Shown piece after piece: positions 1 to 41,141 of a DNA stretch of 41,141 bases (positions are counted from its first letter, which is position 1; every line of letters starts with the position of its first letter). Origin of the DNA: a bacterium (GTDB lineage Bacteria; Patescibacteriota; Minisyncoccia; UBA6257; GWB1-50-10); NCBI GenBank assembly GCA_021801565.1, contig JAJYXV010000009.1, forward strand, positions 1-41,141, given 5' to 3'. The notes beneath the pieces are model-generated. The model had not been told where the DNA came from. It saw only the letters and a list, made by a program, of their open reading frames with translations, and searched no databases. A program made the position numbers and the translations under genes.

Positions 1-1
1 T

Positions 2-94
2 CGCTACTACAACCATGAGAGACCACACATGGCACTCATGATGAAGACCCCTGTCGATATTTTATATGAATATGGTTACAAGCTATTGACCTGA
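2..94 (+). CDS. C-terminal tail of a DDE/integrase-core transposase (5' cut by window edge)
   Basis: Thirty codons open from the window edge to a TGA. The peptide contains YNHERPHMALMMKTPVDIL, which matches the C-terminal YNxxRPHxAL...TP signature of rve-type (IS3/IS481-like) transposases. Only the tail is visible, so family, completeness and terminal repeats cannot be judged. It shows that an insertion sequence, or its remnant, abuts the surface-protein gene that follows. Confidence 0.65.
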   Translation, partial: RYYNHERPHMALMMKTPVDILYEYGYKLLT

Positions 95-118
95 AAACAG
101 GGGGTGGAGTTGATAGTA

Positions 119-134
119 ATTATTAGCTAATAAT
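119..134. repeat. 16-bp perfect palindrome between transposase tail and surface-protein promoter
   Basis: ATTATTAGCTAATAAT is its own reverse complement. It lies about 30 bp upstream of a -10 box and could be an operator or an AT-rich chance palindrome. No function is assigned. Confidence 0.4.
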
Positions 135-160
135 AGTGGATAAGTGCTATACAATAAAAA

Positions 161-169
161 TGCTATAAT
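161..169 (+). promoter_or_regulatory. Extended -10 promoter, leaderless start
   Basis: TGCTATAAT followed by six bases (ATACTC) and the ATG at 176. Transcription would start at or within a base or two of the start codon. No Shine-Dalgarno sequence is present. Confidence 0.65.
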
Positions 170-175
170 ATACTC

Positions 176-1396
176 ATGATAAAGGAACTAAAAAATAAAC
201 TTATTTTTATTTCGGGGGTCGTATTTGCACTTGCATTGCTTTTTATTTCGGTGCAAATAATACAAGCGGGATGGACCGCCCCGACGGCACCGTTTCCGGG
301 GGGAACAATTTATCCGCCAATTGATACAAGTTCAAGCACACAAACAAAAGCTGGTGTGTTGATATTAGGTACGGATGTAGCACCTGGTAGTGTGTTGAGA
401 GTTCAAGTGGGTCAGGGATTAGCTGTTAACGCTGCAGATGGTGGGTCTTTTTATCCAAGTCAGGGATCTGTAGGGGCGGTTTTAAATTCTCAAAAGGGAT
501 TTTATGTGAATACTGCTGGATTTGTTCTTCCTAGAATTCCAAGGACTGGTGTTTCTGCTCCATATGCGGATGAAGAAGGAATGATTTATTATGACACCAC
601 TAAAAAGGGGGTGAAGCTTTTTAATGGAACGAATTGGGTGGATATCGGAAGCGGCGGAGGTGATTCGTTTTGGACACAAACTGCCGATGGAATTCAGTAT
701 GGCGGAGGAAATGTCACAATCGCTCCATTTACCTCTGGATGGTTTGCCACTGGTTTTCAAGCAGCGGTAAATAAGGATGAAAAGGCTTTTTCGTTTCTCG
801 CAAAAATTGTAAACGCGGCAAATGCGCCCATTCCCGCTTCACAAAGAATGAGTTGTGATAAAAGCGACACCGCACTCGACTGTCCGAATAGTTATTATGC
901 AAAAGTTGCAAGTGATGGAATTGTAAATAATGGGGATAAGAAATATGATGTGTGGGAAAAAACGGAATATATTTGTCCTGCAGGATATTTTCCTTATAAC
1001 AATCGATGTTGTGATGGGTGGAGTGATGAAACAACACCGATTGGATGTATAAATGTGCAACCAACAACAAAAGTGATGACAAAAGAATTTATGTTTGAGA
1101 CAAAAACAGGTAGTGTTCAAAAGGGTACGCTTTCCGTTGATAATTTGTCGACTGCAAAAGTATCGTTCACTGGGAATGCGGCACCTCAAGGATCGGGGGG
1201 AAATGTGTATCTCTCAAAATCATTTGACAAGTGGTTTACTGTTTCGAATGAATTGTGTGATATCGCTGATAAGAATATCGGGCGTAATGGTGCTTGTTCA
1301 GTGCTTTGTGGTGCCCCTGGAAAACTCTTAAATACAAGGGTGGGAAATAAATGCGGAGATTTCTATTGTAGATGTCAACCACTTGTTCTCGAATAA
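176..1396 (+). CDS. Exported cysteine-rich surface protein, unknown function
   Basis: A 406-residue protein with a hydrophobic N-terminal signal or anchor (about residues 8-30, ending IIQAG) followed by a Pro/Gly-rich segment (WTAPTAPFPGG) that recurs in exported proteins of Patescibacteria. A segment near residues 134-157 (MIYYDTTKKGVKLFNGTNW) resembles short beta modules of tail-fibre or pilus-tip-like proteins. All 12 cysteines lie after residue 225, suggesting a disulfide-stabilised C-terminal domain outside the cell. The start is the ATG 6 bp after an extended -10 box. It precedes another large surface protein and the pilus operon, so a role in adhesion or as a pilus-associated protein is possible, but this is inference from position and signal only. 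No enzyme motif was found. Confidence 0.8.
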   Translation: MIKELKNKLIFISGVVFALALLFISVQIIQAGWTAPTAPFPGGTIYPPIDTSSSTQTKAGVLILGTDVAPGSVLRVQVGQGLAVNAADGGSFYPSQGSVGAVLNSQKGFYVNTAGFVLPRIPRTGVSAPYADEEGMIYYDTTKKGVKLFNGTNWVDIGSGGGDSFWTQTADGIQYGGGNVTIAPFTSGWFATGFQAAVNKDEKAFSFLAKIVNAANAPIPASQRMSCDKSDTALDCPNSYYAKVASDGIVNNGDKKYDVWEKTEYICPAGYFPYNNRCCDGWSDETTPIGCINVQPTTKVMTKEFMFETKTGSVQKGTLSVDNLSTAKVSFTGNAAPQGSGGNVYLSKSFDKWFTVSNELCDIADKNIGRNGACSVLCGAPGKLLNTRVGNKCGDFYCRCQPLVLE

Positions 1397-1400
1397 GGTT

Positions 1401-1438
1401 GTATCAAAAATCCCCACTTTTGTGGGGATTTTTGATAC
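1401..1438. terminator. Strong bidirectional intrinsic terminator
   Basis: A perfect 17-bp stem with TTTT loop whose core is ATCCCCAC/GTGGGGAT, flanked by A and T runs on both sides. It starts 4 bp after the stop codon. Confidence 0.9.
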
Positions 1439-1550
1439 ACTTTTTGAATATAACATTTTAATATCGATCGGTGTGATAGTGTAATTTACAATTTACAATC
1501 AACAATCAACTAGTAACTTGTACCCAGCATCTGCCAACAGGGTACTATTT

Positions 1551-1577
1551 AGTTTTCACTGCTGGGTTTGCTATAAT
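1551..1577 (+). promoter_or_regulatory. Extended -10 promoter abutting an AGTTTTCACTGCTGGG repeat arm
   Basis: TGCTATAAT (1569-1577) lies 7 bp before the ATG at 1585, giving a leaderless transcript. Directly upstream is AGTTTTCACTGCTGGG, a version of the inverted-repeat arm found at several sites in this window. An inverted partner ACCCAGCA lies at 1522-1529. Confidence 0.6.
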
Positions 1578-1584
1578 ATTGATA

Positions 1585-4500
1585 ATGGAAAAAAAGAAAC
1601 TCCTCTTTTTTGTTTTCGTTATTATCTTGCTTTTTGGTGGTGCATTTTTTGCGATAAAAACGTACGCCGACAACACTAATTTTGATTTATATGGAATTGG
1701 TTGGAGTGCGCACGATAACAAGGGAATTGGATGGGTGGTGTTGAATTCAGAAAATCCTGCGAATCAACCAAGAGGCACACCAAACATTCCATTTAAAGTG
1801 AGTGTCAAAAATAAAACAACACTTGAGGGACAGGGATGGGCTTCAATACAAGACCCAAAGACAGGGAAGGATTCTTATGGATGGCTTTCGTTTAGTACGA
1901 ATGATCTTACTGGATGTCCAGACAAAAATGCAAATCCCGGAAATTGTAAGGCAACGCTCGATTATGCAAGTGGAACGATAAGTGGATGGGCAAAATTTAT
2001 TTGTGTTGCGGGTGGATGTCCAGTCGGTTCTTCACAGGGTTCGTGGGATGGATGGGTGAGTTTAAGAAATGATCCATCAGAGGCTGTAAAGTATGGATTG
2101 TGTCTTGGAAGAACAGGGACGCGCAAACAAGATTTTATTGTGAACAATGGTGATACACTCAGTTACATTACTGGGGAAACCTGTCAGTGGGATGGAATAA
2201 TTAACAATAATCAAGTTGAAGTGAGTGGTATTGCGTGGGGCGGATCATCAATTGGCGGGTGGATTGTGTTTGGAAATTCTGCGCCAGCGTCGTTATTTGG
2301 TTTGACACCAGCTGGTTCTATAACTTTACTTCCAAAAGAGAAACAAGATTTTTCCGTTGAAAAAAGTGCGGCGTGGTTTGTAAATAATATGTTAGGAGGG
2401 AACATCAATACCGTGGGAAATGTTTCTCCGCAAAATACTGGCGGAGGAACAGCGAATCCCACAACATATCAAGCACCTAATTTCGGCGGGCCGTTCACTG
2501 TGAAAGCAAGTTCAACCGCATCGACCGAAACAGGAATAGCGACTACAACTGTGAAGTTTCCATATACACTTACCTGCGAACCGAGTGGAACATCGACGTT
2601 GGTACTTACATGGAATTGGTCAAAAGCTCCAGTTGATACCGGACACAACGGGGGATATCCGAGTTATGCTGAGCATAATATTTCAATTACTCGAAATGGC
2701 ACGGCAATTCCCGCGATTCTCAGTAATCCAGCTTCTTTTTCAAATATTCCCGGGTCCTATTCTGATAAAGGACTTTCTACGAGTACAAAATATACTTACG
2801 TACTTACTGTAAAATATACTTCAGATAATTATTCAACTTCAACGCAAGTAAAAGATTGCCAAATTCCTTCGGCAATACAAACAACGGATGCACCAAGCAA
2901 ATTAAAAGCGTTTGGAATTGATACCACGACAATTTATGTAAACTGGAAAGATAATACCACCACTACGAGTCCGTACAAATTTAATGTAGAGCGTATTAAA
3001 CTTACTCCCGCATCGAGCACTGATATAAAAGTGTTGAGTGCAACCGATTCAAGTATCAATCTTGAATGGAAGAACAACACCACATCAACGCCGTACTTTA
3101 ATTGGATTGAACGGAGTACAAGCACGTCAAACAGATTTTTGAATAATCCAGCACCGAATGACGCGGGAAACGATAAGGCGATGACAAAATTTGAATACTC
3201 AGGAAGTAATTCTCCATCCGATGGATTAAAAACATATTCTTATTTCAACGGAGGACTTCAAGACGCAACGACATATTATTATCGTGTAAAGGCATGTTCA
3301 ACGTATCGCGACTCAAGCCTTATCGAATCATATACAAAAGAACCTCCGGATCTTGTTGCGGGAAAAATAGATCGGCCGAATCCTGTCTGTGGAAAATATG
3401 CGCCACTTCCGAACGGAACACAACTTCATAATGGAACTCCTTCGGTTGCGACAACCACACTTCCAAAAACACCGACGCAGGCGACCTCAACAGCTTCATA
3501 CAATAAAACAACCGGTATACACAGCATCACAATTCGATGGAACGATAATTCAAAACGCGAAACCGGCTATCAGATTTGGAGAGAAGGAATACTTATTGAT
3601 GAGCGAAGTTATAATACAAATGCAACCGGCACACTCACACACATCGATAGTCCAACCTCGAATAATAAAAATACCTCTGCGTTGAATCCGGGAACCAATT
3701 ACACATATGAAATAAGGGGATATTATGATATTCCCGCGGAAAACGGAGGGGGAAGAGTATATTCATCTTCCGTATCGACCAATACATACACTTACTATTA
3801 TATAACCGTGACTATACAGAATTCTGGAGAGGGTACTGTATATGGTCCCGGGAATCTGAATAATTGTACGACTTCCTGCGAAGATTACTTTTCATGGGAT
3901 AATGTTCCGCAGGTGCAGCTTACCACTTCCCCAAATAGTGACACAAAGTTTACTGGATGGAGTGGCGCCTGTAGTGGAACGGGAACGACGTGTACGTTGG
4001 GGAGGGGAAATCATGATGTTACTGCAAATTTTGAGAAAACGATATTTACAGTGGGTATGTTGATGCGTACAACCAATGCAACAGGAACGGTGAGAAGTAC
4101 CCCTGCGGGTATAAACTGTACGTGCGGAGGTCCTAATAGTACCTGTGGAGTAGATGGAGGAAGTGCGTGTAATGCGAGTTTTTCTGCGGGGACAACAATA
4201 ACTCTTACAGCAACAACAACTTATTCAAATGTGAGGTTTGCAAGTTGGGGAGGAAGTTGTTCGGGAACAATTCCAACGTGCGTCTTGCAGTTATCGAGTA
4301 ATGTAACCGTGATAGCGAACTTTTCTCAAACAATTCCCGCAGAGATTCACAAAAACTCATTCCTTGCAGATTTATGGAGTAATGCAAGATATATGTGGAA
4401 AGGGTTGTTTGTCGATCGGAGTCAAGAAAGAGTATCGGCATTATCCGCGAGCTTTTTGAATATCGTAAAAGGAATCCAGGATGGGTGGAATAATATTACC

Positions 4501-4959
4501 ATGCTCTTTTCCCAAATAATGAAACAGACGGAAGAAGCGGCAACAAAACTTGCACAGGAAACCACAAAAGTCGCGGAGGGGCAGTCTAAAGGAAATCCGC
4601 TTGATTTGTATTTCAGATCAGTTGCGACGACGACTGCGCCTGTGTATGTTGATAAGAATCTCGAACCAGACACCGTGTATCTCTATCGTGTGCGCGCAGT
4701 GTATGACGGAACGCCCGCAAGAATTACCGAATGGAGTAATTCAGGCGCAACAAAGACATTAAGGGATGTTGGGGGAGGAACGATAACAAATAGGGGGGTA
4801 TGTACACGAAACAGTTACTGTGATTTTTCTGTGAAGTCTTACAATTCGTTAAATGATCCGAACGCGGCAGTAAAAATGGAAAATACGGAACAGCAATGTC
4901 TTTCAAATATCGATTGTAAGAACGTAGGGCGATATGGACAATCGTTCCAGGAACGATAG
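1585..4959 (+). CDS. Giant exported multidomain surface protein (Fn3-like and InlB-type repeats)
   Basis: About 1124 residues. The in-frame TTG at 1579 is possible, but the ATG at 1585 is 7 bp from the -10 box and precedes a typical Lys-rich signal (MEKKKLLFFVFVIILLF). After the signal come Gly-Trp-rich beta segments (YGIGWSAHDNKGIGW, GWLSF), then Ser/Thr-rich fibronectin-III-like repeats (about residues 430-740, for example APSKLKAF...TTIYVNWKDNT). Two divergent InlB B-repeat modules follow (about 740-815 and 825-910, each with a TxFxGWxGxCSG-type core), then a helical stretch and another Fn3-like segment with a Cys-containing tail. Such architectures act at the cell surface in adhesion. No LPXTG or catalytic motif is visible. 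Function is inferred from architecture only. Confidence 0.8.
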   Translation: MEKKKLLFFVFVIILLFGGAFFAIKTYADNTNFDLYGIGWSAHDNKGIGWVVLNSENPANQPRGTPNIPFKVSVKNKTTLEGQGWASIQDPKTGKDSYGWLSFSTNDLTGCPDKNANPGNCKATLDYASGTISGWAKFICVAGGCPVGSSQGSWDGWVSLRNDPSEAVKYGLCLGRTGTRKQDFIVNNGDTLSYITGETCQWDGIINNNQVEVSGIAWGGSSIGGWIVFGNSAPASLFGLTPAGSITLLPKEKQDFSVEKSAAWFVNNMLGGNINTVGNVSPQNTGGGTANPTTYQAPNFGGPFTVKASSTASTETGIATTTVKFPYTLTCEPSGTSTLVLTWNWSKAPVDTGHNGGYPSYAEHNISITRNGTAIPAILSNPASFSNIPGSYSDKGLSTSTKYTYVLTVKYTSDNYSTSTQVKDCQIPSAIQTTDAPSKLKAFGIDTTTIYVNWKDNTTTTSPYKFNVERIKLTPASSTDIKVLSATDSSINLEWKNNTTSTPYFNWIERSTSTSNRFLNNPAPNDAGNDKAMTKFEYSGSNSPSDGLKTYSYFNGGLQDATTYYYRVKACSTYRDSSLIESYTKEPPDLVAGKIDRPNPVCGKYAPLPNGTQLHNGTPSVATTTLPKTPTQATSTASYNKTTGIHSITIRWNDNSKRETGYQIWREGILIDERSYNTNATGTLTHIDSPTSNNKNTSALNPGTNYTYEIRGYYDIPAENGGGRVYSSSVSTNTYTYYYITVTIQNSGEGTVYGPGNLNNCTTSCEDYFSWDNVPQVQLTTSPNSDTKFTGWSGACSGTGTTCTLGRGNHDVTANFEKTIFTVGMLMRTTNATGTVRSTPAGINCTCGGPNSTCGVDGGSACNASFSAGTTITLTATTTYSNVRFASWGGSCSGTIPTCVLQLSSNVTVIANFSQTIPAEIHKNSFLADLWSNARYMWKGLFVDRSQERVSALSASFLNIVKGIQDGWNNITMLFSQIMKQTEEAATKLAQETTKVAEGQSKGNPLDLYFRSVATTTAPVYVDKNLEPDTVYLYRVRAVYDGTPARITEWSNSGATKTLRDVGGGTITNRGVCTRNSYCDFSVKSYNSLNDPNAAVKMENTEQQCLSNIDCKNVGRYGQSFQER

Positions 4960-4981
4960 TCGCTACGAAATACGAAATCAG

Positions 4982-5006
4982 ACCTCCTTATTATGAGGGG
5001 GTTTTG
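4982..5006 (+). terminator. Probable intrinsic terminator after surface protein
   Basis: ACCTCC, a short loop, GGGGGT and then TTTT. The stem is short and contains a G-T pair, so the call is moderate. Confidence 0.45.
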
Positions 5007-5071
5007 TGTCTTATATATTGATGTATTATCAGTATGAATCAGTTATATCTGCATTAATTCGCGTTTTTATA

Positions 5072-5210
5072 TCCAGTAGTAGAAATTCGATTTGTCGCGA
5101 GACGACATATAAAAATAGTAGTTCATATAGGGTTCTATATTTTTACAAAAAATATTGTTTTTATGTATAAGGCGTGTGGTTATTTTTATTATTGAATTTT
5201 CACTACTGGG
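5072..5210. mobile_element. Inverted-repeat (MITE-like) element, decayed copy
   Basis: The left arm (TCCAGTAGTAGAAATTCGA, 5072-5090) and right arm (TTGAATTTTCACTACTGGG, 5192-5210) are inverted copies about 100 bp apart, with the same arm sequence as the elements at 14471, 15767 and 38786. An ATG at 5163 runs in frame to IFTTG at the right end but is broken by a TGA, like a decayed pilin leader. No pilin follows: the element ends at the comF stop codon. The flanks TTATA and TTATG may be a damaged target duplication. Confidence 0.6.
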
Positions 5211-5939
5211 TTATGTTTTTGCGCATACTAGTGCGATAATGCGTTTTGCTCCGTGTTGTTTTAAAATTCTTACCGCTTCACCGATTGTCGCACCAGTCGT
5301 GTGTACGTCGTCAATCAAAACGATATTTTTTTTCTCAACGATTTTTATTGGAGAAACAGAAAAACATCCGGAAATATTTTTTTTCCTTTCTTTTATATTC
5401 TGACATTCTGTCTGTGAAAGCGTGTTGGTATTTCGGGTGATGATATCTGTGTGTATTTCAGGAAACATCATCCCATGCATTTCGAAAATTTTTTTTAATT
5501 CTTCAGCAATAAGGAATGATTGGTTATATCCCCGTGTACGTTCTTTCCGTTTATAGAGTGGAATTGGAATCGCGATGTACTCGGAAAAATCAAGTAATGA
5601 AAGGGGAAGTACCCGCTTTAAATATTCGAATATAATGTGAGCAATAAGCATTGCGCCCTCTCTTGTTTCGCTGTATTTTAACGCATGAATAAGATTGCGT
5701 ACGGCTTTTTGTTCATACGACGTTGCGGCAGCGAGTATATATCCCGCGTCTCCATGGCAGATTTTTTCTCCTGGTGGAACGCGTGCTTCGCACACAGGAC
5801 AAAAAAATGAAGAGTGAAGCATAATACTTTTTATGCAAGAAATACAAAGCACAACATCTTCATTTTCCACTCTTTTTTCACATGAAACACAGAGAGGGGG
5901 AAACAACATTGAATAAAAAGTTTTGAAAAATGCCGTCAT
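5211..5939 (-). CDS. comF: ComF-family phosphoribosyltransferase-like competence protein
   Basis: A 242-residue protein on the minus strand. The N-terminal part carries two zinc-binding CxxC pairs (CVSCEKR, CISC, CPVC; residues about 17-55), typical of ComF. The C-terminal phosphoribosyltransferase domain includes IAIPIPLYKRKERTRGYNQS and the PRPP-loop motif IVLIDDVHTTGATI (about 208-221). ComF is a cytosolic protein needed after uptake of transforming DNA, acting with DNA-processing proteins. It is divergent from pilM, sharing a 50-bp promoter region, which fits co-occurrence of competence and type IV pili. A TAAAAT box lies 6 bp before the ATG, so the mRNA may be leaderless. Confidence 0.9.
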   Translation of the reverse strand: MTAFFKTFYSMLFPPLCVSCEKRVENEDVVLCISCIKSIMLHSSFFCPVCEARVPPGEKICHGDAGYILAAATSYEQKAVRNLIHALKYSETREGAMLIAHIIFEYLKRVLPLSLLDFSEYIAIPIPLYKRKERTRGYNQSFLIAEELKKIFEMHGMMFPEIHTDIITRNTNTLSQTECQNIKERKKNISGCFSVSPIKIVEKKNIVLIDDVHTTGATIGEAVRILKQHGAKRIIALVCAKT

Positions 5940-5945
5940 ATGTTT

Positions 5946-5986
5946 ATTTTAGTACCTTAACGGTTTTTCCAGACCTATGATAAAAT
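5946..5986. promoter_or_regulatory. Divergent leaderless promoters for comF and pilM
   Basis: On the minus strand TAAAAT (5946-5951) lies 6 bp from the comF ATG. On the plus strand TGATAAAAT (5978-5986) lies 6 bp from the pilM ATG. The two -10 boxes are about 30 bp apart, so the units may compete for polymerase. Confidence 0.55.
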
Positions 5987-5992
5987 AAAGAC

Positions 5993-7093
5993 ATGAGACT
6001 CGGTGCTTTTGATTTTATCACAGATATACAGAATTTTTTTAAGGGAGGGAAAGTATTAGGAACCGACATTGGTACCGCTTCCATAAAAATAACAGAACTC
6101 TCAAAACGAGGAGAGTCTTTCATATTGTCCAACTACGGTATGTTAGAGACAAAAAAATATCTTGATTATCCAAATCAGGCGATACAAACAAGCTCACTGC
6201 GTATTGTGGAAAAAGATGCAACGCATTTATTGAAAACACTTCTTTCAGAAATGAAAACGCGTTCGCATCTCGCAATCACCTCGGTTCCACTCTTTGCGAC
6301 ATTTGTCACGGTATTTGAGATGCCAAAATTTTCACGTGAAGAAACCAATAAGGTAGTAATGTTTCAAGCACAACAATATGTTCCTATGCCACTTGATCAG
6401 ATATCAGTCGAGTGGTTTGTCATTGAAGAATTTGATACCGAACGTGGGCAAAAATATCAACGCATACTTCTTGTTGGCATTCCAAATGATGTGATTATGA
6501 AATACAAAAAGATACACAAAGATGCGGGACTTCGGCTTGTTGCTATGGAAGTTGATATATTTGCGATATTGCGGGCACTTGATAAATTTCTTACGGAAGT
6601 TCCCACGCTTATTGTTGATATTGGAGCACAGTCAACGGGTATGATTGTGGTGGAAGGAAAATCGGTACGACACGCGAACCAGACCGATTACAGCGGAATT
6701 TATCTTACACAAGCAATTGCGAAAAGTCTTGATGTAAGCATGATCCGTGCCGAAGAATTGAAGCGGCGAAAAGGGCTTTCGGGAGAGGGAGTCGATTCCG
6801 AGTTATCAACACTACTCCTTCCATTTTTAGATGTTATAATACAAGAAGTAAGGCACGCCAAAGATGTGTATGAGCGTCGATATGCAAAAAAGGTAGAAAA
6901 AATAATGCTTATTGGAGGTGGCGCGAACCTTATTGGTATTGAAAAGTATTTTTCAAGTCAAATAGGGCTTACCATTGCTCACCAGTCGCTCCTTATGGGA
7001 GTTCAATATCCGGAAACACTTCGCCCCGTTGAAAAAAATATTGATAATGAATTAGTGGTGAGTTTCGGACTTGCAAAACGTTACTTTTTATAA
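5993..7093 (+). CDS. pilM: Type IV pilus inner-membrane platform protein PilM
   Basis: A 366-residue actin-like ATPase-fold protein. Visible landmarks are VLGTDIGTASIKITEL near the N-terminus (phosphate-1 type loop), LIVDIGAQSTGMIVVEG around residue 205 (phosphate-2 type) and LIGGGANLIGIEKYF near residue 305. PilM sits on the cytoplasmic face and binds the N-terminal tail of PilN, linking the PilN/PilO complex to the ATPases. It opens the pilus operon with its own promoter, and pilN follows after 3 bp. Confidence 0.92.
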   Translation: MRLGAFDFITDIQNFFKGGKVLGTDIGTASIKITELSKRGESFILSNYGMLETKKYLDYPNQAIQTSSLRIVEKDATHLLKTLLSEMKTRSHLAITSVPLFATFVTVFEMPKFSREETNKVVMFQAQQYVPMPLDQISVEWFVIEEFDTERGQKYQRILLVGIPNDVIMKYKKIHKDAGLRLVAMEVDIFAILRALDKFLTEVPTLIVDIGAQSTGMIVVEGKSVRHANQTDYSGIYLTQAIAKSLDVSMIRAEELKRRKGLSGEGVDSELSTLLLPFLDVIIQEVRHAKDVYERRYAKKVEKIMLIGGGANLIGIEKYFSSQIGLTIAHQSLLMGVQYPETLRPVEKNIDNELVVSFGLAKRYFL

Positions 7094-7096
7094 CAT

Positions 7097-7660
7097 ATGA
7101 TAAGCAATACCCCACAAAATCTTCAAAATAATTTTTCTGGAGAATCATCATATGCACCAATGTCACTTGGGTTACCATGGCGCATATTATTATTTGCAAT
7201 CATTCTGTTTGCATTTTCAATTTTTATTTTCTTGGGGCTAAAATTTGGATATAATTCTTATATTGATAGCACAGATAAAAAATTAGATCAGAAAATTGAT
7301 GATCTCGCGACAACAGTAAGCCAGGATGAACAAAAAACACTTATCTCTTTCTATTCGCAGTTAAATAATTTAAAGGATGTGTTGGGGGAACACAGATTTA
7401 GTGTCCGTGTGTTTGATTTGTTGGAAAAATATACAATTCCATCGGTGTATTTTAATGATGCAAAAATAAATATTGAAACCAACAAAGTACAATTATCGGG
7501 ATTTGCGAAAAGCACGGAAGATTTAGTTGAGCAATTAGGAGTGTTTGATAAATCTCCTGAATTTCCAAATTCTGTGTTGCAACAAATGAATTTTGTTCCC
7601 CAGGGAGTCGGGTTTACTGTCATTCTTTCCCCGAAAACCGCTGTGCTTTCCAAATTATAA
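7097..7660 (+). CDS. pilN: Type IV pilus assembly protein PilN
   Basis: A 187-residue bitopic membrane protein: a cytoplasmic N-terminus of about 30 residues, one membrane helix (about 30-52, ILLFAIILFAFSIFIFLGL), a coiled-coil segment and a periplasmic-type ferredoxin-like domain. Position between pilM and pilO and domain order support PilN, though primary sequence is weakly conserved. The canonical PilM-binding INLLP motif is not evident near the start, where the peptide is Asn/Gln/Ser-rich. Confidence 0.75.
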   Translation: MISNTPQNLQNNFSGESSYAPMSLGLPWRILLFAIILFAFSIFIFLGLKFGYNSYIDSTDKKLDQKIDDLATTVSQDEQKTLISFYSQLNNLKDVLGEHRFSVRVFDLLEKYTIPSVYFNDAKINIETNKVQLSGFAKSTEDLVEQLGVFDKSPEFPNSVLQQMNFVPQGVGFTVILSPKTAVLSKL

Positions 7661-7661
7661 T

Positions 7662-7730
7662 ATGTATTCAGTCAGAAATTTTGCCCAAAGCAAACAAGCA
7701 CAACCACAAAAATTTACTCAATTCAAATAG
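7662..7730 (+). CDS. 22-residue ORF between pilN and pilO
   Basis: The ATG lies one base after the pilN stop and the TAG directly abuts the pilO ATG (tagatg), the same tight packing as real genes in this operon. The peptide MYSVRNFAQSKQAQPQKFTQ plus two residues is polar and Gln-rich with no membrane segment. It may be a translated coupling ORF, a small pilus protein, or a leftover of a longer gene. There is no homology evidence. Confidence 0.4.
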   Translation: MYSVRNFAQSKQAQPQKFTQFK

Positions 7731-8297
7731 ATGAAAAACTCAACAAAAAGAATTCTAAGTATTGGATTTTCCGCCGTGTTTTTCATTGCGACACTTGCGG
7801 TATATGGGAATTTTATTCGTCCGGAAATGGACACTATTCAAGAAAAGCGATCAAAAGTAAATGCAAAGCAGACGCTTTTTGAGACGCAGCAGGTTGCAGT
7901 GAGTCAAGTGGAACAGGTAATTTCGACATTTCAGAATGCAAACAGATTTAAAGAAACCGTATCCCTTGCCATCCCCGAAAGTCCACGCGTAACAGATGCA
8001 CTTGGACAGTTCCAAGCAATCGCCAGAAGCAACCAAGTCGAGTTTGCGAAATTCTCTGTAAAACAAAACCCCCCACTTGCATCATCAGGGTTGCTTATAC
8101 AGGGGTTAAATGTGCTTTCACTTGATATTGGAGTGAGAGGAACATATCAAGGAGTAAAAGAATTTCTTAGAGCTCTTGAAACAAATGTACGCGTTGCAAA
8201 TACAAACACCGTTTCCCTTGCCCCATCGAAGGATTCACGTCAAGGATCGGAAGAGTTTTACGAATTAAATGTAAACGTCGATATCTTTTATCAGTAA
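7731..8297 (+). CDS. pilO: Type IV pilus assembly protein PilO
   Basis: A 188-residue protein with one N-terminal membrane helix (about 8-28), a coiled coil (residues about 30-75, rich in Gln, Glu and Lys) and a C-terminal ferredoxin-like domain (GVRGTYQGVKEFLRALETNVRV). This is the PilO/GspM-type architecture. PilO dimerises with PilN in the membrane alignment complex. It directly follows the 22-codon ORF and precedes the small PilP-position gene by 4 bp. Confidence 0.8.
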   Translation: MKNSTKRILSIGFSAVFFIATLAVYGNFIRPEMDTIQEKRSKVNAKQTLFETQQVAVSQVEQVISTFQNANRFKETVSLAIPESPRVTDALGQFQAIARSNQVEFAKFSVKQNPPLASSGLLIQGLNVLSLDIGVRGTYQGVKEFLRALETNVRVANTNTVSLAPSKDSRQGSEEFYELNVNVDIFYQ

Positions 8298-8301
8298 TTA
8301 T

Positions 8302-8595
8302 ATGGCTATTATCGTTGAAGAAGAAAAAAAATCGGTAAATTGGTTTATGGTGATCGTTGTTCTTATTGTTGTCACAGTGGTTTTTTCAGGTGCATATTTT
8401 TTGTTTTTCAAAAGACCCGATGTGATTGAGGTGGTAACTCCAGGAAAACTTGATCAAATAAACAAACTTTCAAAAATTTCATTCAAGCCAGAAGAGGTGG
8501 TAAATTCGCCATCCTTTAAATCGCTCCGCCAGTACGGATCAAATGCTTCTTCGACGCAAGTGCCAGGGAGAGAAAATCCATTTAAGCCATTCTAA
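8302..8595 (+). CDS. Small single-pass membrane protein in the PilP position
   Basis: 97 residues: an acidic start (MAIIVEEEKKSVNW), one membrane helix (about 14-36) and a short extracytoplasmic tail ending GRENPFKPF. The terminal NPF-type motif and its place after PilO recall PilP, but the PilP beta-domain and lipobox are absent, which would fit a cell without a PilQ secretin. Conserved partner of PilN/PilO is the best inference. The 72 bp to pilB holds a T-rich stretch and no clear terminator. Confidence 0.65.
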   Translation: MAIIVEEEKKSVNWFMVIVVLIVVTVVFSGAYFLFFKRPDVIEVVTPGKLDQINKLSKISFKPEEVVNSPSFKSLRQYGSNASSTQVPGRENPFKPF

Positions 8596-8667
8596 GCGGA
8601 GCAATGTGTTTTGTTTTTTCTCTTTTTTTTCTGCCCTACTTCGAAGAAGTGATGTATTTATTTTTAT

Positions 8668-10419
8668 ATGACCGACCAAGAATTATTTAAAGAATTAGTA
8701 GATAAAAAAATTATTTCACAGAGTATTTCCGATCAAATACTCAAAGAGGCATCACTTTCCGCATCTTCCGCGGAAGAATTACTTTACGAGCGTCAGGTTG
8801 CCGATGAAGTTGCTGTGGCAAAAGTGAAAAGTGCGCTTTTTGGTGCGCCTTACAAAAAAATTGATCCCACGTCGATTTCTAACGAATTATTGCAAATCAT
8901 TCCAAAAGATACTTCACAAAACTACAGGATTATTCCGGTAGAAAAAAGAGACGGAATGTTGGTGGTGGGAATGCTTCATCCGGACGATATCCGGGCACAG
9001 GAGGCATTGCGTTTTATTGCAAAACGAGAACGGGTAAGTTTGGGAGTGTATGTGGTTACTCCGACGGATCTGTCACTTGTGTGGAGACGATATGTGCCGT
9101 ATCGGGATGAAGTGGAGGCTGCGGTAAAAGAGATGAACTTACGAAAAAGTATAAGTGAAGAAAATCGTTTGGTAATGCTTGAAGAAGGTGCGCGCTCATC
9201 CGAAGATGCGCCAATCATCAAGGTGGTTGCCGCGACACTTCGTCATGCTATTGAAAGCGGGGCATCTGATATACATATCGAACCACAGAGAAAATATCTT
9301 CGCATAAGGTTTCGATTGGACGGGGAATTAAAAGAAGTAGCGACTCTTCCTGCTGTATTAAGTCAGCCGGTTATTTCACGCGTAAAAGTACTTTCAAATT
9401 TAAAACTTGATGAAACGCGTGTACCGCAGGATGGAAGATTTCGAACAATGATCAGTGGAAGAGAAATTGATTTTCGTGTAGCGACATTTCCTACACCATC
9501 AGGAGAAAAAGTTGCACTTCGCGTGCTTGATTCGGTAACAGGACTCAAGGGATTAAAGGAAATTGGATTGAATGACTATAATCTCGCGATACTTGAACGT
9601 GCAATCAATGCGCCATTTGGAATGATCCTTATTTCTGGTCCCACTGGTTCCGGAAAAAGTACGACGCTTTATGCAATAATGCAGACAGTAAATTCCGAAG
9701 GAGTAAACGTGGTAACACTTGAGGATCCTGTCGAATACTTTATGAATGGAATTAATCAATCACAAGTGAAGCCGGAGATTGGATATACATTTGCTTCTGG
9801 ATTGCGTCAGATACTCCGGCAAGATCCTGATGTAATTATGGTGGGAGAAATCCGGGATGCAGAAACCGCATCACTCGCAGTAAATGCGGCACTTACGGGA
9901 CATCGCATGCTTTCTACGATTCATACGAATAATTCAATCGGGGTTGTCCCGCGTCTTATTGATCTTGGGGTTCCACAGTTTCTTCTTCCTTCGGCGCTCA
10001 ATGTGATGCTTGCCCAACGTCTCGTGGGGCGTTTATGTAGTGAATGTAAGAAACAAGTTGAATTGCCGGATGGTTTGAAGAAAGAAGTGCAGAGTGAAAT
10101 AGACAAATTACCGGAGAAATTGAAAGCGGAAGTAAAACAAAAGTATGGTATGAAGCCCGAGCGTATGTATAAAGCAGAACCGAATCAGGAATGTAAGGTG
10201 TGTAAAGGAAAGGGAATTGCCGGACGTGTGGCACTTTTTGAAATATTTGAGATGACAAAACAACTTGGAGAAATTGTGGCAGGCGGGTTTACTGAAGCAA
10301 AATTAATAGATGAAGCAAAACGACAGGGAATGCTCACGCTTCGCCAAGATGGCATTTTAAAGGCGCTTGATGGACTTGTGGGACTTGAGGATGTATTTCG
10401 CGAGACATCAGAAGATTAA
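8668..10419 (+). CDS. pilB: Type IV pilus extension ATPase PilB
   Basis: A 583-residue GspE/PilB ATPase. The N-terminal GspE domain spans about residues 1-150, the catalytic core follows with Walker A GPTGSGKSTT near residue 324, and the Asp box/Walker B region DPDVIMVGEIRD is near 385. A tetracysteine zinc motif is formed by CSEC (about 455) and CKVC (about 508), diagnostic of PilB/GspE rather than PilT. It powers pilin polymerisation at the cytoplasmic face through PilC. A TATAAT at 10425-10430 just after the stop may give pilT an extra promoter. Confidence 0.95.
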   Translation: MTDQELFKELVDKKIISQSISDQILKEASLSASSAEELLYERQVADEVAVAKVKSALFGAPYKKIDPTSISNELLQIIPKDTSQNYRIIPVEKRDGMLVVGMLHPDDIRAQEALRFIAKRERVSLGVYVVTPTDLSLVWRRYVPYRDEVEAAVKEMNLRKSISEENRLVMLEEGARSSEDAPIIKVVAATLRHAIESGASDIHIEPQRKYLRIRFRLDGELKEVATLPAVLSQPVISRVKVLSNLKLDETRVPQDGRFRTMISGREIDFRVATFPTPSGEKVALRVLDSVTGLKGLKEIGLNDYNLAILERAINAPFGMILISGPTGSGKSTTLYAIMQTVNSEGVNVVTLEDPVEYFMNGINQSQVKPEIGYTFASGLRQILRQDPDVIMVGEIRDAETASLAVNAALTGHRMLSTIHTNNSIGVVPRLIDLGVPQFLLPSALNVMLAQRLVGRLCSECKKQVELPDGLKKEVQSEIDKLPEKLKAEVKQKYGMKPERMYKAEPNQECKVCKGKGIAGRVALFEIFEMTKQLGEIVAGGFTEAKLIDEAKRQGMLTLRQDGILKALDGLVGLEDVFRETSED

Positions 10420-10447
10420 TCATTTATAATAAAAAGAACACCATAAT

Positions 10448-11518
10448 ATGAATTATCAAGAGAAATTAAATGAATTGTTACTTCTTACTGCAAAACAAAA
10501 TGCATCTGATTTGCATATTGCAGTTGGACGAAGGCCGACAATTCGTGTTGACAGTGTACTTATCCCGCTTGCCAAGGAAACGGTGCTTACAAAAGAAGAC
10601 GCAGAAGGATTAATTATGGCACTTCTCAACGATGAACAAAAGAAAGTATTTATTGAGAAGAAACAAGTTGATTTTTCTTATAACTATGAAGACAAAGCAC
10701 GATTCCGCGTAAATACATTTTTTCAAAGAGGGTTTATGGCAGCGGCGCTTCGTTTAATTCCCGCACAAATTCGTACAATTGAAGAATTGATGCTTCCTCC
10801 TATTCTTCACGATTTCACTCGTTTGAATCAGGGGTTCATTCTCATTGTGGGCCCCGCAGGACATGGAAAATCAACAACGCTTGCGGCACTTCTCGATGAG
10901 ATTAACCACACGCGAAACGATCATATTATTACCATTGAAGATCCAATTGAATATCTTTTTTCACAAGATCGTTCAATTATTTCTCAACGGGAAGTGGGAC
11001 AAGATACTATTTCTTTTCAAGATGGACTTCGTTCGATTCTCCGCCAGGATCCAGATGTCATCATGATTGGAGAAATTCGTGATCCGGAAACAATGGCAAT
11101 ATCAATGACATCCGCAGAAACTGGGCATTTGGTGTTTTCAACGCTTCACACAAATTCAGCTTCTCAAACAGTAGATCGTATTATTGATAGTTTTCCTCCA
11201 AATCAACAGGGCCAAATTATTTCTCAACTTGCTTCAACGCTTGTTGCAATCATTTCACAACGTCTTGTTCCGCGCGTTGGGGGAGGACGGGTTCCTGCGA
11301 CCGAAATTATGTTAGTAAATCCCGCAATTAGAAATCTCATCCGTGAAAAGAAGATTTACCAGATAGATCTTGTCATTGAAACAAGCGTGCAAGAGGGGAT
11401 GATGTCTCTTAATAGATCGCTTGTAAACCTTATTAAGAAGAAAGAAGTCTCAATAGAACAAGCAGAAAGTTATTCATTAAATCCTTCCGAACTTAGAATT
11501 CTTCTGGAGCGATCATAA
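10448..11518 (+). CDS. pilT: Type IV pilus retraction ATPase PilT
   Basis: A 356-residue ATPase without the zinc motif or long N-terminal domain of PilB. Walker A reads GPAGHGKST (about residue 134; His where Ser is more usual). The Asp box is ITIEDPIEYLF, Walker B DPDVIMIGEIRD (about 200) and the His box FSTLHTNSA. It would depolymerise the pilus, giving twitching and DNA pulling. The order pilB-pilT-pilC is typical. A large inverted repeat follows before pilC. Confidence 0.93.
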   Translation: MNYQEKLNELLLLTAKQNASDLHIAVGRRPTIRVDSVLIPLAKETVLTKEDAEGLIMALLNDEQKKVFIEKKQVDFSYNYEDKARFRVNTFFQRGFMAAALRLIPAQIRTIEELMLPPILHDFTRLNQGFILIVGPAGHGKSTTLAALLDEINHTRNDHIITIEDPIEYLFSQDRSIISQREVGQDTISFQDGLRSILRQDPDVIMIGEIRDPETMAISMTSAETGHLVFSTLHTNSASQTVDRIIDSFPPNQQGQIISQLASTLVAIISQRLVPRVGGGRVPATEIMLVNPAIRNLIREKKIYQIDLVIETSVQEGMMSLNRSLVNLIKKKEVSIEQAESYSLNPSELRILLERS

Positions 11519-11527
11519 TAGTAGAGA

Positions 11528-11652
11528 TTCATCCCGTTAGAGACCGCGATCGTGTATATATAACATTAATCTGGAAATTATGGATATTGTCGAAAACATA
11601 ACACATAAAAACAAATCGCGTCTTTTGATCGCGATCTGTCTAACGGGATGAA
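11528..11652. repeat. Inverted repeat whose right arm contains the pilC start codon
   Basis: TTCATCCCGTTAGA (11528-11541) and TCTAACGGGATGAA (11639-11652) are perfect 14-bp inverted arms. An inner pair CGCGATC (11545-11551) and GATCGCG (11627-11633) extends the stem. The pilC ATG (11648) lies in the right arm. It could sequester that start in read-through mRNA or be a small inserted element. A related arm, ATCCCGTTA, flanks the GIY-YIG gene at 35070-35366. Confidence 0.75.
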
Positions 11653-12853
11653 ATTCAATTATAAAGCACGAACAAAAGAAGGAGAGCTTCAAGTGGGAAA
11701 TGTGGAGGCTACCAACCGTGACTCCGCACTTAATATTCTATTAAGCCATGGGCTTTTTATTTTGAATCTTGAGGAAGTAAAAGGTGATGAATGGTACGAT
11801 CGCATACTTGGATTTTTAAAGCGCATAAAAACCGCGGATATTATGGTATTTACACGCCAATTTGCGACGCTCATCGCGTCACAGGTATCATTATCGGATA
11901 GTTTGACAAATCTATACAAACAGACAACAAATCCGATTTTGAAAGAAACAATTTATGATCTTGGAAATGATATCAATGCCGGATTTTCCCTTTCACAGGC
12001 GCTTGAAAAGCATCCTGGAATTTTTTCAGATTTTTATGTCAACATGGTGAAATCAGCTGAGGTAACGGGACGATTAGGAGAAGTACTGGATTTTTTGGCA
12101 GATTATCTTGAAAAACAAGCACTGCTCAAATCAAAGGTACAGAATGCATTATTTTATCCAGCATTTGTCATTGTTTTGTTTTTTGTGGTTATTCTTGTGA
12201 TGGTTACGTTTGTTATTCCACAGATTATGCCTATTTTCACCGAAGCAAAAATTGAGCTCCCGTTTTATACAAAGATGCTTATCAGTTTCGGCACCTTTAT
12301 AAGTAGTTGGTGGTGGGCGACGCTTATTATGCTCGGGGTGTTTGTGTTTGTGCTCATCGACTATTTTCAAAGCAGAGAAGGAAAAATTGTGTTTGACGAA
12401 TTAAGCTTAAGACTTCCCGTTATCGGAAAATTGTTTCAAAAACTTTACATTGCCCGTTTTGCAGAATCAACGCGCGTGCTTATTAAGGGGGGACTTACCA
12501 TTCCTCAAGCAATTGAGATTTCTTCACGAACAATTGGAAATGTGGTATATCAAAATCTCTTACAAAATGCATCAGAAGAAATTCGAAAAGGGAAATTACT
12601 TTCGAAAATACTTGAAGGAATTGAAGAATTTCCCCCGCTTGTTTCGCAGTTGGTAAGCATCGGTGAGTCAACTGGGCGTCTTGAGGATTTACTTAAAAAA
12701 ATAAACGATTTTTACACGCGTGAAATTGAAGATATGGTGAATAATTTGGTAACACTTATTCAGCCGGCGCTTATGGTTTTGATTGGGGGTGGGGTCGCAC
12801 TGCTTTTTGCTTCCATTCTTCTCCCACTTTATAGTCTCACACAAAGTTTCTGA
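11648..12853 (+). CDS. pilC: Type IV pilus platform protein PilC
   Basis: A 401-residue polytopic protein of the GspF/PilC family with duplicated cytoplasmic domains (VFTRQFATLIASQVSLSDSL near residue 65; RFAESTRVLIKGGLTIPQAI near 275) and membrane helices at about 168-192, 215-237 and 370-395. PilC connects the ATPases to the growing pilus. The start lies in the right arm of the preceding inverted repeat; no Shine-Dalgarno is seen. The stop is TGA. Confidence 0.93.
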   Translation: MKFNYKARTKEGELQVGNVEATNRDSALNILLSHGLFILNLEEVKGDEWYDRILGFLKRIKTADIMVFTRQFATLIASQVSLSDSLTNLYKQTTNPILKETIYDLGNDINAGFSLSQALEKHPGIFSDFYVNMVKSAEVTGRLGEVLDFLADYLEKQALLKSKVQNALFYPAFVIVLFFVVILVMVTFVIPQIMPIFTEAKIELPFYTKMLISFGTFISSWWWATLIMLGVFVFVLIDYFQSREGKIVFDELSLRLPVIGKLFQKLYIARFAESTRVLIKGGLTIPQAIEISSRTIGNVVYQNLLQNASEEIRKGKLLSKILEGIEEFPPLVSQLVSIGESTGRLEDLLKKINDFYTREIEDMVNNLVTLIQPALMVLIGGGVALLFASILLPLYSLTQSF

Positions 12854-12967
12854 GGATATTTGGTACAAAAGACTCGACCCTCCTGTTTTTATAGTGAAAA
12901 GTTATTACCTCTCTATAAAAAATTTTTATGCGGGTTTCATTCTGTTTTTAGAACAAAAGTAATGCAT

Positions 12968-12999
12968 TATCGAGTTTTCACTGCCAGATGTGATATAAT
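12968..12999 (+). promoter_or_regulatory. Pilin promoter abutting a TATCGAGTTTTCACTGCC repeat arm
   Basis: TGATATAAT (12991-12999) gives an untranslated leader of roughly 30 nt before the pilin ATG at 13038. Immediately upstream is TATCGAGTTTTCACTGCC, with a weaker inverted counterpart (TAGTGAAAAGTT) near 12892. The same arm-plus-extended-10 layout occurs at 1551-1577. Confidence 0.55.
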
Positions 13000-13037
13000 A
13001 AACATAATAACTTAGGTCGAAAAATTCTTTTTGAAAT

Positions 13038-13445
13038 ATGAAAAATAATAAGGGGTTCACACTTATCGAAATGTTAGTTGTAGTCGCAATTATTGGCATT
13101 CTTTCGGCTACAGTCTTGGTGGCGCTTGGTCCCTCACGCGATAAAGCGAGAGACTCAAGAATTATGGGTGCGGTACAGCAGGCGAGAGCATTGTATGAAG
13201 CAAGTTACGATGCATCAAGCGGAACATATGTGCTGAGCGCAGATACACAAACCAAATTAACCGCTCTTAACGATGATATAGTAAATCAGGGGGTAAGTAC
13301 CGGATTGGTTCAGTCGGGCGATGGGACAAGTGAATATGTTGTCTCGGCTGCGTTGAAGAGTGATAGCACAAAAACTTTTTGCGCTGATAGCACCGGATAT
13401 AGCGGTACGATGGATACCGCTCCAACCGCAACATCTTGTAAATAA
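13038..13445 (+). CDS. Type IV pilin, probably the major subunit
   Basis: A 135-residue prepilin with a very short leader (MKNNKG) and the class III cleavage motif G|FTLIE (Glu5 present), followed by the hydrophobic polymerisation helix MLVVVAIIGILSATVLVAL. The globular part is small, with two C-terminal cysteines (FCADS...TSCK) likely forming the D-region disulfide. It has its own promoter and a strong terminator, unlike the minor pilins, which fits high expression of a major pilin. PilD (next gene) would cleave after Gly6. Confidence 0.9.
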   Translation: MKNNKGFTLIEMLVVVAIIGILSATVLVALGPSRDKARDSRIMGAVQQARALYEASYDASSGTYVLSADTQTKLTALNDDIVNQGVSTGLVQSGDGTSEYVVSAALKSDSTKTFCADSTGYSGTMDTAPTATSCK

Positions 13446-13450
13446 CCTTG

Positions 13451-13493
13451 ATATAAAAAACACCCCCGCAAAGAGCGAGGATGTTTTTTATAT
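13451..13493 (+). terminator. Intrinsic terminator after the pilin
   Basis: A 19-bp stem with two mismatches (ATATAAAAAACACCCCCGC against GCGAGGATGTTTTTTATAT) followed by T-rich DNA. Its right end nearly touches the pilD -10 box (13497-13505). Confidence 0.8.
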
Positions 13494-13496
13494 TTG

Positions 13497-13505
13497 TGAT
13501 ATAAT
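13497..13505 (+). promoter_or_regulatory. Extended -10 promoter of pilD, leaderless
   Basis: TGATATAAT followed by six T and the ATG at 13512. Confidence 0.65.
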
Positions 13506-13511
13506 TTTTTT

Positions 13512-14414
13512 ATGACCTCGATAGTTTTCTTTTGCTTATTTATTTTTGGTCTTGCGATCGGGAGTTTTCTCAATGTTCTTATATTTCGTTATTCTCCTGA
13601 AGGGAGGTTTTTTAACATAAAGGATATATTAGGACGATCTCACTGTATGTCATGCCGGAAAACACTTGAAGCAAAAGAACTTATTCCACTTTTTAGCTTC
13701 CTTTTTCTTAGGGGAAGGTGTTCCTCATGCGGGGAAAGAATTTCCCTTCAGTATCCGATTGTCGAATTTTTGAGTGGTGGAATTTTTGTTCTCATTCCAC
13801 TTTTTTTAAACTCGTTTTTTGGAATACGAAGCGTGTTGTTTTTCTCTCTTTTGGCTCCTGGATGGTATTATCTTTTTATTCTTTTGTGGATTCTTATATT
13901 CCTTTCCCTCCTCCTTATTTTTGTTATTGACCTGAAACACTACATTATTCCCGACGGACTTAACATTTTCATTTTTGTTTCTGGTGTGGCACTTACCCTT
14001 CTCTTTGCATTCAATGAGACACACATTCTTCCGTTTCGCGAATCATTTTTGAGAAATTATACACTCGTATTTTCTCCGTTCCAAAATGTATTTTATAATC
14101 ATTTATTGGGATTTTTTGGCGGCGGTCTTTTCTTTCTTTTTTTATTTTTCATAAGCAAGGGAAAGGGAATGGGAATGGGTGATGTAAAACTCGCATTTGC
14201 CTTAGGGATGGTGCTCGGATGGCCTGATATTGTGCTGGTGAGCATGATCGCCTTTATTCTCGGTGGAATATGGGCGGCGATCTTATATTTTTCAAAAAAG
14301 AAAACAATGAGAGATAAACTTCCATTTGCTCCATTCTTTGTTATTGCGTCTGTGATCACGATATTTTTTGGATTTAATCTTATAAAAGGATATTTCCTCC
14401 TTTTTAATCTCTAG
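13512..14414 (+). CDS. pilD: Prepilin peptidase PilD
   Basis: A 300-residue polytopic aspartic protease. The N-terminal domain has the zinc CxxC pairs CMSC and CSSC (about residues 43-75) characteristic of bifunctional peptidase/methylases. The two catalytic aspartates are in DLKHYIIPDG (about 143) and GMGDVKLAFALG (about 220, the GxGD motif). It cleaves prepilin leaders at the membrane and methylates the new N-terminal Phe. It serves the pilin and four minor pilins around it. Confidence 0.95.
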   Translation: MTSIVFFCLFIFGLAIGSFLNVLIFRYSPEGRFFNIKDILGRSHCMSCRKTLEAKELIPLFSFLFLRGRCSSCGERISLQYPIVEFLSGGIFVLIPLFLNSFFGIRSVLFFSLLAPGWYYLFILLWILIFLSLLLIFVIDLKHYIIPDGLNIFIFVSGVALTLLFAFNETHILPFRESFLRNYTLVFSPFQNVFYNHLLGFFGGGLFFLFLFFISKGKGMGMGDVKLAFALGMVLGWPDIVLVSMIAFILGGIWAAILYFSKKKTMRDKLPFAPFFVIASVITIFFGFNLIKGYFLLFNL

Positions 14415-14448
14415 AGAGGAAGGATTTTTTTTGCTAGAATAAAGGGTA

Positions 14449-14550
14449 ATGAGAAGAGATGATGGGTTTACTCGGCAGTACCCGTCTGCCGTCGGGCGGG
14501 GAAACTCGATATATCACGTTTTTATGGACGACGTGGTTTTATTCGTATAA
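14449..14550 (+). pseudogene. Displaced original start of a minor pilin gene (MRRDDGFT)
   Basis: A short ORF begins 8 bp after an extended -10 box (TGCTAGAAT, 14432-14440) and reads MRRDDGFT before entering the inverted-repeat element at 14471. Joining GGG TTTA on its left to CATTAGTGGAG right of the element recreates MRRDDGFTLVE, a normal prepilin start in the same frame as the gene at 14571. I infer this is the original 5' end of that gene, cut off by the insertion. The rest of the ORF is element sequence. Confidence 0.6.
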
Positions 14551-14621
14551 ATCTATATATTCAAAACAATATGTTTTATAGAAAGAAATATAAAAAAGAC
14601 AATCGAGTTTTCACTACTGGG
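14471..14621. mobile_element. Inverted-repeat element inserted in a minor pilin gene, target duplication TTTA
   Basis: 151 bp bounded by TTTA (14467-14470 and 14622-14625), each preceded by GGG. The right arm is ATCGAGTTTTCACTACTGGG (14602-14621). The left arm is its inverted copy, damaged and split by the 20-bp palindrome CCCGTCTGCCGTCGGGCGGG (14481-14500); without that palindrome the element is 131 bp. It carries TATATT (14556-14561) and an ATG at 14571, so it provides a promoter-like box, a start codon and a 17-residue leader ending FTTG for the pilin gene it entered. Confidence 0.75.
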
Positions 14622-15104
14622 TTTACATTAGTGGAGACTCTCGTCGTGATCGGCATTTTAATGTTGCTTACTACTTCACTTATCGCATACACTCGATCTT
14701 CTGGAAAGCAAATTGTCTTGTATACAGAACAAGCAAAACTCATTGGCGCCTTAAATAAAGCAAAATCATTAGCGCTTCAAAGAAACATGGCAGAAAGCGT
14801 TTGTGCATACGGGATTCGTTTCACGGGGTCTAACACATATGAAATTGTACAAGTTCCGAATATTCAAGTGAGTGGACAGTCATATGCTGCATGTGATGAA
14901 ACGCAGGCGTCATCATACGGAGAGACATATATCATGAGCGCCCCAATAGTTATTTCAAATTCTCCGGGACAAATCACATTTGAGGGTCCGTATATAAAAG
15001 TGCTTGAAGGAGGCAAAACCGTTGAGTTAGAGGTGAGTGGATCGTCCCCACTCCTGAAAGCGGAAGTGGTGGTAAGCGGGATGGGGGGAATTTCAACACA
15101 ATAA
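14571..15104 (+). CDS. Minor pilin / GspH-FimT-like pseudopilin with element-encoded leader
   Basis: A 177-residue prepilin with leader MFYRKKYKKDNRVFTTG and cleavage motif G|FTLVE, then a hydrophobic helix (TLVVIGILMLLTTSLIAYT). The first 17 codons lie wholly inside the inverted-repeat element, whose right end coincides with the Gly codon before the cleavage site. KAKSLALQRNMAESVCAYGIRF resembles the GspH/FimT region. It is probably a priming or minor subunit of the pilus tip. The next gene starts 1 bp after its stop. Confidence 0.82.
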   Translation: MFYRKKYKKDNRVFTTGFTLVETLVVIGILMLLTTSLIAYTRSSGKQIVLYTEQAKLIGALNKAKSLALQRNMAESVCAYGIRFTGSNTYEIVQVPNIQVSGQSYAACDETQASSYGETYIMSAPIVISNSPGQITFEGPYIKVLEGGKTVELEVSGSSPLLKAEVVVSGMGGISTQ

Positions 15105-15105
15105 T

Positions 15106-15627
15106 ATGCATCAACTAATCAGAGACAAAAGCGGAAGTTTAATGGTTGAACTTATGGTAACCGCAAGTCTTATTATGATCGGACTTATAGGGATTTTTTC
15201 TCTCATTATCCACTCAACAAGTATGAATAAAGATGTGGTGCATCGTTTTGAAGCAACATATCTTGCGGCAGAAGGAATCGAAATTATGAAACATGTCATT
15301 GATACAGACGTAGCAATTCCGGATACTGCATTTTTTAATTCAACACTAAATCATGACCAGAATTATGAGGTACAGTATGACACAGATAGAGATCTCGGAC
15401 TGACTGAAATATACGGTTCTTCAACTACGCCTCTGTGGCTCAATGAATCAACAGGACTGTACAGTTATAACAAGGCAGGAAAAGAAACTCCTTATAAACG
15501 AACGGTGGCAGTGGTAAGTGGGAGTAATGAAATAACAGTAAAATCTGAAGTTGAATGGAACGTTGGGGGAGAAAGAAATGTTGTTGATCTTGAAGAGGTA
15601 TTTAAAAATTGGAGAGAAAGAAATTAA
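15106..15627 (+). CDS. Minor pilin / PilV-like pseudopilin
   Basis: 173 residues. The leader MHQLIRDKSG is followed by SLMVELMVTASLIMIGLIGIFSLI, a class III type N-terminus with Ser in place of Phe at +1 and Glu at +5. EATYLAAEGIEIMKHV is typical of PilV/GspI-like minor pilins. Start and stop are packed against neighbouring ORFs. Substitution of Phe+1 by Ser should still permit PilD cleavage, since Gly-1 is the key residue. Confidence 0.75.
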   Translation: MHQLIRDKSGSLMVELMVTASLIMIGLIGIFSLIIHSTSMNKDVVHRFEATYLAAEGIEIMKHVIDTDVAIPDTAFFNSTLNHDQNYEVQYDTDRDLGLTEIYGSSTTPLWLNESTGLYSYNKAGKETPYKRTVAVVSGSNEITVKSEVEWNVGGERNVVDLEEVFKNWRERN

Positions 15628-15630
15628 TAT

Positions 15631-15774
15631 ATGAACGCAAAAAGTAAAAATAATGGGCCTGTCCCGCACTTTTTTGAAATGGGTTTTAAAACTCTTAAAG
15701 ACTTTTTTTTGAAAATAAAGACTACCTTTTCATTAGGTGCGCATATAAGAAAAGGTGCGGGGTTTACCCAGTAG
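15631..15774 (+). pseudogene. Displaced original start of the next minor pilin gene (ends KGAGFTQ)
   Basis: A 47-codon ORF starts 3 bp after the preceding stop, as expected for an operon gene. It ends IRKGAGFTQ followed by TAG, where the last codons lie in the left arm of the element at 15767. Joining its GGGG TTTA to CTCTCGTTGAAC right of the element rebuilds KGAGFTLVEL in frame with the gene at 15837. It is therefore read as the original, unusually long pilin leader. It could still be translated as a free peptide. Confidence 0.55.
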
Positions 15775-15890
15775 TGAAAACTTGGTATGAATAATATCTG
15801 TTAATTTTCATATTTCAAAACAAAATTATTTATCACATGCTGAAGAAATATAAACAACTTTTCACACAACACCAAGTTTCTACTACCGGG
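15767..15890. mobile_element. Inverted-repeat element inserted in a second minor pilin gene, target duplication TTTA
   Basis: 124 bp flanked by TTTA (15763-15766, 15891-15894). The left arm CCCAGTAGTGAAAACTTGGT (15767-15786) and right arm ACCAAGTTTCTACTACCGGG (15871-15890) are inverted copies. Its interior shares CAAAACAA and AGAAATATAAA-like stretches with the 14471 copy around the start codon. It supplies ATG 15837 and an 18-residue leader ending STTG. Confidence 0.78.
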
Positions 15891-16475
15891 TTTACTCTCG
15901 TTGAACTGTTGGTTGCAATGGCGGTATTTGGAATTCTTATGTCGCTTGCAATTGGTGTTTTTGTGAGCGCAATAAAAGCACAAAGAGATCTTGGTGATCT
16001 TATGTCGGTGAATAACAACTTAAATCTTGTGCTTGAACAGATGTCTCGGGAGATGCGCATGGGATATTTCGATGTCTCCCAGTATGAAGCGATTATGGGA
16101 CAAATCAATATCACTCCCTGTCTCTCTTCCCTTTCATTCAGAACAATGCAAACAAATGATCCTAAAACAGAAGGAGAAACAGTAACATATTCTTTTTCGA
16201 GTGCGGATAAAACAATACAAAAAAACGGCGAACCCATTACAGGGAAAAATGTTGCAGTGGAAACGCTTTGTTTTCGGGTGCAACAATATAAGAAATCGAC
16301 GAATCCATCAGCAAATCCTAATTACAACTGTAATCCATGGAGAATTGGAATTTCGCTCGCGGTGAAACCAAAAAACGCAAAATCCGATGTACGGACATAT
16401 ATTGAAACAGCGGTAAGCATGAGAGTATTTCCGATAGAAGTAACAACAGATCCGTATCAATGCAGAAGATCATAA
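15837..16475 (+). CDS. Minor pilin / GspJ-PilW-like pseudopilin with element-encoded leader
   Basis: A 212-residue prepilin: leader MLKKYKQLFTQHQVSTTG, cleavage G|FTLVE, hydrophobic helix (LLVAMAVFGILMSLAIGVFV), then SAIKAQRDLGDLMSVNNNLN and EQMSREMRMG, typical of GspJ/PilW. The leader is encoded by the inverted-repeat element, and the mature protein begins at the first codon outside it. It likely joins the tip complex with the neighbouring minor pilins. Confidence 0.82.
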   Translation: MLKKYKQLFTQHQVSTTGFTLVELLVAMAVFGILMSLAIGVFVSAIKAQRDLGDLMSVNNNLNLVLEQMSREMRMGYFDVSQYEAIMGQINITPCLSSLSFRTMQTNDPKTEGETVTYSFSSADKTIQKNGEPITGKNVAVETLCFRVQQYKKSTNPSANPNYNCNPWRIGISLAVKPKNAKSDVRTYIETAVSMRVFPIEVTTDPYQCRRS

Positions 16476-16482
16476 TAATTAT

Positions 16483-16923
16483 ATGGAAAATAATAAAAAA
16501 AAATCTGGACAGATGATGATACTTACCGCAATTATTTTAGGTGGCGTTGCCTTAAGTGCGTCTGTTATTGCGGGAATGCTTATGTTTTATCAGTTGCGTG
16601 AGGTGAACGACACCGTGAAATCGGGTATGGCACTTTTTGCTGCGGATACTGGCGTTGAAAGTACGTTATATTGTTATTTTAAGGAACCGGGAACGGAAAA
16701 TTTAGATTATAGTCAAAAATGTAAGTTGTCCGGGTCACTTTCAAACGGAACAACATACACAACAGAACTTTCTTGTGTGGATAGTAGTGGATTTCACATA
16801 GTGAATTGTTTAGATCCAAATAAAGAAGATTCGGGGGTATATGGAATTCGTATTAAATCAATTGGAAAAAAAGATACAGTGGAAAGAGTGGTGGATTCTC
16901 TTTTCTCAGTCCGCTTTAATTAG
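16483..16923 (+). CDS. Minor pilin-like membrane protein (PilX/GspK position)
   Basis: 146 residues: MENNKKKSGQMMILTAIILGG with a following hydrophobic helix (ALSASVIAGMLMFY) and a small Cys-containing extracytoplasmic domain (YCYF, KCKL, SCVD, VNCL). The SGQ-type start recalls PilX N-terminal domains, which have SGxxL motifs instead of GFTLVE. Last gene of the minor pilin set; ligA starts 11 bp later. Confidence 0.6.
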   Translation: MENNKKKSGQMMILTAIILGGVALSASVIAGMLMFYQLREVNDTVKSGMALFAADTGVESTLYCYFKEPGTENLDYSQKCKLSGSLSNGTTYTTELSCVDSSGFHIVNCLDPNKEDSGVYGIRIKSIGKKDTVERVVDSLFSVRFN

Positions 16924-16934
16924 TTTTTATAAGC

Positions 16935-18980
16935 ATGATGAAACGCGATGAGGTACGAAAACGCATAATAAAACTTCAAAAACTTATTGAGTATCATCGG
17001 ATGCTCTATCATACATTTGACACGCCAGAAATTTCTGATGCTGCGTTTGATGCACTAAACAACGAATTAAAAACGCTTGAACGAGCATACCCTGAATTCG
17101 TAAAAAAAAATCTAGTGACACAAAAAATTGGGGGGAATGTGCTAGAAAAGTTTGAAAAAGTATCCCACAAAACACCAATGCTCTCGTTTAATGACGCATT
17201 TTCTGAAGAAGAAATGCATGAATGGCAAGAACGTGTAAAGAATTATCTTTTATCGCTTGGAGAGAAAAACAGAGATGAATTTTATTGTGAATTAAAAATT
17301 GATGGATTGGCGATTGAGCTACAGTATGAAAATGGCGCGCTGGTACAAGGATCAACACGCGGAGATGGATATGTTGGAGAGGATATTACAGAAAACATAA
17401 AAACAATTTCTACCGTTCCTCAGATGCTGACGCAACTTGGGAAATGGCAAATTCCACAATATCTTACCGTGCGAGGTGAAGTATTTATTACGAAAAAAGA
17501 ATTAGATCGAATCAATAGAGAGCAGGAAAAGAAGGGTTTAAGGCCATATGTGAATACGAGAAATCTTGCGGCAGGATCGGTGCGGCAACTTGATTCTTCG
17601 ATCACCGCACTTAGGAAATTGAACTCATTTCAATATGACATTGTAACAAAGACTGATTTTCCTATTGCCACACATGAGGAAAAGCATAAAATACTTGCCT
17701 CATGGGGATTTGTAATAAATCCGCATGATAAAAAAGTCCGGTCGTTAGATGAAGTGTTTCGTTTTAGAAATATATGGGAAAAAAAACGCAATGAACTTGA
17801 ATATGAAATTGACGGAGTTGTGGTAATTCAAAACAACAATACTCTTTTTGAACGTGCGGGAGTGGTTGGAAAAGCGCCACGAGCGGCGGTTGCATATAAA
17901 TTTCCCCCAAAAGAAGCAACAACAATTGTTCAGGGGATTAAGATACAGGTGGGGCGAACCGGTGTGCTTACTCCTGTCGCGGAATTGGATCCGGTGTTTG
18001 TGGGGGGGGTCACTATAGCGCATGCGACACTCCATAACTATGACGAAATTAAACGATTGGGGATAAAAATAGGAGATACAGTTATTGTAAATCGTGCAGG
18101 AGACGTAATTCCGAAAATTGTGCGTGTGCTTCCAGAACTCCGAACGGGGAAAGAAAAGATATTTAAAATGCCAAGTCGCTGTCCGGTAGATGGAGGAGAA
18201 ATAATCGAAGAGGGAGCGCTCTATCGATGTAAAAACATAACATGCGGTGCGCGGCACAAGGAACAACTCTATCATTTTGTATCACGTGGTGCTTTTGATA
18301 TTCGTGGTCTTGGACAGAAGGTAATTGATCGGTTTCTCGATGAGGGGTTAATTTCTGACGCCCCTGATATTTTTACTCTCGAAAAAGGTGATATTGCGGT
18401 GCTCGAAAGATTTGGTGAAAAGTCTGCGGAAAACATTGTGAATGAAATAAGGGCAAAAAAAAACATTATACTTCCACGATTTTTATACAGCTTGGGGATA
18501 TTACATGTTGGAGAGGAAACGGCGCGTTTGCTTTCGGAAAAGGCGAGTGAAAAAAAAGACATAACATCTCCAAAAAACGTGTTCCTATTTTTTTCAGGAT
18601 TATCAAAAGAATCATTACAGCAAATTCCCGATATTGGACCAAAGGTAGCAGAGAGTATTTTTTCTTGGTTCTCTCGTGAAAAAAATAGGAAATTGGTTGA
18701 AAAATTTGATACCGTTGGCGTGCGCATTGTGCAGGAAAAGAGAAGTAAAGAAGAAAAACTTCGTGGGAAAATATTCGTGTTCACTGGAACACTTGTCTCT
18801 TTAGAGCGAGAAAGCGCGAAAGAGCGAGTGAGATCTCTCGGTGGTGAAGCATCAGAAACCGTATCTCAAAAAACCAGTTTTGTAGTAGCGGGCGAAAATC
18901 CCGGATCAAAAATTGAAAAAGCAAAAAAACTTAACGTACAGGTTCTTACTGAAAAAGAATTTCTTGCACTTCTTTCATGA
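16935..18980 (+). CDS. ligA: NAD-dependent DNA ligase LigA
   Basis: A 681-residue enzyme, the normal LigA length. Domain order: Ia (IEYHRMLYHTFDTPEISDAAFD), adenylation domain with the nucleophile motif ELKIDGLAIEL and GSTRGDGYVGED, OB fold, zinc finger, helix-hairpin-helix (FGEKSAENI; IPDIGPKVAESI) and a C-terminal BRCT domain (LRGKIFVFTGTL...). It seals nicks in replication and repair using NAD. Oddity: the zinc finger reads CPVDGG...YRCKNITCG (about residues 416-440), with Asp where the second Cys of CPxC usually stands, so only three of four ligands are visible. Two ATG codons in tandem begin the gene; the first is used here. Confidence 0.95.
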   Translation: MMKRDEVRKRIIKLQKLIEYHRMLYHTFDTPEISDAAFDALNNELKTLERAYPEFVKKNLVTQKIGGNVLEKFEKVSHKTPMLSFNDAFSEEEMHEWQERVKNYLLSLGEKNRDEFYCELKIDGLAIELQYENGALVQGSTRGDGYVGEDITENIKTISTVPQMLTQLGKWQIPQYLTVRGEVFITKKELDRINREQEKKGLRPYVNTRNLAAGSVRQLDSSITALRKLNSFQYDIVTKTDFPIATHEEKHKILASWGFVINPHDKKVRSLDEVFRFRNIWEKKRNELEYEIDGVVVIQNNNTLFERAGVVGKAPRAAVAYKFPPKEATTIVQGIKIQVGRTGVLTPVAELDPVFVGGVTIAHATLHNYDEIKRLGIKIGDTVIVNRAGDVIPKIVRVLPELRTGKEKIFKMPSRCPVDGGEIIEEGALYRCKNITCGARHKEQLYHFVSRGAFDIRGLGQKVIDRFLDEGLISDAPDIFTLEKGDIAVLERFGEKSAENIVNEIRAKKNIILPRFLYSLGILHVGEETARLLSEKASEKKDITSPKNVFLFFSGLSKESLQQIPDIGPKVAESIFSWFSREKNRKLVEKFDTVGVRIVQEKRSKEEKLRGKIFVFTGTLVSLERESAKERVRSLGGEASETVSQKTSFVVAGENPGSKIEKAKKLNVQVLTEKEFLALLS

Positions 18981-19002
18981 CATGATAAGGTAAAACATAT
19001 CT

Positions 19003-19302
19003 ATGAGTGATAAAATCAATGAAAAAACAATAGAACACCTTGCAAAATTAGCTCGTATCGAGTTGGAAAAAGACGCAAAGAAAAACAAAAAATTACTCTT
19101 GGATCTTTCCTCGATTCTTGATTATTTTGAAAATCTGAAAGCCGTTGATACCGCAGGTATTTCTCCAACAATCGGAAGTGCATTAGTAAAAAACGCATAT
19201 CGGGAGGATGAGGAACTTGATATCTCGAACCTTTCTCTTCTTAAGAACCAGTTTCCGAAGTCGGAGAATGAATATTTAAAAATACCCCCAGTATTTGAAT
19301 AA
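19003..19302 (+). CDS. gatC: Aspartyl/glutamyl-tRNA amidotransferase subunit C
   Basis: A 99-residue protein, the usual GatC size, with the N-terminal signature EHLAKLARIEL and LLLDLSSILDYFENLKAVDTAG. GatC wraps around GatA and is needed for folding of the amidotransferase that converts Glu-tRNA(Gln) or Asp-tRNA(Asn) to the amide forms. gatA follows after 6 bp; gatB is not in the window. Confidence 0.93.
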   Translation: MSDKINEKTIEHLAKLARIELEKDAKKNKKLLLDLSSILDYFENLKAVDTAGISPTIGSALVKNAYREDEELDISNLSLLKNQFPKSENEYLKIPPVFE

Positions 19303-19308
19303 AGTAAC

Positions 19309-20790
19309 ATGGATACGCACACGCTTACTATACATTCCCTTTCCCAGGGATTTCGCGAAAAGAAGTTTTCAGTGACAGAAATTACGAAATATTTTTTTGA
19401 AGAAATACAAAAAAAAGATAAGGATATTGGCGCCTATCTCTCTCTTATGAATGAGGAGGCGCTTGTTGAAGCAAAATATGCGGATGGGTTGTTTCATGAA
19501 AATAAGGTAACGTCTTTGCTTACAGGAATTCCTCTTGCGATCAAAGATAATATTCTTATTGAGGGAATCAAGACGACGGCAGCATCAAAAATATTGGAGC
19601 AGTATACTGCAAGTTATGATGCTACAGTCATCAAAAAATTAAAGGATGAACACGCAGTGTTTTTGGGAAAAACGAATCTTGATGAATTTGCAATGGGTTC
19701 TTCCACTGAAAATTCGGCATTTCACATTACGAAAAACCCACACGATTTTACACGGGTACCGGGAGGATCTTCTGGGGGATCTGCCGCGGCTGTTTCTGCG
19801 GGACTTGCAGTCGGTGCTCTCGGATCTGATACGGCGGGATCTGTTCGTCAGCCGGCGGCACTTTGCGGCGTGGTGGGGTTAAAGCCGACATATGGATCGG
19901 TGTCGCGCTTTGGCTTAATTGCGATGGCATCAAGTTTTGACCACGTCGGACCGATTACAAAAACAGTTGAAGATGCGGCGATATTGTATGACGCAATAAA
20001 GGGACATGATCCATTTGATGCAACAAGCATTTCTGAAGAACAATTATCGACAACACATCCGGATCCTCATTATATAAAGAAACTTGTTATAGGAATTCCA
20101 AAAGAATGTTTTGAATTTGAATTAGAAAAAGAAGTGAAAGAAGGAATTGAAAGGGCAATGGAAAAATTTAAGAGACTTGGATTTGTTTTGAAAGAAATTA
20201 GTCTCCCCCATATAAAATATTCTGTACCAGCGTATTATATTATCACTCCCGCTGAAGTGAGTGCGAACCTTGCTCGGTTTGATGGGATCAGATATGGAAA
20301 TATTCAAAATTTGAAATCTGTCCGTGCAGATGGACATCAAATTCTAAATCTTAAGGAGTTGTATGAAAAAAACAGAGGGACTGGGTTTGGTTCTGAGGCG
20401 AAGAGAAGAATTCTTTTAGGAACGTTTGTCCTTTCTGCCGGATATTATGACGCATATTATGGAAAAGCAAAAAAAATTCAGGAGTGTATTGCGGAAGATT
20501 TTGACAAGGCGTTTGATAATAAAACAGAAAATGGAGTTGATGTTATGTTTATGCCGACAACACCGACGCGGGCATTCAAAATCGGTGAAAAAACAGAAAA
20601 TCCGGTATCGATGTATCTTTCGGATATTTTCACCGTTCCGATGAATTTTGCGGGAGTGCCGGCGCTTTCACTTCCCGTGGAACGGTATGATCTAAAAAAG
20701 AAAGAATTGCCCGTGGGATTTCAGTTGGTGGGTAAAAAAATGCACGAGAGAGATATTCTCGGGCTTGGAATGTACTATGAAAGGAATTAA
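19309..20790 (+). CDS. gatA: Aspartyl/glutamyl-tRNA amidotransferase subunit A
   Basis: A 493-residue amidase-signature enzyme. The catalytic Lys is in PLAIKDNI (about residue 79), the Ser-cisSer region in PGGSSGGSAAAVSAG (about 150) and the nucleophile region GSDTAGSVRQPAALCG (about 170; Ala where GatA usually has Gly in DTGGS). It releases ammonia from glutamine for transfer within the GatCAB complex. The stop codon overlaps by a few bases the stop of the convergent nucleotidyltransferase gene. Confidence 0.95.
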   Translation: MDTHTLTIHSLSQGFREKKFSVTEITKYFFEEIQKKDKDIGAYLSLMNEEALVEAKYADGLFHENKVTSLLTGIPLAIKDNILIEGIKTTAASKILEQYTASYDATVIKKLKDEHAVFLGKTNLDEFAMGSSTENSAFHITKNPHDFTRVPGGSSGGSAAAVSAGLAVGALGSDTAGSVRQPAALCGVVGLKPTYGSVSRFGLIAMASSFDHVGPITKTVEDAAILYDAIKGHDPFDATSISEEQLSTTHPDPHYIKKLVIGIPKECFEFELEKEVKEGIERAMEKFKRLGFVLKEISLPHIKYSVPAYYIITPAEVSANLARFDGIRYGNIQNLKSVRADGHQILNLKELYEKNRGTGFGSEAKRRILLGTFVLSAGYYDAYYGKAKKIQECIAEDFDKAFDNKTENGVDVMFMPTTPTRAFKIGEKTENPVSMYLSDIFTVPMNFAGVPALSLPVERYDLKKKELPVGFQLVGKKMHERDILGLGMYYERN

Positions 20791-21476
20791 TCCTTTTTAT
20801 TGTGAAGTATCTTTTCCGCTCTTTTAATATCTTCCGGTGTTGCAACAGGAAACCAGAAATTTCCCATAATTGCCTTTATTGCATGTTCTTTTGCCATATT
20901 ATGTATCGCTAAAGAAAGATAAAATTCCCCATTCTCATGTTGCGTCGGGGGATATAAAAATATATTTTTATTCAGCACCACGCCATTCATAAGTGCGAGA
21001 TTTGACTTTGGATGTTCCGGCTTTTCTTCAATATCTTTTATATACATATGTTCATCGGTAATAGCGACGCCAAATTTTCTCGGATCTTCCACCTTATAAA
21101 CCGCGATCGCAAGATCATGGGTGAGGAGATCGTCAACTGTTTTTTTGTCAATGAGATCATCGGCATAGAAAAGACAAAATGATTCATTTTTATTGAGATA
21201 GGGTTCGCATAATTTAACTGCATGAAATGTGCCTAATTTTTCCGGTTGCGTAATATAAGTAATTTTTCGTCCTAAATATTCACTTCCTATCGCTTCTTTT
21301 ATTTTATTTCCAAGATATCCAACAACAAGAATAATTTCATTAACACGCGACGGAAATTTTTCTATAAGATGGTGGAGTAGTGAAGTTCCATTAACAGTCA
21401 CCAGTGGTTTTGGTATGGTGAGCGTGAGTGGGCGCATGCGCACCCCCTCTCCTGCGGCTAATATAACTGCTTTCAT
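20787..21476 (-). CDS. Sugar-phosphate nucleotidyltransferase
   Basis: 229 residues from MKAVILAAGEG. The longer open frame extends into tRNA-Asp and is not credible. The nucleotidyltransferase signature GEGVRMRPLTLTIPKPLVTV (residues about 9-28) and metal-binding FYADD (about 100) are present. It would activate a sugar-1-phosphate as an NDP-sugar for surface polysaccharide. The GlmU/MurNAc uridylyl- versus RmlA-type choice cannot be made by eye. The start is 14 bp from the mature 3' end of tRNA-Asp on the same strand, so the mRNA probably begins at the tRNA processing site. Confidence 0.85.
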   Translation of the reverse strand: MKAVILAAGEGVRMRPLTLTIPKPLVTVNGTSLLHHLIEKFPSRVNEIILVVGYLGNKIKEAIGSEYLGRKITYITQPEKLGTFHAVKLCEPYLNKNESFCLFYADDLIDKKTVDDLLTHDLAIAVYKVEDPRKFGVAITDEHMYIKDIEEKPEHPKSNLALMNGVVLNKNIFLYPPTQHENGEFYLSLAIHNMAKEHAIKAIMGNFWFPVATPEDIKRAEKILHNKKD

Positions 21477-21490
21477 ATGATTTTTATTTG

Positions 21491-21564
21491 CGCGGGCGAT
21501 GGGACTTGAACCCACGACCTTCTGCGTGACAGGCAGACGCTCTAACCAACTGAGCTACGCCCGC
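21491..21564 (-). tRNA. tRNA-Asp (GTC)
   Basis: Minus strand. Acceptor GCGGGCG/CGCCCGC, D stem GCTC/GAGC, anticodon loop CTGTCAC giving GTC, T arm GTGGG TTCAAGT CCCAC and discriminator G, as in tRNA-Asp. CCA is not encoded. Confidence 0.95.
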
Positions 21565-21628
21565 AAACCTTTTCTAGTTTATCAATATTTCTCTTTTTTG
21601 CAATTTGGATTAATTTTTACTAAATCCG

Positions 21629-21701
21629 TAGCGGAGGTGGGAATTGAACCCACGACCTAACGCTTATGAAGCGCTCGCTCTAACCACTGAGCTACTCCGC
21701 C
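21629..21701 (-). tRNA. tRNA with CAT anticodon, probably elongator Met
   Basis: Minus strand. Acceptor GGCGGAG/CTCCGCT (a G-U pair at position 1:72), D stem GCTC/GAGC, anticodon loop TTCATAA, T arm GTGGG/CCCAC, discriminator A. It lacks the C1:A72 mismatch of an initiator. A lysidine-modified tRNA-Ile(CAT) cannot be excluded without a model search. Confidence 0.85.
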
Positions 21702-21726
21702 ATAAGGAGGAATATATCCTCCCTTT

Positions 21727-22209
21727 TTATTTTTTTATGTACAAGTCTTCTATTTTTTTCTGTTTGTTTTCGTTGAATTCATTTCGTTCTTTTTCGCTCA
21801 TCTTATTCCACTTTTCAGCATCTACGTGTTCGTGTATGATTTTTACAACTTTTTTTCCGATCTTTCCAGGAAGGAAATTTCTTTTCGTTGATTTTATTTC
21901 ATTTAAATTTTCTTCACCGCTTTCTTTTTCTTTGTCTATGGAATCAATAAATTCGTTTGTATCTTCGTTGTTTGAATATTGCTCATCCAGTTCATCGCGT
22001 GAGATATGGTATTCTTTTTTTGCTTCGTCGTAGACTCTTGGGAATTCTTTCTTTTTTTCCTCGAAACCATTTAGGAGGTCGGTATCTTCTGTTTGATTTT
22101 CTTCTCGAATTTCATCAAGCTCTATTTTTCCTTCTTCTCCTCGGTCTGTTTGTTCTTTTATAACAACATGTGGTTCTTCAAACGGATTTTTTTCTTTTGG
22201 CATATACAT
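21727..22209 (-). CDS. Acidic, charged protein of unknown function
   Basis: 160 residues (or 158 from the second ATG), about half of them Glu, Lys, Asp or Asn, without cysteines, signal or membrane helix. The C-terminal part (HEHVDAEKWNKMSEKERNEFNENKQKKIEDLYIKK) is strongly helical. It lies between the initiator tRNA and tRNA-Met on the same strand. A TAAAAT box 5 bp before the first ATG may give a leaderless mRNA. No family was recognised. Confidence 0.7.
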   Translation of the reverse strand: MYMPKEKNPFEEPHVVIKEQTDRGEEGKIELDEIREENQTEDTDLLNGFEEKKKEFPRVYDEAKKEYHISRDELDEQYSNNEDTNEFIDSIDKEKESGEENLNEIKSTKRNFLPGKIGKKVVKIIHEHVDAEKWNKMSEKERNEFNENKQKKIEDLYIKK

Positions 22210-22271
22210 AGCAGATTTTATTTACATTCGACTTTTAAACCCGGTTTTATCAAATTAGAATTAATTTTTTG

Positions 22272-22343
22272 TTGCGGGGGTTGGAATTGAACCAACTACC
22301 TCAAGGTTATGAGCCTTGCGAGCAACCGTTACTCTTCCCCGCG
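22272..22343 (-). tRNA. Initiator tRNA-fMet (CAT)
   Basis: Minus strand. Acceptor CGCGGGG against CCCCGCA gives the C1:A72 mismatch that marks bacterial initiator tRNA. A11:T24 is present, the anticodon loop is CTCATAA and the T arm is GTTGG/CCAAC. The anticodon stem is CAAGG/CCTTG, so only two of the three usual consecutive G-C pairs next to the loop are kept. Confidence 0.93.
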
Positions 22344-22348
22344 GAACC

Positions 22349-22378
22349 ATAATAACAGAAAAATGCTCCACTGTGCAA
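22349..22378 (-). promoter_or_regulatory. Promoter of the initiator tRNA operon
   Basis: On the minus strand TTGCAC (22373-22378), an 18-bp spacer and TATTAT (22349-22354), with the mature tRNA starting 5 bp downstream. It is divergent from the pheS leader promoter. Confidence 0.7.
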
Positions 22379-22423
22379 GTAAAACCTCGATTTTATGACG
22401 AGGGAGGGCTCAATATATGAAAT

Positions 22424-22452
22424 TTGATTCTCCAGAATAAATTATGTATACT
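22424..22452 (+). promoter_or_regulatory. Promoter of the pheS leader transcript
   Basis: TTGATT (22424-22429), a 17-bp spacer and TATACT (22447-22452). Expected transcription start is near 22459, a few bases before the leader-peptide ATG at 22462. Confidence 0.7.
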
Positions 22453-22461
22453 GTCTCTACA

Positions 22462-22506
22462 ATGAAAAAAGTCGCAAAGAAATTTTTTAGATTTTTCTTT
22501 ACCTAG
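22462..22506 (+). CDS. Phe-rich leader peptide of the pheS attenuator
   Basis: A 14-residue ORF, MKKVAKKFFRFFFT, with five phenylalanines in seven consecutive codons (TTT TTT AGA TTT TTC TTT ACC before TAG at position 15). It resembles the E. coli pheST leader peptide, which contains FRFFF. It lies between the promoter and a terminator/antiterminator pair just upstream of pheS. Its likely role is to sense charged tRNA-Phe by ribosome stalling; the peptide itself need not be functional. Confidence 0.75.
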   Translation: MKKVAKKFFRFFFT

Positions 22507-22514
22507 CTCATACT

Positions 22515-22570
22515 GGGGGTTCTTTTCTCATAGTGTCTACATGTGAACCCCTTGTATCAAGAGGGTTTTT
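22515..22570 (+). promoter_or_regulatory. Transcription attenuator: antiterminator/terminator pair ahead of pheS
   Basis: Terminator: AACCCCTTG (22546-22554), loop TAT, CAAGAGGGTT (22558-22567) with one bulged A, then TTTTTATTT. Antiterminator: GGGGTTC (22516-22522) can pair perfectly with GAACCCC (22545-22551), consuming the left arm of the terminator. The leader stop codon ends 8 nt before the G run, so a ribosome reaching it would cover the G run and allow termination, while a ribosome stalled on Phe codons would leave it free. Confidence 0.72.
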
Positions 22571-22576
22571 ATTTGT

Positions 22577-23740
22577 ATGGAATTCTACGAAAATTTATCA
22601 AAGCTTCGTTTACATATAACTTCGCCTGATGAAGCACGGTTGCGCGAGGAGCTCAAAAAAAAGGACGATGCGGACAGTATGCGTTTAACACGCTTTCTTG
22701 CACTTTCTGACCAAACACGTATTCAGGGACATCCGATATGTGAGGTTGCAACGCGTATTTTCGGGATACCTGAATTTCAAAATTTTGACCATATCCAAGT
22801 TCCTGAAATTGTTCGCGCAGATCAAAGTTTTGATTTATTTAATTTTCCACCCGACCATCCAGCGCGAAGTGCATCGGACACATATTTTGTGAATAGTGAA
22901 TATATTCTCCGAACGCATACGACTATTATGTGGTATTACTACGTGAAATCGAAAGAGATACAAGAGAGGATAAAAAATAACCAACCACTTGGCTCTCTTT
23001 CGTATGGAAAAGTATACCGCAAAGATGAAATTGATCGCTTTCACTTGAATGTCTTCCATCAGATTGATGGGTGGTATTTACACCCCACAAGTGACAAGAT
23101 AGTTCCCTTTGATGAGTTGAAAAATATTCTTGGGAAAATTGCGAGGGCAATTTTTGGGGAAGACACTAAATTTCGTTTCAATGAAGACACATTTCCTTAC
23201 ACGGATCCGAGTGTTGAGATGGAAATTGAAAGAAATGGACAGTGGATTGAGGTATTGGGAGGAGGAATGGTGCGTCCTGTCGTGCTTCAAAAACTTGGTG
23301 TTGATCCAAATCAATACACTGGATGGGCATTTGGATTTGGTGCAGAACGGCTTGCCATTGTGAGTATGGAGCTTCCTGATATTCGCCTACTTCGTTCGGA
23401 AGATCCTCGAGTGAAAAAACAATTGATGCTTGGAAATAAATACAAAGAAGTAAGTAAGTTTCCTCCGATTACGAGAGATATTTCATTTGTGGTAGGAAAA
23501 GATTTTTTTGTAAATCAATATTATGATGTGATACGAGATATCGGAGGCGATCTTATTGAGGAAGTGCAATTACTTGATAAATATGAAGACGAGAAAAAAT
23601 TCGGGCCGAATCGCGTAAGTTATACATTTCGTGCGGTGTATCGATCGAATGATCGTACACTTGTGTCCGAAGAGGTTGATAAGCTTCAAGATAAACTTTA
23701 CAAGGAAACCGTATCTCAATTTGGAGCGGAATTAAGGTAA
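22577..23740 (+). CDS. pheS: Phenylalanyl-tRNA synthetase, single-chain type (PheS catalytic core plus FDX-ACB)
   Basis: 387 residues. The class II core carries motif 2 as YGKVYRKDEIDRFHLNVFHQ (about 155-174) and motif 3 as GWAFGFGAERLAIV (about 255-268), with the substrate-site FHQIDG. From about residue 295 the protein continues into a ferredoxin-like anticodon-binding domain (PPITRDISFVVG... ending FGAELR), which in most bacteria sits at the end of PheT. The N-terminal coiled coil of bacterial PheS is absent. This is the architecture of mitochondrial monomeric PheRS. No pheT is adjacent. It attaches Phe to tRNA-Phe; regulation by the upstream attenuator is likely. No Shine-Dalgarno is seen. 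Confidence 0.9.
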   Translation: MEFYENLSKLRLHITSPDEARLREELKKKDDADSMRLTRFLALSDQTRIQGHPICEVATRIFGIPEFQNFDHIQVPEIVRADQSFDLFNFPPDHPARSASDTYFVNSEYILRTHTTIMWYYYVKSKEIQERIKNNQPLGSLSYGKVYRKDEIDRFHLNVFHQIDGWYLHPTSDKIVPFDELKNILGKIARAIFGEDTKFRFNEDTFPYTDPSVEMEIERNGQWIEVLGGGMVRPVVLQKLGVDPNQYTGWAFGFGAERLAIVSMELPDIRLLRSEDPRVKKQLMLGNKYKEVSKFPPITRDISFVVGKDFFVNQYYDVIRDIGGDLIEEVQLLDKYEDEKKFGPNRVSYTFRAVYRSNDRTLVSEEVDKLQDKLYKETVSQFGAELR

Positions 23741-23777
23741 ACGAAAGACTAAAGACCCAAGGCTGAAGACAAAAGAT

Positions 23778-23835
23778 AAAAAAAGAGAAGATTAAAAACA
23801 GGGAAAAAATTTTCTTGCAGTTTTCTCTTTTTTTT
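23778..23835 (+). terminator. Possible terminator after pheS
   Basis: An A-rich arm ending AAAGAGAA and a T-rich arm TTTTCTCTTTTTTTT can pair, separated by about 30 bases. This is weak because of the long loop and low GC. Confidence 0.35.
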
Positions 23836-23854
23836 GCGAAAGTTAGAGATGTAT

Positions 23855-23912
23855 TGCCCCGATAGTTTCCGCCCCAGGCGGACCAGCCTTGGGCTGGCAA
23901 TATCTGATGGAA
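23855..23912 (+). repeat. Copy of the tRNA-Arg 5' end interrupted by two small palindromes
   Basis: TGCCCCGATAGTT (23855-23867) is identical to 23961-23973, the first bases of tRNA-Arg. It is followed by palindromes TCCGCCCCAGGCGGA (23868-23882) and CCAGCCTTGGGCTGG (23883-23897), then CAAT...GATGGAA, which resembles the next tRNA bases CAATGGATAGAA. It looks like a decayed partial tRNA copy hit by two palindromic insertions. Confidence 0.55.
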
Positions 23913-23961
23913 TATTCTTATTTTATCGTAGTGTGATGGTCAGCGTAGATTTAAGTACTAT

Positions 23962-24033
23962 GCCCCGATAGTTCAATGGATAGAACAGGGCTCTTCTAAG
24001 GCCTTAATGTGGGTTCGATTCCTACTCGGGGTA
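23962..24033 (+). tRNA. tRNA-Arg (TCT)
   Basis: Acceptor GCCCCGA/TCGGGGT, D stem GTTC/GAAC, anticodon loop CTTCTAA giving TCT, T arm GTGGG TTCGATT CCTAC (one G-U), discriminator A. CCA is not encoded. Confidence 0.92.
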
Positions 24034-24039
24034 CAAAAA

Positions 24040-24074
24040 CAAATAACTCCGTACTAAAAGTACGGAGTTATTTG
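24040..24074 (+). terminator. Terminator of tRNA-Arg
   Basis: A perfect 15-bp stem CAAATAACTCCGTAC with loop TAAAA, followed by TTTATT. Confidence 0.85.
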
Positions 24075-24086
24075 TTTATTGATTTT

Positions 24087-24240
24087 GCAGGAATGGAAGG
24101 GAACCCGAATGCCTCCATTGGAGGATAAAGTGAGGGTCCCAGGCTTCGGAGGAATCCTGAGTGAAGTCGAAGGATGGGGGAGAAGGATTCCTACTCGGGG
24201 TACAAAAAACATAAACATCGCATTTTTGCGGTGTTTATGT
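24087..24240 (+). repeat. tRNA-Arg tail cassette 1 with its own terminator
   Basis: The 23 bp at 24186-24208 exactly repeat 24017-24039, the last part of tRNA-Arg plus its trailer. They are preceded by AATCCTGAGTGAAGTCGAAG (from 24153) and GGATGGGGGAGAAG, also found before the tRNA-His tail copy at 31600. They are followed by a new terminator (24209-24240, stem ACATAAACATCGCA, one wobble). A rough inverted T-arm copy (AGGAAT...AACCC) begins the cassette near 24088. Confidence 0.7.
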
Positions 24241-24241
24241 T

Positions 24242-24425
24242 TTATCCCCGAAGTAAGTATATCTTGCGTGCGGAATCGAAGGACGTCCGCCTGCCGTCGG
24301 GCAGGGAGCGATGTGTATTTAGTAGAATACACTGTGAGTCCAGGCTCGAAACCTTTTTGAGCGACGGCGAAAAAAGAGTTGAGAGGGTTCCCTGTCTGCG
24401 CGGACAGGCTGCTCGTGGTACCAAA
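24242..24425 (+). repeat. Decayed second tRNA-Arg tail cassette
   Basis: It contains inverted fragments of the tRNA tail (CCCCGAAGTAAG at 24246; GGAATCGAA at 24272-24280), the palindrome CCTGCCGTCGGGCAGG (24290-24305), GAGCGACGGCGA (also in the tRNA-Phe cassette), GAGGGTTC, the palindrome CCTGTCTGCGCGGACAGG (24391-24408) and CTCGTGGTACCAAA, which resembles the tail CTCGGGGTACAAAA. No gene is seen in 24034-24492 apart from these repeats. Confidence 0.5.
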
Positions 24426-24428
24426 TAG

Positions 24429-24489
24429 TTGCTTTTCTAGAATATTAGTGGTATGGTGTTTTCAGAAATTTCACTCATAAAAAGGAGGT
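24429..24489 (+). promoter_or_regulatory. Promoter and strong Shine-Dalgarno for the small protein at 24493
   Basis: TTGCTT (24429-24434), 17-bp spacer, TGG plus TATGGT (24452-24457), then AAGGAGGTG (24482-24490) just before the ATG at 24493. This leadered, SD-bearing start contrasts with the leaderless genes around it. Confidence 0.7.
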
Positions 24490-24492
24490 GTT

Positions 24493-24726
24493 ATGGGAAC
24501 CATAACAGTGACCATTAATACTGAAATAAACGATCTTCTACAGAAACTTGCCTTAGAGAGCGAGAAAACAGACAAAGAACTAGTTGAGGAATTAATCAAA
24601 AAAGAAGATGAAAAAAGGCACGTAACAGTTGTTCCTTTTGAGGGAGAGAAAAGATTCAAATGTACATGCAAAAAGTGTTTTGAAACACAAACTAGATCAA
24701 CGGAGATTATTGAAGAGGGAAATTAA
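24493..24726 (+). CDS. Small Cys-containing protein, unknown function
   Basis: 77 residues. The N-terminal part ITVTINTEINDLLQKLALES looks like a short beta strand plus helix, as in ribbon-helix-helix or ligand-binding small proteins. The C-terminal part has KCTCKKC, a possible metal site. It has a good promoter, SD and terminator, so it is clearly expressed as a single-gene unit. It is convergent with the ABC transporter. No family recognised. Confidence 0.75.
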   Translation: MGTITVTINTEINDLLQKLALESEKTDKELVEELIKKEDEKRHVTVVPFEGEKRFKCTCKKCFETQTRSTEIIEEGN

Positions 24727-24731
24727 AAAAT

Positions 24732-24768
24732 AAAATACCCGGCGAATAAAAACGGGTATTTTTATTTC
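24732..24768. terminator. Intrinsic terminator, possibly bidirectional
   Basis: AAAATACCCG, an 11-nt loop, CGGGTATTTT and T-rich DNA. It also ends the convergent ABC operon if read on the minus strand. Confidence 0.75.
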
Positions 24769-24793
24769 ATACGCGGGTATTTATATGTGAAGC

Positions 24794-25564
24794 TTATTTT
24801 CTCATTCTGAAGAGACTTATAAGAAAGAAAAACGTGCTAATGAATACTGTCGCAACACCTGGATTAATTGAGCGAGTGAAGTATGAAACAATTATTCCTC
24901 CGAGAAGTGAAATAGTTGCAATACACATACTCCACCACACATACATTTTGAGATTTCTCGAAAGATTGCGTGCAGTAACAGCGGGAATAATAGAAAGAGC
25001 GCTCATAAGAAGTACCCCTACAAATCCGATACCGATAGAAATAGTGAGTGCAATAAGTACAAGGAGAAGAAGTTCTAATTTTGTCCGTGCTATTTTCTCC
25101 GAGTAGGTGAGGTCTGGAGCGATTGAGACGAGCATGAGTGATTTGAAGTTTTTTGCGACAATGCCAATGATACCGAGCGCAATAATTGTTTGAATAAGAA
25201 GCTGTATTGAGGAGATATTTTCAACACTTCCAAAGAATGCTTCAAGAAGATCGGTTTCGCTGATAAGTATTGATCCTATTGCAAGTGCGGTCACAAAAAG
25301 AACTCCAGTGATTGATTCGGTTGCCAGTTTGGTTTTATTTTCTATTCTCCAAATGAGAAGGATAGAAAGAAAAAGAAATATAAGCCCGCCGATAATCGGT
25401 TCAAATTTAAAAATGACTCCGAGCGCGATACCGGGAAGTGCAACATGAGAGAGCGCATCGCTCATGAGTGTCATTTTTTTAAGCACGAGGAATGAGCCAA
25501 TAAGCCCACTTGCAACAGCGACAAATGCCCCGGAGATGAGTGTGTAAATAAAATAATCAGTCAT
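24794..25564 (-). CDS. Metal ABC transporter permease (ZnuB/MntB family)
   Basis: A 256-residue ABC-3 family permease with about eight membrane helices. The conserved start ISGAFVAVASGLIGSFLVLKKMTLMSDALSHVALPGIALG is typical of zinc/manganese permeases. It pairs with the ATPase encoded 2 bp upstream. No solute-binding lipoprotein or Fur/MntR-type regulator gene is adjacent. Zn, Mn and Fe specificity cannot be separated from sequence. Confidence 0.9.
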   Translation of the reverse strand: MTDYFIYTLISGAFVAVASGLIGSFLVLKKMTLMSDALSHVALPGIALGVIFKFEPIIGGLIFLFLSILLIWRIENKTKLATESITGVLFVTALAIGSILISETDLLEAFFGSVENISSIQLLIQTIIALGIIGIVAKNFKSLMLVSIAPDLTYSEKIARTKLELLLLVLIALTISIGIGFVGVLLMSALSIIPAVTARNLSRNLKMYVWWSMCIATISLLGGIIVSYFTRSINPGVATVFISTFFFLISLFRMRK

Positions 25565-25566
25565 AA

Positions 25567-26265
25567 TTAATGAGTATGATGAAATAATGTATGTGTGTCG
25601 AAAAGCTCTTTTATTTTTTGTTCGGTGAGTGCTTCATAGGGCGCTCCATAACAAAGCATTTTTTGGTTGAGGCAAAGCACTTGGTCCGCATAGCGATATA
25701 CGAGATTCAAATCATGCGAAACAATAATGAGCGCCACATGAAGTGTTTCTTGAAGCTCGTGAAGAAGCCGATAAATTGACTCTTGTCCTGCAATATCCAC
25801 GTTTTCCATTGGTTCATCAAAGAGAAGTATTTCTGGTTTGTCGAGAATTGCCCACGCAAGGAGTATTTTTTGTAATTGTCCGCTCGAAAGATGGGCAAGA
25901 TTTTTTTTGCGCCATCCTTTTTCTATTTTTATAAGAGAAAAGACTTCACTCAGCGAATATTTTGGATTTTTTTTAAGCGAAAGAAATTCTTCTATTGTCA
26001 TAGGGAGGTAATGATCCACCTGAAATCGTTGTGGGAGATATCCAACTTTTGTTTCGGGTGCCCATGTGATAGTTCCCGACGTCGGGATATTGATTCCTAC
26101 AAGAGTTTTCAAAAGCATTGATTTTCCCGATCCATTCGGACCGATGATCGCAAGCACTTCCTCAGGTTTTATTTCAAATGAAATATCGGTAAGAATCTTT
26201 TTCTCATCAATTATGAGAGATAGATTCTCTACTTTAAGTACTTGTTTTGTGTCTTTTTGTTCCAT
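25567..26265 (-). CDS. Metal ABC transporter ATP-binding protein (ZnuC/MntA family)
   Basis: A 232-residue ATPase with Walker A GPNGSGKSM (about residue 43), Q-loop LPQRFQVDHYLP, signature LSSGQLQKILLAWA (about 127), Walker B ILLFDEPMENVD (about 148) and switch His IIVSHDLNLV. The His-rich end DTHTLFHHTH may bind metal. A TATACT box (26289-26294, minus strand) drives the two-gene operon. Confidence 0.92.
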   Translation of the reverse strand: MEQKDTKQVLKVENLSLIIDEKKILTDISFEIKPEEVLAIIGPNGSGKSMLLKTLVGINIPTSGTITWAPETKVGYLPQRFQVDHYLPMTIEEFLSLKKNPKYSLSEVFSLIKIEKGWRKKNLAHLSSGQLQKILLAWAILDKPEILLFDEPMENVDIAGQESIYRLLHELQETLHVALIIVSHDLNLVYRYADQVLCLNQKMLCYGAPYEALTEQKIKELFDTHTLFHHTH

Positions 26266-26288
26266 AATTTATCCGTCTATGTTGGTTA

Positions 26289-26294
26289 AGTATA
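26289..26294 (-). promoter_or_regulatory. -10 box of the metal ABC operon
   Basis: TATACT on the minus strand, about 24 bp before the ATPase ATG. No convincing -35 box or metal-regulator dyad was recognised. Confidence 0.45.
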
Positions 26295-26334
26295 ACATGT
26301 ATTGTTCTCTTAAATAAATTATCTCTTTTCATAA

Positions 26335-26363
26335 TTGAAAAACGAAAATGTGTGTGGTATTCT
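26335..26363 (+). promoter_or_regulatory. Promoter of tRNA-Phe
   Basis: TTGAAA (26335-26340), 17-bp spacer ending TGG, TATTCT (26358-26363). The mature tRNA begins about 28 bp downstream. Confidence 0.65.
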
Positions 26364-26391
26364 CGAATATGAAGAAATTAACAATTGAAAT

Positions 26392-26463
26392 GCCGCGGTA
26401 GCTCAGTGGTAGAGCGCAGCCCTGAAGAGGCTGGCGTCGGGTGTTCGATTCACCCCCGCGGCA
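26392..26463 (+). tRNA. tRNA-Phe (GAA)
   Basis: Acceptor GCCGCGG/CCGCGGC, D stem GCTC/GAGC, anticodon stem CAGCC/GGCTG with loop CTGAAGA giving GAA, T arm GGGTG TTCGATT CACCC, discriminator A. It is the substrate of the PheRS encoded 3 kb upstream. Confidence 0.95.
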
Positions 26464-26465
26464 CA

Positions 26466-26746
26466 TTCGACAAGCTCAGTGCGAGCACAAAAAAATCCGC
26501 CATTTGGCGGATTTTGTTTTGTCGGAGAGCACACAAACTGCTTTGTGTGCGTGGTGAATTGAACGCCGGAACGTTGTGCAACGAGCACGTTGCACCCGTG
26601 AGGCGGTGCCCAGACCAAATACGAGCGACGGCGAGTATTTGAGTCGCGGGCGATTCCCCGCCTGCGCAGATAGGATTCCCATGACACGTTCGACAGGCTC
26701 AATGCGGACACGAAAACCCAGCCTATCCATGAATAGGCTGGGTTTT
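26466..26746 (+). repeat. tRNA-Phe tail cassette (decayed) with second terminator
   Basis: TTCGACAAGCTCAGTGCGAG (26466-26485), directly after the tRNA, recurs in altered form at 26689-26708, each followed by an A run and a terminator hairpin (26492-26515 and 26713-26746, stem AAAACCCAGCCTAT). Between them are GGTGAATTGAACGCC (26553-26567), an inverted near-copy of the tRNA-Phe T arm, GAGCGACGGCGA, and CGATTCCCCGC with the palindrome-like CCTGCGCAGATAGG. No gene is seen in 26464-26797 otherwise. Confidence 0.55.
26492..26515 (+). terminator. Terminator of tRNA-Phe
   Basis: AAAATCCGCC, loop ATTT, GGCGGATTTT and then GTTTTG. Confidence 0.8.
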
Positions 26747-26797
26747 TAATTCGTATCATCCGCATAAATCGGTTACAATCAGCATATATCAGCGTCT

Positions 26798-27127
26798 ATG
26801 AACTTATTAAACAAAAAATGTGTGCCATGTGAAGGGGGAACAAAACCGATGACAAAAGAAGAATCGCAGAAATATCTTGCTGAAACGTTGGGGTGGAATA
26901 TGATCGAGGATGGGAAAAAGATTTCAAAAGAATTTGTATTTCCTGATTTTGTACGGGCAATAAAATTTATAAATAAAGTTGCTGAAATTGCCGAAGCGGA
27001 AGGGCATCATCCGGATCTCCATATTTTCTACAATAAAGTGCAAATCGAATTGTGGACACATGCGATTGGAGGACTTTCAGAAAATGACTTTATACTTGCA
27101 GCGAAGATAAATAATATAAGAAATTAG
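26798..27127 (+). CDS. phhB: Pterin-4a-carbinolamine dehydratase family protein
   Basis: 109 residues, the normal size. The N-terminal LLNKKCVPCEGGTKPMT is the common start of bacterial PCD proteins, and the active-site region AEIAEAEGHHPDLHIFYNKVQIELWTHAIGGLSENDF contains the [E]xxxHHP..x..Y..V.. W.TH motif with its three histidines. The enzyme dehydrates 4a-hydroxytetrahydropterin. No Phe hydroxylase is visible here. TATATC lies 7 bp before the ATG, suggesting a leaderless start. Confidence 0.93.
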   Translation: MNLLNKKCVPCEGGTKPMTKEESQKYLAETLGWNMIEDGKKISKEFVFPDFVRAIKFINKVAEIAEAEGHHPDLHIFYNKVQIELWTHAIGGLSENDFILAAKINNIRN

Positions 27128-27194
27128 ACTTGTGTTTATAGACTGTTTTTATTAATCTGAGAATAGAAAATTAACTTTCAAAGGAGAAATAAAA

Positions 27195-28175
27195 ATGATA
27201 TTGAAAATAGGCAAGATAGCGAAATATCTTTTCGTTCTTGTTTTGTGTTTCACGCTTTTTTTGACGGTGGACACAAGAGTGGAGAACAGCAAACGGCATA
27301 GCGATATATATGCACAAATTGCGAATATTAAGTCACCCTTTACCGTTTCAGATTTTCCATATATTCCTGATACAGTCCATTTTTTTGGCGGACGCGTCCC
27401 TCTTGAAGTGTATGGAGTGTGGGAGGATATTGACGAGTGGATAAAATTTTTCACCAGTGCGAAAAATAGATGGAGAATAATTTCATACATAGGCACTCTA
27501 AAGGAATATTCGCCAATAGTTGATTCAATATTTAAAGAAGAGGAAGTGCCGATCGATATGAAATATGTAGGCATTGGAGAGTCAGGACTCAACTCAAATG
27601 CGACATCATCAAAAAGTGCAACGGGAGCATGGCAATTTATACGAAGTACCGCAATACGGAATGGATTGAAGGTGAATAGTAGCATTGATGAAAGACGACA
27701 GTTTGAATTAGCAACTCGTGCATCGTGTCGGGAAATGAAAAACCTTTATAGTGAATTTAGAAAGACATATAATGAAGAAGAGAGTTGGTGGTTTGCGCTT
27801 GCAAGTTATAATGCCGGTTCCGGAAGAATCTGGAGAGCGATAAAAATCGATGGGGAGAAATCGTATTTCAGATTATCTTCACTTCCCCGCGAGACGGAAC
27901 GATATATTCCCTGTATCATCGCTTTGAAGCTTATACTTGAAAATCCAGAACACTATGGGTTTGTAGAGGGAATAACGTATAGCGGACCCAAAGTGATCGT
28001 CATTGAAAAATATTTTTCGAAATTTACTCCATGGAAAACTTTCTTATCTGAATTACGGAATAGTGGATATGATATTTCGTTAAAAGAACTTACTCGAGCG
28101 AACACGCACATCAAGAATAAGAACGGGATTCCAAAAGGAACTTTTCTTCTGAGAATTCCTGATCGTCATAGGTAA
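27195..28175 (+). CDS. Membrane-anchored lytic transglycosylase (SLT domain)
   Basis: 326 residues: an N-terminal membrane anchor (about 8-28), then an SLT-type domain with catalytic Glu in YVGIGESGLNSNATS (about residue 131), SATGAWQFI and ALASYNAGSGRI (about 205). The order matches MltD/Slt-type enzymes that cleave peptidoglycan between MurNAc and GlcNAc. The C-terminus (about 280-326) is basic and may be a degenerate LysM-like end (NGIPKGTFLLRIP). AAAGGAG lies 8-14 bp before the ATG, so this is an SD-dependent start. Confidence 0.85.
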   Translation: MILKIGKIAKYLFVLVLCFTLFLTVDTRVENSKRHSDIYAQIANIKSPFTVSDFPYIPDTVHFFGGRVPLEVYGVWEDIDEWIKFFTSAKNRWRIISYIGTLKEYSPIVDSIFKEEEVPIDMKYVGIGESGLNSNATSSKSATGAWQFIRSTAIRNGLKVNSSIDERRQFELATRASCREMKNLYSEFRKTYNEEESWWFALASYNAGSGRIWRAIKIDGEKSYFRLSSLPRETERYIPCIIALKLILENPEHYGFVEGITYSGPKVIVIEKYFSKFTPWKTFLSELRNSGYDISLKELTRANTHIKNKNGIPKGTFLLRIPDRHR

Positions 28176-28176
28176 C

Positions 28177-28206
28177 AAAAACCCCAGTGTAATATCTGGG
28201 GTTTTT
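28177..28206 (+). terminator. Intrinsic terminator of the transglycosylase gene
   Basis: AAAAACCCCAG, 8-nt loop, CTGGGGTTTTT directly after the stop codon. Confidence 0.9.
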
Positions 28207-28220
28207 ATAATGGAAGTTTT

Positions 28221-28264
28221 AGAAATGTCTAGTATGGAGCGATCGCTCCATACTAGACATTTCT
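28221..28264. repeat. 44-bp perfect palindrome between convergent genes
   Basis: AGAAATGTCTAGTATGGAGC plus GA, followed by its exact reverse complement with no loop. It lies between the convergent transglycosylase and DedA genes. There is no T run, so it is not a classical terminator; it can extrude as a cruciform. Confidence 0.9.
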
Positions 28265-28302
28265 CTCTTGGTATTGCTCTTGGATTTAATGGATAATTAC
28301 TA

Positions 28303-28953
28303 TTATGGTTTCTCTTCAAATTTTTCTTCAATTGCTTCTCCGATAAATTCCGCCTTTTCTTCAACAGATGCATACTTCTTTAAAAATCTGCTTAAGAAGT
28401 GTTCTCCTATAAAAATAAGTATAAAAATCAATAAAATTCCGATTTCCACTTGTTTGAATACCTTTGTAGACCTTAGATAATGAAGCCCAGACATAAAGAA
28501 GTATGCTATGGCGGTCATACTAAAAAACCATATAAGGAGACTTTTTATATATGAAGGGAAAAAATCTTTGAATTTTGTTTTAGTCCAACCAATAAGACTG
28601 ATAATCATGAGATTTGTCGCGGGAATAAATTTTGTGACGATAAGCAGTTTTGTCATGTTCTGTTTGAGATAATATGTGTACGTTTGCACTTTTTTATTCC
28701 CTTTTATTTTTTTAGAGAGTCTCCATCCAAAGCGGGTATTGCGAATATTTTTTCCAACTAAATAAACAAAAACTTCTGCGAATGCAATTGCTCCAAGCGT
28801 TGGAACGATAAATTGTATCCACGTTATTTTCCCACTGACGGCAAGATACATAGAAAGGAGAATGGTAAGTTCTCCTTGAATAATCATACATATTCCTAAA
28901 ATTGCATCAGTCCATGTTGGATTTTGTGTGATCCATGAACCTGCAATTTCCAT
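28303..28953 (-). CDS. DedA/SNARE-associated family membrane protein
   Basis: 216 residues from MEIAGSWITQNP; the upstream open frame overlaps the divergent gene and is dropped. DedA features are the N-terminal re-entrant segment, ILLSMYLAVSG, the VYLVGKNIRNTRFGW region corresponding to the G-[FY]-x-x-[GR] motif, TKFIPATNLMIISLIGWTK (F-[LI]-x-R-[YF]-type region, Lys in place of Arg) and further helices. The family transports or scrambles lipids such as undecaprenyl phosphate or PE. The assignment to a subtype is open. Confidence 0.75.
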   Translation of the reverse strand: MEIAGSWITQNPTWTDAILGICMIIQGELTILLSMYLAVSGKITWIQFIVPTLGAIAFAEVFVYLVGKNIRNTRFGWRLSKKIKGNKKVQTYTYYLKQNMTKLLIVTKFIPATNLMIISLIGWTKTKFKDFFPSYIKSLLIWFFSMTAIAYFFMSGLHYLRSTKVFKQVEIGILLIFILIFIGEHFLSRFLKKYASVEEKAEFIGEAIEEKFEEKP

Positions 28954-28971
28954 CAAATTGTTCACAGGTTC

Positions 28972-28986
28972 ATTATACCGTATAAT
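28972..28986. promoter_or_regulatory. Face-to-face -10 boxes of dedA-like and arfB-like genes
   Basis: ATTATACCGTATAAT: TATAAT on the minus strand (28972-28977) and TATAAT on the plus strand (28981-28986) only 3 bp apart. The two promoters cannot be occupied together. Confidence 0.6.
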
Positions 28987-29011
28987 TTTGATATTGGAAA
29001 TTTTCAAGAAT

Positions 29012-29434
29012 ATGTTTGTAAACGGAGAAAATATAAAAATAAAAACATCACGATCGAGTGGTCCCGGTGGACAAAACGTAAATAAGCGTTCAACGCGTGT
29101 ACAGGCATGGGTGAATATCAATGATTTAGATATCTCAGAAGCGAAAAAAAAGAAATTAAGAATTAAACTCGCACATAAAATAAATGAGAAAGACGAACTT
29201 GAAACGGAAAGCGATGAAGAAAGAGCACAAGAGCAAAATAAGGATCGGGCAATCGAAAAATTAAACGAGCTTATTGAAGACGCACTTCATGAAGACAAAC
29301 CTCGTATCCCCACGGGACCTCATCAAGGGTCGATAGAGGAGCGCCTTCATCATAAGCATCTTCGTTATCAAAAAAAGAAATCTCGAAGGGAGGCAAAAAG
29401 TGTTGGGGTTGAAGAACATCATAAAACGATTTAA
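29012..29434 (+). CDS. ArfB/YaeJ-like peptidyl-tRNA hydrolase (GGQ domain)
   Basis: 140 residues. It has the class I release-factor catalytic domain only, with SSGPGGQNVNKRSTRVQ (GGQ at residues 19-21), and a basic C-terminal tail (HHKHLRYQKKKSRREAKS), the feature by which ArfB enters the empty mRNA channel of stalled ribosomes. There is no codon-recognition domain, so it is not RF1 or RF2. It probably rescues ribosomes on non-stop mRNAs. The start at 29012 removes an implausible N-terminal extension. Confidence 0.88.
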   Translation: MFVNGENIKIKTSRSSGPGGQNVNKRSTRVQAWVNINDLDISEAKKKKLRIKLAHKINEKDELETESDEERAQEQNKDRAIEKLNELIEDALHEDKPRIPTGPHQGSIEERLHHKHLRYQKKKSRREAKSVGVEEHHKTI

Positions 29435-29485
29435 TCTAATTACAGGGTTTTATATTTAGAAATTAGAATTTAAAATTTAGTAATT

Positions 29486-29502
29486 CCCCGCCTGGGGCGG
29501 GG
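29486..29502. repeat. Small palindrome before tRNA-His
   Basis: CCCCGCC TGG GGCGGGG, 17 bp, sitting in the region where the tRNA promoter -10 would be expected. It follows an AT-rich intergenic repeat (TTTAGAAATTAGAATTTAAA). Confidence 0.75.
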
Positions 29503-29508
29503 TGGTAT

Positions 29509-29581
29509 GGTGCCTGTAGCTCAGTGGTAGAGCGCCCGCCTGTGGAGCGGGATGTCGCGGGTTCGACCCCCGTCAGGCACC
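29509..29581 (+). tRNA. tRNA-His (GTG)
   Basis: Acceptor GTGCCTG/CAGGCAC with an encoded extra G at -1 opposite C73, the histidine identity pair. Anticodon stem CCCGC/GCGGG with loop CTGTGGA giving GTG, T arm GCGGG TTCGACC CCCGT. CCA is not encoded. Confidence 0.95.
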
Positions 29582-29586
29582 CTGGG

Positions 29587-29616
29587 AAAAACGATAGGTA
29601 AACCCTATCGTTTTTT
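29587..29616 (+). terminator. Terminator of tRNA-His
   Basis: AAAAACGATAGG, short loop, CCTATCGTTTTTT. Confidence 0.85.
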
Positions 29617-29650
29617 GTACCCGTCAATCCGAAAGTTTACTGAAGGATGA

Positions 29651-29672
29651 TGCCCTGACGAGAGGTTCGAAC
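29651..29672 (-). repeat. Inverted partial copy of the tRNA-His T arm and acceptor
   Basis: The stretch beginning TGCCCTGACGAGAGG and ending TTCGAAC is an imperfect reverse complement of the tRNA-His tail (TGCCTGACGGGGGTCGAAC when inverted). It forms the left edge of the segment carrying the zinc-ribbon gene. Confidence 0.45.
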
Positions 29673-29677
29673 TAGGA

Positions 29678-29683
29678 TATAAT
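29678..29683 (+). promoter_or_regulatory. -10 box of the zinc-ribbon gene, leaderless
   Basis: TATAAT followed by 7 bp and the ATG at 29691. Confidence 0.6.
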
Positions 29684-29690
29684 TATTTTC

Positions 29691-31400
29691 ATGAATGCAG
29701 AGATAAAAGTCTGCCAGAATTGCAAACAGAACTTCACGATTGAGAGTGAAGATTTTGATTTTTATAAAAAGATTAATGTGCCCGCACCAACATTTTGTTC
29801 TGAGTGTAGAATCGTAAGAAGAATGACGCGGAGAAATGAGCGGGCACTCTATAAACACATATGTAATTTGTGTAAAAAAGAAACTATTTCGATGTATGAA
29901 GAAAATTCTCCATATTCTGTATTCTGTGTAGAATGTTGGTGGTCCGATAAATGGGATTCATTATCTTTTGGAAAGAATTTTGATTTTTCTAAATCCTTTT
30001 TTGAGCAATTTAAGGAGTTGTCTCTTAGAGTTCCTCGTGCCGCACTGCTCCAAAAAGGAGATGTCGATAGTCCATATACGAATTTTACCGACCACAATAA
30101 AAATGGATATCTATTATTTAATTGTGGACTTTTAGAAGATTCTTTATATAGTCGCTGGGGGATTAGCTCAAAAAGCATTGTAGATACATTCAGCGTCTTT
30201 GATTCAGAGCTTATTTATGAATCTCAGGAATTGAAAAAATGTTATCGCGGAGTCTACCTCGTCTTATCCGAATCGTGTGTGGACTCGTCGTTTCTTTTTA
30301 ACTGTCATGGATGTCAGAGTTGTTTTCTTTCCTCTAATTTGAGAAATAAAAAATATTGTTTTAAAAATAAACAATATAGTAAAGAAAGTTATGAGGAATT
30401 AATATCAGAGATTGATTTAGGAAGTTATGATGTGTTTGAAAATATAAAGAAAGATTTTTTTACAAATATTATTCCCAGTTCTTCAAGAAAATATCTTATC
30501 GGAAATAAACTTACTGATTCTACAGGCGATTATTTATTTGAATGTAAAAATGTAAAAAAATCGTTCCATGTTTCTGAATCCGAGGATAGTATATATTGTA
30601 CTGATTGTGCAAACTTGAAGAATTGTGCAGATGCATACGAATCAGCTTTTAATTGTGAGCTTCAGTACGAATGTCATGGGTGTAATAGAACGTCGCGTTC
30701 GAAATTTACAAGTTCATCATATGATGATTTTGACCTCGAATTTAGTGAGTTTTCTCATAATTCTCACAATCTTCTTGGTTGTATCGGACTTCGCAATAAG
30801 CAGTACTGTATTTTCAATAAACAATACACAAAAGAGGAATATGAAGAATTGGTACCAAAGATAATCAAACATATGTCTGATATGCCCTACATCGACCAGA
30901 AGGGCAGAATCTATACATACGGCGAATTCTTTCCTTCAGAATTGTCTCCATTTGCATACAACGAGACTATTGCTCAGGAATACTTTCCCCTTACCAAAGA
31001 ACAAGCACTTGCACAAGGATATCGATGGAAAGATTTAGATACAAAAAATTATAAACCAACAATATTTTTAAACAATCTTCCAGACCATATCAAAAATGTG
31101 CCTGATTCAATTACAAATGAAGTCATTCAGTGTGCTCATATCTCTTGCACTCATCAATGCACCACTGCATTTAAAATCATTCCCCAAGAGCTTGAGTTTT
31201 ATCGAAGAATGAACCTCCCCCTTCCGCGACTTTGTCCCAACTGTAGACATTACGAGCGCCTAGCGCAACGAAACCCGATGAAACTTTGGCACCGAAAATG
31301 TATGAAGGAAGGATGTAAAAACGAATTCGAAACCTCCTATTCTCCAGACAGAAAAGAAATTGTTTACTGTGAATCATGCTATCAAGCTGAGGTGGTATAG
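29691..31400 (+). CDS. Large zinc-ribbon protein, unknown function, flanked by tRNA-His tail sequences
   Basis: 569 residues. The N-terminal ribbon (VCQNCKQNFTIESEDFDFYK...TFCSECR) and C-terminal ribbon (about residues 490-535: FKIIPQELEFYRRMNLPLPRLCPNCR) are recognisably the same module, each followed by an RxxRR/ERLAQRNP-type stretch and a further CxxC...CxxC pair. The middle holds Cys-rich segments and two copies of a LRNKxYCxxNKQYxKExYEEL motif (about 225 and 365). No catalytic motif was recognised; nucleic-acid or zinc binding is the modest inference. It is a single-gene unit with its own promoter and terminator, lying between tRNA-His and a downstream copy of the tRNA tail, which suggests it is cargo of an integrated segment. 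Confidence 0.85.
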   Translation: MNAEIKVCQNCKQNFTIESEDFDFYKKINVPAPTFCSECRIVRRMTRRNERALYKHICNLCKKETISMYEENSPYSVFCVECWWSDKWDSLSFGKNFDFSKSFFEQFKELSLRVPRAALLQKGDVDSPYTNFTDHNKNGYLLFNCGLLEDSLYSRWGISSKSIVDTFSVFDSELIYESQELKKCYRGVYLVLSESCVDSSFLFNCHGCQSCFLSSNLRNKKYCFKNKQYSKESYEELISEIDLGSYDVFENIKKDFFTNIIPSSSRKYLIGNKLTDSTGDYLFECKNVKKSFHVSESEDSIYCTDCANLKNCADAYESAFNCELQYECHGCNRTSRSKFTSSSYDDFDLEFSEFSHNSHNLLGCIGLRNKQYCIFNKQYTKEEYEELVPKIIKHMSDMPYIDQKGRIYTYGEFFPSELSPFAYNETIAQEYFPLTKEQALAQGYRWKDLDTKNYKPTIFLNNLPDHIKNVPDSITNEVIQCAHISCTHQCTTAFKIIPQELEFYRRMNLPLPRLCPNCRHYERLAQRNPMKLWHRKCMKEGCKNEFETSYSPDRKEIVYCESCYQAEVV

Positions 31401-31441
31401 ATTCTAGTTCCAACATCCTCCACTATGGCACCCACATTTAT

Positions 31442-31469
31442 AAAAACTTCCATTTACTGGAGGTTTTTT
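31442..31469 (+). terminator. Terminator of the zinc-ribbon gene
   Basis: AAAACTTCCA, loop TTTAC, TGGAGGTTTTTT (one G-T pair). Confidence 0.8.
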
Positions 31470-31490
31470 GTAAATATGAAATGTTCGTTT

Positions 31491-31650
31491 GGGGGTCGAA
31501 CGGAATCCCGCCGCCATTGGTTCAAGGCGGGATCCGTGGCTTCGGAGCCTGCCTGCGCAGGCAGGGAATCCTGAGCGAAGTTGAAGGATGGAGGAGAAGG
31601 ACCCCCGTCAGGCACCCAATGAAAAATCCTAGATAAACTCTAGGATTTTT
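31491..31650 (+). repeat. tRNA-His tail cassette with palindrome insertion and second terminator
   Basis: GGGGGTCGAAC (31491-31501) is the exact reverse complement of part of the tRNA-His T arm. Then follow a CCGCCATTGG segment, GGCTTCGGAG, the palindrome CCTGCCTGCGCAGGCAGG (31548-31565), AATCCTGAGCGAAGTTGAAG and the direct tail copy GACCCCCGTCAGGCACCC (31600-31617, identical to 29565-29582), ending with a terminator (31622-31650). No gene is seen between 31401 and 31767. Confidence 0.75.
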
Positions 31651-31688
31651 GTGTATCAAAAAGGGAGAGTAGAAGATTATCATAACAT

Positions 31689-31717
31689 TTGACAAATAGT
31701 GAGATTAGTGCTATACT
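31689..31717 (+). promoter_or_regulatory. Consensus sigma-70 promoter
   Basis: TTGACA (31689-31694), 17-bp spacer ending TGC, TATACT (31712-31717). The mRNA has a leader of about 45 nt with AGAGGAG before the ATG at 31768. Confidence 0.85.
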
Positions 31718-31767
31718 TAAGACAGTAATTTAAGTTAAGAATTTATCAATAACCAGAGGAGTTCTTT

Positions 31768-32277
31768 ATGAATCTCTCGATTATTTGGATTGTGTTTATT
31801 ACCATCGGAATAATAGTTTTGAAATATTCCTGGTACATTACACTTGATTCTGTTGGATTTAAATGTCCACAGGAATCCGATGCTCGCCTCTATCTTGATA
31901 AGACGTATAAATCATGGGGTTCATTGTATTTTATCCCCATATCTGGATATGCTTTTTTGGAAGAAATGATTTTCCGATTAATTCCTATATATTTGGCAAT
32001 GAGTTTGTTTAGTGGATTACCGTATATTGGTATTATTATAATTTTTTCCGCTCAAATAACTTTTGGATATATGCATGGAAACGAAAAAAATATAGTATTC
32101 CAAGGAGTAAGTGGAATTCTCTATGTATTTCTTTTTATTCTTTTTGGAGGATTATATAATCCACTTCTCGGAGTATTGGTTACCACAGCAGTTCATTTAT
32201 TATGGAATTTAGATTGCCAATATAATTGGGTATGTAGGGGTATTAATTATTTTCAAAGTTTAAAACTCGGCACATAG
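31768..32277 (+). CDS. CPBP-family intramembrane protease-like protein
   Basis: 169 residues, short for the family, with about five membrane helices. The conserved motifs are present: EEMIFR (EExxxR, about residue 68), FGYMHGN (FxxxH, about 108) and HLLWNLD (HxxxN/D, about 150). CPBP/CAAX-type proteins are membrane metalloproteases involved in prenyl processing, bacteriocin immunity or unknown roles. It has a good promoter and Shine-Dalgarno; a terminator hairpin (AAAACTCG/CGAGTTTT, 32262-32286) overlaps its stop codon. Confidence 0.8.
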   Translation: MNLSIIWIVFITIGIIVLKYSWYITLDSVGFKCPQESDARLYLDKTYKSWGSLYFIPISGYAFLEEMIFRLIPIYLAMSLFSGLPYIGIIIIFSAQITFGYMHGNEKNIVFQGVSGILYVFLFILFGGLYNPLLGVLVTTAVHLLWNLDCQYNWVCRGINYFQSLKLGT

Positions 32278-32289
32278 TCGAGTTTTTAT
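32262..32289 (+). terminator. Terminator overlapping the CPBP gene stop
   Basis: AAAACTCG, 9-nt loop containing the stop codon, CGAGTTTTTATA. Confidence 0.6.
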
Positions 32290-32340
32290 ATACTTGTCCG
32301 CCTCTGGAAAATATTGTTCAAACTTTGGTATAATAAGTAT

Positions 32341-32907
32341 ATGAAGAACATTATAGTTATTTTGATTTTGTTAGTTATAGTAGGAGGAATTTCTTACTAT
32401 GTCGGAAAAAACCAAGTTCCGATAAATAATGTTGAAGATGTAAAAAATACTAATAATGTTTCACCTAATAATAATCTTTCTTTGTTTAAGAATGATGACT
32501 TATCTTTTACCTACCCCAGTAATTGGAAATTAGAAACATATGGCACAAAAACTGATAAATTTGTTTCAGTTATACTCGACCCCGTGAAAGTTTATTCTCC
32601 ACAAATTCAGGTTGATATGCCATTAGGAATGATTGCAATTTCTGTAAACCACGATTCTTCAGAGAAAAACAGTTTTGTTATAGGATATGAAACTTTTCCG
32701 AATGTTACTATTGGGAAAAATAATAACGTTGTCGCAAAAGAATTTGATAAGTTATATCCAGACAATGCTCCCGAGGTATCTCTACAAGGGAAGCATAATA
32801 TTACTTACTATATAAATGAAAATATAAAAATTGAGTATGTTGGTAATAAAGATGATTCCTACCTAAAAGATTTTAACCAAATAATAAGTAGTCTCGAGTT
32901 AAAATAG
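32341..32907 (+). CDS. Membrane-anchored extracytoplasmic protein with PsbP-like domain
   Basis: 188 residues. An N-terminal anchor (MKNIIVILILLVIVGGISYYVG) is followed by an Asn-rich linker and a domain starting LSFTYPSNWKLETYG, a pattern of PsbP/MOG1-like folds seen in many exported Patescibacteria proteins. The start at 32341 is 6 bp from TATAAT (32329-32334); the upstream in-frame codons are not needed. The gene at 35365 ends with a comparable domain. Confidence 0.7.
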   Translation: MKNIIVILILLVIVGGISYYVGKNQVPINNVEDVKNTNNVSPNNNLSLFKNDDLSFTYPSNWKLETYGTKTDKFVSVILDPVKVYSPQIQVDMPLGMIAISVNHDSSEKNSFVIGYETFPNVTIGKNNNVVAKEFDKLYPDNAPEVSLQGKHNITYYINENIKIEYVGNKDDSYLKDFNQIISSLELK

Positions 32908-32918
32908 TTCCCACATCC

Positions 32919-32967
32919 TCCGCCCGAGGCGGATAAATCTACTACAGCACCCCAGCTTAGCTGGGGT
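32919..32967. repeat. Two small palindromes in the intergenic region
   Basis: TCCGCCCGAGGCGGA (32919-32933) and ACCCCAGCTTAGCTGGGGT (32949-32967). The first sits inside a TAGTTCCxACATCCTCC...ACTA sequence that exists without it at 31405-31428. The second may serve as a terminator but lacks a T run. Confidence 0.65.
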
Positions 32968-32994
32968 TAGGTGTACTCAGCGTACCACCAAATA

Positions 32995-33024
32995 TTGACA
33001 CATACCACCGAAAGGTGGTATTTT
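32995..33024 (+). promoter_or_regulatory. TTGACA-hairpin-TATTTT module
   Basis: TTGACA (32995-33000), an 18-bp spacer containing CCACCGAAAGGTGG, and TATTTT (33019-33024). The same arrangement recurs at 34032-34061. It can be read as a promoter with a hairpin in its spacer or as a terminator hairpin followed by T-rich DNA. Confidence 0.5.
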
Positions 33025-33059
33025 GTTTCTAGTATTTAATTAACAACAAAGTGAGTAAA

Positions 33060-33575
33060 ATGGAATTAAAAAAACGTAGTCTGCTTTCGACAATAAAAAC
33101 TGAGGCCATTTTTTTGGGACCAACGAGAGCGGTGTGTGATAAAAAAATCCGCACCCTCTGTCTTTGTCCATATCACGCTCACCCCCATGGATGTCCAAAT
33201 TTCGGAATACACAAAGATTGTCCTCCTAATGTCAGATTTTTTCCGAAAATATTTGATGAAAGAGATGTTTATATCGCCGCCGTTTCTCTTGATTTTAAAA
33301 CATACGTAGAGAGGAGAAAACAAATTCACCCGATGTGGACCGAACGGGCGTTAAAAAATCCAAGACACTGGCAGGGATATTTGAGATCGGTACTAAAAAA
33401 ATTTACGAATGAGCAGAAAGAAAAATTGCCGGAAGGATATGAGCTGCTAACCAATCCAGAGGCAATGGGAGTTAATCTTACGCAGACCTGCTCGAATGTT
33501 GGGCTTGTTCTGGAATGGCCACCAGAACGGAAGGTATATAAAATCGCTTTGTTTGCAAAAGAAAAAAATAAATAA
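33060..33575 (+). CDS. DUF2284-like predicted metal-binding protein
   Basis: 171 residues from the ATG (an in-frame GTG lies at 33051). The Cys/His cluster CLCPYHAHPHGCPNFGIHKDCPP (in two parts, about residues 35-57) resembles the CxxY...CPP metal site of DUF2284 proteins. A further Cys lies in NLTQTCSNVG. It is probably a cytosolic Fe-S or zinc protein of unknown role. A GTGAG stretch just upstream is a weak Shine-Dalgarno. Confidence 0.65.
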   Translation: MELKKRSLLSTIKTEAIFLGPTRAVCDKKIRTLCLCPYHAHPHGCPNFGIHKDCPPNVRFFPKIFDERDVYIAAVSLDFKTYVERRKQIHPMWTERALKNPRHWQGYLRSVLKKFTNEQKEKLPEGYELLTNPEAMGVNLTQTCSNVGLVLEWPPERKVYKIALFAKEKNK

Positions 33576-33609
33576 ATCCCAATTCGCTGGCTTGCGGATT
33601 GGGATTTTT
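33574..33609 (+). terminator. Intrinsic terminator
   Basis: AAATCCCAAT, loop, ATTGGGATTTTTAT. It overlaps the stop of the preceding gene. Confidence 0.8.
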
Positions 33610-33639
33610 ATATGAAAGAAAATGTGGGATGTATAGATC

Positions 33640-33648
33640 TGCTATAAT
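33640..33648 (+). promoter_or_regulatory. Extended -10 promoter, leaderless
   Basis: TGCTATAAT, 8 bp, ATG at 33657. Confidence 0.65.
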
Positions 33649-33656
33649 TTTAAAGT

Positions 33657-34007
33657 ATGAAAAATATAATTATTTATTTTATCACTGGAGGCATTTTCAC
33701 CACGCTTATTGTTCTTCTTGAAGAAAGCGGATTTCGTTTGTTATCGGGACTTGCTGCCCTCATCCCAGTTTTCACCCTTGTTTCGTATATTTTTATTGGC
33801 GGATTAAAAGGGGGGATAGCGGTAGGACAACATGCAAAATTTGTTCTCTGGGGAACAATTGTCTCTTGGATACCATATATGATTGCGGTCGTTTATCTTT
33901 CGCCGAGGATCGGTCCGAATAAGGCAATTGCCGTCGGGATGCTTATATTTTTTGTATTGGCAATCGCTTTTATTCTCATCACCACTCGTTATAATTTCTT
34001 TCAGTGA
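33657..34007 (+). CDS. Small four-helix membrane protein (GlpM/DUF3147-like)
   Basis: 116 residues with four predicted membrane helices. The segment RLLSGLAALIPVFTLVSYIFIGG has the Gly/Pro pattern of the GlpM/DUF3147 family. Function unknown. It is a single-gene unit followed by the TTGACA-hairpin module of the next gene. Confidence 0.65.
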   Translation: MKNIIIYFITGGIFTTLIVLLEESGFRLLSGLAALIPVFTLVSYIFIGGLKGGIAVGQHAKFVLWGTIVSWIPYMIAVVYLSPRIGPNKAIAVGMLIFFVLAIAFILITTRYNFFQ

Positions 34008-34031
34008 TACCGATTGCTCATTGGCACATGA

Positions 34032-34061
34032 TTGACAAATGCCACTTAGAAGTGGTATTTT
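34032..34061 (+). promoter_or_regulatory. TTGACA-hairpin-TATTTT module, second copy
   Basis: TTGACA (34032-34037), 18-bp spacer with CCACTTAGAAGTGG, TATTTT (34056-34061), then TGTTxxTAGTATT as in the 32995 copy. The start ATG at 34097 has GGAG upstream. Confidence 0.5.
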
Positions 34062-34096
34062 GTTATTAGTATTATTCATAAATTGGAGAAGTAAAA

Positions 34097-34498
34097 ATGA
34101 GAATCTTTGAATCGTTTATTAAATATTTTCTTTTTTTGGTTTTAGTTTTTTCATCTCTCTATATTTTTTCTTTTCAACGAGGGGATATTCCAAATGAAAC
34201 TATCGGGGATCTTACTGAGGTAATAAACGGGTATACGCTTTTTGCGTGTCTCATTATCTCTGCAGTGTCTTCCTTCCTCTTCCCTATGTGGAGCGTAAGG
34301 AAATATCTGGGTACTCAAGATGTGGAAAAGATAGCGGAATATATACGGCAATACAAACGAGTATTCGGGATGTTTGTCTTAGGTTTTTTTGGTGATATTC
34401 TTTTGTGTAACAGCCCACAGTCATTTTTCTGGTGGGTGGGCGTTGCTTCCCTTATTTATTTCTTTTTCTGGTTCTTTTTTTTAAGAAAAGAATTTTAG
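34097..34498 (+). CDS. Membrane protein of unknown function
   Basis: 133 residues with three to four membrane helices (about 8-25, 45-62, 92-108, 115-130) and a charged loop (RKYLGTQDVEKIAEYIRQYKR). SD GGAG precedes the ATG. It is 9 bp from the next gene, with which it probably forms a two-gene operon. No family recognised. Confidence 0.7.
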   Translation: MRIFESFIKYFLFLVLVFSSLYIFSFQRGDIPNETIGDLTEVINGYTLFACLIISAVSSFLFPMWSVRKYLGTQDVEKIAEYIRQYKRVFGMFVLGFFGDILLCNSPQSFFWWVGVASLIYFFFWFFFLRKEF

Positions 34499-34507
34499 GA
34501 GGAGTAT

Positions 34508-34921
34508 ATGAGATGCAAAGAAAAAGGATGTATTGGGGTTGTTAGTTTTTTACATACAACTCCGCTTCAGACTGGATGTGGTGGTATGTGCACCCCATGT
34601 TATCCATGTAATATGTGTGGTGCGTTGTATTCCTCAGATGGGTTCCGCATGTATCAGCGCGGATATGATAAAAAACCATTTTTGAAAAATGGTGAAATCA
34701 TACTCGAACCAACCGAGGAAGAAGAGGTGAGATCACTCAAGGTTGATCATATGATCTCTCTTTTTGATGCTTTTCCGGAAGAAGAGCAAAAAAGTGTGCT
34801 CAAAGAACTCGAAAAGATTTCTAAATTTGAACACACAGAAGATTGTGCACTTGGTTCAGTGCCGACATGTACATGTGGAATCGCCGACGCGAAAGAATTT
34901 TTGAAGGTTCATGATTATTAA
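34508..34921 (+). CDS. Cysteine-rich small protein, unknown function
   Basis: 137 residues. The N-terminal half holds CKEKGCIG, CGGMCTPCYPCNMCG, a likely zinc-ribbon or Fe-S site, and the C-terminus ends with CALGSVPTCTCG. The middle is acidic and helical. A strong Shine-Dalgarno (AGGAGG) lies 6 bp before the ATG. Its partner is the membrane protein upstream. No family recognised. Confidence 0.75.
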   Translation: MRCKEKGCIGVVSFLHTTPLQTGCGGMCTPCYPCNMCGALYSSDGFRMYQRGYDKKPFLKNGEIILEPTEEEEVRSLKVDHMISLFDAFPEEEQKSVLKELEKISKFEHTEDCALGSVPTCTCGIADAKEFLKVHDY

Positions 34922-34923
34922 AT

Positions 34924-34952
34924 AAAAACCCCGAAGTATTTCGGGGTTTTTT
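34924..34952 (+). terminator. Intrinsic terminator
   Basis: AAAAACCCCGAA, short loop, TTCGGGGTTTTTT. Confidence 0.9.
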
Positions 34953-34998
34953 GCTATTCTGAGAAAATTATATGCATAAGTCCGTTGGATTTTATTTC

Positions 34999-35036
34999 AA
35001 ACTACTTTCCTATTCGCGTGAATAGGAAAGTAGTTT
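34999..35036 (+). repeat. Long hairpin (17-bp perfect stem) in a gene-free stretch
   Basis: AAACTACTTTCCTATTC, loop GCGT, GAATAGGAAAGTAGTTT, then CTTTTTTTC. It resembles a terminator but the preceding gene already has one 50 bp upstream. It stands just before the promoter of the GIY-YIG unit. Confidence 0.75.
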
Positions 35037-35065
35037 CTTTTTTTCTCCTCTGATACAATAACGAG

Positions 35066-35098
35066 ATGAATCCCGTTAATGATAAATCTTTTGAATAG
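35066..35098 (+). CDS. Ten-codon leaderless ORF before the GIY-YIG gene
   Basis: TGATACAAT (35051-35059), AACGAG, then ATG starting MNPVNDKSFE and TAG; the GIY-YIG start follows 6 bp later. It may be a short translated leader that brings ribosomes to the next start, or simply non-coding leader. Its sequence contains the left inverted-repeat arm. Confidence 0.35.
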   Translation: MNPVNDKSFE

Positions 35099-35366
35099 AT
35101 AAATATGTATTATACTTATATACTACAAAGCATAAAAAATGGAAGGAGGTATACAGGATATACAAAAGATTTACGAAAACGTTTTATTGAGCACAATCGG
35201 AGAAGTGGAAAGAAATATACAAGCAAAGGCGCGCCGTATGAATTAATCTATTATGAAGCTTGTATCAATGAATATGATGCAAAAACTAGGGAACAATATC
35301 TCAAGTCGGGTCCTGGAAAACGATATCTTGCATATCGCCTAAAACGTTTTCTATCATTAACGGGAT
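35070..35366. repeat. 15-bp inverted repeats flanking the GIY-YIG gene
   Basis: ATCCCGTTAATGATA (35070-35084) and TATCATTAACGGGAT (35352-35366) are perfect inverted copies. The right arm overlaps the GIY-YIG stop and the next start codon. The core ATCCCGTTA is also the arm core of the pilT-pilC inverted repeat. Confidence 0.7.
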
Positions 35367-35368
35367 GA
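35105..35368 (+). CDS. Single-domain GIY-YIG nuclease-like protein (UvrC N-terminal/Slx1 type)
   Basis: 87 residues, just the catalytic domain: YYTYILQSIKNGRRYTGYT carries the GIY-YIG-equivalent tyrosines, followed by Arg in DLRKRFIEHN and Glu in REQYLKSGPG. Such small proteins are common in Bacteroidota and Patescibacteria; most are uncharacterised. It is enclosed by 15-bp inverted repeats, and its TGA overlaps the ATG of the next gene (ATGA), so the two are translationally coupled. Confidence 0.9.
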   Translation: MYYTYILQSIKNGRRYTGYTKDLRKRFIEHNRRSGKKYTSKGAPYELIYYEACINEYDAKTREQYLKSGPGKRYLAYRLKRFLSLTG

Positions 35369-36120
35369 ATACACAAATGAAAATTATTATTTCACTTCTT
35401 ATATTTTTTCTCGTTATCGTTGGAATTGTATTTTTTATCTCTCAAAAAAAGGAATCAACTATTTCTGAAAGGAATATACAGGCAATAAGCGAAATTCCTA
35501 CGACTTCAACGCCAATCGTGGGAGGAGATAAGGACGTGCATGGATGCATCGGATCCGCCGGATATACATGGTGCGAAGCAAAACAAAAATGCTTAAGGGT
35601 CTGGGAAGAAAAATGCGAAGCAACGAGCACTCAGATAAAAGTTGATGAGACGGTAAATTGGAAGACTTATAAAAATAACCAATATGGATTTGAATTGAAA
35701 TATCCAGAAACGGCCGCAGTGGTAGAAGGTAAGGAAACATATATATCATTTCCTTTGAGCGATGCAAAACTTTATATGTATGTTGGAAAAAATACATCGG
35801 TTCCGCTTATAGGGACATTTGGGGGACGTTTTGAATATAACCCGAACCAACGGCCGGATTTTATGTTGCTTTCAGAAATAGGGGGTACGTTTACTAAGGA
35901 TTATTTTGCAGTAAGTATGGACGGAAAAAATTGGGATCGGGTAATCAATGCATATAAAGAAAAAGATGGAAATTATTTTATACTTTCGATGTATAACATA
36001 AAACATAATGCGACAAGCGGAAACACTGCAAATATATTTTTGAATGAAATGCGCGATCCACAACATAGTGATGTGAATGTGTTTAATAAAATACTTTCAA
36101 CAATAAAATTTTATAAATAA
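35365..36120 (+). CDS. Exported protein with DxHGCIGSAGYxWC motif and PsbP-like domain
   Basis: 251 residues: N-terminal membrane anchor (about 5-27), a Ser/Thr linker, a Cys motif DVHGCIGSAGYTWCEAKQKC continuing to EEKC (about 57-88) known from many small exported bacterial proteins, and a PsbP-like domain starting YGFELKYPE (about 110). It probably sits on the outer face of the membrane. The start overlaps the GIY-YIG stop; TATCAT 7 bp upstream could also act as a -10 box. Confidence 0.7.
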   Translation: MNTQMKIIISLLIFFLVIVGIVFFISQKKESTISERNIQAISEIPTTSTPIVGGDKDVHGCIGSAGYTWCEAKQKCLRVWEEKCEATSTQIKVDETVNWKTYKNNQYGFELKYPETAAVVEGKETYISFPLSDAKLYMYVGKNTSVPLIGTFGGRFEYNPNQRPDFMLLSEIGGTFTKDYFAVSMDGKNWDRVINAYKEKDGNYFILSMYNIKHNATSGNTANIFLNEMRDPQHSDVNVFNKILSTIKFYK

Positions 36121-36123
36121 AAC

Positions 36124-36153
36124 AAAAATCCCGCTAAAAGCGGGATTTGTTTT
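36124..36153. terminator. Bidirectional terminator between convergent genes
   Basis: AAATCCCGC, loop TAAAA, GCGGGATTT, with T-rich flanks on both strands. Confidence 0.8.
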
Positions 36154-36161
36154 AAATACTT

Positions 36162-36368
36162 TTATTTCTTTCTTATCCGTATAGGAACCACATGAATAAT
36201 GATGTTTGTACGGGATGCATATCGGGCGACTGTTTTTACCCTGATTGTTCCGCCGTTTTTCGTTCTCACCTCTATAGGTGTTCCCTTTGCGGGAATATAT
36301 TCGAATCGTTGAGGGGAGAGAATGTCAGGAAGATTCTGTCTTTGTTCTTTAGGAACAGAATCGGCCAT
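36162..36368 (-). CDS. Small basic protein, unknown function
   Basis: 68 residues from MADSVPKEQRQ (a 6-residue longer start is possible). It is Arg/Lys-rich, probably a beta-rich fold (PIEVRTKNGGTIRVKTVARYASRTNIIIHVVPIRIRKK in parts), with no Cys or membrane segment. It was chosen over the opposite-strand ORF because its composition and codon choice look coding and it ends at a shared terminator. TATAAA lies about 17 bp before the ATG. Confidence 0.5.
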   Translation of the reverse strand: MADSVPKEQRQNLPDILSPQRFEYIPAKGTPIEVRTKNGGTIRVKTVARYASRTNIIIHVVPIRIRKK

Positions 36369-36468
36369 ACAAACGGATAGAATCATTTATACCTCGTTTT
36401 TTTTAAAAAGAAGTGTTATGGGAAAAGACCGTTTAAAACTTTATACTATCCAACCAAAAAAGTCAATC

Positions 36469-36502
36469 AGATAGTGATCCACCCATTGGCGGATCACTAT
36501 CT
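36469..36502. repeat. 12-bp-stem hairpin in intergenic DNA
   Basis: AGATAGTGATCC, 10-nt loop, GGATCACTATCT. There is no T run. It lies about 30 bp upstream of the -10 box (TATAAT, 36534-36539) of the coiled-coil gene and might act as an operator-like dyad. Confidence 0.65.
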
Positions 36503-36588
36503 AGTCAAATGTACGTTTTGGGAAATTATCCGTTATAATAGATATGCACATGAGAATGTGCAGTCGAAAAACAATAAATATATACATT

Positions 36589-37692
36589 ATGAAGACAATA
36601 AAAATAGTTTTTTTAATAATTATGGTGGTGTGTGTTGCAAACATCCCGTTTGCATTTGCACAAACCGAAGAGTCGAACAATAACCAAGAATCAACTTCTG
36701 GGATCCGAGCAGAATTTCAGGGCAATGTGGAGAATATTCGAGAGGGGGTGCGTGAGGGAGTAAAAGAAATGAGAGACAAGGCAAGAGAAGAGGTAAAAAA
36801 TGAACAAGAACAAATTCGTGAAAATGCAAAGGCCATACGTACCGAAACAGAAGACAAAACGGCAGAGGTTAAAGATAAAGTCCGTGAGCAAGTGCGGGAA
36901 ATAAAAGATACTATTCCAGATGCCGGGACAGTAGATCGGGAGGAATTTATAAAGGCGCGCGAAAAAGCGCTTGAAGAGGCAAAGAAAATTCAAGAAGAGG
37001 GTCGTGCTCAGGTGCAGGCACTTCGTGATGAAGAAATAAAAACAATTTTGGAAAATCGTGATGAGCTTCGTAAAAAAGTAGAATCAGAACGCGAGGAGTT
37101 CAAAAAAGAAATTGAGGCAAAACGTGCAGAAGCACAGCAGGAAGTTGAAAAGAAACAGGCTGAATTTCAAGGAGAACTTTCTAAGTTAAAAGATGAAAAG
37201 AAGAAAGAGATTGTAGCGCGTGTGTATGAAAATGTGAATGATTTAAATAAGCGAATGACTGATCATTTTTCCGACATTATTGAGCGTCTTGAGAAAATTC
37301 TCGTAAATGTGAATACGCGTGCAGATAAAGCAGCGGCGGGAGGAAAAGATGTGAGTGCGGTAAAAGCGGCAATAGGAGAAGCGCAAGCAACGATTGCTTC
37401 GACTCGCGCTTTGATACAAGCACAGTCGGGAAAGACATATCAAATAACCGTAACTACGGAAGATGCGCTGAAAAATGATGTTGCGGTTGCTCGGGATGCA
37501 TTGCGGACCGATCTCGAAAAGGTGAGAGATGCGGTAAAAAATGTACGTGATATAATACAGAAGGCAGTAACAACATTGGCGCAAATTCCACAAGTTGATC
37601 TTTTTGAAGCAAATGATGAGGAGACATCTTCACCAACGGCTACATCAACCGCTACGTCGACTGCCACTTCCACTGCGGGAAGTACACAATAA
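36589..37692 (+). CDS. Exported coiled-coil protein with DUF5667-like C-terminal part
   Basis: 367 residues. A signal peptide (MKTIKIVFLIIMVVCVANIPFAFA|Q) is followed by a very long charged helix rich in Glu, Lys and Arg (about residues 35-215) predicted to form coiled coil, a conserved helical domain (RVYENVNDLNKRMTDHFSDI... to AQSGKTYQ) and a Ser/Thr/Ala low-complexity end (repeats of TATS). A longer start at 36544, 4 bp after TATAAT, is in frame, but the signal begins at 36589. It may be a cell-envelope spacer or adhesin-like filament. The small membrane gene after it is probably its partner. Confidence 0.75.
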   Translation: MKTIKIVFLIIMVVCVANIPFAFAQTEESNNNQESTSGIRAEFQGNVENIREGVREGVKEMRDKAREEVKNEQEQIRENAKAIRTETEDKTAEVKDKVREQVREIKDTIPDAGTVDREEFIKAREKALEEAKKIQEEGRAQVQALRDEEIKTILENRDELRKKVESEREEFKKEIEAKRAEAQQEVEKKQAEFQGELSKLKDEKKKEIVARVYENVNDLNKRMTDHFSDIIERLEKILVNVNTRADKAAAGGKDVSAVKAAIGEAQATIASTRALIQAQSGKTYQITVTTEDALKNDVAVARDALRTDLEKVRDAVKNVRDIIQKAVTTLAQIPQVDLFEANDEETSSPTATSTATSTATSTAGSTQ

Positions 37693-37706
37693 TATTTTAG
37701 TTTTAT

Positions 37707-37997
37707 ATGGAACAAACAACACAACAACCATCGGCATCGTCTTCAAAAAGCAAAACCATTCTTATGGTGATTGCGCTTGTTATAATAATTCTTTTAGCGT
37801 TTCTCTGGTGGTGGCAGACGAACAGTGTAAAAACAAATACACAACCAACAGCAAATGTGCAAAATGGGGAGTTAACTACCACTACGGTACCGCTTGAAGA
37901 TACGACTCCGGTGATCAAACAAGATCTGCAGGGAATAAATGATGTAAATCTTGATAAGGAATTTCAAAGTATAAACGCTGATCTGAATAAACTTTAA
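37707..37997 (+). CDS. Small single-pass membrane protein
   Basis: 96 residues: Ser/Gln-rich cytoplasmic start, one membrane helix (about 18-37, ILMVIALVIIILLAFLWWW), Thr-rich linker and a short acidic helix (DVNLDKEFQSINADLNKL). It follows the coiled-coil gene by 14 bp, so is probably co-transcribed and co-functional. No family recognised. Confidence 0.7.
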   Translation: MEQTTQQPSASSSKSKTILMVIALVIIILLAFLWWWQTNSVKTNTQPTANVQNGELTTTTVPLEDTTPVIKQDLQGINDVNLDKEFQSINADLNKL

Positions 37998-38011
37998 AGA
38001 GACAAAGCATA

Positions 38012-38041
38012 AAAAAACCGGAATTTTGTTCCGGTTTTTTT
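38012..38041 (+). terminator. Intrinsic terminator
   Basis: AAAAAACCGGAA, short loop, TTCCGGTTTTTTT. The next promoter's TATAAT begins 3 bp after it. Confidence 0.9.
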
Positions 38042-38043
38042 GT

Positions 38044-38049
38044 TATAAT
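38044..38049 (+). promoter_or_regulatory. -10 box of the adenosyltransferase gene, leaderless
   Basis: TATAAT, AACGGG, ATG at 38056. The AACGGGATGAA start context is shared with pilC and the gene at 35365. Confidence 0.65.
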
Positions 38050-38055
38050 AACGGG

Positions 38056-38640
38056 ATGAATACAATGTTTTTCACGGGAAACGGGGATAGTGGAAAAAGT
38101 GTAATGGGAAAAAAAAGTATTCCCAAAAGCGATTCACTATTCGTATTACTTGGCACGCTTGATGAATTAAACTCGTGGATCGGTTTTTGCTCTACGTGCG
38201 ATGCGGGAACATCGAAGTTTAATATTGAAGTAGAAAAAATTCTCCTCAGATTGCAAGAAACACTTTTCATTGCACAAGCCGAGATTGGGGCAATTGGATT
38301 CGGAATCCGCCTGACGGACGGGCAAGTAAAAAATCCGACCATTGCTATTGCCGAACATCATATTCGTGAGATGGAAAAGATAATCTTTGATATTGATGCT
38401 GTTGTTCCTCCGATCAAGCACTTTGTGCTCCCCGGGGGAACGATGTGTGCTGCGTCGCTTGATATCGCGCGAGTAGTTGCACGAAAAGCAGAGCGCATTG
38501 CGGTAAAATTTTCGAAAAAGAAGAAGCTTTCCCCGGAATTTTTACAATATTTAAATCGTCTTTCAAGCGTGTTATTCGCCCTCGCTCGATATGTGAATTT
38601 TATTTCTGGGAAAAATGAGAGAAATCCAAATTATAAATAG
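38056..38640 (+). CDS. PduO-type ATP:cob(I)alamin adenosyltransferase
   Basis: 194 residues from MNTMFFTGNGDSGKS (the 10 residues upstream overlap the terminator). Family landmarks: N-terminal FTGNGDSGKS...KSDSLFVLLGTLDELNSWIG (ATP binding) and SLDIARVVARKAERIAV with the catalytic Arg residues, then YLNRLSSVLFALARYVN. It makes adenosylcobalamin, probably for a B12-dependent ribonucleotide reductase or other enzyme outside the window. Residues about 84-92 (GIRLTDGQ) are encoded by a hairpin-like CCGCCTGACGGACGGGC stretch and may be a small insertion. Confidence 0.88.
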   Translation: MNTMFFTGNGDSGKSVMGKKSIPKSDSLFVLLGTLDELNSWIGFCSTCDAGTSKFNIEVEKILLRLQETLFIAQAEIGAIGFGIRLTDGQVKNPTIAIAEHHIREMEKIIFDIDAVVPPIKHFVLPGGTMCAASLDIARVVARKAERIAVKFSKKKKLSPEFLQYLNRLSSVLFALARYVNFISGKNERNPNYK

Positions 38641-38648
38641 GGAAGCAG

Positions 38649-38782
38649 GATTTCTAATTACCAAACTCTAAATTCTAGATAAATTCAAACATTCAATTCT
38701 TCCATGTTTAGAAGATTTTGAATTTTGTGCTTTCCAATTGTTTCGTATTTAGATATTAGAATTTAGGGTTTATAATATAACT
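38649..38782. other. AT-rich intergenic repeat tract and original mgtC promoter
   Basis: Degenerate repeats such as AATTCTAGATAAATTC and TTTAGATATTAGAATTTAG, similar to 29452-29485 and to the insertion in the desulfurase gene. At the right end TATAAT (38771-38776), ATAACT and an ATG (38783) precede the inverted-repeat element. Confidence 0.5.
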
Positions 38783-38785
38783 ATG

Positions 38786-38935
38786 CCCCGTAGTGCCTGT
38801 CTGCGATAGGCAGGAAAACTCGATACGTCCGCTTATAGCGGACAAAAGATTTTTCATTTTAGGGTATAATGAGATAAATATAAACGTCGTCATATTTTTT
38901 AAACTTAATTAACAAATCAAGTTTCTACTAGGGGG
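38786..38935. mobile_element. Inverted-repeat element at the mgtC start, target duplication TATG
   Basis: 150 bp flanked by TATG (38782-38785 and 38936-38939). The left arm CCCCGTAGTG...AAAACTCGATA is split by the 19-bp palindrome CCTGTCTGCGATAGGCAGG (38796-38814); without it the element is 131 bp, the same as the 14471 copy without its palindrome. The right arm is ATCAAGTTTCTACTAGGGGG. Inside are a GTCCGC/GCGGAC hairpin and TATAAT (38865-38870), which can drive mgtC. Confidence 0.75.
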
Positions 38936-38936
38936 T

Positions 38937-39413
38937 ATGCTTACATTAGAACTAATGCTTATTCGGTTGGGTGTTGCAATTTTGCTTGGTGCAATTATCG
39001 GTCTTGAACGCGAACTCGCGGGGAAAGAAGCCGGAATTCGCACGGATATTATGGTTGCGGCTGGCGCGGCAATTTTTTCAATTATCGGTCTTGAACTTCC
39101 TTATATCGTTTCAAATACGTTTAATGTTCCAATAGGAATAGCGACGCAGGGGGGCGGGTTTCTTGCGGTACTCGCAAACGTAGTCGTAGGTGTCGGATTT
39201 TTAGGAGCGGGAATTATTATCAAACATGGAGTGCATGTGCTTGGACTTACGACAGCGGCAACTGTATGGCTCGTTGCGGCAATCGGAGTGCTTTGTGGAA
39301 TCGGACTTATAAATTTTGCAGTTATTTCGGCAATTGGACTTACTATATTACTCTCTGTGCTTCGGAGGCTTGATGTGGATGTTTTACAAAAGAGAAGGGA
39401 GCGGAATGAATAG
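38937..39413 (+). CDS. MgtC/SapB-family membrane protein
   Basis: 158 residues with four to five membrane helices and the family signature RLGVAILLGAIIGLERELAGKEAGIRTD (in parts, residues about 8-36), then GAAIFSIIGLE and GVGFLGAGIIIKHG. MgtC proteins modulate the F-type ATPase or magnesium/acid stress responses; only the membrane domain is present here. Its start codon lies in the TATG duplication right of the element. Removing the element would place it 6 bp from TATAAT, in the leaderless layout used by its neighbours. Confidence 0.88.
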   Translation: MLTLELMLIRLGVAILLGAIIGLERELAGKEAGIRTDIMVAAGAAIFSIIGLELPYIVSNTFNVPIGIATQGGGFLAVLANVVVGVGFLGAGIIIKHGVHVLGLTTAATVWLVAAIGVLCGIGLINFAVISAIGLTILLSVLRRLDVDVLQKRRERNE

Positions 39414-39457
39414 GGGTGTAGGGACATTGTTTTTTTAAAAAATATATAAATCATCTC

Positions 39458-39499
39458 ATACTAAAGTATTATGTGCGGCCGCACATGATACTTTAGTAT
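39458..39499. repeat. 42-bp near-perfect palindrome between convergent genes
   Basis: ATACTAAAGTATTATGTGCG followed by its reverse complement around GGCC, with one mismatched pair. It lies between the convergent mgtC-like and Nudix genes. No T run follows. Confidence 0.85.
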
Positions 39500-39562
39500 A
39501 GTGTGCGAAGTCTAAATTATTGTTAATTTTTTGATCTTATGTGAGTTTATAATAAAGAAAGG

Positions 39563-39585
39563 ACCCCACAAAATGTGGGGCTTTT
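39563..39585. terminator. Intrinsic terminator between convergent genes
   Basis: ACCCCACA, loop AAA, TGTGGGG and CTTTT. Confidence 0.7.
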
Positions 39586-39624
39586 CGGCTGGTGTTGAAA
39601 CGTAGGTTGGGAGGGGTTAAAAAT

Positions 39625-40053
39625 TTATTTTGCAGGACGGGAATATAAAAAAGTCTTAATCGCTTCGCCGTGACGAGGAAGAAAATCTCCGTTTGCGATT
39701 GCAGCGAGCAATTCTCTTCCGTCCTTAGGAAAGAAGTGAAGTGATTCAATTTCTTTTCCGGGGAGGATGTTTTGTTTATCAATAAATGCTTTACAATAAA
39801 AAAACTGTTCCAAATGATTCTTTCCTTCGAGAATACATACTTCCACAAGATCCATTGGTTCAATCTCTATGGTTTCTGCACTTTCCTCGAGAATTTCTTT
39901 TGCAAGACGGAGCTTGGTATTTGGATCACCGCCTTCGATCCGTCCACCAAGGAGTTTTTTCTTTTTAGGAAATTTTCCCGTTTTTTCAATGCATGTTAAA
40001 AAATAACCAGGAATTTCAATCAGGCAAAATACCGCTGATACAATCTTTTCCAT
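39625..40053 (-). CDS. Nudix-like hydrolase with a divergent Nudix box
   Basis: 142 residues. KKKLLGGRIEGGDPNTKLRLAKEILEESAETIE (residues about 31-63) aligns with a Nudix box: GGRIEGGD and KEILEES keep the glycine turn and the EE metal ligands, but the first Glu of GX5E and the final Gly are not in canonical spacing, and Arg is Lys. It may hydrolyse a nucleoside diphosphate derivative or be catalytically altered. It has a perfect consensus promoter and SD GAGAGG. Confidence 0.7.
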   Translation of the reverse strand: MEKIVSAVFCLIEIPGYFLTCIEKTGKFPKKKKLLGGRIEGGDPNTKLRLAKEILEESAETIEIEPMDLVEVCILEGKNHLEQFFYCKAFIDKQNILPGKEIESLHFFPKDGRELLAAIANGDFLPRHGEAIKTFLYSRPAK

Positions 40054-40092
40054 TTTTACCTCTCTTCTTATGTTAATTATTATTCTGTTTTA

Positions 40093-40121
40093 ATTATACC
40101 ACCTTATTTATTATATGTCAA
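40093..40121 (-). promoter_or_regulatory. Perfect consensus sigma-70 promoter of the Nudix gene
   Basis: On the minus strand TTGACA (40116-40121), 17-bp spacer, TATAAT (40093-40098), followed by a leader with GAGAGG 5 bp before the ATG. Confidence 0.9.
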
Positions 40122-40148
40122 ATTCTGGAGAATTCAGAAAAATGAGCT

Positions 40149-40154
40149 TATAAT
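40149..40154 (+). promoter_or_regulatory. -10 box of the cysteine desulfurase gene
   Basis: TATAAT with the ATG at 40164, 9 bp downstream; divergent from the Nudix promoter. Confidence 0.5.
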
Positions 40155-40163
40155 GCAGTGAAA

Positions 40164-41141
40164 ATGACGAAAAAAGAGCCTATTTCTAAGAGAATATATC
40201 TTGATTATGCGGCGACGACTCCAGTAGATCCTGAGGTGTTTCATGCCATGAAGCCGTTTTTGGATGGAGACTCAAAATTCGGAAATCCAAATTCGCTCCA
40301 TTCATTTGGACAGGAGGCGTTAAAAATAATTGACGCGTCACGAGCGTCTATCGCAAAATCTATCGGAGCCGAATTCAACGAGATTATTTTTACTGGATCA
40401 GCAACAGAAGCAAATAACTTGGCCCTGCGGGGCGCGGTACGTCACGCACAGTTTCTTTTTGAGAAAAGCTCTCGCAGACATTCCGAGCTTGGCTTCTTTC
40501 TGAAGAATCGAGATGTCGAGAGCGCAGGTTGTCTTCGATCGCAGGAATTGAAGAACAACCGGTTTTCGAAAAAAGAAACTGTGCGTGGGTACCTGAATAA
40601 AAAATTAAAAATAATTATCTCTGCGATTGAACACGAATCAGTGTTTGAAACCGCAAAAGATCTCGAACGTGATGGAATAGAAATCGCAATTATTCCGGTA
40701 GATAAAAATGGATTTATTGATGTAAAGAAACTTGAAAGGGAATTAGATGAACGGACAATTTTGGTTTCAGTAATGTATGCAAATAATGAAATTGGAACCA
40801 TTCAACCAATCACTAAAATTTCTGAATTAGTTAGAAATTTTAGAAATTCCAAATTACAAAAACCAAATAACAAAAAAATTCCAAATTACAAAAACCAAAG
40901 AGAAAATGATTTAGGGCTTCGAAATTCGGATTTATTTGGAAATTGCCTGCCTGCCGGTAGGCATGGGAAATTGGAAATTGGAAATTATGAAACAGTGTAT
41001 CCATTGTTTCATACTGATGCTGTCCAGGCATTTCAATTCCTCGATTGTAATGTAAAAAAACTTGGGATTGATCTCATGACGCTCTCCGCACATAAGATAT
41101 ATGGGCCGAAGGGAGTCGGAATTCTTTATATAAAAAACCCA
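40164..41141 (+). CDS. Cysteine desulfurase, IscS/NifS family (3' end cut by window edge) with two in-frame insertions
   Basis: 326 codons are open to the window end. Family landmarks: RIYLDYAATTPVDPEV, FGNPNSLHSFGQEA, IIFTGSATEANNLALRG, IISAIEHESVFE, MYANNEIGTIQPI, FHTDAVQAF and the PLP-lysine motif LSAHKIYGPKGVG. The enzyme takes sulfur from cysteine for Fe-S clusters or tRNA thiolation. The catalytic Cys loop lies beyond the window. Two stretches have no counterpart in the family: about residues 91-143 (a folded inverted-repeat insertion) and about 225-275 (AT-rich repeats plus a palindrome encoding CLPAGRHG). Both keep the frame open and fall in likely surface loops. Confidence 0.9.
   Translation, partial: MTKKEPISKRIYLDYAATTPVDPEVFHAMKPFLDGDSKFGNPNSLHSFGQEALKIIDASRASIAKSIGAEFNEIIFTGSATEANNLALRGAVRHAQFLFEKSSRRHSELGFFLKNRDVESAGCLRSQELKNNRFSKKETVRGYLNKKLKIIISAIEHESVFETAKDLERDGIEIAIIPVDKNGFIDVKKLERELDERTILVSVMYANNEIGTIQPITKISELVRNFRNSKLQKPNNKKIPNYKNQRENDLGLRNSDLFGNCLPAGRHGKLEIGNYETVYPLFHTDAVQAFQFLDCNVKKLGIDLMTLSAHKIYGPKGVGILYIKNP
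40436..40593. mobile_element. Inverted-repeat insertion inside the desulfurase gene
   Basis: The outer arms share a perfect 17-bp inverted match (ACGCACAGTTTCTTTTT, 40444-40460, against 40570-40586), extended by GGTAC/GTACC. Inside are two further hairpins: GCTCTCG/CGAGAGC (40468-40474, 40517-40523) and GGTTGTCTTC/GAAGAACAACC (40527-40536, 40550-40560). It folds as a three-way junction and is read through in frame. Confidence 0.7.
40838..40990. repeat. AT-rich repeat and palindrome insertion inside the desulfurase gene
   Basis: A 21-bp direct repeat beginning TTCCAAATTACAAAAACC occurs at 40847-40867 and 40879-40899. Then come the palindrome TGCCTGCCGGTAGGCA (40948-40963) and GGAAATTGGAAATTGGAAAT, an inverted relative of the first repeat. 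Similar tracts occur in intergenic DNA at 29452 and 38649. Confidence 0.65.

Follow-up and report, generated by a model that had tools for sequence, protein, structure and literature searches.

How can a mobile element land in the very codons at which a prepilin is cleaved and leave the mature pilin untouched? The question is raised by two pilin genes, both lying 3' of a prepilin peptidase gene, in the window, that is, the whole 41,141-nucleotide stretch of DNA analysed here, which belongs to a patescibacterial genome (G000). A preliminary description had placed two inverted-repeat elements at 14471-14621 and 15767-15890, between TTTA copies in the Gly-Phe-Thr codons of these genes, and those coordinates are right. 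It had also regarded the elements as targeting pilin cleavage sites and as a means of swapping pilin expression units, and it is this part that needs to be modified.

Both features are MITE-like: they have terminal inverted repeats, are bounded by a target duplication, occur in multiple copies, are 124-151 bp long and are without a transposase gene. Arms found at pilin sites fall into four families (A, CCCAGTAGT; B, CCCCGCACC; C, TCCCTCACATAAC; and D, CCCCGTTAGAGA), and both elements belong to family A. Element 1 is flanked by TTTA at 14467-14470 and 14622-14625, and element 2 by TTTA at 15763-15766 and 15891-15894. In element 2, the arms show 86% complementarity over 21 nt. Element 1 has a degenerate left arm, in which a GC-rich hairpin (CCCGTCTGCCGTCGGGCGGG) is inserted, and this arm pairs well only in its inner part (GAAACTCGAT). 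Opposite ends are turned towards the two genes: the pilin-facing end is of the GTGAAAA type in element 1 and of the GTAGAAA type in element 2.

The orphan start MRRDDGFT upstream of element 1 is present as first described. When an element is deleted together with one TTTA, the computed product joins the orphan in frame to LVET(LV) in pilin 1 and to LVEL in pilin 2, again as had been proposed. The prepilin signal GFxxxE is retained after insertion, reading G/FTLVE in both pilins (the slash marks the cut, with Gly before it and Glu at +5). The mature pilin is thus unchanged, as claimed, and only the cleaved-off part is lengthened or replaced, because the duplication and the element end rebuild the Gly-Phe-Thr codons. 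In each gene, the start is now a new ATG within the element, while the old frame runs into a stop codon in the family-A left arm. The new leaders are presumably functional, and the rebuilt motif would be cleaved by the A24 prepilin peptidase encoded just upstream. The N_methyl motif of pilin 1 is weak (Pfam E 0.0065, under the cut-off). A consensus scan of the + strand found no promoter-like site inside either element, so that the earlier suggestion of a probable replacement of the promoter as well is left without support.

Table 1. Positions of elements, genes and orphaned frames in the window.
Feature	Position	Strand	Evidence
Intergenic family-A copy	5072..5210	.	Flanks TATA/TTAT
Short family-D copy, arms TCCCGTTAGAG / CTAACGGGA	11532..11648	.	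pilC start codon begins with the final base of the copy, A (sequence)
Prepilin peptidase gene, A24 family	13512..14414	+	PF06750 E 2e-27, PF01478 E 7.6e-13 (Pfam)
Former start of pilin 1, now an orphan, MRRDDGFT	14449..14470	+	Sequence; ends in the upstream TTTA copy 14467-14470
Element 1, family-A inverted repeat in pilin 1 Gly-Phe-Thr codons	14471-14621 (151 bp)	.	Arms and TTTA duplications
Pilin 1, element-encoded leader MFYRKKYKKDNRVFTT-G/FTLVET	14571..15104	+	ORF; orthologues in relatives
Orphaned older pilin 2 frame, MNAKSKNNG(PV)PHFF...IRKGAGFTQ, then stop	15631..15774	+	Translation; homologous orphan in G001
Older family-B inverted-repeat element, in frame in former pilin 2 leader	15662..15762	.	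Arm matches; right arm AGAAAAGGTGCGGGG
Element 2, family-A inverted repeat at TTTA adjoining the B element	15767-15890 (124 bp)	.	Arms and TTTA duplications
Pilin 2, element-encoded leader MLKKYKQLFTQHQVSTT-G/FTLVEL	15837..16475	+	Pfam N_methyl E 8.1e-7; TIGR02532 over cut-off
Family-D element, arms TCCCGTTAATGATA, in start codon of gene at 35365	35071..35365	+	Arms 13/13, duplication 4/4
GIY-YIG nuclease gene of the 35071-35365 element	35105..35368	+	PF01541 E 9.5e-16; frame ends ..FLSLTG, then stop

The family-A arm is a real repeat: with as many as 3 of 19 bases allowed to differ, it has 18 matches in the 742-kb G000 genome, whereas the reversed pattern, used as a control, has 2. Its copies are mostly 124-139 bp long and intergenic, with unlike ends (CCCAGTAGTGAAAA and CCCAGTAGTAGAAA). 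They are often flanked by 4-bp direct repeats (TTGA, TCAA or TTTA), and at several intergenic copies the duplication is imperfect. An in-frame ATG occurs on the pilin side of all four family-A pilin copies and at 0/18 ends of nine intergenic G000 copies. The leader is therefore excluded as a general property of the element. The statement that the element re-supplies a leader holds at both window genes, but elsewhere the element is often simply read through, and intergenic copies have no ATG.

Empty sites, which the preliminary description had proposed to look for in relatives, exist in G001, a same-genus genome from the sister species of G000. In G001 a family-A element, preceded by a homologous orphan start (MNTENKKNAGFT), is present at pilin 2, which lacks the B element of G000, described below; its pilin 1 has no family-A arm in the 8 bases upstream before the contig ends. 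Most genomes compared here are drafts. The 4-bp duplications and the G001 orthologues lacking the elements support the view that these are insertions. Among the elements compared, that of G000 pilin 1 is closest to that of G001 pilin 2, the inner parts being 72% identical (others, at most 57%) and the left-arm hairpin and leader start being held in common. This sharing of inner sequence and hairpin suggests that a leader-bearing element has come to lie at different pilins in the two species, through either transposition or recombination.

The RKGAGFT orphan upstream of element 2 exists, but it is longer than first described, reading MNAKSKNNG-PVPHFFEMGFKTLKDFFLKIKTTFSLGAHIRKGAGFTQ to its stop from a start at 15631, and it contains the family-B element at 15662-15762. 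The first 13 arm bases of that element are complementary at 11/13, its right arm AAAAGGTGCGGGG is the family-B end, and its duplication has decayed to CCTG/TTTA. An exact search for the family-B right arm in 244 genomes of the order found it in more than 100 places, with 3 control matches. Since the orphan is itself the product of an older, different element, pilin 2 is a gene that was hit twice: first by B, which was read in frame, and then by A at the adjoining TTTA.

Insertions of this kind recur in relatives. Pilin starts were surveyed in 41 genomes of the family, where 200 sites were counted and about 160 listed (control, 0). At least 11 of the roughly 160 listed starts have an inverted repeat at GGN/TTYA together with a 4-bp duplication: seven in-family suspects from the test that follows, one further site (L194; arms 12/16, duplication 4/4), one G037 gene (TTCA/TTCA) and the two window genes, pilin 1 with its degenerate left arm. 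The test asked for an inverted repeat whose end falls exactly before TTYA, at a threshold of 13/16. It was positive for 10 of the 19 testable suspects, 8 of them with a perfect 4/4 duplication, and for 0/20 unsuspicious controls; the 20 mostly suspicious sites had been picked by eye and the controls were also author-chosen, so that 10/19 speaks for existence and not for frequency. One of the 8 with a perfect duplication, L176 in G107, lies outside the family. In other genomes, pilin elements are mostly read through in frame, for example SGASGFT-PLESVV...SLT-GFTLIEV. The duplication at G037 pilin 1 is imperfect. Three pilins of G008 carry nearly identical D units, paralogous pilins within G008 and within G011 have similar elements, and insertions are nested at G000 pilin 2 and G023 pilin 1. 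Across the phylum, a strict CCCC..GGGG pattern was found at pilins in 1/380 genomes; because it needs exact CCCC/GGGG ends, flanking TTTA at either end and a length within narrow limits, it is a poor guide to frequency. A family-D (GIY-YIG-type) end frame running into a pilin was found in 0/384 genomes, by a search that failed to pick up D copies already known from some of the families sampled. A long pattern for the family-D end matched at 5 places in 41 genomes, but its overly strict first letters passed over known copies, and this count is left out of the argument. Either these patterns are too strict or the effect is patchy.

The bias towards pilins proved measurable, and target duplications were found at copies genome-wide. 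In a search of the 244 genomes anchored on the B end plus TTKA only, 52 ends were listed. Among the listed ends flanked by TTTA, 3/21 coincide with pilin codons, one each in G028 and G227 and the third being the relic in G000, where 0.007 would be expected over all TTTA sites (P 5e-8) and 0.03 over noncoding TTTA (P 4e-6); for the 10 TTTAC-flanked ends, the expectation over noncoding TTTAC sites is 0.10 (P 2e-4). Pilin sites exceed chance, in an enrichment that comprises three ends, one a relic, and that extrapolates site densities from the window, takes each genome to offer four suitable pilin codons, treats the genomes as independent and ignores kinship. The preliminary claim of targeting thus stands as regards recurrence above chance, but the elements are not specific to pilins, the majority of copies being intergenic and other motifs being occupied too. 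Targeting of pilins only is excluded by this genome-wide distribution.

One such motif is the -35 box. The 31 TTGA flanks of listed B ends include 27 that read TTGAC, and in 13 of the 27 a match of 5/6 or better to TATAAT follows at a spacing of 15-18 (shuffles, 2.7; 0/2000). Many copies between genes are thus located in -35 boxes, which are restored by the duplication. Another is the start codon. Nine elements at GIY-YIG loci have terminal inverted repeats and a TGAA/TTCA duplication. All nine are flanked by ATGAA at either end and followed by an open frame, several of these frames exceeding the short stretch examined; the elements belong to family D, apart from one of family C. The last A of the element and the duplicated TGAA form the start of the downstream frame. 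Judged by reading of the sequences, the target genes seem to include CTP synthase-like, fmt-like and DnaJ-like genes. In the window, the 35071-35365 element is an example, with TGAA at 35067-35070 and 35366-35369 and ATGAA in both flanks. The short copy at 11532-11648 is flanked by TTCA and TGAA, and hence is without a clean direct duplication.

What might move these elements is suggested by longer copies bearing arms of these kinds, which hold a single gene for a GIY-YIG nuclease of ~85-90 aa. In the window copy, the TGA stop of this gene lies within the ATGA of the next gene's start. The GIY-YIG frames of D copies end in ..FLSLTG or ..FLPLTG with a TGA borrowed from ATGA (in three copies, the full-length frame was not recovered by the script), and at pilins the terminal codons of D read SLT-G and continue into FTLIE. 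PF01541 has 15 matches in the G000 genome. Inspection of 83 GIY-YIG genes showed 20 to be enclosed by arms matching at ≥11/13 and a perfect 4-bp duplication, as compared with 2/108 random placements, of which one (TAAA/CCCCCACACC..) seems to be a further genuine element. Recognisable elements surround only about a quarter of GIY-YIG genes, a point against the link, and their lengths cluster at 277-305 bp. Copies with the gene are present with A, B, C and D arms, and only GIY-YIG ORFs were seen between the arms inspected. GIY-YIG sequence also tracks arm family: proteins were recovered for 13/20 elements, and among the 12 with both a protein and an assigned family, the nearest neighbour belongs to the same family in 11/12 (permutation, 1/5000). 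Because the genes lie in such units and their sequence tracks the arms, the GIY-YIG protein is the best candidate for the mobiliser, and presumably has a role in movement.

We therefore think it likely that the window features are non-autonomous, MITE-like copies, belonging to tiny inverted-repeat elements that are probably moved by GIY-YIG proteins and that reside in motifs restored by their own insertion. The terminal inverted repeats of the elements start (T/C)CC, and 4 bp of target are duplicated. The GIY-YIG protein would make a staggered cut in the target, with a preference for TTNA(C) sites, and would mobilise full and short copies alike. An element with ..GGG or ..GGGA ends would insert at TTNA, and repair would create the 4-bp duplication. 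The motif would then be rebuilt, as the downstream side keeps its bases and whichever base or codon is lacking upstream comes from the element end. In the pilin GGN-TTY-AC codons, the duplication is TTTA or TTCA, and the terminal GGN of the element is the Gly before the cut; in a -35 box, the duplication is the TTGA of TTGAC; and at a start codon, the terminal A plus TGAA gives ATGAA. Selection would purge all but such self-healing insertions, and would subsequently favour a usable leader, which in family A at pilins would be the in-frame ATG inside the element.

A broader proposal can be put forward only tentatively, at a little under even confidence: that these are a new class of minimal DNA transposon of about 280-305 bp in Patescibacteria, with GIY-YIG as the transposing enzyme and 4-bp duplications, which targets and heals start codons, -35 boxes and prepilin cleavage codons, family D taking its stop from the host start codon. 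We know of no described prokaryotic element in which a GIY-YIG protein is the transposition enzyme, and if it is the mobiliser here, this type of enzyme would, to our knowledge, be new among prokaryotic elements. It would explain the many small GIY-YIG genes and the odd, repeat-rich pilin leaders of these genomes, and would show a parasitic element surviving in a very compact genome solely through motif-restoring insertion. Annotators of such genomes should also be aware that a pilin leader or a start codon can have an element as its source.

The elements could instead be ordinary MITEs moved in trans by a conventional transposase, with GIY-YIG as a passenger and the pilin, start-codon and -35 sites as merely harmless locations. 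Conventional MITEs do look alike, being short with inverted repeats and 4-bp duplications, and TTNA sites are common while most copies are intergenic. However, GIY-YIG is the sole gene seen between A to D arms, in mostly uniform units of 277-305 bp, and it co-varies with the arms; moreover, the three pilin cases are an over-representation even against noncoding TTTAC alone (P 2e-4). We regard this explanation as unlikely, though it deserves to be kept in mind.

Much less probable is that homologous recombination (gene conversion) between element-carrying genes swapped the 5' ends of the pilins, with no repeated insertion. The conserved pilin start would make copying possible, and similar elements do occur at paralogous pilins of G008 and of G011 and between G000 and G001, so that gene conversion may lie behind some within-genome copies. 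Nevertheless, the differing arm families, orientations and duplications (TTTA and TTCA), together with the nested insertions, need several independent insertions. Slightly less probable still are leader cassettes dedicated to pilins that exist to swap expression units, for although there is a pilin bias, the nearest relative of the G000 pilin 1 element, with a common leader start, lies at G001 pilin 2, and near-identical D units sit at three G008 pilins, the majority of copies are away from pilins, intergenic ends carry no in-frame ATG, and related families use -35 boxes and start codons such as that of the CTP synthase-like gene. Of the swapping once envisaged, the kinship between G000 pilin 1 and G001 pilin 2 elements survives, whereas the genome-wide distribution disfavours dedicated cassettes.

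Self-restoring elements moved by GIY-YIG proteins would share features with several known systems. Like GIY-YIG homing endonucleases, whether free-standing or in group I introns, they have a GIY-YIG catalytic domain and reside at conserved sites. Homing takes place at an allelic recipient site and produces neither inverted repeats nor a duplication of the target; in contrast, 4-bp duplications are seen here at many different sites, and no intron is present. GIY-YIG ORFs also occur in rRNA-gene insertions of CPR bacteria that resemble neither intron group and whose spread by homing has been doubted (PMC11270868), a doubt that fits the present elements. The two have CPR hosts and GIY-YIG ORFs within insertions in common, but a text search of that paper found no inverted repeats or pili; we would guess that the rRNA insertions are the same elements.

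Prokaryotic MITEs, which have been reviewed (PMC10969869), are likewise short, multicopy and mostly intergenic, with terminal inverted repeats and target duplication. They usually stem from insertion sequences whose transposase is known, whereas here the longer same-arm copies hold only a GIY-YIG gene. Unlike in usual MITEs, the present insertions rebuild coding or promoter motifs. IS1111/IS110 elements (PMC11187229) also choose specific sites, but they have a DEDD transposase, and none was seen between the arms here. In the open-access literature (with few subscription papers and no preprints), neither inverted-repeat elements with a GIY-YIG gene nor insertions in pilin cleavage codons were found, and priority is not assertable.

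REP/REPIN sequences with RAYT transposases (PMC3116915, PMC2817692) are similar in being palindromic intergenic repeats, but differ from the present elements, which have paired terminal arms and duplications. In element 1, the GC-rich hairpin of the left arm does resemble a REP.

The element that carries the GIY-YIG nuclease gene sits in the start codon of the next gene, and the stop codon of the nuclease, TGA, overlaps the ATG of that gene (ATGA), an arrangement that suggests translational coupling of the two. A shorter copy of the same inverted-repeat family, family D, precedes pilC, where its flanks, TTCA and TGAA, are inverted rather than direct repeats. A lone family-D end, GTCTCTAACGGGA followed by TGAA and then a 20-codon open reading frame, occurs at 29598 of the window (counted on the minus strand).

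Locations of element features
Feature	Location	Remark
Short family-D copy	window 11532-11648	immediately at pilC start codon
GC-rich hairpin CCCGYCTGCCGTCGGGCRGGG	window 14481-14503; also locus L060	
GIY-YIG element	window 35066-35369	within start codon
Abutting A/B pairs	L153 (G038:C46); L171 (G001:C46); L034 ~1422-1458 (G000:C9)	

The left arm of two family-A elements, at pilin 1 of the window genome and at pilin 2 of its sister species (G001), contains a GC-rich, REP-like hairpin. Elements of families A and B also adjoin, with a spacer of 3-4 bases (GGTGCGGGG-AAAG-CCCGGTAGTG), as if one had inserted at the duplication of the other. Elsewhere, one pilin leader has three consecutive GFT motifs, MREGFT-HHRFSLKSGGGFT-PHIKKLRAGFTLIEM (L070/L193, G023:C25), which look like nested old insertions. 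Two or three D units stand in tandem before pilins, joined by CTCA, in genome G008 (L191, contig C21; L188, contig C8).

One control hit, from the random placements, itself looks like an additional element of 284 bp, TAAA-CCCCCACACC..GGTGTGGGGG-TAAA (L236 ~287-570, G026:C25).
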